The position numbers and the translations under genes are program-made. This document shows positions 1-64,000 of a stretch of DNA of 64,000 nucleotides, in pieces; the first letter of the stretch is position 1, and the number at the start of each line of letters is the position of its first letter. The notes under the pieces were generated by a model that had not been told where the DNA came from, made no database searches, and worked only from the letters and a program-made list of their open reading frames with translations. Source of the stretch: an uncultured Clostridia bacterium. GTDB taxonomy: Bacteria > Bacillota > Clostridia > Oscillospirales > Oscillospiraceae. The DNA lies in contig CANAZG010000002.1 in the NCBI GenBank assembly GCA_947365965.1, forward strand, positions 1 through 64,000, read 5' to 3'.

Positions 1-811
1 CGAAGATGGGCGTGACGCCCTCCCTCTCCAGGGCCTCCATGGTCCCCCGGTCCCGGATGGTCCAGCCCACCTCGCGGACCCCGTAGAGCCGCCGCATCAG
101 CCTCAGGCTGAGGCAGGCCCGGTCCCGGTAGTTGTAGGCGATGAAGTCCGGCCGGGTGAAAACGGTGGTCAGCAGCAGGGTCAGCGCCAGACGCGCCGGC
201 AGGCCCAGACTGCCTGCCTCGCTGCCCCGGAGGAAGTTCTGGCTCAGCTGCCCCCGCAGAACCTGGGGATACCGCTCCTTCAGCCGCAGCAGCACCGCCG
301 GGTGGAAGGACTCGATGCAGTATGTACCCTGCCAGCCCTCCAGCCGGGCCATCACCGCGTCCGTGAGGGCGGCGGCGTTGCCCCGCTCCGCCTTTAATTC
401 AATGATAAGAGGCCTTCTGCCTGCAAAAACCTCCAGCACCTCCTCCAGCAGGGGGATGGTCTCCGCCGTGCCCTGGAGGGGGTAGTCTGCCAGCTCCGCC
501 GCAGTGAGCTCCTCGATGACCGCCTCCCGGCCGCAGACCCGCTTCAGGCAGCTGTCGTGGACCACGGCAAGAGAGCCGTCCTTCATCAGGTGTACGTCCA
601 GCTCCGCGCCGTAGCCCAGTTCCGCCGCCGCCTGGAAGGCGGCCATGGAGTTCTCCGGCCGGCCGGCTGTGAGGCTGTGGAGGCCCCGGTGGGCGTACCG
701 GACATGCGCCAGGGCCTCCCAGCCCGGCGCACCCCGCCGGGGCGTCAGCAGGACCAGCCACAGCAGAGCCAGGACCAGAACTGCGGCCAGTATGATGAAA
801 AACACCGTCAT
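1..811 (-). CDS. Glycerophosphodiester phosphodiesterase family protein (3' end truncated by window edge)
   Basis: Reverse-strand translation MTVFFIILAAVLVLALLWLVLLTPRRGAPGWEALAHVRYAHRGLHSLTAGRPENSMAAFQAAAELGYGAELDVHLMKDGSLAVVHD; the AHRG...PENS...E.DV....D...VVHD pattern is typical of GDPD. Not in the ORF track because it runs off the window. Confidence 0.88.
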   Translation of the reverse strand, partial: MTVFFIILAAVLVLALLWLVLLTPRRGAPGWEALAHVRYAHRGLHSLTAGRPENSMAAFQAAAELGYGAELDVHLMKDGSLAVVHDSCLKRVCGREAVIEELTAAELADYPLQGTAETIPLLEEVLEVFAGRRPLIIELKAERGNAAALTDAVMARLEGWQGTYCIESFHPAVLLRLKERYPQVLRGQLSQNFLRGSEAGSLGLPARLALTLLLTTVFTRPDFIAYNYRDRACLSLRLMRRLYGVREVGWTIRDRGTMEALEREGVTPIF

Positions 812-874
812 TTTTCGCGCATCTCCTCGATATGATTTGTAAGCCGTGAGGCGGAGGGACCGGCAAATGGCGCT

Positions 875-1501
875 CTAGGCCCGCCGCCCCTCCAGGACGC
901 CTCTGATCCAGCGGTCCAGAAAGGCCAGCTGTTCATCGGTGTGGAACCAGTGCTCTCCGCCCTCCATGACCGTCAGGCCGGCGCGGTGGGCGGCTGCAAA
1001 GGCGTCCACGGTCTGCCGGGCGGTGAGGTGGTCCCCGTCCGCGTAGAGAATTTCCGTGGGAATATCCCAGCGGACCGGATGCTCCCGCACATAGCGCAGG
1101 TACTCCCAGGACAGTGTCTCGCCGAAGTCCGTGGGGATCTCTCCCCGCGCCCGCAGTTCCTCCTCCGTCACACCAGCCCAGCCCATCATGTCCATAATCA
1201 GCCGCTCCATGTCCAGAATGGGCGATATGAACAGCGCCCGGGCCGCGCCGCAATGCCCCAAAGCGTCCATGGCAAAATACGCCCCAATGCTGTTGGCCAG
1301 GAGGAGAACCTCTCTGCCCTCCCCACTGGCCGCGTCATAGGCGGCTCTCAGCCGGTCCCCCACGACCCACGGGAAATCCACCTCATAGTCCGCACCCACC
1401 ACCGTACAGCCCGGACAGCTTTTCTGGTACTGCGCCGCCTCCAGGTGGCTCCCGCCCTTTCCGTGGATATATAGAATCGTCTTTTCCATCATGTCCCCCA
1501 T
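875..1501 (-). CDS. Alpha/beta hydrolase
   Basis: ORF MGDMMEKTILYIHGKGGSH..., ANSIGAYFA nucleophile elbow, C-terminal GGEHWFHT His. Confidence 0.8.
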   Translation of the reverse strand: MGDMMEKTILYIHGKGGSHLEAAQYQKSCPGCTVVGADYEVDFPWVVGDRLRAAYDAASGEGREVLLLANSIGAYFAMDALGHCGAARALFISPILDMERLIMDMMGWAGVTEEELRARGEIPTDFGETLSWEYLRYVREHPVRWDIPTEILYADGDHLTARQTVDAFAAAHRAGLTVMEGGEHWFHTDEQLAFLDRWIRGVLEGRRA

Positions 1502-1507
1502 TGCGCC

Positions 1508-1981
1508 CTAATGGATATTGTTCCGTCTCTTTCCCACCATGTCCAGGACGGTCATCCGCATCACCGTGGTGACGTTCATCATGTCCGTATTGAACTGGAA
1601 GTCCTCCGCGTGGTACTGCCCCATGAGGATCTTCAGGGCGGCGTACTTCTCCTCCTCCGGCAGCAGCTCGATGGTACCATGGCCGATCACGCTGGCATAG
1701 CCCATGGTGCAGCTCATCCGCTCCTCGTAGAGGATAAAATTGTGGTCACAGTCCATCTCAAAGGAGGCCCGGTTGTCCCTGGCGATCAAATCCAGCTTCT
1801 TCCCCTCCCTGGCGGCGTGGAAGTAGAGGAACACCCGGTCCCCCCGCACCTCCAGCCCGAAGTTGAGGGGCACGATGTAGGGGAAATCCCCGTCGTTGAG
1901 GGCGAGCCTGCACACATCGCACTTCCTCATGATCGCGACGATCTCATCAAAATCCGTGATCTCCCTGTCTTTTCTCCGCAC
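1508..1981 (-). CDS. Pyridoxamine 5'-phosphate oxidase / NimA-like flavin-binding protein
   Basis: 157 aa MRRKDREITDFDEIVAIMRKCDVCRLALNDGDFPYIVPLNFG..., typical split-barrel FMN-binding family pattern. Confidence 0.85.
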   Translation of the reverse strand: MRRKDREITDFDEIVAIMRKCDVCRLALNDGDFPYIVPLNFGLEVRGDRVFLYFHAAREGKKLDLIARDNRASFEMDCDHNFILYEERMSCTMGYASVIGHGTIELLPEEEKYAALKILMGQYHAEDFQFNTDMMNVTTVMRMTVLDMVGKRRNNIH

Positions 1982-2031
1982 AGCGTCCTCCTTCTCCCAC
2001 CCCCGTCCAAAGGATCAGGGCAGGATAAACA

Positions 2032-2076
2032 CATCTAAAGTTCTTTTTGATTCTTTTTCTTTCAAGAAACAGAATG
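2032..2076. repeat. Dispersed hairpin element, copy A (imperfect stem)
   Basis: ACATCTAAAGTTCTTTTTGATTCTTTTTCTTTCAAGAAACAGAATG; shared with copies C, E, G and reverse-oriented B, D, F, H. Confidence 0.8.
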
Positions 2077-2090
2077 ATGACAAACGCGCC

Positions 2091-3236
2091 TCACGCCAGC
2101 GCCCGCACCGCCGCCAGGGCGGCGTCCACGTCCGAGGCCGTGGAGTACCAACCGGGGCTGAAGCGGACCGTCCCCTGGGGGAAGGTGCCCAGGGTTTTGT
2201 GGGCCGAGGGCGCACAGTGGAGGCCGCAGCGGGTGAGAATGCCATAGTCCTGCTCCAGGCGGAAAGACACCTCCGCGTTGTCCTGATCCATAAAGTCCAG
2301 GGAGATGACCCCGGCCCGGTTCTCCAGCTCCCAGGGGCCCGCCAGACGGACCCGGGGCACATCCCGCACCCCCTCCAGAAACCGGGCCGTCAGCTCCGTC
2401 TCGTGGCACCGCAGGGCCTCCACCCCCGTCTCCAGGATGAAATCCACCGCCGCCTGGAGGCCGTAGATCCCCGGCAGGTTGGGGGTGCCGGACTCAAATC
2501 GGTCCGGCATGTAGGCGGGCTGGCGCTCCGAGTCCGAGGCGCTGCCGGTGCCGCCGGTGACAATGGGCGCGAGGGTCCGGGCAAAGTCCGGCTCCAGCAG
2601 CAGGGCTCCGATGCCGGAGGGGCCCATGAGTCCCTTGTGGCCCGGTACCGACAGGGCGGCCAGGCCCCAGCCGGTGAAGTCGATGTCCCAGTGACCGGCG
2701 GTCTGGGCCGCGTCCAGCACAAAGGGAATCCCCCTCTCCCGACAGATCCGGCCCACCGCTTGGGCGTCCTGGACCGCGCCGCTGACGTTGGAGCCGTGGG
2801 CCATCACCAGAAGCCGGGTGTTGGGCCGGAGAAGGGGGAGAATATCCGCCGGGTCCAGCCGCCCGGCGCTGTCGCAGGGGATGCGGTCAAAGCTTACCCC
2901 CTGGTCCGCCAGATCCTGGAGGGGCCGCATGACCGCGTTGTGCTCCATGGCGCTGACCAGACAGTGGTCCCCGGGCTTCAGGGCCCCCCGCAGCGCCATG
3001 TTCAGCCCCATGGTGTTCCCCGCCGTCAGCACGCAGTGGGTGGGGTCCGGATGGCGGAACAGGCGGCACAGCCCCTCCCGCAGCAGCAATGTGGTCATCC
3101 CCGCGTCCTGTGCGCTGGCGTAGACGCCCCGGTTGATGGAGGCCCCCACCTCCGTCAGATAGCGGCCCACGGCCTCCGCCACAGCCGGCGGCTTGGGGAA
3201 GGATGTGGCGGCGTTGTCCAGATAAATGGCTGGCAT
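2091..3236 (-). CDS. Class V aminotransferase / cysteine desulfurase family protein
   Basis: 381 aa MPAIYLDNAATSFPKPPAVAEAV..., SVPGHKGLMGPSGIGALL PLP-lysine region; divergent from yedE-like gene. Confidence 0.9.
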   Translation of the reverse strand: MPAIYLDNAATSFPKPPAVAEAVGRYLTEVGASINRGVYASAQDAGMTTLLLREGLCRLFRHPDPTHCVLTAGNTMGLNMALRGALKPGDHCLVSAMEHNAVMRPLQDLADQGVSFDRIPCDSAGRLDPADILPLLRPNTRLLVMAHGSNVSGAVQDAQAVGRICRERGIPFVLDAAQTAGHWDIDFTGWGLAALSVPGHKGLMGPSGIGALLLEPDFARTLAPIVTGGTGSASDSERQPAYMPDRFESGTPNLPGIYGLQAAVDFILETGVEALRCHETELTARFLEGVRDVPRVRLAGPWELENRAGVISLDFMDQDNAEVSFRLEQDYGILTRCGLHCAPSAHKTLGTFPQGTVRFSPGWYSTASDVDAALAAVRALA

Positions 3237-3561
3237 GAGATCATCTCCTATAGATTATTTCGATAGATTATCCGCTATATAGTTCAAAACAAAATATAGA
3301 GGCGCAAGGGGGAGAAAAGTGTCGGTTTTCCCGCCCTTTCCTGAAAATTCCGTCCTTTTGTATGATACCACAAAAGGGCGTCCCTGGCAATGGCCTTTTG
3401 CGGGGGGCGGGCGGCGGAAAATATGCTTGCTTTTTTGGCGCGGTTCATATATATTCCATTTATCAATACAGGAAAACCATGCGAATTTCCTGTAGATGAT
3501 CCAGCCGGGCGGCAGCCAGCCGCGCCGGAATTTTTTAGGAGTGAGAGAGGAGAAACCATCT

Positions 3562-4656
3562 ATGCAAAAAGAGAGCTTTGTGAGGCGCTACGGCCTGCTC
3601 ATCGGAACAGGGCTGGCCGTGGGCGCGGCGGCGGTGCTGCTGACATTTCTGGGCAACCCCGCCAACATGGGCTTCTGCATCGCCTGCTTCCTGCGGGACA
3701 TCGCCGGCGCCCTGAACTTCCAGCGGGCCGGCTTTGACGCCGAGGTGGGCACGGGCATCGTGCAGTACATCCGTCCCGAGGTCATCGGCCTGGTGCTGGG
3801 CTCCACCGCCATTGCCATGGCCAAGAAGGAGTTCCGGCCCAAGGGCGGGTCCTCCCCCATGATCCGGTTCATTCTGGCGGTGTTTGTGATGATCGGCGCC
3901 CTGGTGTTTCTGGGCTGCCCCCTGCGGATGGTCATCCGCATCGGCGGCGGCGACCTGAACGCCGTTGTGGGTCTGGTGGGCTTTGCCCTCGGTATCATCA
4001 TCGGCATTCTGGTCCTCAAGCGGGGCTTCAGCCTCCGCCGGGCCTATCAGCAGTCCATGGCCGAGGGCCTCATCTTCCCGGCGCTGATGCTGGCGCTGCT
4101 GGCGCTGCTGGTGCTGCGCCCCGATTTCATCATCTTCAGCGCCAAGGGCCCCGGGTCCATGGCCGCCCCGGTGCTGGTGGCCCTGGCGGTGGCTCTGGTC
4201 ATCGGCGTGCTGGCCCAGCGCTCCCGCCTGTGCATGGTGGGCGGCATCCGGGACGCGGTGATGTTCCGGGACTTCCGGCTGATCTCCGCCTTCGCGGCCA
4301 TCATCGTGGCGGTGCTGGTGGGCAATCTGCTCCTGGGCAGCTTCAAGCCGGGCTTTGCTGAGCAGCCCATCGCCCACTCCGAGACCCTGTGGAACCTGCT
4401 GGGCATGGTTCTGGTGGGCTGGGGCTCCGTGCTGCTGGGCGGCTGCCCCCTGCGCCAGCTGATCCTGGCCGGCGAGGGCAACACCGACTCCGCTGTCACG
4501 GTCACCGGGTTCATCGTGGGCGCGGCTGTGTCCCACAACTTCGGTCTGGCCTCCTCCGCCACCGGCATCGGCACGGGCCCTGTGGCCGTCGCCGTGGCCA
4601 TCGGTTTTGTGGTGATGGCGGTCATCTCTGTGATGAACATGCAGAAACTGAACTGA
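3562..4656 (+). CDS. yedE: YedE-family putative selenium transporter
   Basis: MQKESFVRRYGLLIGTG...NMGFCIACFLRDIAGAL...GCPLRMVIRIGGGDLNA...GGCPLRQLILAGEGNTDS; polytopic YeeE/YedE with GCPLR motifs; RBS-like GGAG upstream. Confidence 0.9.
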   Translation: MQKESFVRRYGLLIGTGLAVGAAAVLLTFLGNPANMGFCIACFLRDIAGALNFQRAGFDAEVGTGIVQYIRPEVIGLVLGSTAIAMAKKEFRPKGGSSPMIRFILAVFVMIGALVFLGCPLRMVIRIGGGDLNAVVGLVGFALGIIIGILVLKRGFSLRRAYQQSMAEGLIFPALMLALLALLVLRPDFIIFSAKGPGSMAAPVLVALAVALVIGVLAQRSRLCMVGGIRDAVMFRDFRLISAFAAIIVAVLVGNLLLGSFKPGFAEQPIAHSETLWNLLGMVLVGWGSVLLGGCPLRQLILAGEGNTDSAVTVTGFIVGAAVSHNFGLASSATGIGTGPVAVAVAIGFVVMAVISVMNMQKLN

Positions 4657-4695
4657 GTTTCATCTGATATCTGAAAAATAAAGGAGAGTTGCTCT

Positions 4696-4899
4696 ATGGT
4701 AGACGCGCGCGGATATTCCTGCCCCACCCCTGTGGTGATGGTGCAGAAGGCGGTTAAGGAAAGCAGCCCCAAGCGGCTGGAGGTAGCGGTGGACAACCAG
4801 TGTTCCGTGGAGAACGTGACCCGCTTTGCCCAGAACGCCGGGTACAAGGTGACGGTGTCCGACTTTGAGGGCGACTTCAAGCTGACCCTGACCAAGTAA
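4696..4899 (+). CDS. TusA/SirA-like sulfurtransferase domain protein (YedF-type, selenium-associated)
   Basis: 67 aa MVDARGYSCPTPVVMVQKAV, TusA CPxP motif, immediately downstream of yedE. Confidence 0.88.
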   Translation: MVDARGYSCPTPVVMVQKAVKESSPKRLEVAVDNQCSVENVTRFAQNAGYKVTVSDFEGDFKLTLTK

Positions 4900-5147
4900 T
4901 GTCGGAACAGTACGTGGCCACCTTCCACACCCATCTGGCGGCCCTGCGCAGCTGCAACGCCCTGAAAAAGCAGGGTATCGCCGGCGCACGGCTGGCCCCG
5001 GTGCCCCGGCGGCTCAGCTCCTCCTGCGGCACCTGCGCCTTCTACGAGGGGGCGGAGCCCATGCTCTCCTGTATGGACAGCGATGTGGAGGCGGTCTACC
5101 GCCGGACTGGGGAGGAGTTCGTCCTGGTCCATAAAGGCGAGGAGTAA
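4899..5147 (+). CDS. DUF3343-family protein
   Basis: 82 aa MSEQYVATFHTHLAALRSCNALKKQGIAGARLAPVPRRLSSSCGTCAFY; start overlaps preceding stop (TAATG); recurrent partner of yedE/yedF. Confidence 0.82.
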   Translation: MSEQYVATFHTHLAALRSCNALKKQGIAGARLAPVPRRLSSSCGTCAFYEGAEPMLSCMDSDVEAVYRRTGEEFVLVHKGEE

Positions 5148-5152
5148 ACAGT

Positions 5153-5188
5153 AAGCCCAGGGGGCCGCTGTGCGGTCCCCTGGGCTTC
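5153..5188 (+). terminator. Stem-loop AAGCCCAGGGG...CCCCTGGGCTT downstream of the yedE operon
   Basis: Near-perfect inverted repeat a few nt after the DUF3343 stop codon. Confidence 0.6.
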
Positions 5189-5198
5189 AGTGTGTCAA

Positions 5199-5233
5199 AA
5201 AGCCATGAAAGCATCGCTTTCATGGCTTTTTCG
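5199..5233 (+). terminator. Second stem-loop AGCCATGAAAGC-atc-GCTTTCATGGCTTTTT
   Basis: 12-bp stem followed by T-run; classic intrinsic terminator shape between convergent yedE operon and ftsH. Confidence 0.75.
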
Positions 5234-5310
5234 ATTTTTTGGCCATATTTCCGGACGCCGCCCCCTCAGCGGGCAGTACCTGCCCGCCCCGGGCGGTGCG
5301 TGGAGGGAGC

Positions 5311-7155
5311 CTACTCCTCCGCCTTCACCTTGGCAAAGCCCATCACGGCGGCGAAGTCCTCTCCGGACATGGTCTCATGCTCCAGCAGGTAGGCCGCCAC
5401 GGCCTCCATCTGCTGCCGGTGCTGCTCCAGCACCTGCTGGCAGCGGCGGTAGCCCGCGTCGATGATGGCCTTTACCTCCCCGTCGATCTGGGCGGCCACC
5501 TCCTCGGAGTAGCTCTTGGCCTGGGCCATGCTCCGGCCGATGAACACCTCGTCGTGGCCGGAGTCAAAGCTCACCGCCCCCAGCTTCTCGCTCATGCCGT
5601 AGGAGGTCACCATCTTCCGGGCCATGGCCGTGGCCCGCTGGATGTCGTTGGACGCGCCGGTGGAGATGTCGTCCAGAAACAGGCTCTCCGCCACCCGGCC
5701 GCCCAGCAGGGCCGCGATCTCCTCCTCCATGTACCGTTTGGAGTAGTACCCCCGGTCCTCCCCGGGCAGGGAGATGGTCATGCCCCCCGCCTGGCCTCTG
5801 GGCACAATGGTCACCTGATGGACCGGGTCCACGCTGGCCAGACAGTGGTGCATCACCGCATGACCCGCCTCGTGGTAGGCCGTGAGCCGCCGCTCGTGGG
5901 GCGGCACCACCCGGCTCTTCTTCTCCGGTCCGGCGATGACCTTGATAATGGCCTCCTGGAGAGCGTCCATGGTGATGAACTTCTGCCCCTTCCGGGCGGA
6001 GAGCAGCGCGCCCTCGTTGATGACGTTCTCCAGATCCGCCCCCGTGAAGCCGGCGGTGGACTGGGCCAGCACCTTCAGATCCACGTCCTCCGCCAGGGGC
6101 TTGTTCCGGGCGTGGACCGCCAGGACCTCCTCCCGGCCCTTGCTGTCCGGCCGGCCCACGAACACCTGCCGGTCAAACCGGCCGGGGCGCAGCAGGGCCG
6201 GGTCCAGGATGTCCGCCCGGTTGGTGGCCGCCAGGACCACCACGCCCTCGTTGCTGGAGAAGCCGTCCATCTCCACCAGCAGCTGGTTGAGGGTCTGCTC
6301 CCGCTCGTCGTGGCCGCCTCCCAGGCCCGCGCCTCTCTGGCGGCCCACGGCGTCGATCTCGTCGATGAACACCACCGACGGGGCTACCTTCTTGGCCTCG
6401 TCAAAGAGGTCCCGCACCCGGCTGGCGCCCACGCCCACGTACAGCTCCACAAAGTCGGAGCCGGAGATGGAGAGAAACTGCACCCCCGCCTCCCCGGCCA
6501 CAGCCTTGGCCAGCAGGGTCTTGCCGGTGCCCGGAGGGCCCACCAGCAGCACGCCCTTGGGGATCCGGGCCCCCAGGTCCAGATACTTCTTGGGCTCCTG
6601 GAGGAAGCTGACGATCTCCCGCAGCTCCTCCTTCTCCTCCTCCGCCCCGGCCACGTCGGTGAAGCTGACCTTCTCCTTGCTCTCGGAGCCGAAGCGGATG
6701 CGGGCCTTGCCGAACCGCCTGCCCTGGTCCATGCCGCCGCCACCCTGGGCCCTGGCCATCATGTACTGCCAGACCAGGAAGATGATCCCGATGAGGGCCA
6801 CATACATCAGCGCCTCCATCCACCAGGGCGGGGTGTAGACAGGGGCGTGATCGTAGTCGGAGAGGATGCCCACGCGCTTCTGCTCCTGAATGAGGGACCC
6901 CAGCCGGGACCAGAACAGGTCCGTGCTCCCCAGCTGGTTGTGGACCGTGGACCCGTCCGTCAGGTTGAGGTACAGGTCATTTCCGTCCCGGATGGAGAAG
7001 CTGATTACCTTCCCATCCTCAAACAGGGTCTCCACCTGGGCAAAGGTGACGGCGGGTACGCCCATGGAGCCGTAGAAAACGTAGTACGCGCCCAGCAGCA
7101 ACAGGATCGCCGCGAAGTACAGCCCCATTCCGGGGCGCTTGGTATGATTGGTCAA
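5311..7155 (-). CDS. ftsH: ATP-dependent zinc metalloprotease FtsH
   Basis: 614 aa; [36 protein letters not shown], and HEAGHAV zinc site. Confidence 0.97.
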
Positions 7156-7184
7156 ACAGCTTCACTCCTTTTGTGGTGATGTTT

Positions 7185-7736
7185 TCACTGGCCCCCGTAG
7201 ACCTCCGGCTTTAATACGCCGATGTAGGGCAGATTTCTGTATTTCTGGCAGTAGTCCAGGCCGTAGCCCACCACGAACTCGTCCGGCACCGTGAAGCCCA
7301 CATAGTCTGCGGTGATGGCCTTGGTCCGCCGGCTGGGCTTGTCCAGCAGGGTGCAGATGGACACCGACGCGGCCCCCTTGGTCAGAAAGTACTGCTTGAG
7401 GAAGAACAGGGTGTTGCCGGAGTCCAGGATGTCCTCGATCACCACCAGATTCCGGCCGGTGATGTCCTGCTGGATGTCGTGGGTGATCTGCACGGCCCCG
7501 GAGGAGGTGGTGGCGTTGCCGTAGGAGGAGACGGCGATGAACTCCACGTCAGAGCGCACCTGACAGGCCCGCACGATGTCCGCCATGAAGATGAACGCCC
7601 CCCGGAGCACGCTGACGAACAGCGGCTCCTTGTCCCTGAGGTCCTCGTACATCTCCATGCCCATGGATTCGATGCGGGCGGCGATCTGCTTTTCTGTGTA
7701 CAGCACCTTCAAAATGTCCTGATCCATCATGCCCAT
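7185..7736 (-). CDS. hpt: Hypoxanthine phosphoribosyltransferase
   Basis: MGMMDQDILKVLYTEKQIAARI...NLVVIEDILDSGNTLFFLKQY PRPP motif; adjacent to ftsH/tilS. Confidence 0.94.
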   Translation of the reverse strand: MGMMDQDILKVLYTEKQIAARIESMGMEMYEDLRDKEPLFVSVLRGAFIFMADIVRACQVRSDVEFIAVSSYGNATTSSGAVQITHDIQQDITGRNLVVIEDILDSGNTLFFLKQYFLTKGAASVSICTLLDKPSRRTKAITADYVGFTVPDEFVVGYGLDYCQKYRNLPYIGVLKPEVYGGQ

Positions 7737-7814
7737 GTCGTTTTCTCCTTCTCTATATTTATCCAACATTTTCAGCAGTCATTCTCTTTCTCTGAAACGA
7801 ACGAAAAGAAATCT

Positions 7815-8285
7815 CTATCGCGTCTTTCCCTTGGCGGCGAAGCGGACGGCCGAGACGAGAAAGCCAATCACCGGGAGCAGGGCTGCGGCCATAAAGACCG
7901 CCGAAAAATGCTCCGGCAGGGGCTGGCACAGGGCCATGGACCCGCCGATCCAGGCAAATCCCCCCAGCACCGCCAGCTTGACCCCTGCCAGCCATGCCGG
8001 GGCCGAGGGCGGCAGCTCCCCCCGCTCCACCCCGGGGCGGACGGCGGCGCAGGCCGTGGTCAGCAGCAGGTAAAGTATTACGCTGAACACCGGCAGCAGG
8101 AACAGCTCCCACTTGCCAGTCCAACGGTCGATCTCCCCCGCGCCGCTGTAGTGGCCGGGGATCTGGTCCGGGATCCACTCCCAGAGGAGAACAGGGCACA
8201 GAAATCCCGCCCCCAGCATCGCCAGGCACAGCCCCTCCAGGGCCCGCCGGAGGGGGGTCATGCCCCGCCATAGACTGCGCTTCAC
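7815..8285 (-). CDS. DUF1648-like small membrane protein
   Basis: 156 aa with IPGHYSGAGEIDRWTGKWELFLLPVFSVILYLLL and several TM-like segments. Confidence 0.7.
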   Translation of the reverse strand: MKRSLWRGMTPLRRALEGLCLAMLGAGFLCPVLLWEWIPDQIPGHYSGAGEIDRWTGKWELFLLPVFSVILYLLLTTACAAVRPGVERGELPPSAPAWLAGVKLAVLGGFAWIGGSMALCQPLPEHFSAVFMAAALLPVIGFLVSAVRFAAKGKTR

Positions 8286-9613
8286 AGCGTCCCTCCTATC
8301 TGATTATTCTCTGCCCGGCGCTCCTCCAGCCTCACCACCAGACAGATCTCCCCGGGCCTGGGGCGGAGGGTCCAGTCCGTGGCCACGCCGAATACCGCCG
8401 CCGGTCTCCCGTCCACATACAGCGCGGGGTGCTCCCAGCGATCCTGGATGGGGATCCGGCGGTCCGTGAAGAGCCGCTTGATGGTCCGCGCACCGTTCTC
8501 CACCGCCAGACTTCCCTGACCACTCCAGAGGGCGATGGTCAGGGGCGCGGAGCAGCCCCCCAGCGCTACAGTCTGACCGTCCTCCTGGACAGGCTCTCCG
8601 CTCAGATACACCTGCACCAGCCATCTCCACCAGACCTGGGTCCCCTCTGTCAGGAGCAGGGGGAGAGGAGGATCGGGTTCCCGGCGGAGGGTCAGCTTCG
8701 TCCCTGTCCGGTAGGCGCACAGACGGCCTGGCAGATCCAGGTAGCCGCCGGTTCCCAGCCCCAGCACCTGCTCCACGCTGCGCCGGTCCAGATCCCCCTG
8801 GAGGGACCGGGCCATCTCCCGCACGGTCCGGCGGGCCATGGACTGGTCCAGCTTTTTCAGCTCCCGGAGAGAGATCTCCGCCCGGTCCCCCTTGAAGGTA
8901 AACAGAGAGGCGTCCACCGCGCCCCGGAAGTGCTGGTCGTCCTCCCGGAGGAGGTCCGCCGCGGCGGCCATGCGCCCGGTACACCCGGGGGAGATCTCCT
9001 CCAGCAGGGGAAACACCTCCAGCCGCAGACGGTTGCGGGTGAAGCGGGTGTCGGCGTTGGTCTCGTCCTCCATATAGGGGATCTGATGCCGGCGCACATA
9101 GCCGTCTATGTCCGCCCGGCTTGTCTCCAGCAGAGGCCGCACGATCCGCCCCCGCACCGGCGGGATGCCCCCCAGCCCCCGGAGGCCGGAGCCCCGCAGC
9201 AGGTGGAGCAGCAGGGTCTCCGCGTTGTCCTCCCGGTGGTGGGCCGTGGCGATGTGCGCCGCCCCCACCCGGTCCGCCGTCTCCTCCAGGAAGCGGTAGC
9301 GCAGCTGCCGGGCCCCGTCCTCCAGGGACGTGCCCAGCTCCCTGGCATAGGCCGCCGCGTCTCCGCCGCCGCAGGTCAGGGGGATGCCCTTTGCCCCGCA
9401 CCAGCCTATGACAAAGCCCTGGTCCCGGTCCGCCGTGGGGCGAAGATGGTGGTTGAAGTGGGCGGCGTGGACCCGGAAGTCCCCCTTCTTCCCCATCTCC
9501 CACAGCAGATGGAGCAGGGCCATGGAGTCCCGTCCCCCGGACACCGCGCAGAGAATCAGCCCGCCTGCGGGCAGCATGTCCCACTTTTTCGTGAATGTTT
9601 GGATATTAATCAT
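8282..9613 (-). CDS. tilS: tRNA(Ile)-lysidine synthase
   Basis: MINIQTFTKKWDMLPAGGLILCAVSGGRDSMALLHLL (SGGRDS PP-loop), HHREDNAETLLLHLLRGSGLRGLGGI; ATG at 9613 preferred over upstream extension into the repeat. Confidence 0.94.
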   Translation of the reverse strand: MINIQTFTKKWDMLPAGGLILCAVSGGRDSMALLHLLWEMGKKGDFRVHAAHFNHHLRPTADRDQGFVIGWCGAKGIPLTCGGGDAAAYARELGTSLEDGARQLRYRFLEETADRVGAAHIATAHHREDNAETLLLHLLRGSGLRGLGGIPPVRGRIVRPLLETSRADIDGYVRRHQIPYMEDETNADTRFTRNRLRLEVFPLLEEISPGCTGRMAAAADLLREDDQHFRGAVDASLFTFKGDRAEISLRELKKLDQSMARRTVREMARSLQGDLDRRSVEQVLGLGTGGYLDLPGRLCAYRTGTKLTLRREPDPPLPLLLTEGTQVWWRWLVQVYLSGEPVQEDGQTVALGGCSAPLTIALWSGQGSLAVENGARTIKRLFTDRRIPIQDRWEHPALYVDGRPAAVFGVATDWTLRPRPGEICLVVRLEERRAENNQIGGTL

Positions 9614-9630
9614 AACGTCTGGATCCTTGT

Positions 9631-9687
9631 CTCTTCTTTTCTTTTGTGAACAAAAGAAAAGAAGCAAAAGAAAAAACTTCAGAGGTG
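9631..9687. repeat. Dispersed hairpin element, copy B (inverted orientation)
   Basis: CTCTTCTTTTCTTTTGTGAACAAAAGAAAAGAAG + CAAAAGAAAAAACTTCAGAGGTG. Confidence 0.8.
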
Positions 9688-9706
9688 CGCGCTGTGACTG
9701 CGGGCG

Positions 9707-11080
9707 TCACTCGTCCTCGTCAAACCGCAGTTCCACGGTGCTGAAGGCGGTGTACTCCGGGGTCCACCGCAGGGGCACCTTGCCCGTCTCCCCGTGGCGG
9801 TTCTTGGCCACGATGCACTCGGCAATGTTCCGGTTTTCCGTCTCCTCCTTGTAGTAGTCCTCCCGGTAGAGGAACATGACGATGTCCGCGTCCTGCTCAA
9901 TGGCGCCGGAGTCCCGGAGGTCGGAGAGCATGGGCCGCTTGTCCTCCCGCTTCTCGTTGGCGCGGCTGAGCTGGCTGAGGCAGATCACCGGCACGTTCAG
10001 CTCCTTGGCCATCACCTTGAGCATACGGGAGATGTCGCTGACCGCCTGCTGCCGGTTCTCCCCCGCGTAGCCCTTGCCGCCGGCGGAGGTCATCAGCTGG
10101 AGGTAGTCGATGACCACCAGGCCCAGGTTATCCAGCCGGCGGCACTTGGCGTTGATGTCCGCCGCTGTGAGCATGGGGTTGTCGTCAATGCGGATGTCCG
10201 ACTGGCGCAGGGTCCGGGCGGCCTGGGTGAGCTTGCCCCAGTCCGAGGCACTGAGCCGGCCGGTGGAGAGTCTGGTCAGCTCCACCAGCCCCTCCGCCGC
10301 CATCAGGCGCACCAGCAGCTGCTCCTTGCTCATCTCCAGGGAAAAAACCGCCACCGTCTTCCCGCTCTGCTTGGCCACGTTCAGGGCGATGTTCATGGCA
10401 AAGGAGCTCTTGCCCACGCCGGGCCGGGCCGCCAGAAGGATGAGATCGGAGCGGTTGAGGCCGTGGATCTTGTTGTCCACAGCGGAGAAGCCGCTGGGCA
10501 GACCGGGCAGGCCGGTCTTGCCGGAGGCCAGATCGTTGAGCTGGTCCAGAAAGGGCTTGATGAGCTGGGCCACCGGCACCAGCTCCTGGGCGCTGCGGCC
10601 CCGGCGGACGGCGTAGACCTTCTGCTCCGCCGCCTCCAGGATGGCCCCGGCCTCCCCCAGGCCCTCCTGAACCATGGAGGTGATCTCCCCCGCCGCCTTG
10701 GCCAGACCCCGCAGCAGGGACTTGTCCCGGATGATGGACACGTACTCCATCACGTTGGCGCTGGTGGGGGTGATCTCCATGAGCTGGACCAGATAGCTCC
10801 GGGTGGTCTGGTCGTCATAGGTGCCGTTTTTCTGCATCTCCTCCGCTACGGTCACGCCGTCAATGGGTTTGGAGAAGCTAAACATGGTGTAGATGGTCTC
10901 GAAAACGTCCCGATTCTGCTTGATGTAGAAATCCTCTGGCTGGAGCTTGTCCATCACGTCCTTGATACAGTCCGCGTCAATGAGCATGGCCCCCAGGGCG
11001 GCCTGCTCAGCCTCCAGGGAGTGGGGCATCTGACGGAAAAGCAGCTCGTCGTTCTGCGCCAAAGGCGGCACCTCCTTCAA
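9707..11080 (-). CDS. dnaB: Replicative DNA helicase DnaB
   Basis: 457 aa; MPHSLEAEQAALGAMLID, LAARPGVGKSSFAMNIA, VVIDYLQLM, no intein. Confidence 0.97.
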   Translation of the reverse strand: MKEVPPLAQNDELLFRQMPHSLEAEQAALGAMLIDADCIKDVMDKLQPEDFYIKQNRDVFETIYTMFSFSKPIDGVTVAEEMQKNGTYDDQTTRSYLVQLMEITPTSANVMEYVSIIRDKSLLRGLAKAAGEITSMVQEGLGEAGAILEAAEQKVYAVRRGRSAQELVPVAQLIKPFLDQLNDLASGKTGLPGLPSGFSAVDNKIHGLNRSDLILLAARPGVGKSSFAMNIALNVAKQSGKTVAVFSLEMSKEQLLVRLMAAEGLVELTRLSTGRLSASDWGKLTQAARTLRQSDIRIDDNPMLTAADINAKCRRLDNLGLVVIDYLQLMTSAGGKGYAGENRQQAVSDISRMLKVMAKELNVPVICLSQLSRANEKREDKRPMLSDLRDSGAIEQDADIVMFLYREDYYKEETENRNIAECIVAKNRHGETGKVPLRWTPEYTAFSTVELRFDEDE

Positions 11081-11101
11081 TTCTCAAAAAGCGGCTCGCG
11101 C

Positions 11102-11551
11102 CTACTTCTCCTCCACCACCATCACGTAAATGGTGCCGGAGACCTCGTAGCCCAGCTTGGCCCGCAGCTCGTAGCTGCCAAAGGCCTTGATGGGCTCCTC
11201 CATGACAATCTTCTGCTTGGCCAGCTCGATGCCGAACTGGGCCTGGAGGGCGTCGGACACCTCCTTGCTGGTTACCGCACCGAAGAGCTTGCCGTTGGCC
11301 CCGGCCCGGGCGGACACCTTGACAGGGGCGTTCTTCAGCCGCTGGGCCACGTCCTCCGCCTCCGCTTTCAGCCGGGCGTCCTCGGCCTTCTTGGCCTTCT
11401 CCCGCAGCTTCATGGTGTTCATGGCGTCCGCTGTGGCGGGTACGGCCAGCTTCCTGGGCAGCAGGAAGTTGCGGGCGTAGCCCTCCGCCACCTCGATCAT
11501 CTGCCCCTTCTTGCCCTGGCCCCGCACGTCCTGCTGTAAAATCACTTTCAT
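11102..11551 (-). CDS. rplI: 50S ribosomal protein L9
   Basis: [40 protein letters not shown]. Confidence 0.97.
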
Positions 11552-11612
11552 GGTTGTCTCCTCCTGTATGTTTGATGTTTTATATAGCCGCTGCGGCGGT
11601 GATAGAACCGCC

Positions 11613-11897
11613 TTACTGCAAATCGCTCTTAGCGATTTCGATTGAGGGATAATGGGGAAGCTTCGTTAAGTCTACATCCAATGGCACGCTGTAAACCATA
11701 TAATAGCTATTGGGATTGGCGGCGGTTAGTTCGTGTAGTTTCTCTTCCGCCAAGGCTCTGTCATTGGTCGCAAATACTACCGATACAACGCCTGCCTTTA
11801 TGTTGCTGTCCCTGGCGTTTTGTACGTCTCCGCACAGTATTAATTTCAGCGGCGCATCGCCACTGAGACCAAGCCTGATATATTCTTCATATTCCAT
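11613..11897 (-). CDS. Hypothetical 94-aa protein
   Basis: [104 protein letters not shown] upstream; AT-richer than neighbours. Confidence 0.7.
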
Positions 11898-11925
11898 GGC
11901 TGCTCCTCCTCGCAAGTCCCCGTTC

Positions 11926-13911
11926 TCACGGCGCGTAGTAGTCCTCAATGGCCTCCGCCACCCGCTGGCGCACGGCGTATAGGTCGGCCCCGGACACATG
12001 GCCGCCGGCGGCGGTGGCGTTGCCGCCGCCCCCCAGCCGCTCCAGAATCACCTGCACGTTCACCTCCCCCAGGGACCGGCCGGACATGGACACCCCGTCC
12101 CCCTGGCGGTAGAGCACCACCGAGGCCTGAACGCCCTGGAGGGAGAGCAGATCATCGGCAGCCTTGGCGGCGGTGACCCGGCTGACCTCCTTCTCCGCCA
12201 CGGCCAGGGCCACGTCCCCGTGGATCATCTGGGCGCAGCGGATGATGTCATAGCGCTGGATCATGCTGGGCAGGTCGCTCTGGAAGTAGAGGCGCACCTC
12301 CGCCGGGTCCGCGCCGGCACGGCGCAGGAAGGCCGCCGCCTCAAAGGTGCGGCTGCCGGAGCGCATGCTGAAATTCTTCGTATCCAGCACAATGCCCGCC
12401 AGCAGGGCCTCCGCCTCCCCCCGCAGCAGGTCGCTGGGCTCCACCAGATACTGGAGCAGCTCCGTCACCAGCTCCGAGGCCGAGGAGGCGTAGGGCTCGT
12501 GGAAGTTGAGGGCCGCGTTCTCGATATAGTCCGCCGCCCGGCGGTGGTGGTCAATGACCGCCACCCGGTTGCAGGCGTCCAGCAGCTGCCGGTTCTCCAC
12601 CAGATCCGGCCGGTTGGTGTCCACCACCACCAGCAGGGCCCCCGCCTGGGCGTGGATGAAAGCGTCGGGGCCGCTGACAAACACGTCCTCGTACTCCGGC
12701 AGGCCTGCCAGCTTGCGCACCAGGGGCCGGGCGTTGTTGCCCTCCAGGTCGATGACGATCTGGGCCCGCTTCCCCCGCTTCCGGGCCGCGCAGCACACGC
12801 CCGCCGCCGCGCCCACCGCGTCCATGTCTGCGTACTCGTGGCCCATGATGTAGACCTGACCGGCGTCGGAGATGAGCTCGCCCAGGGCCTTGGCCATGAC
12901 CCGGCTCTTCACCTTGGTCCGCTTCTCCGTGGACTTGGACCGGCCGCCGTAGAACTGGAAGTCCAGGCTGTCCTTCACCACAGCCTGATCGCCGCCCCGG
13001 CTCAGGCTCATCTCAATGGACTTCTCCGCCCAGCGGAAGGCGTCCTCGTAGCTGTCGCAGTCCCGGCCCACGCCGATGGACAGGGAGGCGCTGACCCCGT
13101 CCTCGCTGACCACCTGATGGATGGCCTCCAGTATGGAGAACTTCTCCTCCACGATCCGCTGGAAGAACTGCTCGTCGCAGATGAAGAGGTAGCGGTCCCG
13201 GTCGTACTTGCGCAGAAGGCCGCCGGAGTTGGTGACCCAGGCGTTGAGCTTCTCGTCCACCTGGGCCAGCACGGCGCTTTTGGCGGCCTCGCCCCCGGCC
13301 TTGAGCAGCTCCTCGTAGTTGTCCAGCACCAGGATGGAGACCACGGTCCGGCTGGCCTCCAGGAGGGCCTTCATGTGCTGGCCCTCGGTGACGTCTACAA
13401 AGTAGGCGGTGATGATCTGGCCCTGGCTGGCCGCCCGGCCCCCCATGCGGCCGGTGGAGGCGTAAATCTGGTAGGTGCCGCCGGCGAAGGGGGCCAGATC
13501 CCAGGGCTGGTTGCCGTCCAGAACCCACTGGTAGTTGAAGTCCGGGGCCAGATCACGGATGGTCATGTCAAAGATGTTGTCCTGGGCGCCCGCCAGATCC
13601 ACGAAGCTGTCGTTGGCCCAGATGATCTCCCCGTTGTCCGCCCGGAAGACCACCACGGGCAGGGGGGTGTTGAGCATGCTGTTTTTGTTGATGGAGTCCA
13701 CGCCGCCGGTGATGGTCTCGATGTACTGCATCACGCTGCGCCGCCGGCGGGTGGTCTGCCGGCGGTAGAAGAGGTAGAGCAGGGCCAGCGCCGCCAGTTC
13801 CGCCGCCCCCAGCAGGGGCTGGAGGGGGGCCGTGACTGCGGCGAACAGGACGAGACAGAGGAAATAGGGCTGTAAATTTGGCTCGATCAGCCGGGATAGC
13901 TTCTTATGCAC
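11926..13911 (-). CDS. gdpP: DHH-family cyclic-di-AMP phosphodiesterase GdpP
   Basis: N-terminal TM helices, PAS, degenerate GGDEF-like region, DHH/DHHA1 (GHEYADMDAVGAAAG, AVIDHHRR). Start uncertain (13911 GTG or 13962). Confidence 0.93.
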   Translation of the reverse strand: MHKKLSRLIEPNLQPYFLCLVLFAAVTAPLQPLLGAAELAALALLYLFYRRQTTRRRRSVMQYIETITGGVDSINKNSMLNTPLPVVVFRADNGEIIWANDSFVDLAGAQDNIFDMTIRDLAPDFNYQWVLDGNQPWDLAPFAGGTYQIYASTGRMGGRAASQGQIITAYFVDVTEGQHMKALLEASRTVVSILVLDNYEELLKAGGEAAKSAVLAQVDEKLNAWVTNSGGLLRKYDRDRYLFICDEQFFQRIVEEKFSILEAIHQVVSEDGVSASLSIGVGRDCDSYEDAFRWAEKSIEMSLSRGGDQAVVKDSLDFQFYGGRSKSTEKRTKVKSRVMAKALGELISDAGQVYIMGHEYADMDAVGAAAGVCCAARKRGKRAQIVIDLEGNNARPLVRKLAGLPEYEDVFVSGPDAFIHAQAGALLVVVDTNRPDLVENRQLLDACNRVAVIDHHRRAADYIENAALNFHEPYASSASELVTELLQYLVEPSDLLRGEAEALLAGIVLDTKNFSMRSGSRTFEAAAFLRRAGADPAEVRLYFQSDLPSMIQRYDIIRCAQMIHGDVALAVAEKEVSRVTAAKAADDLLSLQGVQASVVLYRQGDGVSMSGRSLGEVNVQVILERLGGGGNATAAGGHVSGADLYAVRQRVAEAIEDYYAP

Positions 13912-14150
13912 CGTGAGCTTCTCCCTTCGTTTTCTCCCGCGGCCGGCGCGGGGCGCACACATATAACTATCCTATTATAGCACAGAGGGTGGGGTGTTTA
14001 CAAGAAAATAAATTTTTTGGCCCCTGGAGCAAAAAAATTTACAATCTTTTTCCAAACCTTGAGAGATTGCCGATTGCTTTTCCTGGAGAATCTGGTATAC
14101 TTCATGGTATAATGCGCAGGGAATGACCAGAGAACGAGGAGGTTTAGGAT

Positions 14151-14471
14151 ATGGCGAATCGGATCACAGTCACCATCTGCGGGGAGGACTACACCTTCAT
14201 GGCCGAGGAGAGCCTCTCCTACATGCAGAAGGTGGCGGCCCTGGTGGACGCCAAAATGAGCGAGATCATGGGCGCCGGCGGCCGGGTCAGCCGCATGGAC
14301 GCCGCCGTGCTGGCCGCCGTCAACATGGCCGACGAGATGCTCAAGCAGCAGCTGAGCACCGAGAACCTGCGCCGCCAGCTCAAAGGATATCTGGACGATG
14401 CCAACAAGGCCAAGAGCGAGCTGAGCGAGTGCAAGCGGGAGCTGTTCAAGCTCCAGCAGCAGAAGAAATAG
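14151..14471 (+). CDS. zapA: Cell division protein ZapA
   Basis: MANRITVTICGEDYTFMAEESLSYMQKVAALVDAKM...DAAVLAAVNMADE; Shine-Dalgarno GAGGAGG upstream. Confidence 0.9.
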   Translation: MANRITVTICGEDYTFMAEESLSYMQKVAALVDAKMSEIMGAGGRVSRMDAAVLAAVNMADEMLKQQLSTENLRRQLKGYLDDANKAKSELSECKRELFKLQQQKK

Positions 14472-14474
14472 CCC

Positions 14475-16568
14475 ATGGAGCTGCTCTCTCCCGCCGGCCA
14501 CTGGGAGGCCATGGCCGCGGCGGTGCAGAACGGCGCGGGGGCCGTCTACCTGGGCTGCGGGGATCTCAACGCCCGCCGGGGGGCGAAAAACTTCACCTCC
14601 CAGGAGCTGCCGGAGGCGGTCCAATACTGCCACCTCCGGGGGGTCAGGCTCTATCTCACCCTCAACACCCTCCCCTCGGACCGGGAGCTGGACAGCGCGC
14701 GGGACATGCTCCTGCTCGCCAGCCGCTGCGGCGTGGACGGCGTCATTGTCCAGGACTGGGGGGTGGCCGCCCTGGCCTGGTCCCTCACCCCGGATCTCCC
14801 CCTCCACGGCAGCACCCAGATGACCGTTCACTCCCTGGCCGGGGTGGAGCGGGCGGCGGCGCTGGGTATGCGGTGCGTGGTGCTGGGCCGGGAGCTGGCT
14901 GCGGAGGACATCCGCCGCATCTGTCGGCAGAGCCCCATTGCCATTGAGGTGTTCGCCCACGGGGCCCTGTGCATGTGCTGGTCCGGCCAGTGCGCCATGA
15001 GTGCCCTCATCGGCTCCCGCAGCGGCAACCGGGGCATGTGCGCCCAGCCCTGCCGCCTGCCCTACCGCTTTGACAACGGAAAGACCGCCCACCCCCTCAG
15101 CCTCAAGGACGCCTGTCTGGCCTCCCATCTGACGGAGCTGGAGGACATGGGCGTGTCCATCCTGAAGCTGGAGGGCCGCATGAAGCGGCCCGAGTACGTG
15201 GCCGTGGTCACCGGAATCTACGCCGCCCTCCTCCGGGAGCGCCGCCCCCCCACGCCGGAGGAGCTCCGGCAGCTGGAGCTGGCCTTCTCCCGGGAGGGCT
15301 TTACCGACGGCTACTGGCGGGGCCGTCCGGGTCCGGACATGTTCGGGGTCCGCCCGGAGAGCGCCCCGGACCCCGGGGACCTCTTCCGGGCCGCCAAGGC
15401 CGCCTATGACCGGGGGGATCTGCGCACGGTCCCCGTGTCTATGGAGGCCCGGATCACCGCCGGGCAGCCCGCCCGGCTGACGGTCCGGGACAGCGACGGC
15501 CGCTCCGCCTCTGCGGAGGGGCCGGTCCCGGAGCAGGCCCGGACCCGCCCCCTGGAGCCGGAGGACCTGAAGGCCCGTCTGGCCAAGACCGGCGGCACGG
15601 TCTACCGCCCCTCGGACATCTCCCTGACCCTGGACCAGGGCCTGTCCCTCCCCGCCAGCGGGGTGAACGCCCTGCGGCGGAACGCGCTGGAGGAGCTCAC
15701 GGCCCTGCGGACCGCACCGCCCCGGCGGCGGGAGGGTCCGGTCCCGGCCATGCCGGAGGACCGCTTCTCCCCCGCCGCCCCCGCCCTCACCGCCTCCCTC
15801 CTCCGGCCCTGCCAGCTGACGGAGCGGCTGGCGGAGGAGGCCGAGGTCATCTACCTGCCGGCGGAGGGGATCGAGGACTTCGATCTGGCCCCCTATCTGC
15901 ACCGCAGAGCCCGATTCTGCCTGACCCTGCCCCGGATCTGCCTGGACCGGGAGGAGCCGGCCCTCCGGCGTCTGGCGGAGATTGGCCTGGAAAAGGGCTG
16001 CGACGCCCTGTCCGTCCACAATCTGGGCCAGCTAACCCTGGCGGAGGCCATGGGTGTGCCGGCCCGGGGGGACTTCGGCCTCAACGTGTTCAACAGCCGC
16101 TCCCTCCAGGAGCTGGCCCGGTGGGGGCTGGAGAGCGCGGCCCTGTCCTTTGAGCTCCGCTGGGAGCAGATTCGGGACCTGAAAAAGCCCCTGCCCTGCG
16201 AGGCCGTCGTCTACGGCCGCCTGCCCCTGATGCTGACGGAGAACTGTCTCACCGCCAACGCCCTGGGGGGCTGCGGGGCCCGGAACCTTGCCGGACCCTG
16301 CCGCCGGGACCACACCCTCACGGACCGCCGGGGGGAGGCATTTCCCGTCCTGCCCGCCTTTGGCTGCCGCAGCGAGGTGGAGAACAGCAAGGTCCTCTAT
16401 CTGGCCGGGAAGCCGGAGCTCCGACGCTGCGGCCTCACCTGGATCCGGCTGCGGTTCACCACGGAGACCGGCCCGGACTGCGACCGGGCGCTGGACCAGT
16501 ACCTGCGGGGGGAGGACTGCCCGCCAAAGGATTTCACCCGGGGCCTCTTCTACCGGGGCGTGGAATAA
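14475..16568 (+). CDS. Peptidase U32 family protein
   Basis: 697 aa MELLSPAGHWEAMAAAVQNGAGAVYLGCGDLNARRGAKNFT...EVFAHGALCMCWSGQCAMSALIGSRSGNRGMCAQPCRLPY. Confidence 0.94.
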   Translation: MELLSPAGHWEAMAAAVQNGAGAVYLGCGDLNARRGAKNFTSQELPEAVQYCHLRGVRLYLTLNTLPSDRELDSARDMLLLASRCGVDGVIVQDWGVAALAWSLTPDLPLHGSTQMTVHSLAGVERAAALGMRCVVLGRELAAEDIRRICRQSPIAIEVFAHGALCMCWSGQCAMSALIGSRSGNRGMCAQPCRLPYRFDNGKTAHPLSLKDACLASHLTELEDMGVSILKLEGRMKRPEYVAVVTGIYAALLRERRPPTPEELRQLELAFSREGFTDGYWRGRPGPDMFGVRPESAPDPGDLFRAAKAAYDRGDLRTVPVSMEARITAGQPARLTVRDSDGRSASAEGPVPEQARTRPLEPEDLKARLAKTGGTVYRPSDISLTLDQGLSLPASGVNALRRNALEELTALRTAPPRRREGPVPAMPEDRFSPAAPALTASLLRPCQLTERLAEEAEVIYLPAEGIEDFDLAPYLHRRARFCLTLPRICLDREEPALRRLAEIGLEKGCDALSVHNLGQLTLAEAMGVPARGDFGLNVFNSRSLQELARWGLESAALSFELRWEQIRDLKKPLPCEAVVYGRLPLMLTENCLTANALGGCGARNLAGPCRRDHTLTDRRGEAFPVLPAFGCRSEVENSKVLYLAGKPELRRCGLTWIRLRFTTETGPDCDRALDQYLRGEDCPPKDFTRGLFYRGVE

Positions 16569-16613
16569 ACATAATCCCCACAGAAAATCATACCATACTA
16601 AAGAGGACATGCC

Positions 16614-17060
16614 ATGAAGCTGAAAATCAAGCCCCTCTCCCCCATGATCGGCCGGGAGATCCCCCTGCCCTACTACGCCACGGATGGCGCGGCGGCCCTG
16701 GACCTCCACGCCTGCATCGACCGTCCGGCGGTGATCCCCGGCGGGGGGCGGATGACCCTGCCCACGGGGCTGGCCGTGGCCATTCTGGAGAACCACGTGG
16801 GCATTGTGGCCATCCGCAGCAGCATGGGCATCAAAAACGGCGTCACCCTCACCAACGGCATCGGGGTGATTGACAGCGACTACCGGGGGCCTGTGCAGGT
16901 GAGCCTGCACAACCTGAACAAGGAGCCCTACACCGTCCGGCCCGGGGACCGGATCGCCCAGCTTCTGATCGTCCCCGTCACCCGTCAGGAGGTGGAGGTG
17001 GTGGACGAGCTGCCGGATACGCCCCGGGGCCAGGGCGGCATCGGGTCCACCGGACGGTGA
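16614..17060 (+). CDS. dut: dUTP diphosphatase
   Basis: 148 aa with YYATDGAAALDLHACID, RSSMGIKNGVTLTNGIGVIDSDYRGPV, GDRIAQLLI, C-terminal RGQGGIGSTGR. Confidence 0.93.
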   Translation: MKLKIKPLSPMIGREIPLPYYATDGAAALDLHACIDRPAVIPGGGRMTLPTGLAVAILENHVGIVAIRSSMGIKNGVTLTNGIGVIDSDYRGPVQVSLHNLNKEPYTVRPGDRIAQLLIVPVTRQEVEVVDELPDTPRGQGGIGSTGR

Positions 17061-17067
17061 CCACCTT

Positions 17068-17110
17068 CCTCTTCATAAAGAAAAAGCGGACAAAAAGAAC
17101 TTTTTAAGGA
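17068..17110. repeat. Degenerate copy of dispersed hairpin element (J)
   Basis: TTCCTCTTCATAAAGAAAAAGCGGACAAAAAGAACTTTTTAAGG; only partial resemblance. Confidence 0.4.
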
Positions 17111-17122
17111 GCGCTTACCCAC

Positions 17123-17704
17123 ATGCCGCGTATCATTCTAGCCTCCCAGTCCCCCCGCCGCCGCCAGCTGCTGGTCCAGATCGGGGTGACGGACTTTGAC
17201 ATCCTCGTTCCGGACGCGGACGAGAGCTACGATCCCGCCCTCTCCCCCCAGGACATCGTCTGCTCCATCTGCCGCAAAAAGGCCGAGGCCGCCCGCCTGC
17301 TGGCGGACGACCCCGGCGCGGTGCTCATTGCCGCGGACACCATGGTCTTTCTGGACGGCCTGCGCCTGGGCAAGCCCCACAGCCAGGAGGAGGCCTTTGC
17401 CATGCTCTCCGCCCTCTCCGGCCGGACCCATCACGTGTGCACCGGCGTCACCGTGTGCCAGGGCGGGCGGATGGAGACCCGGCCGGAGACCACGGACGTG
17501 ATCTTCCGCCCCCTGACGGAGACGGAGATCCGCGCCTACATCCGCACCGGCGACCCCATGGACAAGGCCGGCGCCTACGGCGTGCAGGGGCTGGCCGCCC
17601 TCTTTGTCTCCGGCATCCGGGGGGACTACTTCAACGTCATGGGCCTGCCTCTCCACCTGCTGGGCCAAATGCTGGCCGGGTTCGGCGTGGAGCTGCTGCA
17701 ATGA
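17123..17704 (+). CDS. Maf-like nucleotide pyrophosphatase
   Basis: MPRIILASQSPRRRQLLVQIG...AADTMVFLDG...DKAGAYGVQG. Confidence 0.95.
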   Translation: MPRIILASQSPRRRQLLVQIGVTDFDILVPDADESYDPALSPQDIVCSICRKKAEAARLLADDPGAVLIAADTMVFLDGLRLGKPHSQEEAFAMLSALSGRTHHVCTGVTVCQGGRMETRPETTDVIFRPLTETEIRAYIRTGDPMDKAGAYGVQGLAALFVSGIRGDYFNVMGLPLHLLGQMLAGFGVELLQ

Positions 17705-17735
17705 GAAACCTTTCAACACACAAGGAGGCGGACCA

Positions 17736-18575
17736 GTGAAACGTCCAGTGAACAAATTCGGCATCACGGTCCTGGCAGTGGCGGCCGCTGTCGCCGTCCT
17801 CCTGAGCGTCATGTCCTACTTCTCCAGCACCGCCGCCGCACTGCCCAACCTCACCGGCATCATCGCCGCCCCCTTCCGCAGCGTGGCCGCCTCCCTGTCG
17901 GACACGGTCCGCCAGTGGACGGGCTACCTCACCGAGTTCGACGCCCTCCGGGCGGAAAACGAGCAGCTCCGGCTCCAGATCGCCCAGATGGAGGAGACTG
18001 TCCGTCAGGCTGAGGCGGACCGGGACGAGAATGTCCGCCTCCGGGAACTCACCGGCCTGCGCCAGCAGCGCCGGGACCTCCGGTGGGAGTCCGCCCGGGT
18101 GCTGGTCCAGGACGTGTCCAACTGGTCCAGCCTGCTCACCGTCAACAAGGGCACCAGCCACGGCGTGGAGAAGGGCGACTGTGTGGTGACGGAGGCGGGC
18201 TATCTGGTGGGCGTGGTGACGGAGGCCGGGCTCAACTGGTCCACCGTGCGCACCATCCTGGACAGCGAGACCTCCATCGGCGCGCTCATCTTCCGCACCG
18301 GCGGCACCGCCGTGGCCCAGGGCAGCTTTGACCTCATGGGCGAGGGCAGGCTGGCCCTGGACTATCTGGGCAGCGAGCCGGACGTGGTGGCCGGGGATCT
18401 GATCGTCACCTCGGGTCTGGCGGGCTACTACCCCTCCCAGCTGGTCATCGGGTACGTCCAGGAGGTCCGGGCCAGCGACAACGGGCTGGCCCAGTACGCC
18501 GTCATCGCCCCCCAGGCGGATCTGTCCGCCCTGACCCAGGTGTTTGTGGTGACGGACTTCGACATTGTGGACTGA
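17736..18575 (+). CDS. mreC: Rod shape-determining protein MreC
   Basis: GTG start after [39 protein letters not shown], coiled coil, VNKGTSHGVEKGDCVVTEAGYLVGVV. Confidence 0.93.
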   Translation: MKRPVNKFGITVLAVAAAVAVLLSVMSYFSSTAAALPNLTGIIAAPFRSVAASLSDTVRQWTGYLTEFDALRAENEQLRLQIAQMEETVRQAEADRDENVRLRELTGLRQQRRDLRWESARVLVQDVSNWSSLLTVNKGTSHGVEKGDCVVTEAGYLVGVVTEAGLNWSTVRTILDSETSIGALIFRTGGTAVAQGSFDLMGEGRLALDYLGSEPDVVAGDLIVTSGLAGYYPSQLVIGYVQEVRASDNGLAQYAVIAPQADLSALTQVFVVTDFDIVD

Positions 18576-18588
18576 CGGGAGGAGTGCT

Positions 18589-19101
18589 ATGCTGCCCAAG
18601 AGTTACCTTGTGTTCAAGTGGCTGGTCTACGCCTCCGCCACCCTCCTCTTTTTCGCCCTCCAGTCCCTGGTCCTCAACCACATCCGGGTCCTGGGCCTTA
18701 CCCCCTTTGTCTACCCCCTGCTCCCCGCCACTGTGGCCATGTACGAGGGCCGCCGCCGGGGCCCCGTGTTCGCCCTGGCGCTGGGCGTGGTGTGCGACGC
18801 CATGCTCCACGGGCCCTTCCCGGGGTTTTTCACCATCGTGTTTCCGATGATCGCCCTCTTTTCCGCCGTGGTGGGGGAGAACTTTCTCTCCCCCGGATTT
18901 TTCTGCTGTCTGCTGGTGTCCGCCGCAGCGCTGCTGGCCACCGGCGGCATGCGTATTCTTGTGCAGGTCCTCTCCGGCGGCGGCTATCTGGCCCTGATGG
19001 CCCGGATCGCCGTGGGGGAGACCCTGCTGACCCTGCCGGCCATGCTGGCGGTGATGCCCCTGTACCGCACCATCCACCGCCGCTGCGCCTCGGACTACTG
19101 A
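18589..19101 (+). CDS. mreD: Rod shape-determining protein MreD
   Basis: MLPKSYLVFKWLVYASATLLFFALQSLVLNHIRVLGLTPF; polytopic, downstream of mreC. Confidence 0.88.
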   Translation: MLPKSYLVFKWLVYASATLLFFALQSLVLNHIRVLGLTPFVYPLLPATVAMYEGRRRGPVFALALGVVCDAMLHGPFPGFFTIVFPMIALFSAVVGENFLSPGFFCCLLVSAAALLATGGMRILVQVLSGGGYLALMARIAVGETLLTLPAMLAVMPLYRTIHRRCASDY

Positions 19102-19349
19102 GGCCGGCCCAGCATTTCCAGTGAAAGCAGCATCCCCATGCGCCAGCCCTCCCGGAACCACTCATAGTTGGAGCGGAAATATACGTCGTTCTCGCTGTTC
19201 TGGAGCTGGCTGATCTGCTCCTCTTCCAGAACCTGTCCGGCGGCGGTCCACAGCGCGTCCAGCCGCTTGCACAGCACACGGTATTCTGCGCTGGGGGTGT
19301 ATTCCTCCAGATGGCGGAGATAGATTTTTTCTAATATGCTATTTTCCAT
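19095..19349 (-). CDS. Hypothetical 84-aa protein (resembles small DUF6809-like helical proteins)
   Basis: MENSILEKIYLRHLEEYTPSAEYRVLCKRLDALWTAAGQVLEEEQISQLQNSENDVYFRSNYEWFREGWRMGMLLSLEMLGRPQ; strong promoter upstream; family assignment tentative. Confidence 0.7.
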   Translation of the reverse strand: MENSILEKIYLRHLEEYTPSAEYRVLCKRLDALWTAAGQVLEEEQISQLQNSENDVYFRSNYEWFREGWRMGMLLSLEMLGRPQ

Positions 19350-19381
19350 AGTTCATACCACCCCAAAAAGTTTACAAACAC

Positions 19382-19410
19382 ATTATAGCGCATATCAGTA
19401 TACTTGTCAA
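19382..19410 (-). promoter_or_regulatory. Sigma-A-type promoter for the 84-aa ORF
   Basis: On minus strand TTGACA-17 nt-TATAAT (exact consensus). Confidence 0.8.
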
Positions 19411-19440
19411 TGATAATTATATATACTTTTTAAAGGTATA

Positions 19441-19470
19441 TTGATTTTATCCACCTGCATTTGCTATAAT
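19441..19470 (+). promoter_or_regulatory. Sigma-A-type promoter for the XRE gene
   Basis: TTGATT-18 nt-TATAAT, 16 nt before the ATG at 19487. Confidence 0.65.
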
Positions 19471-19486
19471 AATCGCGAGAGGTGCC

Positions 19487-19843
19487 ATGATGAATACTCG
19501 CATACGAGAAATAAGACAGGCCCTTGCCATCAACCAAAGTGAATTTGGGGAGAAAATCGGCCTAAAGCAAAATGCAGTCAGCCTTATGGAAAAGCCGAAT
19601 GGCCGGATTAAGGAACAAAATATCATTGCCATTTGCACACAATTTCATGTGAATGAGGCCTGGCTGCGTACAGGCGAGGGAGAAATGTTTTCCTTAGAAG
19701 AACCATTAGAAGATCGTAAAAAAAAGAGACTTGTATCCCTATTTCAAAAATTAACCCCTCCCTTCCAGGACCGTCTCCTTTCGGATGCCGCCGGTCTGCT
19801 GAAACTGCAAACGCAGCTGTCTGAGACCAAAGAAGAATCCTAA
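19487..19843 (+). CDS. XRE-family helix-turn-helix transcriptional regulator
   Basis: MMNTRIREIRQALAINQSEFGEKIGLKQNAVSLMEKPNGRIKEQNIIAICTQFHVNEAWLRTGEGEMF. Confidence 0.88.
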   Translation: MMNTRIREIRQALAINQSEFGEKIGLKQNAVSLMEKPNGRIKEQNIIAICTQFHVNEAWLRTGEGEMFSLEEPLEDRKKKRLVSLFQKLTPPFQDRLLSDAAGLLKLQTQLSETKEES

Positions 19844-19864
19844 TTACCCGCAGAATCTATGTAG

Positions 19865-19937
19865 GGGCGAGCATCGCTCGCCCGCGTCTATCGAGGCGCT
19901 GGATGGTGCCGTCAGAGCGGGCGAGCGATGCTCGCCC
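19865..19937. repeat. Pair of inverted 19-bp palindromic repeats
   Basis: GGGCGAGCATCGCTCGCCC at 19865-19883 and its exact reverse complement GGGCGAGCGATGCTCGCCC at 19919-19937. Confidence 0.85.
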
Positions 19938-19972
19938 CCACACACGCTCTAACGGCACCCCCAGCTGGCCCG

Positions 19973-20064
19973 ATGGGAAATCGCCGCCGTAAGACTGCCG
20001 GCAGTCTATACCACCATCTCTAAAGTTCTTTTTGGTTACTTTTTCTTTCAAGAAAAAGTAACAA
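19973..20064. repeat. Dispersed hairpin element, copy C with extended left arm
   Basis: GGGAAATCGCCGCCGTAAGACTGCCGGCAGTCTATACCACCATCTCTAAAGTTCTTTTTGGTTACTTTTTCTTTCAAGAAAAAGTAAC. Confidence 0.85.
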
Positions 20065-20098
20065 GAAAAAAGACGACGAATCTTAGGAGCACTCTCGA

Positions 20099-22285
20099 AT
20101 GACCGATGAAAAACGCTTCCACCGGCGGGCGAACTTCCTGATCGGTGCGTATGTCCTCTGCCTCGCCCTGTTTACGGGCATCCTCTACAACGCCCAGATC
20201 GTTAACGGCAGCGAGTATCTGGCCCGCTCCACCACCCAGGTCACCACCACCAAGACCGTGGAGACCTCCCGGGGCATCATCACGGACCGCAACGGCAAGG
20301 TTCTGGTCTCCAATCAGGAGATCTACACCGCCTCCTTTGACCCGGACCTCGTGCCGGACCAGGAGGGCGAGTCCCACCAGGCCGCTGTGGCCCGGGCCCT
20401 TCTGCGCATTCTCACCCTCTTCCAGGACCACGGCGTAACCTGGGGCGACAGCCTGCCCATCGCCGCCGCCGAGCCCTACGGCTACGCCTTCGCCGAGGCC
20501 ACCGGAGCCCAGCGGACCTGGTTCTCCCACTATCTGGCGGACCGGAAGTGGTCCAACACCGAGCTGACCGCTGCCTCCTCCTCCCCCCTCATGAGCCAGA
20601 CCCTGCTGGACAAGCTGAAACTCACCGGCTCCACCGCCCTCACCGCCTCCCACCTCCTGGAGCTCATGCGGGCCGACTTTGGCATCCCCACCGACTTCTC
20701 CCGTCAGGAGGCCCGGATGGCGCTGGGCGTGCTCTACGAGCTGCGCCTGCGCAAGCTGACAGCCAACGCGGTGACCGTGCCCTACGTCTTCGCGGAGGAC
20801 CTGTCCGTGGAGATCATCTCCATCCTCAACGACGGGGCCTTTGAGGGCGTGGTCATCGGCAGCAAGGCCGTGCGCCAGTACAACACCGACTACGCCGCCC
20901 ACATCCTGGGCCGGGTGGGCAAGTTCGAGTCCCGGGAGGAGCGGGACGGCTTCAACGCGGCGTGGAACGCCGCCCGGGAGGCGGGGGAGGACACCACCGG
21001 CCTCCCCTACTACCGCCTGGACGATCAGGTGGGCAAGGACGGGGTGGAGCTGGCCTTTGAGCAGTACCTCCGGGGCCGGGACGGCACCCGGCTCATCACC
21101 ACCAACCAGGAGGGCAAGATCACCAGCGAGATCTACTCCATCCAGCCCGAGCCCGGGGGCACCGTGGCCCTGACCCTGGACATCGACTTCCAGGCCCAGG
21201 TGGAGGAGATTCTGGCCCGGTCCGTCCAGGCCATGGACCAGGAGGACCTGGAGGACGGAGAGGAGCCGGTCAACCGGGGCGCGGCGGCGGCTGTGGTCAG
21301 CGTGGCGAACAGCGAGATTCTGGCCCTGGCCACCTATCCCACCTACAGCCAGCGCACCTACGCCCAGGACTACGCCCTTCTCAGCCAGGACCCCCGCCAC
21401 CCCTACGTGAACCGGGCCATCTCCAGCGCCTACGCCCCCGGATCCACCTTCAAGCCCCTCACCGCCGTGGCGGCCCTGGAGAGCGGCGTCATCACCCCCA
21501 GCACCATCATCAACGCCACCGGCTCCTGGACCTACCCCGGGGACCCCAACAGCTACGCCAACTGCTGGCTCTACAACAGCTCCCGGGGCCGCCACGGCCG
21601 CATCAACGTCAGTCAGGCTATCACCGTCTCCTGCAACTACTTCTTCGCCCAGATGGGCTACTCCCTGGGCCTGGACCGGCTCAACGCCTACTGCCGGGCC
21701 TTTGGCCTGGGGGAGAGCACGGGCATCGAGATCTATGAGCGCACCGGCGTTCTGCCGGAGAACAAGCCCGGCGAGGATCAGTCCCCGTGGGCGGGGTTTG
21801 GCCAGTCCAGCCAGCTCTTCACCCCCCTCCAGCTGGCCAACTACGTGGCAACCCTGGTCCGGGGCGGCACCCGCTACAACGCCCATCTGCTCAAGGACAT
21901 CTCCGCCTACGACGGCAGCAGCGTCCTCTATACCGCCCAGCCGGAGGTCCTCTCCCAGCAGGAGATCCAGCCGGACAATCTGACGGCGGTGAAGAAGGGC
22001 ATGGGGGATCTGGCCACCACGGGCACTGTGGGCCGGGAGTTCGCCAACTGCATCGTCACCGCCGGCGCAAAGACCGGCTCCGCCCAGACCGGCGAGGTGA
22101 TGGCAAACGGCGTGTTCGTCTGCTTCGCCCCCTTTGAGGAGCCGGAGGTGGCGGTGGCGGTGGTCATCGAGAAGGGCAAGGCCGGCGCGGCCCTGGCCTC
22201 CACGGCGGTGGAGATTCTGAACGCCTATTTCGCGCCCAGCGATATCGGCGCGATGATGGCCCCCGAGGGCGCGCTGCTGCCGTGA
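20099..22285 (+). CDS. mrdA: Penicillin-binding protein 2 (peptidoglycan transpeptidase)
   Basis: 728 aa; PBP dimerisation region and SAYAPGSTFKPLTAVAALE (SxxK), SCNYFFA, KTGSAQTG motifs; near mreCD. Confidence 0.92.
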   Translation: MTDEKRFHRRANFLIGAYVLCLALFTGILYNAQIVNGSEYLARSTTQVTTTKTVETSRGIITDRNGKVLVSNQEIYTASFDPDLVPDQEGESHQAAVARALLRILTLFQDHGVTWGDSLPIAAAEPYGYAFAEATGAQRTWFSHYLADRKWSNTELTAASSSPLMSQTLLDKLKLTGSTALTASHLLELMRADFGIPTDFSRQEARMALGVLYELRLRKLTANAVTVPYVFAEDLSVEIISILNDGAFEGVVIGSKAVRQYNTDYAAHILGRVGKFESREERDGFNAAWNAAREAGEDTTGLPYYRLDDQVGKDGVELAFEQYLRGRDGTRLITTNQEGKITSEIYSIQPEPGGTVALTLDIDFQAQVEEILARSVQAMDQEDLEDGEEPVNRGAAAAVVSVANSEILALATYPTYSQRTYAQDYALLSQDPRHPYVNRAISSAYAPGSTFKPLTAVAALESGVITPSTIINATGSWTYPGDPNSYANCWLYNSSRGRHGRINVSQAITVSCNYFFAQMGYSLGLDRLNAYCRAFGLGESTGIEIYERTGVLPENKPGEDQSPWAGFGQSSQLFTPLQLANYVATLVRGGTRYNAHLLKDISAYDGSSVLYTAQPEVLSQQEIQPDNLTAVKKGMGDLATTGTVGREFANCIVTAGAKTGSAQTGEVMANGVFVCFAPFEEPEVAVAVVIEKGKAGAALASTAVEILNAYFAPSDIGAMMAPEGALLP

Positions 22286-22299
22286 GGAGCGTTTGTGGT

Positions 22300-22399
22300 C
22301 ATTCTTTTTTCTTTCCACACGCCGCCTGCGGCGGTTTAGCGGCATTGCCCGCTTCGCGGTCAACGCCCGGAAAAAAGAATCAAAAAAACTTTAGATGTG
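22300..22399. repeat. Dispersed hairpin element, copy D (inverted orientation, GC-rich insertion in loop)
   Basis: CATTCTTTTTTCTTTCC-[GC-rich palindromic loop]-GGAAAAAAGAATCAAAAAAACTTTAGATGTGG. Confidence 0.75.
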
Positions 22400-22481
22400 G
22401 TATAATAGCTGCTGGAGGTTCTTATTGGCACCAGAGAAAGTTGATAGACATGCGCGATTGATCGTCCTTGGCGGTGTTATA

Positions 22482-22501
22482 ACATGCGCAAATGCGCATG
22501 T
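22482..22501. promoter_or_regulatory. 20-bp palindrome, candidate operator for the XRE regulator
   Basis: ACATGCGCA-AA-TGCGCATGT, with a half-site ACATGCGC at 22448-22455. Confidence 0.6.
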
Positions 22502-22525
22502 CAACAGCACAGGGAGAATTTTGTT

Positions 22526-22744
22526 ATGTTTATTTTTGGGGAACACTTAAAGAAGCTGAGAAAATCCCGAAATTTAACGCAAAAGCAGCTGGCGGAGGGC
22601 ATCGGGTCCAGTGAGCGAGGGATCCAGCAATATGAGCTGGGGGAGCGAAAGCCCACCTACGACAAGCTGATTGCCCTGGCGGACTACTTCGACATCTCTA
22701 TCGATTATCTCGTGGGCCGGTCCGACGATCCGGCGCGGCATTGA
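22526..22744 (+). CDS. XRE-family helix-turn-helix transcriptional regulator
   Basis: MFIFGEHLKKLRKSRNLTQKQLAEGIGSSERGIQQYELGERKPTYDKLIALADYFDISIDYLVGRSDDPARH. Confidence 0.92.
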   Translation: MFIFGEHLKKLRKSRNLTQKQLAEGIGSSERGIQQYELGERKPTYDKLIALADYFDISIDYLVGRSDDPARH

Positions 22745-22794
22745 ATAAAAACCTGATATATGTTTTCCAGGCTGCTGGCTCGACTTATGGTACC

Positions 22795-22890
22795 ATGGAA
22801 ACCTACCGCCATAGGACGCCAGCAGCTTGATTGACGCCTCTAAAGTTTTTCTTTTTGATACTTTTTCTTTGTACACAAAGAAAAAGTATG
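22795..22890. repeat. Dispersed hairpin element, copy E with extended left arm
   Basis: GGAAACCTACCGCCATAGGACGCCAGCAGCTTGATTGACGCCTCTAAAGTTTTTCTTTTTGATACTTTTTCTTTGTACACAAAGAAAAAGTATG. Confidence 0.85.
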
Positions 22891-22918
22891 ATTACCCCGA
22901 CGAAGGAGATTTTGGCCT

Positions 22919-24784
22919 ATGATATTTGACTCCCGCGACGAACGCTGCAAGCGCCCCTATGGCGCTGCGCCCTGCTCCACTGTTGTCAGTCTGACCCTGC
23001 GTCCCCCGGTCTGGGAGGACTTTTCCCAGTGCATCATGGTAGCCACGGCGGAATTTTCCGGCGCGCGTCTGGAGCTCCCCCTTGAGAACGAGGGCATGGA
23101 GGGGGACCGCCAGATCTTCTCTGGGGCTTTCCACCTCCCCCTCCGCCCGGATCTGGTGTGGTACTGCTTCCGCTTCCGGCGGGAGAACGGCGAGATCCGC
23201 TGGCTGGGCAGAAACGGCCTGTGCGGCGAGGGCGAGGCCGTGTGCTGGCAGCAGACCGTATACGACGACGCCTGCCCCACGCCGGACTGGTTCGGCCGGG
23301 GGGTGACCTATCAGATCTTCCCGGATCGGTTCCGCCGCACCTGCGTGCCGGACCCCGCCGGTATGCTGGGGTACCGGACCGTACACCAGGACTGGGAGGA
23401 GCTGATGGACTACCTGCCGGACGAGCGGGGGGAGATCCGCAACTGCGACTTTTTCGGCGGAAATCTGGCGGGCATTGAGGAGAAGCTGGACTACCTCCAG
23501 AGCCTGGGGGTCTCCACCCTCTACCTCTGCCCCATCTTTGAGGCCGACAGCAACCACCGCTACAACACCGGGGATTACGACAAGATCGATCCCATGCTGG
23601 GCACGGAGAGCGACTTCCGCCGCCTGTGCGCCAAGGCCAGGGAGCGGGGGATCCGGGTGATGCTGGACGGCGTGTTCAACCACACCGGCAACAACAGCCG
23701 CTACTTCAACGCCTATGACGCCTACCACTCCCTGGGTGCCGCCCAGAGCTGGGAGAGCCCCTATATCTCCTGGTACACCTTCCGGGAGTGGCCGGTGAGC
23801 TACGAGAGCTGGTGGGGCATCCACACCCTGCCGGCGGTGAACGAGAGCGACCCGGGGTATATCAACTTCATCGTGGAGGGCAAGGACTCCGTCATCCGCC
23901 GCTGGCTCCGGGCCGGGGCGGACGCGTGGCGGCTGGACGTGGCTGACGAGCTGCCGGACGAGTTCATCGCCGGCATCCGCCGGGCGATGATGGAGGAGAA
24001 GCCGGACAGCTTCCTGCTGGGGGAGGTCTGGGAGGACGGCAGCAATAAAATCGCCTATGACCGCCGCCGGAAGTACCTGCTGGGCCGGGAGACCCACGGC
24101 CTGATGAACTACCCCTTCCGGGTCAGCGCCCTGGAGTACCTCCGGGGAGGCGATGCCGCCGCCTTCCGGGAGGCCATGGAGACCATCCGGGAGAACTACC
24201 CCCGGTCCGCCTTCTACAGCGGCATGAACATGCTGGGCACCCACGACACCCCCCGGGTGCTGACCATGCTGGGCACCTGTCCCAAGGAGGCCCCGGCCAC
24301 CCGCACCGAGCGGGCCCACTACCGCATGTCGCCGGAGGAGCGGGACAAGGGCAGCCGTCTGCTCCAGGCCGGCGCTGTGCTGCTCTACGCCTTCCCCGGC
24401 TCCCCCACGGTCTTCTACGGCGACGAGGCGGGCATGGAGGGCTGGGAGGACCCCTTCAACCGGGGCACCTACCCCTGGGGCCGGGAGGACCCGGCGCTCC
24501 AGCGCCGCTTCACCCTGCTGGGGCGGCTGCGCCGGGAGCGGCTCAGCCTCCAGACCGGGGATCTCCGCTGGCTCCACGCCCAGGGTCCCGTCCTGGCCTT
24601 TGCCCGGGACGGGGAGGGGGAGACCACCGTGGCCGCCGTCAACGCGGGGCCCGAGGCGGTGCGCCTGGACCTGCCCTGGTCCGCGCCTCTGGCCGTGGAC
24701 GCCCTCACGGAGCAGCGGTTTCTGGCTGCGGACGGCGTGGTGCGCCTCACCCTTCCGCCCTGGGACGCGGTGCTGCTGATCTAA
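22919..24784 (+). CDS. Glycoside hydrolase family 13 (alpha-amylase/neopullulanase-like)
   Basis: 621 aa; YQIFPDRF, GVMLDGVFNHTG, DAWRLDVADEL, LLGEVWED, GTHDTPR. Confidence 0.93.
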   Translation: MIFDSRDERCKRPYGAAPCSTVVSLTLRPPVWEDFSQCIMVATAEFSGARLELPLENEGMEGDRQIFSGAFHLPLRPDLVWYCFRFRRENGEIRWLGRNGLCGEGEAVCWQQTVYDDACPTPDWFGRGVTYQIFPDRFRRTCVPDPAGMLGYRTVHQDWEELMDYLPDERGEIRNCDFFGGNLAGIEEKLDYLQSLGVSTLYLCPIFEADSNHRYNTGDYDKIDPMLGTESDFRRLCAKARERGIRVMLDGVFNHTGNNSRYFNAYDAYHSLGAAQSWESPYISWYTFREWPVSYESWWGIHTLPAVNESDPGYINFIVEGKDSVIRRWLRAGADAWRLDVADELPDEFIAGIRRAMMEEKPDSFLLGEVWEDGSNKIAYDRRRKYLLGRETHGLMNYPFRVSALEYLRGGDAAAFREAMETIRENYPRSAFYSGMNMLGTHDTPRVLTMLGTCPKEAPATRTERAHYRMSPEERDKGSRLLQAGAVLLYAFPGSPTVFYGDEAGMEGWEDPFNRGTYPWGREDPALQRRFTLLGRLRRERLSLQTGDLRWLHAQGPVLAFARDGEGETTVAAVNAGPEAVRLDLPWSAPLAVDALTEQRFLAADGVVRLTLPPWDAVLLI

Positions 24785-24789
24785 GAGAC

Positions 24790-24830
24790 TTCCGGCCGCC
24801 TCCTGAACACAGGAGGCGGCCGGTCTTATC
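24790..24830. terminator. Bidirectional terminator hairpin between convergent genes
   Basis: GACTTCCGGCCGCCTCCTG-aaca-CAGGAGGCGGCCGGTC. Confidence 0.75.
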
Positions 24831-24833
24831 GTC

Positions 24834-25328
24834 TTATAGGGCGGCGATCTCCCGGCATATCTCCGGGATGGACTTGCTGGTGGTGTCAATTTTGACGGTG
24901 TTCAGGTCCAGGTACAGCGGCAGTCGGGCAAGGCTCCGCTCCGCCGCGTCCGGACCCCGCCGGCCTGCGGCGGCATCCGCCCGGATCCGCGCTGTCAGGG
25001 CCTCCTTACTGGCGGTCAGGGAGACGGGGACCACCCGGCAGCCGGACGTGTCCAGACCGGCGAGAACGCTGTCAAGGATATCCTGCCGGTCCATGACCCA
25101 GCAGAAGATCACGTTTTCGTAGGCCGTGCAGCGGAGGAAATTGCCCAGAAGATGGCGGATATTGTCCAGCGCCATGGCCCGGGTCTCCGCCGTCACCTGA
25201 AAGGGGTCCGCGTCCCAGCACCAGTCGCCGTCTAAAAAGACGCTGTTTGGCAGCTCCCTCTTCAGACGCTGGCATACCGCGGTCTTCCCTACCCCCATGG
25301 GGCCGCCCACAAGGTAGAGCGTTTTCAT
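24834..25328 (-). CDS. AAA-family ATPase / nucleotide kinase-like protein
   Basis: MKTLYLVGGPMGVGKTAVCQRLKRELPNSVFLDGDWCW; P-loop. Confidence 0.82.
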   Translation of the reverse strand: MKTLYLVGGPMGVGKTAVCQRLKRELPNSVFLDGDWCWDADPFQVTAETRAMALDNIRHLLGNFLRCTAYENVIFCWVMDRQDILDSVLAGLDTSGCRVVPVSLTASKEALTARIRADAAAGRRGPDAAERSLARLPLYLDLNTVKIDTTSKSIPEICREIAAL

Positions 25329-25378
25329 GGCTTTCTCATCCTTTCTGAGAGAAATTTGCGCGGCCTGCAATCCGCGCT

Positions 25379-25414
25379 GAAAAATCCCTGCGCCCGTCCG
25401 GCGCAGGGATTTTT
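25379..25414 (-). terminator. Intrinsic terminator of the C11 peptidase gene
   Basis: AAAAATCCCTGCGCC-cgtcc-GGCGCAGGGATTTTT immediately downstream of the minus-strand stop. Confidence 0.85.
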
Positions 25415-25423
25415 GCCGTCCTG

Positions 25424-27820
25424 TCACTGGGCGGACAGGGCCGGGGTCCAGTGGTGCTGTCCAAAGAGGTCCGTGATGCGGTAGGCGGCCCGGGTGACGC
25501 CCTCCAGGGGCACGTCGCTGATGGCCGGCGCCTCCGCCCCCACGGTCAGGGGCTCCCCCAGCAGGTAGCTGTCCTCATAGCTGCCGTCATAGCTGTAGTA
25601 GTCGCAGAGAAACTCCAGGGTGTCCCCGGGCTCCAGGCCCGTCTGGCCCTTGGCCACCGTGTCCGTCTCCCCGTCCAGGTATACGGACCGGACGCCGGCC
25701 ACATAGCCCTGGGGCCGCTGGCTGTCAAAGACCAGGATCAGCTCCGCCCGGCTGCCGTTGTGGAGCACCGGGACCCGGCCGGTGATGGTGTAGTCGGTCC
25801 CATCGTCCAGGGTGGCGGTGTGGTAGTAGGCCACCGGCTGGCCCTCGATGGCCAGCCACGTGCCCTCGTTCACCCCCAGCAGGCCGCCGGAGGCGTCCCA
25901 CTGGAAGACGTTGTCCAGACCCAGGTCGATGTACCCCGCCCCGTCGTCATAGAAGAGGTTCAGCTCCAGCTCCTGGACCAGGCCCCACTGCTCCTCCTCC
26001 AGCCGCAGTACTGGCTGGTCCTCCGCCCCGGTCTGCCACACCAGGGCCTCCTCCGGAAAGCGGTGGTCGGCGAGGTACTGGGCGGTGTCCTCCGGGCTCA
26101 TGGCCCGGTCGCTGAGGAAGTCCGTGTTGTCCGCCGTCAGGCCCGCCACCCGGCCGAACCCGCCGCTGAGAAACTCCTCCAGCAGGGCGGAGACCATGTC
26201 CCCGCCGCCGCCCCCCACGGCCCCCAGCAGGGCGGGCAGGGGCGAGGCCGTGCCGCCGGAGGCGGCCTGACCGCTGGCGGCCAGGCTGGCGAACTGCCGG
26301 ATGCACCGGCTGTAGGTCTCGTCCATGCCGATTTGCTGGTAGGTGGAGACCGCCCGGTCCACGGAGGAGGTCTTCCGGTAGGGGAAGTAGATGGACAGGC
26401 CGTAGGCGTTGGTCATGTCGGCGGAGGTGCGGTTGTACTTCACCGCCCCCAGCAGTGCCTTGGCCAGGGCCTCCCCCTCCGGCGTGCCCAGGTTCCGGGC
26501 CAGATGGACCAGATCCACCTGATCGATCTGGCTGGACCGGGCAAACTCCCGGGTCCCGCTGCGGGCGTTGGAGACAGTCTGGTACTGCTTATCCTGAATG
26601 AGCTGGGCCGTGGACCGGGAGAAGTCCGCCAGCGCGCCGGGCAGGGTGGCCTCCAGCTCCGCCAGATCCACCACGGAAAGGGTGGTGGACTGGCCCCGGC
26701 ACTTCTGGGCGCAGGTGTCCACAAAGCTGTCCACGATGTTCTTCCCCACCTGGATGGTGGCCATGGAGGGGTCCTCCCCCAGGGCGGTGAGCCAGTCGGT
26801 GTAGTACCAGCCCACCCCGGGCTCGGTCTCCTCCGAGGCGATGAGGTAGTCGGCGTACTGGGCCATGGTGAGGGCCGTCTCCGCCGTGGCCATGAGGCAG
26901 GCGTCAAAGCCGATGAAGTCGAACCTCACCCCGCCGTCTCCCAGGGCCCGGTCCAGGCCGGCCAGATCCATGGAGCCGGTGGAGGCGAACTTCTCGTCAT
27001 ACCCGTAGCCGCTGACGGAGCCGCCGCCGTGGTCCCAGAGGATCAGGGCGTACCGGCTGGCGGGATACCGGCCGGCGCACCACTGGATGTACCAGGAGAG
27101 GGTGTCCGGGTCCGTCATGGACCGGCTGCCCAGATCCGCCTCCAGGCAGGCCAGCTTTCCGTCCTTCACCTGCCAGATCTGGTTGACCGCGCTGCTGACC
27201 ACGCTGTTTTTCCAGCCCTTGCAGCCCCCGGTGTAGATGAGCAGGTTGATCTCTTCGCCGAACCGGGCGTTCAGCATCTCCTGGAGGTCATAGGTCCCCA
27301 TGCTGCTGCGGGACTCCAGGTCCGTGCCGCACATGTAGACCATGATGGTGGCGGTGTCCTCTCCCTTCCCCAGCAGGCGGGTATACTTCTCCCGGGCCCC
27401 CGGGGCCACGGAGGCGTCCAGCGTACCCGTGTTGGCCCCGCTCTGCCAGCCGGAGGACACGCTGCCGCCGCTCAGGCCCCCCAGCATCTGGGTCCAGCTG
27501 GCGCTCCCCGGGCTCTGGACCTGCTGCTGGACCGGCGGCTGCTGAGGCGCGGAGGGGAGGTCCGTCTGGCCCCCCAGCAGGGCCGTCAGCCCGCCGCCGC
27601 CCCCCAGCAGGAGCAGGAGGAGCAGACCGATGAGCTTGAGGCCCCCGCCGCTCCGCTGGCCGGCGCTTCGGCTGCCGGCGGTTTCCCGGCGGTCTTGAGA
27701 GCCGCCGGCCTCGCCCACCGGGCCGGCGCCCAGGCCCTCGCCCCGCTTGTGCACCGTCTTGCCGGGGCCGGTTACGTGCTTCTCCCGGCCCCTGGGCCTG
27801 TTGGGTTTGTTGTTTTCCAT
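25424..27820 (-). CDS. Clostripain-related (C11) cysteine peptidase, membrane-anchored
   Basis: MENNKPNRP..., N-terminal TM segment (LKLIGLLLLLLLGGGGGLTALLGG), MVYMCGTDLES, RYALILWDHGGG (His), FDFIGFDACLM (Cys). Confidence 0.9.
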   Translation of the reverse strand: MENNKPNRPRGREKHVTGPGKTVHKRGEGLGAGPVGEAGGSQDRRETAGSRSAGQRSGGGLKLIGLLLLLLLGGGGGLTALLGGQTDLPSAPQQPPVQQQVQSPGSASWTQMLGGLSGGSVSSGWQSGANTGTLDASVAPGAREKYTRLLGKGEDTATIMVYMCGTDLESRSSMGTYDLQEMLNARFGEEINLLIYTGGCKGWKNSVVSSAVNQIWQVKDGKLACLEADLGSRSMTDPDTLSWYIQWCAGRYPASRYALILWDHGGGSVSGYGYDEKFASTGSMDLAGLDRALGDGGVRFDFIGFDACLMATAETALTMAQYADYLIASEETEPGVGWYYTDWLTALGEDPSMATIQVGKNIVDSFVDTCAQKCRGQSTTLSVVDLAELEATLPGALADFSRSTAQLIQDKQYQTVSNARSGTREFARSSQIDQVDLVHLARNLGTPEGEALAKALLGAVKYNRTSADMTNAYGLSIYFPYRKTSSVDRAVSTYQQIGMDETYSRCIRQFASLAASGQAASGGTASPLPALLGAVGGGGGDMVSALLEEFLSGGFGRVAGLTADNTDFLSDRAMSPEDTAQYLADHRFPEEALVWQTGAEDQPVLRLEEEQWGLVQELELNLFYDDGAGYIDLGLDNVFQWDASGGLLGVNEGTWLAIEGQPVAYYHTATLDDGTDYTITGRVPVLHNGSRAELILVFDSQRPQGYVAGVRSVYLDGETDTVAKGQTGLEPGDTLEFLCDYYSYDGSYEDSYLLGEPLTVGAEAPAISDVPLEGVTRAAYRITDLFGQHHWTPALSAQ

Positions 27821-27870
27821 AGAGGTTCTCCCTTCACACACAATGGAACTCCCGTCAAGCAGGGCATGGT

Positions 27871-27896
27871 TTAAGGCGGCCCCATTGGGGCCGCCT
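27871..27896 (-). terminator. Terminator-like hairpin downstream of tRNA-Ser
   Basis: AAGGCGGCCCC-attg-GGGGCCGCCTT located just past the tRNA 3' end on the minus strand. Confidence 0.65.
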
Positions 27897-27931
27897 TAAA
27901 ACGGTGTGGGACAAGGTTTGCCCCGACAATA

Positions 27932-28023
27932 TGGCGGAGATGGAGAGATTCGAACTCTCGATACCCTTTTGGGGTATACACGATTTCCAATCGTGCGCGC
28001 TCGACCAGCTACGCGACATCTCC
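27932..28023 (-). tRNA. tRNA-Ser (anticodon GGA), with encoded CCA
   Basis: Reverse complement GGAGATGTCGCGTAGCTGGTCGAGCGCGCACGATTGGAAATCGTGTATACCCCAAAAGGGTATCGAGAGTTCGAATCTCTCCATCTCCGCCA; acceptor GGAGATG/CATCTCC, long variable arm, GTTCGAATC T-loop. Confidence 0.96.
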
Positions 28024-28080
28024 ACATAGTTGCCCGGCCCTCATCGGCCTATACAATTGTACTGCTTGACAGCGTAGGTT

Positions 28081-28109
28081 ATTATATCCGTTTTTCCCCC
28101 TAAAGTCAA
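28081..28109 (-). promoter_or_regulatory. Sigma-A-type promoter for tRNA-Ser
   Basis: Minus strand TTGACT-17 nt-TATAAT upstream of the tRNA. Confidence 0.8.
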
Positions 28110-28209
28110 TAGACAAAACGGGGATTTTTGAAAATTTTCCCGTCTTCGCCTGTCCCCTTATTGGCGCTGCCGCCGGGCAGACGCAGACCGCCCGGCGGCA
28201 GGGGGACGC

Positions 28210-28383
28210 TCACCGCCCCATGGTGTGCTTGACAGAGGCAGCGGCGCTGTCCACCGCGTCCGTCACCGTCTGCATGGCCCGGCCGGCGCTGGTGCGCTTG
28301 CCGGTGGCCGTATGCAGGGCCAGATCCGCCGCCGCGCCTGCGGCCGCGCCCAGCAGCATACCCGCTACAAATCCGTTCTTCAT
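28210..28383 (-). CDS. Small 57-aa Gly/Ala-rich membrane-associated protein (YtxH-like)
   Basis: MKNGFVAGMLLGAAAGAAADLALHTATGKRTSAGRAMQTVTDAVDSAAASVKHTMGR; GGAGAGGAGGAAC RBS; below the ORF-track cutoff. Confidence 0.75.
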   Translation of the reverse strand: MKNGFVAGMLLGAAAGAAADLALHTATGKRTSAGRAMQTVTDAVDSAAASVKHTMGR

Positions 28384-28499
28384 CGCTGTTCCTCCTCTCC
28401 TCCGCCTGGAACTGCCCCGAACGCAGCTCTGCTGTTTCCGGGATCCGCTCTAGTCTCCCCGGCCGGAGGGAAATTAAGCGTCTGCGGTTCATCCTTTTA

Positions 28500-28528
28500 T
28501 TGCTAATTGTCGAACAATCCGATATAAT
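28500..28528 (+). promoter_or_regulatory. Sigma-A-type promoter for HD-domain gene
   Basis: TTGCTA-17 nt-TATAAT; spacer contains ATTGTCGAACAAT inverted repeat. Confidence 0.65.
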
Positions 28529-28563
28529 GAACCAGCAGTAACATACGAGAGGAGCCATTTCCC

Positions 28564-29256
28564 ATGACGAGAGAGACCTTTGCCCTGCTGGAGGAGTACA
28601 TGCTCTCCTGCGCGGGGGATGCGGCCCACGACGGGGAGCACGTGCGCCGGGTGCTGTACCTGGCCCTGGAGATCGCGGAGACCGAGGAGGGAGTGGACCG
28701 GGACCTGCTCATCGCCGCCTGCCTGCTCCACGACGTGGGGCGGCCCGAGCAGTTCGCGGACCCCGCCCTCTGCCACGCCCGTGTGGGCGGGGAGAAGGCC
28801 CGCCGGTTCCTGCTGGACCACAGCTTTTCCCGGGACTTCGCCGCCCGGGTGGGGGACTGCGTGCGCACCCACCGCTACCGCTCCGATGATCCGCCGGGGA
28901 GCCTGGAGGCCAGGATCCTCTTTGACGCGGACAAGCTGGACGTGACCGGGGCCGTGGGCATGGCCCGCACCTTCTTCTACGCCGCCCGGGTGGGCCAGCC
29001 TCTCTACACCCTGCTGCCCGGCGGCGGGGTGTCCGACGGCTCTGCGGAGGAGCCGGAGGGGGTCCACTCGGTGCTCCGGGAGTACAAGGTGAAGCTGGAG
29101 AACATCTACGGCAGCTTCCTCACCCGCCGGGGCGGGGAGCTGGCCCGGCAGCGGCAGGCCGCCGCCAGGAGCATCTATGAGAATCTTCTCTCGGAGATCC
29201 GGGAGCCCCATGATACCGGCGGCTCCCTGCTGGGACGGTATATTGAGAATACATAA
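28564..29256 (+). CDS. HD-domain phosphohydrolase
   Basis: 230 aa; GEHVRRVLYLA, LLIAACLLHDVGRPE, FDADKLDVTGAVGMAR. Confidence 0.9.
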   Translation: MTRETFALLEEYMLSCAGDAAHDGEHVRRVLYLALEIAETEEGVDRDLLIAACLLHDVGRPEQFADPALCHARVGGEKARRFLLDHSFSRDFAARVGDCVRTHRYRSDDPPGSLEARILFDADKLDVTGAVGMARTFFYAARVGQPLYTLLPGGGVSDGSAEEPEGVHSVLREYKVKLENIYGSFLTRRGGELARQRQAAARSIYENLLSEIREPHDTGGSLLGRYIENT

Positions 29257-29271
29257 AAGGAGAGTTCCCCT

Positions 29272-30276
29272 ATGACGACGAAAATTTTCCTTGTCCGCCA
29301 CGCGGAGGCGGAGGGCAACCTGTTCCGGGTGGCCCACGGGCAGTACGACAGCAACATCACCCCCCAGGGCTACCGGCAGCTGGCCTATCTCCGCCGCCGG
29401 TTCCAGGGGGAGCGGCTGGACGCGGTGTACGGCAGCGATCTGACCCGCACCCACACCACCGCCTCCGCCCTCTACGTCCCCCGGAATCTCCCCTTCCGCC
29501 CACTGCCCCTGCTGCGGGAGATCCGGCTGGGGCAGTGGGAGCAGATGAGCTGGGGGGAGATCCAGCGCATGGACCGGCAGATGTACGTGGACTTTAACAA
29601 GCGCCCGGACCTCTGGCAGGTCCAGGGGGCGGAGACCTTTGCCCAGCTCCGGGATCGGATGCTCACTGCCGTCCGGCGGATCGCGGAGGAGAACCCCGGC
29701 GGGATCGTGGCCGCCGCCAGCCACGGCGCGGCCCTGCGGACCCTGCTGGGGACGCTCCAGGGCATGAGCCTGGAGGAGATCGGCAGGACCGGCCACGGGG
29801 ACAACACGGCAGTGTCCCTTCTGGAGGCGGAGGGGGAGGAGATCCGGGTGGTGTTCCGGGACGACGCGTCCCACGTCCCCGCCGGGGAGTCCACCTTCGG
29901 CCGCCAGAGCTGGCACAAGGACGACGCGGCCACGGAGCCGGGGCTGTGGTTTGACACCCTGGAGGAGGGCCCGGAGGGCCGCACCGCCCGGGCCATGCTG
30001 GACGGGGAGGAGACAGGCCGGGTGGCCGTTGTCCTGGAGCCGGACCGGGCCCGGATTACGGACCTTGCCCTGCTCCCCTCCTGGCGGGGCCGCCGCTACG
30101 GCGTGCAGCTACTGGGTCAGGCGGTGCAGTTCGCCCGGGCCAGGGGCCGGGAGACGCTGGTTCTGGCGTGCCCCCCGGCGCTGGCGGGGTACTTCGGCAG
30201 ATACGGCTTTGTCCCGGCGGGCGGGGAGATGGTCATGGACCTGCGCCGCCGGGTGGGGGAGATCCCAGAGGTGTAG
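29272..30276 (+). CDS. Histidine phosphatase (phosphoglycerate-mutase superfamily) fused to GNAT acetyltransferase
   Basis: N-term FLVRHAEAEGN (RHG), AASHGAALRTLLG; C-term ITDLALLPSWRGRRYGVQLLGQAVQFARARGRETLVLACPPALAGYFGRYGF GNAT fold. Confidence 0.88.
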   Translation: MTTKIFLVRHAEAEGNLFRVAHGQYDSNITPQGYRQLAYLRRRFQGERLDAVYGSDLTRTHTTASALYVPRNLPFRPLPLLREIRLGQWEQMSWGEIQRMDRQMYVDFNKRPDLWQVQGAETFAQLRDRMLTAVRRIAEENPGGIVAAASHGAALRTLLGTLQGMSLEEIGRTGHGDNTAVSLLEAEGEEIRVVFRDDASHVPAGESTFGRQSWHKDDAATEPGLWFDTLEEGPEGRTARAMLDGEETGRVAVVLEPDRARITDLALLPSWRGRRYGVQLLGQAVQFARARGRETLVLACPPALAGYFGRYGFVPAGGEMVMDLRRRVGEIPEV

Positions 30277-30298
30277 GATTTCCACCGGAGGGGAAGCC

Positions 30299-31201
30299 CT
30301 ATCCGCCGAAAACCACCGGAAACGCCCCGTACGCCATGGCCGCCGACAGCGCCGCCTGGAGGGCCTTGCCCGCCCAGTGCCAGCGGAAGGACAGGGGCGC
30401 GGCCGCAGACAGGGCCTGACAGTGGACGCTCAGCCCGCCCCAGCCCACGATGGCCCCGGCCCAGACGAACCCCGCCCGGCCCGGGGAGAGGGCCGACACG
30501 CCGGTGACCATCTCCAGCGCCCCCAGGGCCGCCCCCGGCAGGACCGGCGGCAGCAGGGCCGCCAGCACCCGGAAGAGGACCACAAAGGCGCAGATATTCA
30601 GCGTGGCGGTCACCGCCCCGCCGCCGGCGGCGGTGAGGGCCTGGGGGAAGGGGACGCTTCGGGCCGCCGTCCGCCCGCCCGGCAGGACCGGGCCTTGGCC
30701 GGGACACAGGCGGCAGAGGACCATCCCCGCCAGCAGGGCGGAGAGAACGTGGATCAGGTACAGGTACGCCCCCGCCCGGGCGTCCCCCAGCACCCCTGCG
30801 CCCACGTAGCCCAGCAGGAACGCGGGGCCGCAGTTGTCGCAGAAGCCCAGGAGGAGCTCCGCCTCCTGCTGGGAGAGACGGCCCTGCTGGAAGAGCTCGG
30901 CGGCGGTCCTGGCCCCTGCGGGGTAGCCCCCCAGCAGACCCGCCAGCAGGGGCAGGGCGCACACGCCCCGCATACGGAACAGGGGCCCCATGAAGGGGCC
31001 GCACAGCCCCTGCAGCGCCTCTGCCAGCCCCAGCTGGAGCAGCAGGGACACCACCACAAAAAAGGGGAACAGGGAGGGAATCACCGTCCCGGCGCACAGT
31101 GCCAGCCCCTCCCGCACCGCCTGGGCGGCCTCCTGGGGGCGCAGCAGGAGCAGCCCGCCGGCGGCCAGGACCGCCGACAGGGTCAGCCATTTTTTCATCA
31201 T
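30299..31201 (-). CDS. YlbJ-like nucleoside-recognition domain sporulation membrane protein
   Basis: 300 aa; GTVIPSLFPFFVVVSLLLQLG, LLAGLLGGYPAGARTAAELFQQGRLSQQEAELLLGFCDNCGPAFL. Confidence 0.85.
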   Translation of the reverse strand: MMKKWLTLSAVLAAGGLLLLRPQEAAQAVREGLALCAGTVIPSLFPFFVVVSLLLQLGLAEALQGLCGPFMGPLFRMRGVCALPLLAGLLGGYPAGARTAAELFQQGRLSQQEAELLLGFCDNCGPAFLLGYVGAGVLGDARAGAYLYLIHVLSALLAGMVLCRLCPGQGPVLPGGRTAARSVPFPQALTAAGGGAVTATLNICAFVVLFRVLAALLPPVLPGAALGALEMVTGVSALSPGRAGFVWAGAIVGWGGLSVHCQALSAAAPLSFRWHWAGKALQAALSAAMAYGAFPVVFGG

Positions 31202-31226
31202 TCATCACCCATAGAGGGTATGCGAA

Positions 31227-31256
31227 GCCGGGACAGGTTAGACCTGTCCCGGCTTT
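31227..31256 (-). terminator. Hairpin downstream of 31277-31720 lipoprotein gene
   Basis: AAGCCGGGACAGG-ttaga/tctaa-CCTGTCCCGGCTT. Confidence 0.7.
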
Positions 31257-31276
31257 CCGCTCATACAGATGAAATC

Positions 31277-31720
31277 CTACGTCCAGAGGCTCCGCAGATA
31301 TGCGGCCGTCTCCTGGGGGATGGAGAAGGTGAGGTCCACGACGCCGGTGACAATGGTGAGATAGTCCCCATCCTCGTAGCACTGGAGGGTGCAGAGCTCC
31401 CGCTGCTCCGGCTCCCTCCCCGCCAGAAGCGCAGTGGCGGTCTCCTCCTGCCAGAGGGTGAGGGTTCCGGAGGGGGTCAGCCCCTCTGGCTTTTCCGCTA
31501 TCCGCCAGTTGTCCAGGTTCACGGCCTCCACAAGGCGGTCAATGTCCGCTTCCTCTGTCAGCGCCCCCCGCTCCGCGCCGCCGGCGTCGGCAATCACAAT
31601 CCTCTGGGTCTTGGAGAGCTCCTCCCCGTCAAAGCCGCCGGAGGCGGTCCTGCACCCGGCCAGGGCCAGCAGATACAGCAGGGCGGCCAGGGAAACACAT
31701 AGACGTCTGGTCATAGACAT
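31277..31720 (-). CDS. Putative lipoprotein
   Basis: MSMTRRLCVSLAALLYLLALAGCRTASGG lipobox. Confidence 0.75.
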   Translation of the reverse strand: MSMTRRLCVSLAALLYLLALAGCRTASGGFDGEELSKTQRIVIADAGGAERGALTEEADIDRLVEAVNLDNWRIAEKPEGLTPSGTLTLWQEETATALLAGREPEQRELCTLQCYEDGDYLTIVTGVVDLTFSIPQETAAYLRSLWT

Positions 31721-31749
31721 ATCTCCTTTTCAGCAGGTCCGGGCCCATC

Positions 31750-32610
31750 TCAGCTGAGGAACCGATACAGCGCCCAGGACAGGATATAAAAAATATAGAT
31801 ATGGGCGGGATAGAAGGCGTAGAACAGGTTTTTGCAGCCCCTCCCCCGCTGTCCGTTGTAGCACAGCATGAGGAGCCCCGCGAAAGCGCCGTACCACTCG
31901 TAGTAAACGGTGAACATCTGCGTCCAGTGGAACCCGGGTATCTGGGCGTATACCAGGCCCACATAGACCAGATAGAAGAGCAGGTGGAACGCCGCGAACG
32001 CTGCCACCTGCAGCCGCCGCCTCCGGCGGCAGAGGTAGAGCAGGATCCCCGTGACCAGTGCGGGCAGGCTGGCGTCCGGACTGAAGTTCCAGGTGGGGAC
32101 CAGAGCGATCAGCGCCGTCAGCGGCAGGCCCAGGGCCGGAAAGGCCCCCATGGCCGCAGTGAGCAGCATGGGCCAGACCAGCGGCAGAATCACCGCCGCC
32201 GCGCCCCGGAGATACCGCCCCTCCCCCAGCCAGTCCATGCCCTGCCAGACAATGGTGAGAACGGCGAAGGTGGTCATGATGCCGTTCATGGGGTAGAAGC
32301 CGTCCGGCCGGACCAGAACGCCCAGGAGGCTCATCGCCAGCAGCAGCCCGGTCATGAGCGCCGACAGGGCGTAGACCCGCAGAAAGTAGGTTTTCCGGCT
32401 CCGGGTGTGGGTGAACCCCTCCACCGCGCAGAACAGGAACAGGGGCGCGGACAGCCGGCCCAGCATGGAAAACCACTCCGGGATCCACCCGGTGAAGCCG
32501 AAGATATAGTGGATGTGGTCAAGAACCATGAGCGCCAGGGCAATCCCCTTGAGCCCGGTGGAGGTCAGCCCCCGGCGCGCCCCGATTCCCGGTGTGACAG
32601 ATGCTTCCAT
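31750..32610 (-). CDS. TraX-family membrane protein
   Basis: GLKGIALALMVLDHIHYIFGF...WFSMLGRLSAPLFLFCAVEGFTHTRSRKTYFLRVYALSALM. Confidence 0.88.
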   Translation of the reverse strand: MEASVTPGIGARRGLTSTGLKGIALALMVLDHIHYIFGFTGWIPEWFSMLGRLSAPLFLFCAVEGFTHTRSRKTYFLRVYALSALMTGLLLAMSLLGVLVRPDGFYPMNGIMTTFAVLTIVWQGMDWLGEGRYLRGAAAVILPLVWPMLLTAAMGAFPALGLPLTALIALVPTWNFSPDASLPALVTGILLYLCRRRRRLQVAAFAAFHLLFYLVYVGLVYAQIPGFHWTQMFTVYYEWYGAFAGLLMLCYNGQRGRGCKNLFYAFYPAHIYIFYILSWALYRFLS

Positions 32611-32625
32611 AGACAGATCTCTCCG

Positions 32626-33432
32626 TTACTCCAGATTCAGCCGCCTGCGGAGGATATACTCCGTGCAGAAGAAGTAGAGAGCGCTCAGAAGCCCGGTCCA
32701 CACGATGGCAACCCACACGGCCACATGGGCCCCGGCGATGCCCTCCACGCTGAACATCACATCCAGCGCCGTTCTGAGGGGGCGGAAATTGATGGACCCC
32801 AGGACGCCCAGGAGCGTGCCCATCACCGCATTGATGGCGATATAGGCCGCCACGCTCATGGCCACCCGATTCCTGTTGAACAGATGGCCGATCGCCATGG
32901 CCAGATACAGCTGGAGATACCCCTGGGCCATGCCCACGCAGATAAGCAGCAGGAGCTCCAGCAGGAAGAAGACGCCGTGGGTGGCCTGGATGTTCCAGTG
33001 GGTGAACAGGTACCCCAGGCCCCGGAACAGGTCCCCCAGCTCATGGACCCACTGGAAGGGCGCGATGAGCAGGATGGAGAGGATTGCCACAACGATGCTC
33101 AGCAGGGTGGCCGCCACCGCGCTGAGGAGCTTGGAGGAGATGAGCTGCCAGGGCTTGACCGGCAGGGTGTGCATCAGATATCCCTCGTCCCCCAGAAGGC
33201 CCTTGAAGAACCGCTGGATGACAAAGATCATGGTGATGACGAACATGGCCATGAGAATGGCCACATACACCAGCATGGCCATGCCGGCGGTGGTCTCCCC
33301 CACGGTGCTGGTGCTGTCCAGACCGGAGAGGGTGAAGTGGTTCACCAGGGCCAGCAGCAGGGCCGCGGGCCAGATGAAGCCGAACTGCTTGAACATGGAG
33401 CGGAAATCGTATTTCACAAGCCTTCCAAACAT
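32626..33432 (-). CDS. ABC transporter permease
   Basis: 268 aa polytopic; VKYDFRSMFKQFGFIWPAALLLALVNHF; follows ATPase gene. Confidence 0.85.
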   Translation of the reverse strand: MFGRLVKYDFRSMFKQFGFIWPAALLLALVNHFTLSGLDSTSTVGETTAGMAMLVYVAILMAMFVITMIFVIQRFFKGLLGDEGYLMHTLPVKPWQLISSKLLSAVAATLLSIVVAILSILLIAPFQWVHELGDLFRGLGYLFTHWNIQATHGVFFLLELLLLICVGMAQGYLQLYLAMAIGHLFNRNRVAMSVAAYIAINAVMGTLLGVLGSINFRPLRTALDVMFSVEGIAGAHVAVWVAIVWTGLLSALYFFCTEYILRRRLNLE

Positions 33433-34157
33433 CAGAACGCGCCTCCTTCCATATTGTGGGCCCGGAAGATCTCCCGGAACAGCGCGTCCACGCTCTTCCC
33501 CTCCCGCTCCCGGATGCTGTCCACCCCGTCGTGGAGCGTGACGGAGCCGTCCTTGAGGAATACCACCTCGTCCAGCACCGTCTCAATGTCGCTGATGAGG
33601 TGGGTGGAGAGGAGCACCGTGCCCTCCTCGTTGTAGTTGGTGAGAATGGTGTTGAGGATGAAGTCCCGGGCCGCCGGGTCCACCCCGGCAATGGGCTCAT
33701 CCAGGAGGTAGAGCTGGGCCTTCCGGGCCATGACCATCACCAGCTGCACCTTCTCCTTGGTGCCCTTGGACATGCTCTTGATCCGGTCGCTGGGGGTGAC
33801 GCCCAGGCTGGCGCACATGTTCAGGGCCTTTGTCCGGTCAAAGTCGGCGTAGAAGTCCGCGAACAGGTCAAAGAGGTCCGTGGCCTTCATCCAGTCGGCA
33901 AAGTACATCCGGTCCGGCAGGTAGCTGATGATGGACTTGGTGTAGGGCCCCACCGGGGAGCCGTCCACCAGCACCGCCCCCTCCGTGGGCTGGAGAAGGC
34001 CGCAGAGAATCTTGATGAGGGTGGTCTTGCCGCTGCCGTTGGGGCCCAGCAGGCCCACGATGCGGCCCCGGCCCAGCTCCAGGTTCACGCCGGTGAGGGC
34101 CGTCTTGCTGCTATAGCGCTTGGTCAGCGCCGTGCAGGTGACAAGCTGTTCATTCAT
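33432..34157 (-). CDS. ABC transporter ATP-binding protein (YtrB-like)
   Basis: GLLGPNGSGKTTLIKILCGLLQPTEG, MSKGTKEKVQLVMVMARKAQLYLLDEPIAGVDP. Confidence 0.92.
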   Translation of the reverse strand: MNEQLVTCTALTKRYSSKTALTGVNLELGRGRIVGLLGPNGSGKTTLIKILCGLLQPTEGAVLVDGSPVGPYTKSIISYLPDRMYFADWMKATDLFDLFADFYADFDRTKALNMCASLGVTPSDRIKSMSKGTKEKVQLVMVMARKAQLYLLDEPIAGVDPAARDFILNTILTNYNEEGTVLLSTHLISDIETVLDEVVFLKDGSVTLHDGVDSIREREGKSVDALFREIFRAHNMEGGAF

Positions 34158-34515
34158 GTTCCAATTCCTCCTTTACAAACACAAGGGCGTCGCTGGGGGT
34201 GTAGCCCAGCTCTGAGAGTACGCGCAGACAGTCGGCCACAGCGGCCCGGGCCCGGGCCTTGGCTGCCGCCTCGATGACCCCATGATCCTGGGTGACCGTG
34301 CGGCCGGCGGTGCGGCTGCCCACGGCCAGGCCGTCGGCCTCCAGCTGGGCCAGGGCCCGCTGCATGGTGTTGGGGTTGACCCCCGCCTGGGCCGCCAGCT
34401 CCCGCACCGCCGGCAGCCGCTCCCCGGGCGGGTACTGTCCCTTCAGGATGCGCAGGGTCAGCTGCTCCGTCAGCTGCTGCCAGATGGGCCTGTCGTCGGT
34501 AAATTTCCAGTCCAT
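34150..34515 (-). CDS. GntR-family regulator (YtrA-like)
   Basis: MDWKFTDDRPIWQQLTEQLTLRILKGQYPPGERLPAVRELAAQAGVNPNTMQRALAQLEADGL; overlaps ABC ATPase. Confidence 0.92.
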   Translation of the reverse strand: MDWKFTDDRPIWQQLTEQLTLRILKGQYPPGERLPAVRELAAQAGVNPNTMQRALAQLEADGLAVGSRTAGRTVTQDHGVIEAAAKARARAAVADCLRVLSELGYTPSDALVFVKEELEHE

Positions 34516-34620
34516 ATGTTCCTCCTTTCCCGGATGTAGTGGTTCTTTTGGTGGAAAACCATCCATCATAAATTTGAAAAGGGATTTCCGCACCTAATGC
34601 AGGGGCACAAGGTTCTGCGC

Positions 34621-34669
34621 TATTGTATTAGGTAATTAATACAATAATACATCCGGAGCAATTTGTCAA
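34621..34669 (-). promoter_or_regulatory. Promoter plus palindromic operator for the gntR-ABC operon
   Basis: Minus strand TTGACA-17 nt-TATTGT; the -10 lies in a perfect inverted repeat TATTGTATTA-ggtaat-TAATACAATA (34621-34646). Confidence 0.82.
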
Positions 34670-34761
34670 GGCCTTTCTAAAAAAATTTTCCGCCGCATAG
34701 ATATGGATATGCTGACGCAGGGGCTGTCAAGAGGAACGGGAGCGCCCGCCTCTGCACGGAT

Positions 34762-35055
34762 ATGCTGACAACGGAGGCAGTTATGGAAAAGAAGAAGGTA
34801 TTTCTTGAGGCGGCGGAGCTCTTTGATCTGCCGGCGGATCTGGTGGCGGGCCTGCCCCACGTGGAGGTGCTGGGCAGCGGCTATTTCTACATGGAGCACC
34901 ACCGGGGCATCCTCTCCTACAGCGGAGAGGAGATCGACATCAACGGGGATGGGAGCATCGTGCGGGTGTACGGCCAGGGGCTGGAGCTGACCAGCATGAC
35001 CGGGGAGGCCCTGCGCATACGGGGGGAGATCAGCCGGGTGGAGTGGGTGAAGTGA
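34762..35055 (+). CDS. yqfC: YqfC/YabP-family sporulation protein
   Basis: 97 aa; ELFDLPADLVAGLPHVEVLGSGYFYMEHHRGILSYSGEEIDING; upstream of yqfD. Confidence 0.9.
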   Translation: MLTTEAVMEKKKVFLEAAELFDLPADLVAGLPHVEVLGSGYFYMEHHRGILSYSGEEIDINGDGSIVRVYGQGLELTSMTGEALRIRGEISRVEWVK

Positions 35056-35056
35056 G

Positions 35057-36235
35057 ATGATGCGCCGCATAGTGAACCTCCTGAAGGGGGAGGTGACGGG
35101 CCGGGTGGAGAGCGGATTCCCGGAGCGGGTGCTGAACCTGTGCGCGGAGTACGGGATCGTATTCTGGGATCTCCAGTGGGTCTCGCCGGTGGAGTTCACC
35201 TTCACCCTGGCCCGGCGGGACTGGAAGCGGCTGCGCCGCCTCAGCCGCCGCATTGACTGCGACATGACGGCGGTGGCGTGGAAGGGCGTGCCCTTCTTCA
35301 TGGGCCGGATGCGCCGCCGCTACGCCCTGTGGGTGACCCTGGGGGCCTGCGTGGCCGCGCTGATCTGGGGGTCCTTCTTTATCTGGGACTTTGAGATCGA
35401 GGGCAACGAGGCGGTGTCCGAGGAGGAGATTCTGCGGGCCCTGGAGAAGTACGGGGTGGGGTTCGGAACCTACGGCTACGCCGTGGACTCCTTTGAGCTG
35501 CGCAACTACCTCCTGCTGGAGATCCCGGAGCTGAGCTACATTGCGGTGAACGTGAAGGGGTGCCGGGCCTACGTACAGGTCCGGGAGCGGATCCCGCCCC
35601 CGGAGATTGTCAGCAAGCGGCGGCCGGGGAACACGGTGGCCGCCAGGGACGCCCTCATCACCGCCATCGAGCCCTGGGACGGGGAGAAGCAGGTCCTGCC
35701 CGGCACACTGGTCAGCGAGGGGCAGCTGCTCATCTCCGGTGTGGTGGAGAACGACTTCGCCGGGGCCCGGTACCTGCGGGGCATGGGGAAAGTCTACGGC
35801 CGGACCTGGTACACCCTCCGCTGTCAGGTGCCCCTCACCGTGGAGCGGAAGGCCCACACCGGCGGGGAGCAGGTGCGCCGGGCCCTGCTGGTGGGAAAAA
35901 ATCGGATAAATTTGTATTTTGGCAGTAGCATTTCCGGGGATACTTGTGATAAAATAATAACTTGGGACAAGTGGCGGCTGCCCGGCGGGATCGCCCTGCC
36001 GGTGACCATGGTGACGGAGACCCTGCGGCCCTACACCCTCACCCAGGAGGTCAGGAGCGAGGAGGAGGCCCTGCGTCTGGCGGATCTGACGCTCACAAAG
36101 CAGCTGGCCAGGGCCATGGAGGATGGAAAGGTGCTCTCCCGGTCCCTGTCCGCGGAGGTGCGGGGGGACACCCTGCTGGTCACCCTCTCCGCCGAGTGCG
36201 AGGAGCAGGTGGGGCGGCTGGTGGAGCTGCCGTGA
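35057..36235 (+). CDS. yqfD: Sporulation protein YqfD
   Basis: 392 aa; GYVTGRVESGFPERVLNLCAEYGI-like N-terminus, central TM, adjacent to yqfC and phoH. Confidence 0.9.
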   Translation: MMRRIVNLLKGEVTGRVESGFPERVLNLCAEYGIVFWDLQWVSPVEFTFTLARRDWKRLRRLSRRIDCDMTAVAWKGVPFFMGRMRRRYALWVTLGACVAALIWGSFFIWDFEIEGNEAVSEEEILRALEKYGVGFGTYGYAVDSFELRNYLLLEIPELSYIAVNVKGCRAYVQVRERIPPPEIVSKRRPGNTVAARDALITAIEPWDGEKQVLPGTLVSEGQLLISGVVENDFAGARYLRGMGKVYGRTWYTLRCQVPLTVERKAHTGGEQVRRALLVGKNRINLYFGSSISGDTCDKIITWDKWRLPGGIALPVTMVTETLRPYTLTQEVRSEEEALRLADLTLTKQLARAMEDGKVLSRSLSAEVRGDTLLVTLSAECEEQVGRLVELP

Positions 36236-36256
36236 GGGATTGATTTTTAGAAGAAA

Positions 36257-36337
36257 TAAAACCTTCCAACGCTTTTCTTTTGCTTCTTTTCCGGCAGGCC
36301 CGCCGGGGGCGGCGCCTGTTCACAGAGAAAAGAGGAG
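36257..36337. repeat. Degenerate copy of dispersed hairpin element (I), GC-rich loop insertion
   Basis: ACCTTCCAACGCTTTTCTTTTGCTTCTTTT-[GC-rich]-TGTTCACAGAGAAAAGAGG; resembles reverse complement of copy B. Confidence 0.45.
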
Positions 36338-36363
36338 AATCACAAAGGAGACAAGGCACATCT

Positions 36364-37344
36364 ATGGAACAAAGGATAGAAATCGAGCGGCTGGAGCAGG
36401 CGGTGAACATCTTCGGCTCCTTTGACGAGAACATCCGGCTCATGGAGGCGGAGTTCCGCGTAACCGTGGCCAACCGGGACGGGGAGCTGCGCATCACCGG
36501 CGAGCCGGAGGACGCCATGCTGGCCGCCAAGGCCATCCGGGCCCTGCTCACCCTCTCCAGCCGGGGGGAGAACATCGGGGAGCAGACCGTGCGCTACGTC
36601 ATCGGTCTGGCCCGGTCCGGCCAGGAGGAGAAGGTCTCCGAGCTGACGGCGGACGTGATCTGCATCACCGCCAAGGGCCGGCCGGTGAAGGCCAAGACCA
36701 TCGGACAGAAGCGGTACGTGGAGTCGGTGCTGAACAACACCGTCACCATCGGCGTGGGCCCCGCCGGCACGGGCAAGACCTATCTGGCGGTGGCCGCCGC
36801 CGTGGCCGCCTTCCGGGACAAGCAGGTCAACCGCATCATCCTCACCCGCCCGGCGGTGGAGGCCGGGGAGCGGCTGGGCTTCCTGCCCGGGGACCTCCAG
36901 AGCAAGGTGGACCCCTACCTCCGGCCCCTCTATGACGCCCTCTTTGACATGCTGGGGGCGGAGACCTACCACAAGTACCTGGAGCGGGGCAACATCGAGG
37001 TGGCCCCCCTGGCCTACATGCGGGGCCGGACCCTGGACGACAGCTTCATTATCCTGGACGAGGCCCAGAACACCAGCCGGGAGCAGATGAAGATGTTCCT
37101 CACCCGCATGGGCTTCGGCTCCAAGGTGGTCATCACCGGGGACGTGACCCAGATCGACCTGCCGGCGGACAAGACATCTGGCCTGAAGGAGGCTGTGCGG
37201 GTGCTGAAAAACGTGGAGGGCATCGGCATCTGCACCCTCACGGACCAGGACGTGGTCCGCCATGTGATGGTCCAGCGGATCATCAAGGCATACGACGACT
37301 ACTACAGCTATAGCGGCAAGGGGAAGAAGAGGGCCCGGGAATGA
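36364..37344 (+). CDS. phoH: PhoH-family protein
   Basis: [59 protein letters not shown]. Confidence 0.95.
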
Positions 37345-37763
37345 TCCGATACGTGCTGGCGGAGGACAGGCCCTTCTGGCTCCGGCTGGACCGGCATCTG
37401 GCGGAGGAGGGCTTTGCCCGGAAGGTCCGGGACCGGGAGGGGTATGTCCTGCTGGAGGCAGGCCGCCCCGCCGGCCTGCTGCGCTGGAACCTCTTCTGGG
37501 ACGAGATCCCCTTCTGCACCCTCCTGGCCGTGGCGGAGGACCGGCGGGGCCAGGGGCTGGGGCGGGCTCTCCTGGCCCGGTGGGAATCGGACATGGCGGC
37601 CCGGGGCCATAAGCTGGTGATGACCTCCACCCGGGCGGACGAGCGCGCCCAGGGGTTTTACCGGCGGATGGGCTACCGGGACGCGGGGAGCCTGCTCCTC
37701 CGGGAGGCGGGCTATGAGCAGCCTGCGGAGCTGTTTTTCACCAAGGAACTGAAAGAGAAGTGA
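37341..37763 (+). CDS. GNAT-family N-acetyltransferase
   Basis: LLAVAEDRRGQGLGRALLARWESDMAARG, ADERAQGFYRRMGYRDAG. Confidence 0.88.
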   Translation: MIRYVLAEDRPFWLRLDRHLAEEGFARKVRDREGYVLLEAGRPAGLLRWNLFWDEIPFCTLLAVAEDRRGQGLGRALLARWESDMAARGHKLVMTSTRADERAQGFYRRMGYRDAGSLLLREAGYEQPAELFFTKELKEK

Positions 37764-37767
37764 TTGG

Positions 37768-38259
37768 ATGGCAAAAAGACACTACATCCCCGTGACGGCG
37801 GACGTGCCGGGGATCAGCGAGAGTATGCGGGCCTTCATTCGCAAGGTGATCCGCGCCGCCCTGGCGGCCCAGGGGGTGGACTTCCCCTGCGAGGTGGACG
37901 TGTGCGTCACCAACGACGCCAGGATCCGCGAGGTGAACCTGGAGCAGCGGGGGGTGGACCGGCCCACGGACGTGCTCAGCTTCCCCATGTTCCCCCTGGA
38001 GCCGGGACAGCTCCCCGGTCCGGAGGACGCGGACCCGGCCACGGGGCTGATCCCCCTGGGGGACATGATGCTCTCCATGGAGCGGGTCCAGGCCCAGGCC
38101 AAGGAGTACGGCCACTCTAACCGCCGGGAGCTGGCCTATCTGGTGGTCCACTCGGTCCTCCACCTGCTGGGCTATGACCACCTGGACGAGGGGCCGGAGA
38201 AGGCCCGGATGCGGGCCCGGGAGGAGGCCATTATGGCGGAGCTGGGATTGGAGCGGTAA
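37768..38259 (+). CDS. ybeY: Endoribonuclease YbeY (rRNA maturation)
   Basis: TDVLSFPMFPLE, AYLVVHSVLHLLGYDHLDEG zinc motif. Confidence 0.95.
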   Translation: MAKRHYIPVTADVPGISESMRAFIRKVIRAALAAQGVDFPCEVDVCVTNDARIREVNLEQRGVDRPTDVLSFPMFPLEPGQLPGPEDADPATGLIPLGDMMLSMERVQAQAKEYGHSNRRELAYLVVHSVLHLLGYDHLDEGPEKARMRAREEAIMAELGLER

Positions 38260-38260
38260 G

Positions 38261-39340
38261 ATGAAAACACAGAAAAGAAGGAGCGCTCTGAAAATCGCGG
38301 GCCTGGTCCTGCTGGCGGCGGCGGTCCTCTTCTCCCTTGTGTCCCTGGCGGCGGTGCAGGTTCTCTTCAGCGACACCTTCCGGCGCACCGCGCCCCGGGA
38401 GTACACCGCCAGCCTCCGCTATGGCGACGTGGCGGACCAGTACGGCCGGGAGGCGGTCAGCTTCCTCTCCGGCAAAAACCGCCTGCGGGGCCACCTCTAC
38501 GGCGGGGGAAACCCGGCGGGGCTGGTGGTCATCTCCCACGGCCTGGGGGGCGGCGAGGAGAGCTATCTGTCCGAGGCCCTGTACTTTGTGGATCACGGCT
38601 ATCAGGTCCTGTGCTACAGCAACACCGGCTGCTGGGACAGCGAGGGGAAAAACTGCGTGGGCCTGAGCCAGTCCCTGCTGGATCTGGACGCGGCCCTGAC
38701 CTGGGCGGAGGGGGAGAGCCGGTTCGACGGCCTGCCCGTCCTCCTCTACGGCCACAGCTGGGGCGGCTACGCCGCGGCGGCGGTCCTCCACTTTGACCAC
38801 CGGGTCACCGCCGCCGCCAGCGTGGCCGGGTTCAACGATCCCCTGCCTATGATCCTCTCCTGGGGGGAGGACATGATAGGGCCCCTGGTCTACGCGGAGT
38901 ATCCCTTCATCTGGCTCAACCAGAAGCTGACCTTCGGCGATACCCTGTCCCTGACAGCGGTGGACGCCATCAACGCCGCCGGTACGCCGGTGCTCCTCCT
39001 CCACGGCAGCGCTGACGGCACGGTGGGCTTTGACACGGTCAGCATCATGGCCGCCCGGGGCCGGATCACCAACCCCAACGTGGAGTACATCGTCCGCAGC
39101 CAGGAGGGGCAGGATGGACACAACAGCCTCTTCCAGTCCCCGGACAGCATCGCCTACCGGGAGGAGATCAACCGGGCCTATGAGGCCCTCTACGAGCAGT
39201 ACGGCGGGGAGATCCCGGATGACGTGAAGGAGGCCTTCTACGCGCCCATTGACAAGCGCCGGGCCTCGGCGGTGGACGGGGAATTTATGGACAGCGTTTT
39301 GGACTTCTACCAAAGGGCAAGCTCAATGCCCTCAGATTAA
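38261..39340 (+). CDS. Alpha/beta hydrolase with N-terminal TM
   Basis: MKTQKRRSALKIAGLVLLAAAVLF; LVVISHGLGGGEESYL, LYGHSWGGYAAAAVL, DGHNSLFQSPDS. Confidence 0.88.
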   Translation: MKTQKRRSALKIAGLVLLAAAVLFSLVSLAAVQVLFSDTFRRTAPREYTASLRYGDVADQYGREAVSFLSGKNRLRGHLYGGGNPAGLVVISHGLGGGEESYLSEALYFVDHGYQVLCYSNTGCWDSEGKNCVGLSQSLLDLDAALTWAEGESRFDGLPVLLYGHSWGGYAAAAVLHFDHRVTAAASVAGFNDPLPMILSWGEDMIGPLVYAEYPFIWLNQKLTFGDTLSLTAVDAINAAGTPVLLLHGSADGTVGFDTVSIMAARGRITNPNVEYIVRSQEGQDGHNSLFQSPDSIAYREEINRAYEALYEQYGGEIPDDVKEAFYAPIDKRRASAVDGEFMDSVLDFYQRASSMPSD

Positions 39341-39363
39341 GAAAGTTGAGGATTACCTGAGAA

Positions 39364-40275
39364 ATGAACGAGATCAAGAAAACAGCCATGATTACCATTG
39401 CCGGACGGCCCAACGTGGGCAAGTCCACCCTCACCAACGCCCTGGTGGGGGAGAAGATTGCCATTGTCTCCTCCAAGCCCCAGACCACCCGCACCCGCAT
39501 CTCCGGCGTGGCCAACCGGGGGGACACCCAGTTCGTCCTCCTGGACACCCCGGGCTTCCACAGGCCCCGGACCCGGCTGGGGGACTACATGGTAAAGGTG
39601 GTCCGGGAGTCGGTGGCGGACGTGGACGGGGTGTGCCTGCTGGTGGAGCCCATCGCCAAGGTGGGGCCCCCGGAGCAGGCCCTCATTGACCGGATCCGGG
39701 AGGAGAAGCTGCCCGCGGTGCTGGTCATCAACAAGATCGACACCGTGGAGAAGGCCCAGCTGCTGGAGGTGATGGCCGCCTACAGCGGCGCCTATCCCTT
39801 TGACGCCATTATCCCCATCTCCGCCCAGCGGAAGGAGGGCCTGGACGTGCTCATGGAGCAGCTGGAGAAGTACGCCGCCCCGGGCCCCCAGCTCTTCCCC
39901 GACGGCATGACCTCGGACCAGCCGGAGCGGCAGATTGCGGCGGAGATCGTCCGGGAGAAGCTGCTGCGGAACCTGGACAAGGAGGTGCCCCACGGCACGG
40001 CCGTGGAGGTGACCAGATTCTCCGAGCGGGACGGCGGCGGCACCGCCCCCGGGATCATTGATCTGGACGTGACCATCTACTGCGAGAAGGCCAGCCACAA
40101 GGGCATCATCATCGGCAAAAACGGGGCTACCCTGAAAAAAATCGCCTCCCACGCCCGGGAGGACATCGAGCGGTTTATGGGCGCGAAGGTCTACATGGAG
40201 ACCTGGGTAAAGGTGAAGGAGAACTGGCGGGATAATTTGAACTACGTCCGCTCCTTTGGGTATGACGAGCAGTAG
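39364..40275 (+). CDS. era: GTPase Era
   Basis: GRPNVGKSTLTNALVGEKIAIVS, DTPGFHRPRTRLGDYM, NKID, C-terminal KH domain GKNGATLKKIASHARED. Confidence 0.97.
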   Translation: MNEIKKTAMITIAGRPNVGKSTLTNALVGEKIAIVSSKPQTTRTRISGVANRGDTQFVLLDTPGFHRPRTRLGDYMVKVVRESVADVDGVCLLVEPIAKVGPPEQALIDRIREEKLPAVLVINKIDTVEKAQLLEVMAAYSGAYPFDAIIPISAQRKEGLDVLMEQLEKYAAPGPQLFPDGMTSDQPERQIAAEIVREKLLRNLDKEVPHGTAVEVTRFSERDGGGTAPGIIDLDVTIYCEKASHKGIIIGKNGATLKKIASHAREDIERFMGAKVYMETWVKVKENWRDNLNYVRSFGYDEQ

Positions 40276-40287
40276 GAGGGGACCGGC

Positions 40288-40836
40288 ATGGAATATACGG
40301 AGAAAACCGTCAAACTGAAAAACGGGAAAACCTGTTTCCTCCGCCGCGGGGAGGAGGCGGACGCAGCTATGCTGGTGGACTATTTGAAGGCCACCGCCGG
40401 GGAGACGCCCTATCTTATGCGGGAGCCGGAGGAGGTCCAACTCACGGCAGAGGAGGAGTGGGATCTCATCCGGGAGAAAAACAGCGAGGAGCGGACGCTG
40501 AACCTGCTGGCCTTTGTGGATGGAGAGCACGCTGGAAACTGCGCCTTCAACCCCGTCTCCGAGCGCAGCCGGGCCCGCCACCGCTGCACGGTGAGCATCG
40601 CCCTGTACCGGAAATTCTGGGGCATGGGCATCGGGACCGCCCTGCTGGGGGAGATCCTGGATATGGCAAAATCCGCGGGCTACGAGCAGGCGGAGCTGGA
40701 GGTGGTGTCCGCCAACCGGCCGGCCGCTGCGCTGTACAGAAAATTCGGCTTTGAGACCACCGGGACCATGCCCCGGGTGATGAAGTACGGGGACGGGACC
40801 TATGCGGATTTCCTGTTCATGGTGAAAACGCTGTAA
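40288..40836 (+). CDS. GNAT-family N-acetyltransferase
   Basis: SIALYRKFWGMGIGTALLGEILDMAKSAGYEQAELEVVSANRPAAALYRKFGFE. Confidence 0.92.
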   Translation: MEYTEKTVKLKNGKTCFLRRGEEADAAMLVDYLKATAGETPYLMREPEEVQLTAEEEWDLIREKNSEERTLNLLAFVDGEHAGNCAFNPVSERSRARHRCTVSIALYRKFWGMGIGTALLGEILDMAKSAGYEQAELEVVSANRPAAALYRKFGFETTGTMPRVMKYGDGTYADFLFMVKTL

Positions 40837-40914
40837 GGGAGCCAAATCCCCCACAACTTCCCACGGATGGTCCGTCCCCTTTCCGCCCAACATAAGGGCG
40901 GGAGGGAGAGGGCA

Positions 40915-41001
40915 TTGGAGGATAGATACTGGGACCTGTTCTGGGCCACCGGCGCGCCGGCGTTCTATCTTCTCACGAGGAAGGACGGGGAACAGGACTG
41001 A
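40915..41001 (+). CDS. yqzL: YqzL-family small protein (28 aa)
   Basis: TTG start after GGAGGGAGAGGGCA; MEDRYWDLFWATGAPAFYLLTRKDGEQD; lies between era and recO as in other Firmicutes. Confidence 0.72.
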   Translation: MEDRYWDLFWATGAPAFYLLTRKDGEQD

Positions 41002-41039
41002 CGGCGGGACCTCCCGCCGTCTACATAGAGGGACAAGAG

Positions 41040-41789
41040 ATGGCGAGAGAACGGACGGTAGTGAAGGGCATCGTGCTGCGGGCGGTGGACACCAAGGAGA
41101 GCGACAGGATATTGACCCTGCTGACGGCCCAGGGCAAGCTGCCCGTGGTGGCCAAGGGGGCCAGGAGCCGGAGGAGCCGGGTCACGGCCTGCACCCAGCT
41201 GCTGGCCTACGGCGAGCTGACCCTCAGCGAGAGCCGGGGCTGGCAGTACCTGACTGAGGGGAGCACCATCGAGCTCTTCCAGGGGATCCGGGGGGACATC
41301 GGGCTTCTGAGCCTGGCCAGCTACTTTGCGGAGCTGACGGAGGCGGTGGCCCAGGAGAACACGGAGAGCGGGGAGGTTTTATCCCTGCTGCTCAACGCCC
41401 TCTACGCCCTGGGGACCCTCAAGCGGCCGGAGAAGCTGGTGAAGGCGGCCTTTGAGCTGCGGCTGATGGGGGCGGCCGGCTTTGAGCCCCTGACGGACGC
41501 CTGCGCCTACTGCGGCGTGCCGGACCCGGCGGAGCCCCTGCTGGATACGGCGGGGGGCGTGATCCGGTGCAGACAGTGCGGCAGAGGGGAGCACGGGCTG
41601 TCCATGCCCCTGAGCCCCGCCTCCCTGACCGCCATGCGGTGGGCGCTCCGTCAGGAGGTCCGGCATCTGTGCGACTTCCGCCTGCCGGACCGGGACCTGG
41701 CCCTGCTGGCGGACGCGGCGGAGGCGTATGTCCACACGGTGCTGGAGCGGGGGTTCCGGACCCTGGACTTCTATAAGAGCCTGGGCTGA
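41040..41789 (+). CDS. recO: DNA repair protein RecO
   Basis: VVKGIVLRAVDTKESDRILTLLTAQGKLPVVAKGARSRRS; CxxC zinc motif. Confidence 0.95.
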   Translation: MARERTVVKGIVLRAVDTKESDRILTLLTAQGKLPVVAKGARSRRSRVTACTQLLAYGELTLSESRGWQYLTEGSTIELFQGIRGDIGLLSLASYFAELTEAVAQENTESGEVLSLLLNALYALGTLKRPEKLVKAAFELRLMGAAGFEPLTDACAYCGVPDPAEPLLDTAGGVIRCRQCGRGEHGLSMPLSPASLTAMRWALRQEVRHLCDFRLPDRDLALLADAAEAYVHTVLERGFRTLDFYKSLG

Positions 41790-41803
41790 GAGGAGGAGAC
41801 CAC

Positions 41804-42304
41804 ATGCAGGTGGAATTGACAGCGGTTCTCCCGGTGGAGAAGGAGACGCTCCGTAATTTACTGGAAAAATACAACTATGAGTTTTCGCAATATGATCTCA
41901 TCCCCTTCAACGAGGAGGGGCTGTACGGATACCGCTACCTGGACAGCTATTTCACCCAGCCGGACCGGGCGGCCTGGTTTATCCGGGCGGACCGGCATCT
42001 GGCGGGGTTTGTGCTGGTAAACCGCCACCCGGACTGCGGACGGCCCCTGGACTGGGCGGTGGCGGAGTTCTTCGTGGCCTACCCCTTCCGCCGCCGGGGG
42101 GTGGGCAGCGCGGCCATGGCGGAGATCTTCCGCCGGTTCAAGGGGAACTGGCAGATCAAGTACCACCCCCGCAACGAGGCCAGCGCCGCTTTCTGGCAGG
42201 CCGTGGCGGAGCGCGCCGCCGCCGGGGCGGTGGGGAACGTCTCGGGGGACAGCCCCTACCAGGACGGCTCGGAGGCCAGGGTGCTGTGCTTTTGCGTGGA
42301 ATAG
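41804..42304 (+). CDS. GNAT-family N-acetyltransferase
   Basis: EFFVAYPFRRRGVGSAAMAEIFRRFKGNWQIKYHPRNEASAAFWQAV. Confidence 0.87.
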   Translation: MQVELTAVLPVEKETLRNLLEKYNYEFSQYDLIPFNEEGLYGYRYLDSYFTQPDRAAWFIRADRHLAGFVLVNRHPDCGRPLDWAVAEFFVAYPFRRRGVGSAAMAEIFRRFKGNWQIKYHPRNEASAAFWQAVAERAAAGAVGNVSGDSPYQDGSEARVLCFCVE

Positions 42305-42305
42305 C

Positions 42306-42361
42306 GTTCTTTTTCTTTGTGAACAAAGAAAAAGAACCAAAAAGAAAAACTTTAGAGGTGG
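42306..42361. repeat. Dispersed hairpin element, copy F (inverted orientation)
   Basis: GTTCTTTTTCTTTGTGAACAAAGAAAAAGAAC + CAAAAAGAAAAACTTTAGAGGTGG; starts directly after the GNAT stop codon. Confidence 0.9.
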
Positions 42362-42366
42362 TATTC

Positions 42367-43002
42367 TTGGAGCTTGTCCTTTCCAGCGCGACAACAGCGG
42401 CGGTCAATCTGATCGTATTTTCATTTCTGCCGGTTCTCTGGTGGTTTTTCAGGCACAGAAGAGAGGGCGGGTTTTTGAAATGGATCGGCTTCTTTCGGCC
42501 GCAATTAAAAAGCAGCTGGCAGATACTGCTGTTGTTTGCTGTTTTGTATGCCTTCTTTTATAATTTTGATTTCACGCAGCTTGTGGATCCCCAGACCCTG
42601 GCGTACATAGAAAGCAGCGCCTCCGTATCCGCCAACGCCTTTGCGGGGCTGGGCGCGGCGGCTGTTCTGCCGGCCCTCATTGAAAATTTTATCGCCAACG
42701 GCGTGGCGGAGGAAATTCTATACAGAGGGTTTCTGTGCAAGAGATTATGCGGAAAAACCGGCATTGTGGGAGGAATTATTTTACAGGCTGTTTTGTTTGG
42801 CCTGATGCACAACATACTGTATATAGCGGCAGGACTGGATGTGGGGCTGTGGTATCACACCTTAACCTTTCTCTTCACGGGAACAGGCGCGTTATTATTG
42901 GGGTGGCTGAACGAAAAAATCTTCAATGGTTCCATAATCCCCAGCATTCTGCTGCATGGCGGCGGAAATTTTCTCGCATCCATGCTGATTGCTTTTGCCT
43001 AA
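42367..43002 (+). CDS. CPBP-family intramembrane metalloprotease
   Basis: NFIANGVAEEILYRGFLCKRL (EExxxR), FGLMHNILYI; TTG start 42367 with AGAGGTGG upstream inside repeat F (start uncertain). Confidence 0.86.
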   Translation: MELVLSSATTAAVNLIVFSFLPVLWWFFRHRREGGFLKWIGFFRPQLKSSWQILLLFAVLYAFFYNFDFTQLVDPQTLAYIESSASVSANAFAGLGAAAVLPALIENFIANGVAEEILYRGFLCKRLCGKTGIVGGIILQAVLFGLMHNILYIAAGLDVGLWYHTLTFLFTGTGALLLGWLNEKIFNGSIIPSILLHGGGNFLASMLIAFA

Positions 43003-43036
43003 AACAACTTTATGAACAATAAAAAAGCCTTAGAGG

Positions 43037-43119
43037 CGGAATCATAAGACTGCCGGCAGCTGCGGCATACAGCCTCTAAAAGTTCTTTTTGATTCTTTTT
43101 CTTTCAAGAAAAAGAATGG
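43037..43119. repeat. Dispersed hairpin element, copy G with extended left arm
   Basis: GCGGAATCATAAGACTGCCGGCAGCTGCGGCATACAGCCTCTAAAAGTTCTTTTTGATTCTTTTTCTTTCAAGAAAAAGAATGG. Confidence 0.88.
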
Positions 43120-43150
43120 ATACTGAATAGTACATCTGGAGTATTGATTT

Positions 43151-45535
43151 ATGAGCGAACTATTTGATAAATCCATTCGCACCCTGGAGCTGCCAGCGGT
43201 CCTGCGGATGCTGGCGGACCAGACCAACTGCGCCGCGGCCCGGGAGAAGGCCCTGGCCCTGGTCCCCCAGACGGACGTGGACGACGTGAAGCGTCTCCAG
43301 GACGAGACGGACGCGGCCCGGGACATGATCGGGCTGAAGGGCTCCCCGCCCTTCTCGGGCATCAAGCCCGTGGCGGAGAGCCTCTACCGGGCGGACCACG
43401 GCGGCGCCCTGAACACCCGGGAGCTGCTGGACATCGCCGGGGTGCTCCGCTGCGCCCGGCGGGTGGGGGACTACCCGGGGGATCAGGAGAAGAAGTCCGC
43501 CATTGACGTTCTCTTCTCCGCCCTGCGGGGGAATCGATTCCTGGAGGAGCGGATCTTCTCCGCCATCCTGGAGGAGGACGTAATCGCCGACACCGCCAGC
43601 CCCGCCCTGGCGGACATCCGCCGCCACATGCGGGTGGCGGCCGCCAAGGGCCGGCAGATACTGCAAAAGATCATCTCCTCCCAGAGCTACGGCAAGGTCC
43701 TCCAGGAGGCCATCATCACCCAGCGGGACGGCCGGTTCGTGGTGCCGGTGAAAGCGGAGTTCCGCTCCAGCCTCCCGGGGCTGGTCCACGATGTCAGCTC
43801 CAGCGGCGCCACCATCTTCGTGGAGCCCATGGGCGTGGTCCAGGCCAACAACGAGCTCAAGGAGCTGGAGGCCAAGGAGAAAAAGGAGATCGAGCGCATC
43901 CTTCGGGAGCTGTCCGCCCAGGCGGCGGGCTGCTGCGGCGACATCCTCTCGGACTACGATCTGCTGGTGGGCCTGGATCTCATCTTCGCCCGGGGCCAGC
44001 TCAGCTATCAGATGAACGCCAGCCGGCCGGAGATCCGGCGCAACGGCAGCATCAGCCTCCGCCACGCCCGCCACCCCCTGCTGGACACGGGCCGTGCCGT
44101 GCCCATCTCCGTTGAGCTGGGCCAGCGGTTCGACACCCTGGTCATCACCGGGCCCAACACCGGCGGCAAGACCGTGAGCCTGAAGACCCTGGGCCTTTTG
44201 ACCCTCATGGCCCAGTGCGGGCTCCACATCCCCGCCGACGACCGCAGCGCGGTGAGCGTATTCGACCGGGTGCTGGCGGATATCGGCGACGAGCAGAGCA
44301 TTGAGCAGAGCCTGTCCACCTTCTCCGCCCACATGATGAACATCGTGAAGATTCTGGAGGAGGCGGACAGCCACAGCCTCATCCTCTTTGACGAGCTGGG
44401 GGCGGGCACGGACCCGGTGGAGGGCGCGGCCCTGGCCATTGCCATCATCCAGCACGTCCGGGACCGGGGGGCCAGAGTGGCCGCCACCACCCACTACGCG
44501 GAGCTGAAGACCTTCGCCATGACCACCGAGGGGGTGGAGAACGCCAGCTGTGAGTTCGACGTGGAGACCCTGCGGCCCACCTACAAGCTCCTCATCGGCA
44601 TCCCCGGCAAGTCCAACGCCTTCGCCATCTCCCGGCGGCTGGGCCTGGATCCGGCGGTGATCGAGACCGCCAAGGCCCAGATGGACAGCGAGTCCGTCCG
44701 GTTTGAGGACGTGCTCACCCAGCTGGAGGAGAAGCGCCAGCGGCTGGAGAAGGACCAGGGCGAGGCCGAGCGCCTGCGGGCGGTCCGGGAGGAGGACGCC
44801 CGGCGGGCCAGGGAGTTCCGGGAGCAGATGGAGCGGGCCAAGGAGAACGCCCGCACCCGGGGCGAGGCCGAGGCCCGGCGCATCGTCCGGGAGGCCCGGG
44901 CCCAGGCGGACGCCATCTTTGAGGAGCTCAGCCAGCTGCGCCGGGAGCAGGAGAAGGCGGTCAGCTGGCAGAACGTCAACGACGCCCGCTCCGCCATCCG
45001 GGGCAGGCTGAACCAGATGGAGGAGGAGCTCCACTTTGAGGCGGAGCGGGAGCCCATCCCCGCCCCCAGCCGCCCCATCCGGGCCGGAGACCTGGTGGAG
45101 CTGGGGGGCACCCGGAAGCAGGCCGTGGTTGCGGCGGTGAACGGGGAGAAGCTGACCCTGACGGCGGGGAACATGAAGCTGACCGTCAAGGCCGGGGAGG
45201 TCCGGCTGGTGGAGGAGGCCGAGGTCCGGGAGAAGAAGGAGGCCAAGCGGCAGGTGGCCACAGCGGTCCGGCTCCAGGGGGCCCGGGCGGCCATCAGCGA
45301 GCTGGATATCCGGGGGCTGATGACTGACGAGGCGGATCTGGCGGTGGACCGATTCCTGGACAACGCGGTCATGGGCAAGCTCAACGTGGTGACCATCATC
45401 CACGGCAAGGGCACCGGCGCGCTGCGCAAGGCCGTCCACCAGCAGCTCAAGCGCCACCCGTCCGTGAAGAACTACCGCCTGGGCCGCTACGGCGAGGGCG
45501 AGGACGGCGTGACGGTGGTGGAGCTGCGGCAGTAG
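43151..45535 (+). CDS. mutS2: Endonuclease MutS2
   Basis: 794 aa; TGPNTGGKTVSLKTLGLLTLMAQCGLHIPA, FDELGAGTDPVEGAALA, C-terminal Smr domain IHGKGTGALRKAVHQQLKRH. Confidence 0.97.
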   Translation: MSELFDKSIRTLELPAVLRMLADQTNCAAAREKALALVPQTDVDDVKRLQDETDAARDMIGLKGSPPFSGIKPVAESLYRADHGGALNTRELLDIAGVLRCARRVGDYPGDQEKKSAIDVLFSALRGNRFLEERIFSAILEEDVIADTASPALADIRRHMRVAAAKGRQILQKIISSQSYGKVLQEAIITQRDGRFVVPVKAEFRSSLPGLVHDVSSSGATIFVEPMGVVQANNELKELEAKEKKEIERILRELSAQAAGCCGDILSDYDLLVGLDLIFARGQLSYQMNASRPEIRRNGSISLRHARHPLLDTGRAVPISVELGQRFDTLVITGPNTGGKTVSLKTLGLLTLMAQCGLHIPADDRSAVSVFDRVLADIGDEQSIEQSLSTFSAHMMNIVKILEEADSHSLILFDELGAGTDPVEGAALAIAIIQHVRDRGARVAATTHYAELKTFAMTTEGVENASCEFDVETLRPTYKLLIGIPGKSNAFAISRRLGLDPAVIETAKAQMDSESVRFEDVLTQLEEKRQRLEKDQGEAERLRAVREEDARRAREFREQMERAKENARTRGEAEARRIVREARAQADAIFEELSQLRREQEKAVSWQNVNDARSAIRGRLNQMEEELHFEAEREPIPAPSRPIRAGDLVELGGTRKQAVVAAVNGEKLTLTAGNMKLTVKAGEVRLVEEAEVREKKEAKRQVATAVRLQGARAAISELDIRGLMTDEADLAVDRFLDNAVMGKLNVVTIIHGKGTGALRKAVHQQLKRHPSVKNYRLGRYGEGEDGVTVVELRQ

Positions 45536-45591
45536 GCGGTTTTGGAGGATATCCGGAGGCGGGCAGATTCGGGCAGGAAGGGAGCGTTTGC

Positions 45592-46173
45592 ATGGATACT
45601 AATCTGGCGTATCGGGAGGAGCGGCGGGAGGAGCGGCGGGAGGAGCTGATCGGCGGCAAGGCGGTCATGATGTCCCCTGCGTCCATCAACCACGTTTTTG
45701 TTGCGGGAAATATCTATGGGATCTTTCGGGACTATTTGAGGGGAAAATCCTGTGTGCCCCTGATGGACGGCGCCAAGGTGTACCTGACAGAGGAGGACCA
45801 CCTCGTCCCCGACGTGATGGTGGTCTGCGACCCGGACAAGATCCGGCATGACGGCGTACACGGTGCGCCGGATCTGGTGGTGGAGGTTCTCTCTCTCAGC
45901 ACCGCCAGGAACGACCGATCCCACAAAAAGGACGTTTACGCCAGATGCGGGGTAAAGGAGTACTGGCTGGTCAGCCCCAATGAAAAGTTCGTGGAGGTCT
46001 ACCGCAGCGCCGGCACAGAGCTCAAGCTCCATGAGATCTACGCCATCTACCCCGACTGGGAGCTGGCCGGGATGCGCGAGGAGGAGCGCTCCGCCGTGGC
46101 CACCCACTTCCGGTGCAGTCTGTTTGACGATCTGGACATTGCCCTGGAGGACGTCTTCTACCGCACCATCTGA
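45592..46173 (+). CDS. Uma2-family (DUF820) restriction-endonuclease-fold protein
   Basis: VFVAGNIYGIFRDYL, LVPDVMVVCDPDKIRHDGVHGAPDLVVEVLSLSTARNDRSHKKDVYARCGVKEYWLV. Confidence 0.92.
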   Translation: MDTNLAYREERREERREELIGGKAVMMSPASINHVFVAGNIYGIFRDYLRGKSCVPLMDGAKVYLTEEDHLVPDVMVVCDPDKIRHDGVHGAPDLVVEVLSLSTARNDRSHKKDVYARCGVKEYWLVSPNEKFVEVYRSAGTELKLHEIYAIYPDWELAGMREEERSAVATHFRCSLFDDLDIALEDVFYRTI

Positions 46174-46238
46174 GCGGCCGCCCATTTCCCTCTTGCCCTT
46201 TCCGCCGGGGGGATGTATAATGAGAGTGAATATACAAA

Positions 46239-46262
46239 GGCAGGGCCCTGCGGGCCCTGCCC
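46239..46262. promoter_or_regulatory. Hairpin GGCAGGGCCCTGCGGGCCCTGCC in leader of yitT-like gene
   Basis: GC-rich inverted repeat 15 nt upstream of ATG. Confidence 0.45.
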
Positions 46263-46277
46263 CTATGGAGGGAACGT

Positions 46278-47147
46278 ATGAAATCCAATAACCCCGTCCT
46301 GCGCCGTCTCTATGAGTACGGGACCATGACCCTGGGCTGCGCCATCTACGCGCTGTGCTTCAACTGGTTTTTCCAGCCCAACAACATCGCCATGGGCGGC
46401 TTCACAGGTCTGGCCCAGATCATCAACCGGCTGATCCCCGTCTTCCCAGTGGGCATGACCGTGCTGGTGATGAACGTGCCCCTGCTGATTCTGGGCGTGC
46501 GCAAGCAGGGGGTGAAGCTGCTCGTCGCCACCCTCTACGCCACCTTCATCAGCTCCCTGATGATCGACGGACTGGCCATGGTCTACACCTTCCCCCCCAT
46601 GGACTCCCTGCTGGCCTGCATCTACGGCGGGGTGCTTATGGGCGTGTCCATGGCCCTGCTGATGATGATGGGCGGCACCACCGGCGGGTCCGATCTGGCG
46701 GCCCGGCTGCTCAAGTACAAGCTGCGCAGCGTGTCCATCGGGCGGCTGTGCCTGCTCATCGACGCGGCCGTGGTCACCCTCTACGCCATCACCTTCCGCA
46801 GCCTCAACAACGCCCTCTACGGGATCATCTCCATGTACATATGCAGCGTGGCCATGGACGCCGTGGTCTACGGCTCCAACGCCAAGATGGCCTATATCAT
46901 CAGCAGCCGCAGCGGCGAGATCGCCCGGCTCCTGCTGGAGATGAATCTGGGCGTGACGCTGCTGGATGGCCGGGGCGGCTTCAGCGGGGACGAGAAGCAG
47001 GTGGTGCTCTGCGCCTTCAAGCGCAGCCAGATCGCCCCCATCAAGGCCACGGTGACAGGAGTGGATCCCAACGCGTTTATCATTGTCTGCGAGGCCCACG
47101 AGGTCCTGGGAGAGGGCTTCGGGGAGTACTCGCCGGACAGCCTATAG
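46278..47147 (+). CDS. YitT-family membrane protein
   Basis: GCAIYALCFNWFFQPNNIAMGGFTGLAQIIN, GGTTGGSDLAARLL, C-terminal DUF2179 LLDGRGGFSGDEKQVVLCAFKRSQ. Confidence 0.94.
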   Translation: MKSNNPVLRRLYEYGTMTLGCAIYALCFNWFFQPNNIAMGGFTGLAQIINRLIPVFPVGMTVLVMNVPLLILGVRKQGVKLLVATLYATFISSLMIDGLAMVYTFPPMDSLLACIYGGVLMGVSMALLMMMGGTTGGSDLAARLLKYKLRSVSIGRLCLLIDAAVVTLYAITFRSLNNALYGIISMYICSVAMDAVVYGSNAKMAYIISSRSGEIARLLLEMNLGVTLLDGRGGFSGDEKQVVLCAFKRSQIAPIKATVTGVDPNAFIIVCEAHEVLGEGFGEYSPDSL

Positions 47148-47168
47148 CCATATGAAAGGAGCAGGGAA

Positions 47169-47771
47169 ATGAATTTTGACCATCTGAGAGAGAAGCTGGA
47201 GAAGAACGGCTTCACCGTCTCCGTCTTTGCCACCGGGGAGGAGGCCGCCGCCTATCTCAACGAACAGATCGACCAGAGGACCGTGGGCATGGGCGGGTCC
47301 ATGACCATTGCGGAGCTGGGGCTCCGGGAGAGCCTGAGCCGGCACAACGTGGTCTTCTCCCACGGCTTCACCCCCGCCCCGCCGGCCCGGGTCCAGCAGC
47401 TGGCCGCCAATGCGGAGGTCTACCTCCTCTCCGCCAACGGCATCGCCGAGGACACCGGGGAGATTCTCAACATCGACGGCACCGGCAACCGGATCTCCTC
47501 CTCCCTCTACGGACACCAGAAGGTCTATCTCCTGGCGGGCCGGAACAAGATCTCCCCCAATTTCCACAGCGCCCTCCAGCGGGTGCGCAACGTGGTGGCC
47601 CCCAAGAACGCCCAGCGGCTGGGCCGCAAGACCCCCTGCGCGGCCAGGGGAGACCGCTGCTACGACTGCGACAGCCCGGAGCGCATCTGCCGGGGGCTGA
47701 CGGTGCTCTACAAGAAGATGGGCAGCATGGACATGGAAGTGGTGCTGGTGGACCAGGAGCTGGGCTATTAA
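47169..47771 (+). CDS. LUD-domain lactate-utilisation-like protein
   Basis: MNFDHLREKLEKNGFTVSVFATGEEAAAYL...VGMGGSMTIAELGL...CYDCDSPERICRGLTVLYKKMGSMDMEVVLVDQELGY. Confidence 0.9.
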   Translation: MNFDHLREKLEKNGFTVSVFATGEEAAAYLNEQIDQRTVGMGGSMTIAELGLRESLSRHNVVFSHGFTPAPPARVQQLAANAEVYLLSANGIAEDTGEILNIDGTGNRISSSLYGHQKVYLLAGRNKISPNFHSALQRVRNVVAPKNAQRLGRKTPCAARGDRCYDCDSPERICRGLTVLYKKMGSMDMEVVLVDQELGY

Positions 47772-47793
47772 ACCCGAGAGGAGGCGGCGGGGC

Positions 47794-48600
47794 TTGAAAA
47801 AGTGGATGCTGGCGCTGCCGCTGTGCCTTGCGCTGTGCGGCTGCGGGGCCCTGCTGGACCGATCCTACAGCAGCGTGGAGCCCTACGCCAACCGCTATTG
47901 GGACTCCGGCGCGGAGGACACCCTGCGCTCGGAGAGCTATCAGGATCTGGTCAACTCCCTGCTGCTGCTGGTGGAGGAGCGGGCGGAGGAGGGGACCATC
48001 CGCTGCTATGAGGAGGCCAACTCCTACACTCAGGCCCAGCGGGCCCGGGCGGAGGTCCGGCGGGAGACCACCCTGGGCTCCTATCTCCTCAGCGGTCTGA
48101 CCTTTGAGTACGATGCGGGCACGGCCTACAGCACGGTGACCTACCAGATGACCTACCGGGAGGGCGCTGAGGACGTGGAGGGGCTTATGAGCATCTCCGA
48201 CAGCCAGTCCCTGCTGGATCTGCTGCGGCTGGCCGTCCGGGAGGAGCACGAGAAGCTGACCGCCCGCTTCTCCTACGACACCCCCACGGCGGATGTGAAC
48301 GCCGCCGTGAAGGCGCTGTGGCAGGAGCTGTGCCTGGGGGAGGAGGCGGTCCAGACCGGGGCGGACGCGGAGGAGGAGATCCCCGGGGAGGAGGCGCCGG
48401 CGGAGCTGCCCGAGGGGCCCCCGGAGGAGACGGAGCCCGTCTCCGGCAATCTGTCCCCGGAGGAGGCGCCGGTGTGCCCCCCCTGCCCCTGGACCATCCG
48501 GTTCTACCCGTCCGGGGATACGGCGGAGATCGTGGAGATTCTCCTCCACAGCCAGTGGCCCAAGGCCGTCTCTGATCGCCCCCAGATTCTGGAGTGGTGA
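47794..48600 (+). CDS. Putative lipoprotein, unknown function
   Basis: KKWMLALPLCLALCGCGALL lipobox; helical body and acidic Pro-rich segment. Confidence 0.75.
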   Translation: MKKWMLALPLCLALCGCGALLDRSYSSVEPYANRYWDSGAEDTLRSESYQDLVNSLLLLVEERAEEGTIRCYEEANSYTQAQRARAEVRRETTLGSYLLSGLTFEYDAGTAYSTVTYQMTYREGAEDVEGLMSISDSQSLLDLLRLAVREEHEKLTARFSYDTPTADVNAAVKALWQELCLGEEAVQTGADAEEEIPGEEAPAELPEGPPEETEPVSGNLSPEEAPVCPPCPWTIRFYPSGDTAEIVEILLHSQWPKAVSDRPQILEW

Positions 48601-48679
48601 GGAGTCCCCTGGGGAGATGTGCCGGGCAGATCCTGCGGGCGCTGTATCCCTGTTTGTGCGCTGGATTTTCGACAAATAG

Positions 48680-48710
48680 CTGCAGGGGCGAGCAAAGCTC
48701 GCCCCTGCAG
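48680..48710. terminator. Bidirectional hairpin CTGCAGGGGCGAG-caaag-CTCGCCCCTGCAG
   Basis: 13-bp perfect stem between convergent genes; core resembles the palindromes at 19865-19937. Confidence 0.7.
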
Positions 48711-48725
48711 CGTATTTATGGAGAA

Positions 48726-50057
48726 CTAGGCCAGCACCTCCACCCGGTCCACGCCGTACCGGGCGAACAGCGCTGCCGCCTCCGGGCCGATGCGCTCCCC
48801 GGCCACGGCGATGGGCACCGCCGGCGGACAGGCCACCGTGGGCGCACCGCACACCCGGCCCAGGGCCTGCGCGGCGGGCACGGTCTCCCAGGGCCGGAAC
48901 ATGGCCTCCCGGATGGAGCACACCGCCTCCCCCCTGGCCTGGGGCAGGGGCGGACGGGGCCTGGACGGTCTGTCGTTCTCCCCCAGGCAGTCCAGGAGCC
49001 GCTCAAAGTCCGTTGGCGGGTTCTCCGGCGTCCACATGCACACCAGATCGTCCCGGTCCCAGTACTCGCACTCCACCCCTCCGGACCGCAGCTGGGCCGC
49101 CAGATCCCCGCCCTCCCATCCGGAGGCGGCGCAGTCAATGGTCAGCTTCAAGGGCTCTGTGTCCCTCACCGCCCAGCCACGCCCCCGCAGCCGCTCCCGC
49201 AGGGCCGCCAGGGCTCCGGCGGTCTCCGCCAGACGGCGGGGGTAGTCCCCGGCCAGATATTGGTTGCAGAGATCCAGGGATTGCAGGATCAGATAGGACG
49301 GGCTGGTGGAGCCGAACAGGGCCAGGGCCCGCCGCCCGTTCTCCCCAAAGAAAGCCGGAGCCCCCTGGCCCACGTGGAGATAGGCCCCGCCGGTGAGGAC
49401 CGGCAGGGTCTTGTGGGCGCTGTCGCAACAGAGATCCGCCCCCAGGTCCATGGGGTGCCGGGAGGGGGAGAGAAAGCGCAGGTAGGCCCCGTGGGCGTTG
49501 TCCACCAGCAGAGGTACGCCCCGGCGGTGGGATACCGCCGCCAGGGCCGCCACATCGCACGCCCCGCCCAGGTAGTCCGGGCTGGTGACGTACACCGCCG
49601 CCGGACGCGTCTCCTCCAGAGCCCGCTCCAGGGCCGCCGGGGACACCGGGCAGGCGCACAGGCTCTGCCCCGGGGACTCCGGCCACAGCCACGCCACGTC
49701 AAAGTCCAGCAGCGCGGCGGCGTAGAGGAGGGACTTGTGGGCGTTCCGCGCCGCCAGCACCACCGGACGCCGCCCCGGAGGGGCGCTCCACACTGCCAGG
49801 GCCAGCATGGCCCGGACGCACTGGGAGGAGCCCTCCGCGGCGTAGAAGGTCCTGCCGGAGCCGAAGAGGGCCCCGGCGTTTTTTTCGCTCTGGGCGATGA
49901 TCCCCGCCGCCCCGTAGAGCTCGTCCGCCCCGGTGATCTCCGTAACGTCCAGGGCCTCGCAGCCTAGAAAGGGTCTCCCCTTGTGGCCCGGCATGTGGAG
50001 CCGGGCGCAGCCGGAGGCGGCGTAGGCGCGGACAAAGTCGGCAATGGGGGTGTTCAC
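48726..50057 (-). CDS. Orn/Lys/Arg decarboxylase-family (PLP fold I) protein
   Basis: GTG start; VNTPIADFVRAYAASGCARLHMPGHKGRPFLGCEALDVTEITGADELYG, CDSAHKTLPVLTGGAYLHV. Confidence 0.88.
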   Translation of the reverse strand: MNTPIADFVRAYAASGCARLHMPGHKGRPFLGCEALDVTEITGADELYGAAGIIAQSEKNAGALFGSGRTFYAAEGSSQCVRAMLALAVWSAPPGRRPVVLAARNAHKSLLYAAALLDFDVAWLWPESPGQSLCACPVSPAALERALEETRPAAVYVTSPDYLGGACDVAALAAVSHRRGVPLLVDNAHGAYLRFLSPSRHPMDLGADLCCDSAHKTLPVLTGGAYLHVGQGAPAFFGENGRRALALFGSTSPSYLILQSLDLCNQYLAGDYPRRLAETAGALAALRERLRGRGWAVRDTEPLKLTIDCAASGWEGGDLAAQLRSGGVECEYWDRDDLVCMWTPENPPTDFERLLDCLGENDRPSRPRPPLPQARGEAVCSIREAMFRPWETVPAAQALGRVCGAPTVACPPAVPIAVAGERIGPEAAALFARYGVDRVEVLA

Positions 50058-51430
50058 CGCTCCTCCGCCTGGGCGGCCTTCATCATCACCGCGCACTCGA
50101 TCCGCTTGCGGAAGAGCTCGCAGCCGTACTCGTACACGCCCCGGATGGACCCGGAGGCGTGGTAGGCGTTGGCCGCGCAGCCGCCGGAGCAGTAGAGCTT
50201 GGCCCAGCAGTCCGCGCACTCCGGACGGGCGTAGGCGTTGCAGGTCTTGAACTCGTCCCGGACCGCCGTGTTGGTCACCCCCTGCCAGATGTCCCCCAGC
50301 CGGTAGGCCTCCTCCCCCACGAACTGGTGGCAGGGATAGAGATCCCCCCAGGGGGTGACAGCCATGTACTCTGTGCCGGACCCGCAGCCGGAGATGCGCT
50401 TGTAGATGCAGGGGCCGTGGGCCAGATCCAGCATGTAGTGGTAGAAGGTGAAGCCCCGGCCCTCCCGCTCCCGCCGCAGCATCTCCTTGGCCAGGAGCTC
50501 GTACTGCTCCAGGACAATGGGCAGATCCTCCGCCGTCAGGGCGGCGGGATCGTCGGGGGCGCACACCACCGGCTCCATGCTCAGTTGATCAAAGCCCAGA
50601 TCCGCCATGTGGAGCACGTCCTTGGTGAAGTCCGGGTTGGCGTGGGTGAAGGTGCCCCGCATGTAGTAGCCCTTTCCCCCCCGGCGCTCCACCAGCTTCT
50701 GGAATTTGGGCACGATCCGGTCGTAGCTGCCCCGGCCGGCACAGTCCACCCGCAGCCGGTCGTGGACCTCCTTCCGCCCGTCCAGGCTCAGCACCACGTT
50801 GTGCATCTCCCGGTTGGCAAAGTCGATCACGTCGTCGTCAATGAGCATGCCGTTGGTGGTGAGGGTGAAGCGGAACTTCTTCCCCCGGGGACCCTCCTGC
50901 TCACGGGCGTAGGCCACCAGCTCCTTGACCACCTCCCAGTTCATCAGGGGCTCGCCGCCGAAGAAGTCCACCTCCAGGTTGACCCGGTCCCCGGAGTTCT
51001 CCATGAGGAAGTCCAGGGCCCGCTTTCCCACGTCGAAGCTCATCAGCGCCCGCTGGCCGTGGTACTTCCCCTGGCTGGCAAAGCAGTAGGGGCAGCTGAG
51101 GTTGCAGGTGTGGGCCACGTGGAGGCACAGGGCCTTCACCACCGTGCTGCGGTTTTTGAAGTCAAAGGCCATGTGCTCGAAGGTGTCGGGGGTGTAGAGC
51201 TTCCCGGCCCGCTCCAGCGCCGCCACGTCGCCGATGCAGGCGCGCACCTCCTCCTCGTTCACGTCGGGCCGGCCGCCGTATTGGGCCAGGATGGCGGAGA
51301 CGATCTCCTCCCGGGTCTTCTCCGGGTACAGGGCGATGATGTCGTAGGCCACCTCGTCCACCACATGGACGGACCCGGAGCAGGTGTCCAGGACGATATT
51401 GTAGCCGTTGAGCTTGTATTGATGCACCAT
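50054..51430 (-). CDS. scfB: Thioether cross-link-forming SCIFF peptide maturase (radical SAM-SPASM)
   Basis: 458 aa; HVAHTCNLSCPYCFASQGKYHG radical-SAM motif, C-terminal CGSGTEYMAVTPWGDLYPCHQFVG and CADCWAKLYCSGGCAANAY SPASM cysteines. Confidence 0.95.
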   Translation of the reverse strand: MVHQYKLNGYNIVLDTCSGSVHVVDEVAYDIIALYPEKTREEIVSAILAQYGGRPDVNEEEVRACIGDVAALERAGKLYTPDTFEHMAFDFKNRSTVVKALCLHVAHTCNLSCPYCFASQGKYHGQRALMSFDVGKRALDFLMENSGDRVNLEVDFFGGEPLMNWEVVKELVAYAREQEGPRGKKFRFTLTTNGMLIDDDVIDFANREMHNVVLSLDGRKEVHDRLRVDCAGRGSYDRIVPKFQKLVERRGGKGYYMRGTFTHANPDFTKDVLHMADLGFDQLSMEPVVCAPDDPAALTAEDLPIVLEQYELLAKEMLRREREGRGFTFYHYMLDLAHGPCIYKRISGCGSGTEYMAVTPWGDLYPCHQFVGEEAYRLGDIWQGVTNTAVRDEFKTCNAYARPECADCWAKLYCSGGCAANAYHASGSIRGVYEYGCELFRKRIECAVMMKAAQAEER

Positions 51431-51509
51431 TGTGGGCGTTCCTCCTCATCGTAGCTGCGCAGGAAAAGCGCCGCCCTGAAACCGGCGGCGCTCTCTCGAT
51501 ATGATGACC

Positions 51510-51656
51510 TTACTTGTTGGCGTTCTCGCAGGCCTGGTTGGCCACGCCGCAGGAGGTCTTGCAGGCAGACTGGCAGGAGGTCTGGCATTCGCCGCAGCCG
51601 CCGGTCTGTGCGCTCTTGTTCAGGTCACGGGTCTCAAGGGTCTTGATGCGTTCCAT
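51510..51656 (-). CDS. scfA: SCIFF ranthipeptide precursor (48 aa)
   Basis: MERIKTLETRDLNKSAQTGGCGECQTSCQSACKTSCGVANQACENANK; six cysteines, directly upstream of scfB; not in ORF track. Confidence 0.96.
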   Translation of the reverse strand: MERIKTLETRDLNKSAQTGGCGECQTSCQSACKTSCGVANQACENANK

Positions 51657-51714
51657 AGTTGTATTCTCCTATCCTGCCGCCGCGTGATAAAAAGCGGCAT
51701 ATTTAACTAGGATA

Positions 51715-51743
51715 AGGATACCATATCGCGGCGTGGATGTCAA
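51715..51743 (-). promoter_or_regulatory. Sigma-A-type promoter for scfA
   Basis: Minus strand TTGACA-17 nt-TATCCT. Confidence 0.72.
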
Positions 51744-51787
51744 GAAATCCTTTTTCGGTCCGCCATACCGTCCCCGGAAAAACCAAA

Positions 51788-51816
51788 TTGACGCAGGCGG
51801 GGTAAAATGCTATAAT
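51788..51816 (+). promoter_or_regulatory. Sigma-A-type promoter for miaB
   Basis: TTGACG-17 nt-TATAAT. Confidence 0.8.
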
Positions 51817-51866
51817 GTGCTATCTGACCATTTCAAATCGACCAGCGCGTGAAGGGAGCGGGAGCC

Positions 51867-53285
51867 ATGGGAGAGACCGGAAAAACACAGCGGATCAGCC
51901 AAGAGGACATCGGGCGGCAGCTTCGCTTCTGCGAGAAGCTGAGGGAGCTGAACGAGGCCCGCCCCGGGGGGCCGCCTCTGGCCTGCGTCCAGACCTACGG
52001 CTGCCAGCAGAACGTGGCGGACAGCCAGCGGCTCATGGGGATGCTGCGGGACATGGGCTGCGGCTTCACCCAGGACCCCGGCCGGGCGGAGATCATTGTC
52101 ATCAACACCTGCGCCATCCGGGAGAACGCGGAGAAGAAGGTCTTTGGCGTGGTGGGCCAGCTGGTCCACGCCAAGGAGCGCAATCCGGATCTCACCATCT
52201 GCCTGTGCGGCTGCATGGCCCAGCAGGAGACCGCCGCCGCCCGGATCAAGGCCTCCTACCGCCACGTGGATCTGGTCTTCGGCCCCCAGGCCCTGTGGCG
52301 GTTCCCGGAGCTGCTCTTTGAGGTCCGCACCCGCCATAAGCGGGTCTTCTCCATCGCCCAGGAGCGGGGCGCTATCGCCGAGGGCCTGCCTGTGGTCCGG
52401 GAGAGCGGTGTGAAGGCCTGGGTGTCCATCATGTACGGGTGCAACAACTTCTGCTCCTACTGCATCGTCCCCTATGTCCGGGGCCGGGAGCGGAGCCGGG
52501 AGGCGTCGGACATCCTGGCCGAGGTCCGCTCCCTGGTGGAGGACGGGGTGCGGGAGATCACCCTTCTGGGCCAGAACGTCAACTCCTACGGCAAGGATCT
52601 GGAGAGCCCCATGGACTTTGCGGACCTGCTGGCGGAGATCGACGCTATCCCCGGGGACTACCTCATCCGCTTCATGACCAGCCACCCCAAGGACGCGGGC
52701 CAAAAGCTCTTTGACACCATGGCCCGCTGTTCCCACGTGGCCAAGCAGCTCCACCTCCCGGTGCAGTCCGGCAGCAGCCGGGTGCTGCGGGCCATGAACC
52801 GGGGCTACACCCGGGAGCAGTACCTGGAGAAAGCGGCCTACGCCCGCAGCGTCATGCCGGAGCTGGTGCTGACCAGCGATATTATCATCGGCTTCCCCGG
52901 GGAGACGGAGGAGGAGGCCATGGAGACCATCTCCCTCATCCGGGAGGTCCGCTACGACGCCCTCTTCACCTTCATCTACTCCCCCCGGCCTGGTACGCCT
53001 GCGGCCAGCCTGCCGGACACGGTGAGCCGGGCGGAGAAGCAGGTGTGGTTTGACAAGCTCCTGGAGGAGCAGAACCGGATCTCCGGGGAGCTCCACCGGG
53101 CCTATGTGGGCCGCCGGCTGCGGGTGCTGGTGGACGGGGAGAGCGGCGATGAGCAGTGGCCTCTCTCCAGCCGGACCCACGGCGGCAGGCTGGTGCATCT
53201 GCGGGGGGACGCGTCTCTGATCGGGCAGTACGTGGACGCGGAGATCCTGGACAGCAACACCTGGGCCCTCTTCGGGGCGGTATGA
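51867..53285 (+). CDS. miaB: tRNA-2-methylthio-N6-dimethylallyladenosine synthase
   Basis: QTYGCQQNVADSQRLMGML, MYGCNNFCSYCIVPYVRGRERSR radical-SAM CxxxCxxC, TRAM domain. Confidence 0.95.
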   Translation: MGETGKTQRISQEDIGRQLRFCEKLRELNEARPGGPPLACVQTYGCQQNVADSQRLMGMLRDMGCGFTQDPGRAEIIVINTCAIRENAEKKVFGVVGQLVHAKERNPDLTICLCGCMAQQETAAARIKASYRHVDLVFGPQALWRFPELLFEVRTRHKRVFSIAQERGAIAEGLPVVRESGVKAWVSIMYGCNNFCSYCIVPYVRGRERSREASDILAEVRSLVEDGVREITLLGQNVNSYGKDLESPMDFADLLAEIDAIPGDYLIRFMTSHPKDAGQKLFDTMARCSHVAKQLHLPVQSGSSRVLRAMNRGYTREQYLEKAAYARSVMPELVLTSDIIIGFPGETEEEAMETISLIREVRYDALFTFIYSPRPGTPAASLPDTVSRAEKQVWFDKLLEEQNRISGELHRAYVGRRLRVLVDGESGDEQWPLSSRTHGGRLVHLRGDASLIGQYVDAEILDSNTWALFGAV

Positions 53286-53298
53286 GCCCGGAGATGGA

Positions 53299-53562
53299 TT
53301 ATTCTATATTCAAAAGGGTGAAGCGGCGCAGCAGGGCAATGGTCTCGGAAAATCTGCGGCGGTTTACTATGGCGGTGAGGGCGTTTTCCTGATCCTCGTA
53401 CAGTATCAGGAGCTGACGCTGCCGAGGTGTCATAGTGGCCAGCAGGGCCCTCTCTATCCTATCACGCGCATCCTTCTGCTGCTGGTAGCCATCGTCGGTA
53501 AGCAGTCTTTCATACTCTCTGTCCAGGAGATATTCATAGAGTAGATCGGTTAATGAATTCAT
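53299..53562 (-). CDS. Hypothetical 87-aa protein
   Basis: MNSLTDLLYEYLLDREYERLLTDDGYQQQKDARDRIERALLATMTPRQRQLLILYEDQENALTAIVNRRRFSETIALLRRFTLLNIE; strong divergent promoter. Confidence 0.7.
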   Translation of the reverse strand: MNSLTDLLYEYLLDREYERLLTDDGYQQQKDARDRIERALLATMTPRQRQLLILYEDQENALTAIVNRRRFSETIALLRRFTLLNIE

Positions 53563-53601
53563 GGATATGGCCTCCGCGAATGTTTGTGCGTTCTTCTCGT
53601 C

Positions 53602-53630
53602 AGTATATCACGTTTATACATTCGTGTCAA
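53602..53630 (-). promoter_or_regulatory. Sigma-A-type promoter for 87-aa ORF
   Basis: Minus strand TTGACA-17 nt-TATACT; overlaps CACG-N10-CGTG inverted repeat. Confidence 0.75.
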
Positions 53631-53648
53631 GACCAGAAAGGCATTATT

Positions 53649-53855
53649 ATGAAGTTAAACGAAAATCTCATCCAACTGCGGGCAGAAAAGGGGCTCTCCC
53701 AGGAGGCCGTCGCGCAGGCCGTCCGTATCAAGACGCGGACCTATCAAAATTATGAATATGGTCTGCGCCTTCCCACGCTGCCCACTCTGATTGCCCTTGC
53801 GGATTTATATGACATCAGCCTGGATGAGCTGGTGTGCCGGGAACGGCGGGCATAA
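53649..53855 (+). CDS. XRE-family helix-turn-helix protein
   Basis: MKLNENLIQLRAEKGLSQEAVAQAVRIKTRTYQNYEYGLRLPTLPTLIALADLYDISLDELVCRERRA. Confidence 0.92.
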   Translation: MKLNENLIQLRAEKGLSQEAVAQAVRIKTRTYQNYEYGLRLPTLPTLIALADLYDISLDELVCRERRA

Positions 53856-53888
53856 TCACATCTGAACAGAAATTGTCAAGGAGGGGCT

Positions 53889-54095
53889 ATGACATTTTCT
53901 GAACACTTGGCCGCCTTGCGTCTTGGCCGCAGCCTGTCCCAGAAGGCGCTGGCACAGCAGCTGAAGCTTGGCCTGCACACCTATCAGCGCTATGAATACG
54001 GCGAGCGGGAGCCGGCGCTCTCCACCCTTGTGGCCATTGCCGACTTCTACGGCATGTCCCTGGATGACTTGGTGTGCCGTGAGCGGCGGGAGTGA
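53889..54095 (+). CDS. XRE-family helix-turn-helix protein (tandem paralogue)
   Basis: MTFSEHLAALRLGRSLSQKALAQQLKLGLHTYQRYEYGEREPALSTLVAIADFYGMSLDDLVCRERRE. Confidence 0.92.
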   Translation: MTFSEHLAALRLGRSLSQKALAQQLKLGLHTYQRYEYGEREPALSTLVAIADFYGMSLDDLVCRERRE

Positions 54096-54243
54096 GGCGC
54101 TTTTTATCCATTTTTAAGACAGACAGGCGGTCCTCCGGGGCCCCTGTCTGTTGCTTATTTTGCAAAGCCGGCAAATTCCCATTGCAGGACGGACGAAAAC
54201 CTGCCATAATAGGGGGAAATGAAGGAAAGAGAATGGACGGCAT

Positions 54244-56880
54244 ATGAGACGAATCTGTATCGGTATTCTGGCCCACGTGGACGCGGGGAAGACCACCCTG
54301 TCCGAGGCTGTTCTATATAAGACCGGCAGCATCCGGGCCCTGGGCCGGGTGGACCACCGGGACGCCTTCCTGGACACGGACCAGCTGGAGCGGCAGCGGG
54401 GCATCACCATCTACGCCAAGCAGGCGGTGTTCCCCCTGGGGGAGCAGGAGGCCACGCTGCTGGACACCCCGGGCCACGTGGACTTCTCCGCGGAGATGGA
54501 GCGCACCCTCCAGGTGCTGGACTGCGCCATCCTGGTCATCAGCGGCACGGACGGCGTGCAGGCCCACACCCGCACCCTCTGGCGGCTGCTGGAGCGCCAC
54601 CGCCTGCCGGTGTTCCTCTTTGTCAACAAGATGGATCTGCCGGGGACGGACCGGGACGCCCTCCTCTCCGCCCTCCGGACCCAGCTGGGGGAGGGGTGCG
54701 TGGACTTCGGCGGGTCCCGGGAGGCCCTGCTGGAGGAGGCGGCCACCGCCGGGGAGGAGGCCCTGACGGAGTACCTGGACACAGGGGGCCTCTCCCGGGA
54801 CACCCTGGCCGGGCTCATCGCCTCCCGGGCCCTGTTTCCCTGCTGGTTCGGGTCCGCCCTGCGGCTGGAGGGGGTGGACCAGCTCCTGGAGGGGCTGGCC
54901 CAATACTGCCCCCGGCCCGCCTACCCGGCGGACTTCGGGGCCCGGGTGTACAAGATCGGCAGGGACAGCCAGGGGAACCGGCTCACCTATATGAAGATCA
55001 CCGGCGGCCGGCTGGCGGTGAAGCAGCTCCTCACCGGCCTGGACGAGAGCGGCGAGATCTGGGAGGAGAAGGCGGAGCAGCTGCGGATCTACTCCGGAGT
55101 CAAGTACCGGACCGTGGACAGCGCGGAGGCGGGGACGGTGTGCGCCGTCACCGGCCTGACCCGCACCAGCTCCGGCCAGGGGCTGGGGGCGGAGGGATCG
55201 CGGCCCCCGGCGGAGCTGGAGCCGGTGCTCAGCTGCCGGCTGCTGCTGCCCGAGGGCACGGACCCCCACACGGCCCTGGACAAGCTCCGGGCCCTGGAGG
55301 AGGAGGACCCCCAGCTCCACCTCCTGTGGAACCAGCGGCTGGGCCAGATCCGTCTCCAGCTCATGGGCCCCATCCAGCTGGAGGTGCTGCGGCAGGTGGC
55401 GGCGCAGCGGTTCGGTCTGGAGGTGGACTTCGCCCCCGGGGACATTGTGTACAAGGAGACCATTGCCGCCCCGGTGGAGGGCATCGGCCACTACGAGCCC
55501 CTGCGCCACTATGCCGAGGTCCGGCTGCTGCTGGAGCCCGCCCCCCGGGGCACGGGCCTATGCTTTGACAGCGCGTGCAGCACGGACCGCTTTGACGGAC
55601 ACTGGCAGCGGCTGGTGCTCACCCATCTGGCGGAAAAGCAGCACCTGGGGGCGCTCACCGGCTCCCCCATCACGGACATGCGCATCACCCTCACCGCCGG
55701 CCGGGCCCACGTCAAGCACACCGAGGGGGGCGACTTCCGGCAGGCCACCTACCGGGCCGTGCGCCAGGGCCTCATGAGCGCCCGGAGCGTCCTGCTGGAG
55801 CCCTGGTACGACTTCCGTCTGGAGCTGCCCCCGGAGAACCTGGGCCGGGCCATGACGGACATACAGCAGATGGGGGGGAGCTTCGACGTCCCCCGGACGG
55901 AGGCGGACCGGGCCCTGCTCACCGGCCGGGCCCCGGTGTCGGAGATGGGGGACTACTGGCAGACCGTCACCGCCTACACCCGGGGACAGGGACGGCTGAG
56001 CTGCACCCTGGCGGGCTACGACGTCTGCCACAACCCGGAGGAGGTGATCTCCCGGCTGGGCTATGACCCGGAGGGGGATCTGGACAACTCCCCGGACTCC
56101 GTCTTCTGCGGCCACGGCGCGGGCTTTACGGTGAAGTGGGACCAGGTGCCCGCCTACGCCCACTCGGAGAGCCAGCTGGAGGAGGAAGCGCCGGAGGCCG
56201 GGGAGAGCCCGCCGCCCGGCCCGGCGTCCGGTCCCCGGCCTGCGGCCCCCTACCCCTCCAGCCGGGAGGAGGAGAAGGCCCTCCAGGCCATCTTTGAGCG
56301 GACCTACGGCCAGGTGAAGCGGCGGGGACCGGACCCGGGGGCGGCCTTCCGTCCCCTGCCCTCCCAGGAGAAGCGGACCGTGCCGGACCGGCCGGCGGGG
56401 CCGGAGTATCTGCTGGTGGACGGGTACAACATCATTTTCGACTGGGACGAGCTGAAGGACGCGGCCCGGGACAGTCTGGAGGGGGCCCGGCACCTGCTGA
56501 TGGACCTGCTGTGCAACTACCAGGGGTACAAGCGGTGCGAGGTGATCCTGGTGTTCGACGCCTACAAGGTAAAGGGGAGCCCGGGGAGTGTGGAGCACTA
56601 CCGGAACATCCACGTGGTCTACACCAAGGAGGCGGAGACGGCGGACACGTATATTGAGCGGGCCACCTACGAGATCGCCCGGGAACACCGGGTGCGGGTG
56701 GCCACCTCGGATAACCTGGAGCAGCTCATCATCCTGGGCCACGGCGCGGTCCGGGTGTCCGCCCGGGAGTTCCACCAGGAGATCGAGGCCGCCGAGGGCC
56801 GCATCGGGGAGATCATCCAGCGCAACAACCTCCACGGCCGGTCCTTCCGCCAGCTGCGCCACCAGCTGAAGGAGAAATAG
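54244..56880 (+). CDS. Tet(M)/EF-G-like translation GTPase fused to C-terminal YacP/Rae1-type NYN ribonuclease domain
   Basis: N-term GILAHVDAGKTTLSEAVLY, RQRGITI, DTPGHVDF, NKMD; EF-G domains III-V; C-term EYLLVDGYNIIFDWDELKDAARDSLEGARHLLMDLLCNYQGYKRCEVILVFDAYKVKG...VVYTKEAETADTYIERATYEIAREHRVRVATSDNLEQLIILGHGAVRVSAREF. Confidence 0.92.
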   Translation: MRRICIGILAHVDAGKTTLSEAVLYKTGSIRALGRVDHRDAFLDTDQLERQRGITIYAKQAVFPLGEQEATLLDTPGHVDFSAEMERTLQVLDCAILVISGTDGVQAHTRTLWRLLERHRLPVFLFVNKMDLPGTDRDALLSALRTQLGEGCVDFGGSREALLEEAATAGEEALTEYLDTGGLSRDTLAGLIASRALFPCWFGSALRLEGVDQLLEGLAQYCPRPAYPADFGARVYKIGRDSQGNRLTYMKITGGRLAVKQLLTGLDESGEIWEEKAEQLRIYSGVKYRTVDSAEAGTVCAVTGLTRTSSGQGLGAEGSRPPAELEPVLSCRLLLPEGTDPHTALDKLRALEEEDPQLHLLWNQRLGQIRLQLMGPIQLEVLRQVAAQRFGLEVDFAPGDIVYKETIAAPVEGIGHYEPLRHYAEVRLLLEPAPRGTGLCFDSACSTDRFDGHWQRLVLTHLAEKQHLGALTGSPITDMRITLTAGRAHVKHTEGGDFRQATYRAVRQGLMSARSVLLEPWYDFRLELPPENLGRAMTDIQQMGGSFDVPRTEADRALLTGRAPVSEMGDYWQTVTAYTRGQGRLSCTLAGYDVCHNPEEVISRLGYDPEGDLDNSPDSVFCGHGAGFTVKWDQVPAYAHSESQLEEEAPEAGESPPPGPASGPRPAAPYPSSREEEKALQAIFERTYGQVKRRGPDPGAAFRPLPSQEKRTVPDRPAGPEYLLVDGYNIIFDWDELKDAARDSLEGARHLLMDLLCNYQGYKRCEVILVFDAYKVKGSPGSVEHYRNIHVVYTKEAETADTYIERATYEIAREHRVRVATSDNLEQLIILGHGAVRVSAREFHQEIEAAEGRIGEIIQRNNLHGRSFRQLRHQLKEK

Positions 56881-56885
56881 AAAAA

Positions 56886-56915
56886 GGCGGGCCGTCCCAT
56901 CCGGGGCGGCCCGCC
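56886..56915 (+). terminator. Hairpin GGCGGGCCGTCCCATCCGGGGCGGCCCGCC (first copy)
   Basis: Immediately after the fusion-gene stop; identical to 57121-57150. Confidence 0.75.
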
Positions 56916-56945
56916 TCAGCCTATCAAAAAAGCCCTCCGCAGGAG

Positions 56946-57111
56946 TTTCGCGCCCGCAGGCGCGAAATAAATTCAGATCGTTTTTCTCGCGGCGTGTACG
57001 TGAGAAAAACACTTTCCACGGAGCGAGCGTCGAGCTGTACGCCAAAGGCGTACAGCGAGGCGCAGAGCGGAGTGAAGACCCACTCAAAAAAGTGGCTTCG
57101 CCACTTTTTTG
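56946..57111. repeat. Run of four further stem-loops in intergenic region
   Basis: 56946-56967 TTTCGCGCC-cgca-GGCGCGAAA; 56980-57010 GTTTTTCTC..GAGAAAAAC; 57034-57056 GCTGTACGCC-aaa-GGCGTACAGC; 57085-57111 CAAAAAAGTGGC-ttc-GCCACTTTTTTG. Confidence 0.85.
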
Positions 57112-57120
57112 ACAGGCAAC

Positions 57121-57150
57121 GGCGGGCCGTCCCATCCGGGGCGGCCCGCC
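57121..57150 (-). terminator. Hairpin GGCGGGCCGTCCCATCCGGGGCGGCCCGCC (second, identical copy)
   Basis: Directly downstream of degV on the minus strand; exact duplicate 235 bp from first. Confidence 0.75.
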
Positions 57151-57162
57151 GTTACCATGTAT

Positions 57163-58029
57163 TTACTTGTGCTTTCCCTGGAAGAACAGGGCCAGGGTGC
57201 CGGGGCCGGAGTGATTGCCGATCACCGGGCCCACGTAGTTGATCTCCAGCCGCTCCACAGGGTACTTGGCCTTGATGGCCTCGCCAAGGGCCACAGCCTC
57301 GTCCTCACAGTCGCCGTGGCTGATGAACACCACCGAGGGGTCCTCCACCAGCTCGTCCATCTTTTGCAGCAGGGCGTTGACCGAGGCCTTGCGGCCCCGG
57401 ACCTTGTCCACCGGGATCAGGTGGCCCTCGCCGTCCACGTGGAGCACGGGCTTCATTTGCAGCATGGTGCCGAACAGGGCCGCCGCTGCGGACACCCGGC
57501 CGCCCCGCTTGAGGTGGTTGAGGTCGTCCACGGTGAACCAGTGGCAGATGTGGTCCTTCTTCTGCTCCACAAAGTCCCGCACCTCCTCAATGGTCCTGCC
57601 CCGGCGCTTCTCCTGGACCGTGAGATAGACCAGCAGGCCCTGGCCCAGGGAGGCGGCCCGGCTGTCCACAACCAGGACCTTGCAGTCCGGATGGGCCGCC
57701 TGGATCTCCTGGGCGGCGATGCAGGCGGACTGGTAGGTGGTGGAGAGGCCGGAGGAGAAGCTGACGCAGAGGATATCCTTTCCGGAGGCTGCGATGGGCT
57801 CCATGGCCTCGTGAAAGACGCCCACGCTGATGGCGGCGGTGGTGCCCAGGGAGCCGCTCCGCAGGCGTTGGTAGAACTCATCGGGCTGAATATCCCGGTG
57901 GTCCGGGTAGTCGAAATATTCCTTTCCCTCCATCACAAAGGACAGGGGAAGGAGGGAGAGCTCCAGCTCCTCCACCATCTGGGCGGAGAAGTCGCAGCAG
58001 CTGTCGGTGAGGATGACAAAATCGCGCAT
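57163..58029 (-). CDS. DegV-family fatty-acid-binding protein
   Basis: MRDFVILTDSCCDFSAQMVEELELSLLPLSFVMEGKEYFDYPD...FSSGLSTTYQSACIAAQE. Confidence 0.94.
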   Translation of the reverse strand: MRDFVILTDSCCDFSAQMVEELELSLLPLSFVMEGKEYFDYPDHRDIQPDEFYQRLRSGSLGTTAAISVGVFHEAMEPIAASGKDILCVSFSSGLSTTYQSACIAAQEIQAAHPDCKVLVVDSRAASLGQGLLVYLTVQEKRRGRTIEEVRDFVEQKKDHICHWFTVDDLNHLKRGGRVSAAAALFGTMLQMKPVLHVDGEGHLIPVDKVRGRKASVNALLQKMDELVEDPSVVFISHGDCEDEAVALGEAIKAKYPVERLEINYVGPVIGNHSGPGTLALFFQGKHK

Positions 58030-58167
58030 GGCATGCTCCTTTCTCGTTGCGGGCGGTACAAAATAAACAGCCGAAACGGCCGGATCTTTACAACCTATAT
58101 TATAGCACTTTTTTTCCGCCGCGCAAGGGGAAATCTGGCAGGGAGCGCAATTCTCGGAAAGAGCGGC

Positions 58168-58638
58168 CTAAAGAATGACCTCCATGCCGGTTTTCTGCAC
58201 CTGGAGGCCGCAGCGCCGGTAGAAATCCATGGCCGTCTGGTTGCAGGCCCACACGTTCAGCGTCACGTTGTAGCACCCCCGCTCCCGGGCCAGGGCCAGC
58301 GCCGCCTGATACAGCCCGCTCCCCACGTGCTGGCCCCGGCAGGACTGATCCACGCACAGATCGTCCAGGTACAGGGTGGTCATGTCCGGGCAGACGCGCT
58401 CCCCCCGGTGGACCTGGAGAACGCAGAAGGCGTAGCCCACCACCCGGTCCTCCCCGTCCGCCGCCACCAGAATGGGGCGATTCTCGTCGCGCAGAAGGTC
58501 CAGCAGCTGCCCTCGGTCATACTTCTGGCCGCCGGCCCGGAAGAGGTCCGGCCGGCCGGCGTGGTGGACGTTGCAGACCTGGACCAGCAGCTCCTCCAGG
58601 CGTGGGACATCCCGTTCCTGGGCATATCGTATGTTCAT
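58168..58638 (-). CDS. GNAT-family N-acetyltransferase
   Basis: MNIRYAQERDVPRLEELLVQVCNVHHAGRPDLF...LYLDDLCVDQSCRGQHVGSGLYQAALALARERGC. Confidence 0.9.
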   Translation of the reverse strand: MNIRYAQERDVPRLEELLVQVCNVHHAGRPDLFRAGGQKYDRGQLLDLLRDENRPILVAADGEDRVVGYAFCVLQVHRGERVCPDMTTLYLDDLCVDQSCRGQHVGSGLYQAALALARERGCYNVTLNVWACNQTAMDFYRRCGLQVQKTGMEVIL

Positions 58639-59378
58639 CTCTCGTCCTCCTTGTCTGTTTTTGGGGGGATCAGGCCGCCGGTGAGCTCCATCACCGCCGC
58701 TCCCCCCAACAGGATCCCCGCCGCCGTGGGCACCCAGCTCACGCTCCCCGGTACGCTCCGCCGGCCCGGGGGCGGCTCCTCCAGGGCCTGGCACCAGACC
58801 GGCTCCTCGGGGCTGTACACCACCTTCAGATGCCTGATCCCCCGCCGCCCCAGCTCCCGGCGCATCACCCGGGCCAGGGGACAGCCCCGGGTCTTGGACA
58901 GGTCCGTCACCTCCAGCAGGGAGGGGTCCAGCTTGTTCCCCGTGCCCAGGGCGGAGAGGATGGGGATGCTCCGCGCCTGGGCCTGACAGATGAGATCCAC
59001 CTTGCAGGACACCAGATCAATGCAGTCCACCACGCAGTCGTAGCTGCCCCAGAACCGCTCCCGGTCCGCGGCGGCGTAGGTCCCCACCAGGGGGTGGACC
59101 CGGCAGTCCGGGTTGATGTCCCGGGCCCGCTCCGCCATAACCTCCGCCTTGGGCCGGCCCGCTGTGGAGGACAGGGCCCCCAGCTGGCGGTTGATGTTGC
59201 TCAGGCTGTACACATCCCGGTCAATGAGGGTCAGCTCCCCCACCCCGGACCGGGCCAGCACCTCGGCGGCGCAGCTGCCCACGCCCCCCAGCCCCACCAC
59301 GCACACGTGGGCCCCGGCCAGCCGGTCCATGGCCGCAGAGCCCAGCAGCATCTCGCTGCGCAAAAATCGTTCGTTCAT
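58635..59378 (-). CDS. tcdA: tRNA threonylcarbamoyladenosine dehydratase (E1/ThiF-like)
   Basis: MNERFLRSEMLLGSAAMDRLAGAHVCVVGLGGVGSCAAEVLARSGVGELTLIDRDVYSLSNINRQLGAL. Confidence 0.92.
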   Translation of the reverse strand: MNERFLRSEMLLGSAAMDRLAGAHVCVVGLGGVGSCAAEVLARSGVGELTLIDRDVYSLSNINRQLGALSSTAGRPKAEVMAERARDINPDCRVHPLVGTYAAADRERFWGSYDCVVDCIDLVSCKVDLICQAQARSIPILSALGTGNKLDPSLLEVTDLSKTRGCPLARVMRRELGRRGIRHLKVVYSPEEPVWCQALEEPPPGRRSVPGSVSWVPTAAGILLGGAAVMELTGGLIPPKTDKEDER

Positions 59379-59399
59379 GAATGCACCTTGTTTAGTAGT

Positions 59400-59448
59400 C
59401 ATTCTTTTCTTTTATAAAAGAAAAGAATCAAAAGAAAATTTTAGAACC
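59400..59448. repeat. Dispersed hairpin element, copy H (inverted orientation)
   Basis: CATTCTTTTCTTTTATAAAAGAAAAGAATCAAAAGAAAATTTTAGAACC. Confidence 0.75.
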
Positions 59449-59471
59449 CTGGCCCTGGTAGTGCCGGCAGA

Positions 59472-59502
59472 AAAGCCGGTCCCGGCGTACCGGGACCGGC
59501 TG
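59472..59502 (-). terminator. Intrinsic terminator of the peptidylprolyl isomerase gene
   Basis: AGCCGGTCCCGG-cgta-CCGGGACCGGCT, minus-strand downstream TTTTCT. Confidence 0.8.
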
Positions 59503-59514
59503 GCTGCACAGCAA

Positions 59515-61041
59515 TTATCCGATCTGGTTCATGCCCTTCTCGTCCATCTGGGCAGTGACGCTGTCCCGGACGCTGTTCTGCCAATCAGCCGCGTCCCGGG
59601 TAATCATATCGTTCTCACAGGCGTAGTGCCAGTACTGGGTGTCGCCGTAGCCCACAAAGTACATGACGTGGGCCCTGGGGGTCCCGGTGGATGCGTCGTA
59701 GACAATGCCCGTGTCCCCGCTCTGGCGGCCGGGCTCATAGCACCAGTCCTGGAAGGAGGCCACCATGGTGTTCTTGGCCACGTTCTCGTACAGACCGCCG
59801 TTGGTGTTGCTGCCGGGGTCCTTGGAGTTCTGGTTGGCCAGGGAGGCGAAGCCGTCCTCCGTGCCGTCCCAGCTGTCCAGGATCTCCTGGGCCTTAGCCC
59901 GCAGCTGCTCCTCCGTGGCCTCCTCGCCCTCGCCCAGGTTCAGGCTCTCGGCGGTCACCAGAATGTGGCGCACGCTGTAGTCCAGGGCCTCGTCCCGCTG
60001 GCGGCTGTTGAAGACCGCCACATAGTAGCTGCTGCCGCTGGTGTTCTCCAGCACTGCGGCGTCGCCGGCGCGGCGGGCGCTGTCGTAGAACCACTCGCCG
60101 TACACGGCCCCGGAGGCGGAGATGGAGGTGGAGTAGGACGCGCCGTTGCGCTCCGCCAGGCTCTCCAGATCCTCGCCCTCCTGATAGGCGGCCAGGATGG
60201 CGTCGGCGGTCTCCTTGGCCGCGGCCAGGGCGGCGGCCTTCTCCTCGTCGGTGGCCTCAATGGCGTTGCCGTCGGCGTCGGTCTTGGCCTCCGGCAGGCC
60301 GGAGACGGTGACATAAGCGCCGTCAATGAGATCGTAGGTGTTCTTGTTTTCCTCGTAGTAGGCGGTGATCTCGTCCTCACTGTAGACAAAGTTCTCGTCC
60401 GCGTACTGGTTGGCGTACTTGGTGGCCAGGAGCATGTCCTTGGCGCAGGACTCGTAGATGGAGGAGGTCATGGTGGCCCCGTAGACGGCGTTGAGGTACT
60501 GCTTATAGGAGTAGCCGTTCTGGGCGGCGGAGGCCTTCATGGAGCTGATAGAGGCGTCCAGGGAGGCCTGATCCTCCTCGTCCAGGGTAAGACCCGCCTG
60601 ATTGGCCGCAGCTACGGCGGCGTGGACGAAGCGCATGGTGTCCACAGCCTGCTCCTTGAAGTAGTCGTCCCAGGTCTGGTCCTCGGTGTAGCTCTGGCTC
60701 TTCAGGGATACGTTGGTGTTCAGCATGCCCAGGGCGGCGTAGATAGAGCCCATTTCGCTGTTGAGGAAGTTCTGGTAGGACTGCCAGTAGTAGTAGGAGG
60801 TCTCCGGCACGGTGTAGCTCTCCCCGTCGATGGTGACGGCGGTCTGGCGGCGCTGGATGACGCCGGAGTTGTACACCACCAGAGCGATGGCCACCACCAC
60901 GAAGACGACGGCGATGGTGCCGTAGAGGATGTTGGATTTTCTTTCAGCAGCCCTCTGCTCCGCCGCGCGGGCGGCCTTGGGGTCCACCACGCCGCTGGAC
61001 AGCAGCTCCTGACGCTTTTTCTTTTCTCTGGATGCGCTCAT
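59515..61041 (-). CDS. Membrane-anchored parvulin-type peptidylprolyl isomerase
   Basis: MSASREKKKRQELLSS..., single TM (ILYGTIAVVFVVVAIALVVYNSG), YSVRHILVTAESLNLGEGEEATEEQLRAKAQEILD...DGFASLANQNSKDPGSNTNGGLY. Confidence 0.87.
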   Translation of the reverse strand: MSASREKKKRQELLSSGVVDPKAARAAEQRAAERKSNILYGTIAVVFVVVAIALVVYNSGVIQRRQTAVTIDGESYTVPETSYYYWQSYQNFLNSEMGSIYAALGMLNTNVSLKSQSYTEDQTWDDYFKEQAVDTMRFVHAAVAAANQAGLTLDEEDQASLDASISSMKASAAQNGYSYKQYLNAVYGATMTSSIYESCAKDMLLATKYANQYADENFVYSEDEITAYYEENKNTYDLIDGAYVTVSGLPEAKTDADGNAIEATDEEKAAALAAAKETADAILAAYQEGEDLESLAERNGASYSTSISASGAVYGEWFYDSARRAGDAAVLENTSGSSYYVAVFNSRQRDEALDYSVRHILVTAESLNLGEGEEATEEQLRAKAQEILDSWDGTEDGFASLANQNSKDPGSNTNGGLYENVAKNTMVASFQDWCYEPGRQSGDTGIVYDASTGTPRAHVMYFVGYGDTQYWHYACENDMITRDAADWQNSVRDSVTAQMDEKGMNQIG

Positions 61042-61228
61042 TTCTTGTTCATTCCTTCCAAAATTTTCTGCCCTCCCCGCCGGGCTGGGACGGCGATAGC
61101 TTTTGTTGTACGCTGGGGTCTCATTCACGGCTCAACGAACACTAGTATACTCGATTGCGCCCTATTTCGCAAGTAAAAGTTGCATCGCGGCTGTAAAATA
61201 TTTATGAATGCCCGGCAAAGGGCGGAGG

Positions 61229-61258
61229 AGGGCCCGGCGGAGGTGTCCGCCGGGCCCG
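61229..61258. terminator. GC-rich hairpin downstream of aldo/keto reductase
   Basis: GGGCCCGGCGGA-ggtg-TCCGCCGGGCCC. Confidence 0.65.
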
Positions 61259-61271
61259 AATTGCCGGAAAA

Positions 61272-62396
61272 TTATCCCTCGTACGTATTTTTTACCCGCT
61301 CCAGCCAGTTGGTGATCTCCAGGTGCTGGGGGCACTGCTGCTCGCACTGGCGGCAGCTGACGCAGCCCGAGGCCCGGCCCCGGCCCTCGGTGAGGGCCCG
61401 GTATTTCTCCCGGTCCGCCGGGCGGCCCTGGCGCATGGAGAGCTGGTCCTCATTGTAGAGAGAGAAGAGCTCGGGAATGGGGATCTGCCGGGGGCAGCCG
61501 TCGGCGCAGTAGCCGCAGGCGGTGCAGGCGATGACGGGGGCGGCGCTGATGATCTCCGCCGCCCGGGCCAGGGCCGCCAGCTCCTCCGCCGTCAGGGGCT
61601 CCGGCGCGGCCATGATGCGCGTATTCTCCTCCAGCTGGGCCATGTCCGACATGCCGCTGAGGACCATGTCCACCCCCTCCAGGCCCGCGGCAAAGCGGAG
61701 GGCCCAGGCGGCTGGGGTCCAGTCGGGGTGGAGTCCCGCCAGCAGCTCCGCCGCCTCCTGGGGCAGACGGGCCAGCCTGCCCCCCTTCACCGGCTCCATC
61801 ACCACCACGGGCTTGCCGTGGCGGCGGGCGGTCTCGTAGCACTTGCGGGACTGGACCCGCTCGTCCTCCCAGTCCAGATAGTTGATCTGGAGCTGGACAA
61901 ACTCCGCCTCCGGGTGCTCCGTCAGCACCCGGTCCAGCACCTCCGCCGTGTCGTGGAAGGAGAAGCCCAGGCGCCGGATTTTCCCCTCCGCCTTCATCCG
62001 GGAGAGGAAGGCGAAGGTGTCCAGGCGCTTGGCGGTCTCGTAGTTGGCCGCGTCCACGCAGTGGAGGAGGTAGTTGTCAAAGAAGTCCACGCCGCACTTC
62101 TCCAGCTGCTCCTGGAAGAGCTTCTCCTGGTCTGCGGCGGTATCTGCGGGCTTGAACCGGAACAGGGGCATCTTGTCCGCCAGGATGAAGGCGCTCCGGT
62201 CATGGCGGCGGACCACCGCCTCCCGGACCGCGTGCTCACTCTCCCCGCCGTGGTAGCCGTAGGCGGTGTCAAAATAGGTGAAGCCCTGGGCCAGAATGGC
62301 GTCCGCCATGGCGCTCACCAGCGATACGTCGATCTGGCTGGTCTGCTTGGGGTCCAGCAGGGGCAGGCGCATCATGCCAAAACCAAGCTTGTGCAT
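61272..62396 (-). CDS. Aldo/keto reductase with C-terminal 4Fe-4S ferredoxin-like domain
   Basis: MHKLGFGMMRLPLLDPKQTSQIDV, YFDTAYGYHGGESE, C-terminal CTACGYCADGCPRQIPIP and CVSCRQCEQQCPQHLEI. Confidence 0.93.
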   Translation of the reverse strand: MHKLGFGMMRLPLLDPKQTSQIDVSLVSAMADAILAQGFTYFDTAYGYHGGESEHAVREAVVRRHDRSAFILADKMPLFRFKPADTAADQEKLFQEQLEKCGVDFFDNYLLHCVDAANYETAKRLDTFAFLSRMKAEGKIRRLGFSFHDTAEVLDRVLTEHPEAEFVQLQINYLDWEDERVQSRKCYETARRHGKPVVVMEPVKGGRLARLPQEAAELLAGLHPDWTPAAWALRFAAGLEGVDMVLSGMSDMAQLEENTRIMAAPEPLTAEELAALARAAEIISAAPVIACTACGYCADGCPRQIPIPELFSLYNEDQLSMRQGRPADREKYRALTEGRGRASGCVSCRQCEQQCPQHLEITNWLERVKNTYEG

Positions 62397-62648
62397 TATC
62401 GTTTCCTCCTCGTTCTCCCCGGGCCGGACCCGGGCGTTTACTGCGCTTATCATACAGGATATCCGGCAGTTTTGCAAGGAAATCATGGAGATCTATTTTA
62501 TGAGGGGGATCCTGGGGGCGGGGGGAGGCGGCAGGCTCTGCCGATATCCCGCCGCGCGGAGAGAGAAAATCCCTACAGGCGGGGTGATCTTTTCACCACT
62601 TCAGAGGATCTCCGGAAAGCGGGAAGGGAGCGGCCCGCTGGCCGCTCC

Positions 62649-63287
62649 CTATATCGTCTCGTCGTGGTTTTCTTCCGCCGGCCGGGGGACATACCTCTGG
62701 AAAGCCCGCTCCAGGAAGAAGGAGGAGAGCAGGGCCGTCACCGCCGGCATGAACAGGGCCGGCCACCAGTTGGGGATGCAAAAGGCCGCCGTCTCCGCCG
62801 TCAGAAGCGTCACCACCACCGTGGAGGGCAGATGGCGCACCGCCAGCTGGAGGGCGGTTGCAAACAGGTCCCGCACCCCGAAGGTGAATCGGCCCAGCAG
62901 GGGAAACAGCCAGCACAGCACGCCCGCCGGCAGGAGCAGGGCCGTGTAGTAGGCCCCGAAGAGCACGCCGGCGGCACTGGTGGAGGCGGCGTTGGCCCGC
63001 ATCAGGGCGTATCCGCCGGCCAGCAGGGCCCCCGCCAGAAGGCAGATCAGGGTGGCCGCGCAGCCCACCCGCAGGTTCTCCCGCAGGGAGAGAAAATAGT
63101 ACTTGAAGGCCCCGGACTCCCGGCCCCGGACGCACTTGACCACCGTATAGTAGAGTGCCGCCGTGGCCGGACCGATGGTCACCACAGGCAGGCACAGGAA
63201 AAGCCACAGGATGGACAGGCCGCACACGTCCACCAGGGTGCTCAACGCCGCCCATATCCCCCGCTCGGGGTTAAAAAATCCGCCCAT
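62649..63287 (-). CDS. YesL-family (DUF624) membrane protein
   Basis: MGGFFNPERGIWAALSTLVDVCGLSILWLFLCLPVVTIGPATAALYYTVVKCVRGRESGAFKYYFLSLREN. Confidence 0.9.
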   Translation of the reverse strand: MGGFFNPERGIWAALSTLVDVCGLSILWLFLCLPVVTIGPATAALYYTVVKCVRGRESGAFKYYFLSLRENLRVGCAATLICLLAGALLAGGYALMRANAASTSAAGVLFGAYYTALLLPAGVLCWLFPLLGRFTFGVRDLFATALQLAVRHLPSTVVVTLLTAETAAFCIPNWWPALFMPAVTALLSSFFLERAFQRYVPRPAEENHDETI

Positions 63288-64000
63288 TTACAGCACCTTC
63301 TTGGCCAGGGCCTTGCCCACAGACTGGCGGCACTGCTCCGCCCCCTCGGGGTCCCGGCGGGAGAACTCGGTGAGCAGCACGTCCACCACGTAGAGCTGAG
63401 CCACCAGGGCGGCGGTGGAGCCGAAGCGCAGGGGCTGCTCGTTGGGCCCGCACAGCAGGAGGGCGTCGGCGTAGGCGCTGGCCGGGGAGTTGAGGAAACG
63501 GGTGACCAGGATGAGCCGCGCGCCCCGGCGGCGGATGATCTCCGCCGCCTCCAGCACCTCGTGGGTGGCGCCGGAGTAGGAGAAGTAGAGGACCACGTCC
63601 TCCGGCGAGAGGGTGGAGAGGGCCACGGTCTGGAGGTGGGCGTCCTGGATGGTCTTAAACTTGGGGGAGGTGGTGGAGAACTGGGCCCAGGCGGCCAGGG
63701 ACACCACGGAGTGGTTCCCCTGCCCCAGACACAGCACCTGCCGGGCGGCCAGCAGCAGGTCCACGGCCTGGGTCACCGCAGGCTCGGCCAGCATGTGGTA
63801 GGCTTTGCCCAGGGTGTCCTGGGCGGAGCGGAGGACCTTGCTCATCACCGCGCTGGTGGAGTCGTCGGGGAGGACCTCCCCGGCGGCGCGCTGCTCCATG
63901 TCCGGGGCGGCCAGCAGGGAGGCCCGGGCCAGCTCCAGCTTGAAGTCGTTGAACCCTGCCAGCTTCAGCTTGCGGCAGAAGACGGAGATCGTGGACACCG
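63288..64000 (-). CDS. MurR/RpiR-family transcriptional regulator (N-terminus beyond window edge)
   Basis: VSTISVFCRKLKLAGFNDFKLELARASLL HTH end plus SIS domain (VLCLGQGNHSVVSLAAWAQFS..DVVLYFSYSGATHEVLEAAEIIRRRGARLILVT). Confidence 0.9.
   Translation of the reverse strand, partial: VSTISVFCRKLKLAGFNDFKLELARASLLAAPDMEQRAAGEVLPDDSTSAVMSKVLRSAQDTLGKAYHMLAEPAVTQAVDLLLAARQVLCLGQGNHSVVSLAAWAQFSTTSPKFKTIQDAHLQTVALSTLSPEDVVLYFSYSGATHEVLEAAEIIRRRGARLILVTRFLNSPASAYADALLLCGPNEQPLRFGSTAALVAQLYVVDVLLTEFSRRDPEGAEQCRQSVGKALAKKVL

Follow-up and report, generated by a model that had tools for sequence, protein, structure and literature searches.

A CPBP protease gene of evidently foreign origin between facing hairpin repeat ends next to mutS2 in an uncultured Clostridia bacterium

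Organization of the GNAT-mutS2 interval

Within the window (the whole 64,000-nt stretch of DNA that was analyzed, from a 3.39 Mb MAG referred to here as G000), a GNAT acetyltransferase gene (41804-42304, + strand; Pfam PF00583, 8.7e-9) ends in a stop codon at 42302-42304. One base separates this codon from a left-type hairpin, F (42306-42337, +), a perfect 32-nt inverted repeat with the loop GTGAAC, in agreement with an earlier note on this DNA, which had F begin within 2 nt of the upstream stop. The F arm, CAAAAAGAAAAACTTTAGAGG, follows at 42338-42358 (+), and the match to the left-end CM spans 42302-42358 at 82.6 bits. A gene for a 211-aa CPBP (Rce1-like) intramembrane protease occupies 42367-43002 (+). 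Behind it lie a decayed second left end, consisting of half a hairpin and an arm (43008-43036, +; at 11.1 bits and E=0.014 in 201 bases, a weak CM score), and a core (43037-43072, +) whose palindrome CTGCCGGCAG (43050-43059) is common to the cores of complete elements. These are followed by the right-type end G, made up of an arm (43073-43091, -; CCTCTAAAAGTTCTTTTTG on the + strand) that is U-rich when read outwards, a hairpin (43092-43117, -) and an outer terminus GGATACT (43118-43124, -) that resembles the AGTAATCAT-type outer repeat of this genome; no outer terminal repeat is present at F. The right-end CM match covers 43074-43120 at 69.8 bits, and the native neighbor mutS2 (43151-45535, +) lies beyond.

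G faces F, and CPBP is the sole gene between them; the inverted copies around a single CPBP gene described in the earlier note were confirmed by sequence and by both CM scores. Judged from its parts, G probably represents a short element that is almost complete, and not a solo end only. Since the 37-nt arm gap between the decayed left end and G falls within the short size class of the family (see below), that decayed left end is probably G's own partner, in which case CPBP stands between two directly repeated left ends. The inner flanks of F and G do not match, and F ranks only 39th of 47 left ends as a partner for G, so that inner complementarity gives no support to a single element with F and G as its two arms. 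Scans found no promoter-like site in the F-CPBP-G region and no terminator at G or at the ends generally.

Foreign origin of the CPBP gene and its start signals

Assignment of the protease rests on PF02517 (1.5e-14; 54.5 bits against a cut-off of 22.4) and on the EExxxR and FxxxH motifs in its translation, present as EEILYR and FGLMH. The gene is AT-richer than its GC-rich surroundings, as the earlier note had stated, with 49% GC and a GC3 of 0.59 versus 0.90±0.035 for window genes. Its nearest homologues share 80% (another genus) and 76% (another family) protein identity, and same-genus homologues reach 30-35% identity at most and lie at other loci. DNA similarity to the nearest homologues is limited to the gene itself, and no hairpin repeats were found around the homologues in other genera. 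By composition and homologue spread, CPBP is clearly a horizontally acquired gene. As its source, phage or plasmid was considered and rejected, with no phage match and only a 40% plasmid match.

In an alignment, the TTG start of CPBP at 42367 lies opposite the ATG of its nearest homologue (L132), and the sequence AGAGG (42354-42358) in the F arm lies 8 nt ahead of it. Where the leader of the homologue has GGAGG, the arm's AGAGGTGG takes that place in CPBP. GAGGTG at 42355-42360 is likely the Shine-Dalgarno of CPBP; because AGAGG is placed 8 nt from a homologue-checked start, F would by its position provide this signal, which makes plausible the earlier suggestion that the repeat supplies translation signals.

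A genus-specific family of hairpin repeats

Copies were searched with separate CM models for left-type and right-type ends, which yielded 117 repeat ends in G000 (62 left and 55 right). The arm pattern gave 31 matches versus 2 in a reversed-sequence control, and covariation in the right-end hairpin was pronounced, with pairing in 98.6% of cells and 15 double changes, compared with 3.9±2.0 after shuffling. The family was found in 20 of the 24 same-genus genomes searched and in none of 12 other Oscillospiraceae genera searched; one more distant genome gave 8 weak matches. The hairpin repeat family is genus-specific. All of its matches in Rfam were far below the gathering score, an exact-pattern scan of viral contigs returned no copies, and we found nothing specific in the literature on such repeats in Oscillospiraceae.

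The complete element measures about 130-170 bp and consists of a left hairpin, an arm, a core palindrome, a second arm and a right hairpin. Close facing pairs number 22 in G000 (21 of them left plus right) and 24 in G015, a genome of another species; across the two genomes, 44 of 46 combine one left-type with one right-type hairpin. Arm-to-arm gaps in the G000 close pairs range from 21 to 75 nt and fall into two size classes. The outer termini carry repeats of 9-10 nt that are conserved inside each genome. When an outside gene reads towards an end, its stop codon lies a median of 12-19 nt from the hairpin edge, and about half of the ends adjoin their outside gene at its 5' side.

Each genome has uniform outer terminal repeats and cores, which are species-specific (AGTAATCAT in G000 versus AGGCATACAT in G015), a pattern that resembles concerted evolution of the family.

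Use of the recO-mutS2 junction in related genomes

The earlier note had proposed to look in relatives for an empty site or a different cargo at this place, and this is what we found. CPBP lies between recO and mutS2 in none of the 22 same-genus genomes that have a mutS2 locus; their recO-mutS2 gap either is short or contains other genes. GNAT is also absent from this junction in the same-genus genomes examined; because it is likewise unique here, CPBP may have arrived with other DNA. The junction is an insertion hot spot that carries varying extra genes across the genus, mostly without the repeat.

A family end lies just upstream of mutS2 in G000, G013 and G015, at about 21-31 nt (about 21-27 nt in G013 and G015). 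The mutS2-proximal ends of G013 and G015, which are two other species, have G's direction and occur without CPBP. For 14 distinct G000 element sites an alignment to G015 was possible, and at 6 of them G015 has an element as well. At these shared sites the outer repeats and cores are genome-specific, and the left/right order is reversed in 2 of the 3 complete cases compared. Together, the 6 of 14 shared sites and the mutS2-proximal ends in G013 and G015 indicate that ends are retained at the same intergenic positions or come back to them.

Polarity of the repeat ends towards foreign DNA

Other loci with inverted ends around small foreign genes, which the earlier note had proposed to look for, do exist (XRE, RibD and DUF6809). 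All five facing pairs that are 250-1300 bp apart in G000 enclose DNA of 49-52% GC, with cargoes of an XRE gene; CPBP; XRE and DUF6809; two XRE and small genes; and RibD and small genes. The single such pair in G015 encloses 55% GC. Thus 6 of 6 facing pairs in the two genomes enclose DNA at or below 55% GC, versus 0 of 11 pairs in other orientations less than 1.6 kb apart (59-73% GC). One of the six pairs had been spotted by eye and another (F-G) had prompted the test, and after removal of both the counts are 4/4 and 0/11 (hypergeometric, about 7e-4). Of the six enclosing pairs, three are right plus right.

The same polarity is seen at solo ends. At 200-700 nt beyond solo ends in G000, DNA on the arm side has a higher AT content than DNA on the hairpin side (p=0.0017), and flanks of at most 54% GC occur on the arm side at 13/54 ends versus 1/54 on the hairpin side; the solo-end set includes islet ends, so that in G000 this test overlaps with that of enclosed GC. 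Solo ends in G015 likewise have an AT-richer arm side (p=1e-6; at most 54% GC, 6/96 versus 0/96). Complete elements show no GC asymmetry between their sides. With few islets known per genome, facing ends repeatedly enclose foreign DNA in two genomes, and this is not a chance pattern. It points to a role of the repeats as landing pads or borders of acquired genes.

Comparison with known systems

MICs are defined as inverted repeats around one gene, with no transposase inside and usually with a target duplication (PMC3913671). The present locus resembles the MIC231 type in that F and G are inverted around CPBP only and no transposase lies inside. It differs by the lack of a target duplication (usual but not obligatory in MICs), by the lack of a cognate transposase in a search for Y1, and by ends that are hairpins, one of them duplicated, with many copies free of cargo. 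The 130-170 bp form is short, multi-copy and intergenic, with terminal inverted repeats and no coding capacity, as in MITEs; however, we found neither a target duplication nor a parent insertion sequence, the left and right ends are unlike each other, and each has a hairpin of its own.

Inverted hairpin pairs with short spacers in size classes, together with single units, genome-wide and intergenic, are also features of REPIN/BIME families with their RAYTs. In contrast to those, a Y1 transposase is missing here from most element-rich genomes and is not beside the ends, and the ends enclose foreign genes, which is not known for REPINs. Small promoterless foreign genes beside palindromic sites recall integron gene cassettes, a resemblance only, and the core palindromes here vary between elements.

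How CPBP may have come to lie between the repeat ends

The earlier note had read the locus as a one-gene cassette with terminal inverted repeats. The foreign gene and the facing ends of that reading stand; a mobile unit with F and G as its ends is not supported. If F and G were the ends of a MIC-like non-autonomous transposon that carries CPBP as a unit, with a transposase acting in trans, left and right ends facing each other, outer repeats conserved within each genome and foreign DNA of differing cargo at several loci would all be expected. Yet F has no outer repeat, G has its own decayed left end, the inner flanks are unmatched, half of the enclosing pairs are right plus right, the CPBP homologues are not flanked by the repeat and a related end occurs beside mutS2 elsewhere without CPBP. 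Target duplications, which the earlier note had proposed to look for, were not found: no direct repeat was present at matching offsets, and observed values equaled shuffled ones over 43 pairs. Y1_Tnp, the only transposase family searched, has one copy in G000 (77% complete), not near an end and thus not linked to the repeats, and none was found in the element-rich G015 or in G013 and G001. A RAYT/Y1 mobilizer was rejected on these grounds, as most element-rich relatives lack Y1 and it was in no case close to an end, and we regard transposition of the cassette as a unit as unlikely.

It is similarly doubtful that F and G are chance neighbors, that is, two independent repeat insertions around a foreign gene at a recombination-prone junction. 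The different genes that several relatives carry at this junction, mostly without repeats, would agree with such a history, as would a G that is nearly complete alone and an inner flank of F that does not pair with G's; the 6/6 versus 0/11 enclosure of foreign DNA and a solo-end polarity that is strong in two genomes and absent at complete elements speak against it. Hairpins selected as directional terminators at foreign-gene borders, against read-through into native genes, would explain the arms that are U-rich outwards and the short distance from the stop codons of outside genes. This insulator role is nevertheless improbable, given the negative terminator scan at the ends, the fact that roughly half of the ends border the outside gene on its 5' side and the orientation of F towards the 5' end of CPBP, a place that requires no outward stop.

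The decayed left end, the missing outer repeat at F, the unmatched inner flanks, the lack of target duplication, the right plus right pairs and the mostly missing Y1 lead us to favor, with about even confidence, a history in which CPBP was acquired within or next to a resident hairpin element over one in which a unit transposed. The family consists of short hairpin elements that occupy intergenic sites just after native stop codons, and foreign DNA gathers on their inner side. CPBP would have come to lie with the left end F on one side and, on the other, a resident element that adjoins mutS2 and ends in G, giving the order F, CPBP, decayed left end, core and G; the gene may have entered through recombination at the hairpin or when a break there was repaired, and the order of events at the GNAT-mutS2 junction is our reconstruction. 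The F arm would give CPBP its Shine-Dalgarno and may let the upstream recO-GNAT operon read CPBP, and the outward U-rich arm of G may stop transcription ahead of mutS2.

Direct repeats of element parts flank both CPBP (F and the decayed left end) and RibD (the core). Splitting of one left-right element by the incoming gene leaves the three right plus right pairs among six unexplained, a point against the favored reading. A tentative extension of the favored acquisition reading, which we put forward with considerable doubt, is a reusable landing pad in which single foreign genes integrate inside the element and leave direct repeats of element parts, with the arms as borders that contribute signals for translation and termination; such a pad would be an analogue of gene cassettes that needs no transposase. 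If acquisition at resident elements is correct, short hairpin repeats that are usually deemed inert or selfish mark sites of foreign-gene uptake and expression behind housekeeping operons in gut bacteria. End polarity would then offer a simple way of cataloging acquired genes across a large genus that is mostly uncultured, and would make their entry route testable.

Further islets

A second islet in the window (22298-22893; 49.9% GC inside) holds an XRE-type HTH gene between a right-type end and a left-type end. Its right-type end carries a GC-rich hairpin insert in the loop, and an 8-nt direct repeat, GCTGCTGG, lies on both sides of the gene insert. An end-like hairpin at 36263-36339 has a long GC-rich loop insert like that at 22298. 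The AT-rich islet at 19113-20064 contains a DUF6809-like gene and an XRE gene (19487-19843), together with a single right-type end (20017) that points inward and has no facing partner. XRE plus DUF6809 as an autonomous unit was rejected, with ends at just 2 of 30 DUF6809 loci in the genus. A different repeat, an inverted pair of TGTAGGGGCGAGCATCGCTCGCCC, lies at 19860-19942 within this islet, and a similar copy is present in the G000 islet at C7:29127-30024.

Elsewhere in G000, at C9:16340-17643 (L143, 1841-3144), a RibD-domain gene lies between two right-type ends and has a core hairpin on either side, the two being nearly identical; no other gene shows direct core repeats around it as clearly. 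In L142 and L144, tandem duplicates of small regulators, namely two XRE genes and two ribbon-helix-helix-like genes, lie inside or beside islets.
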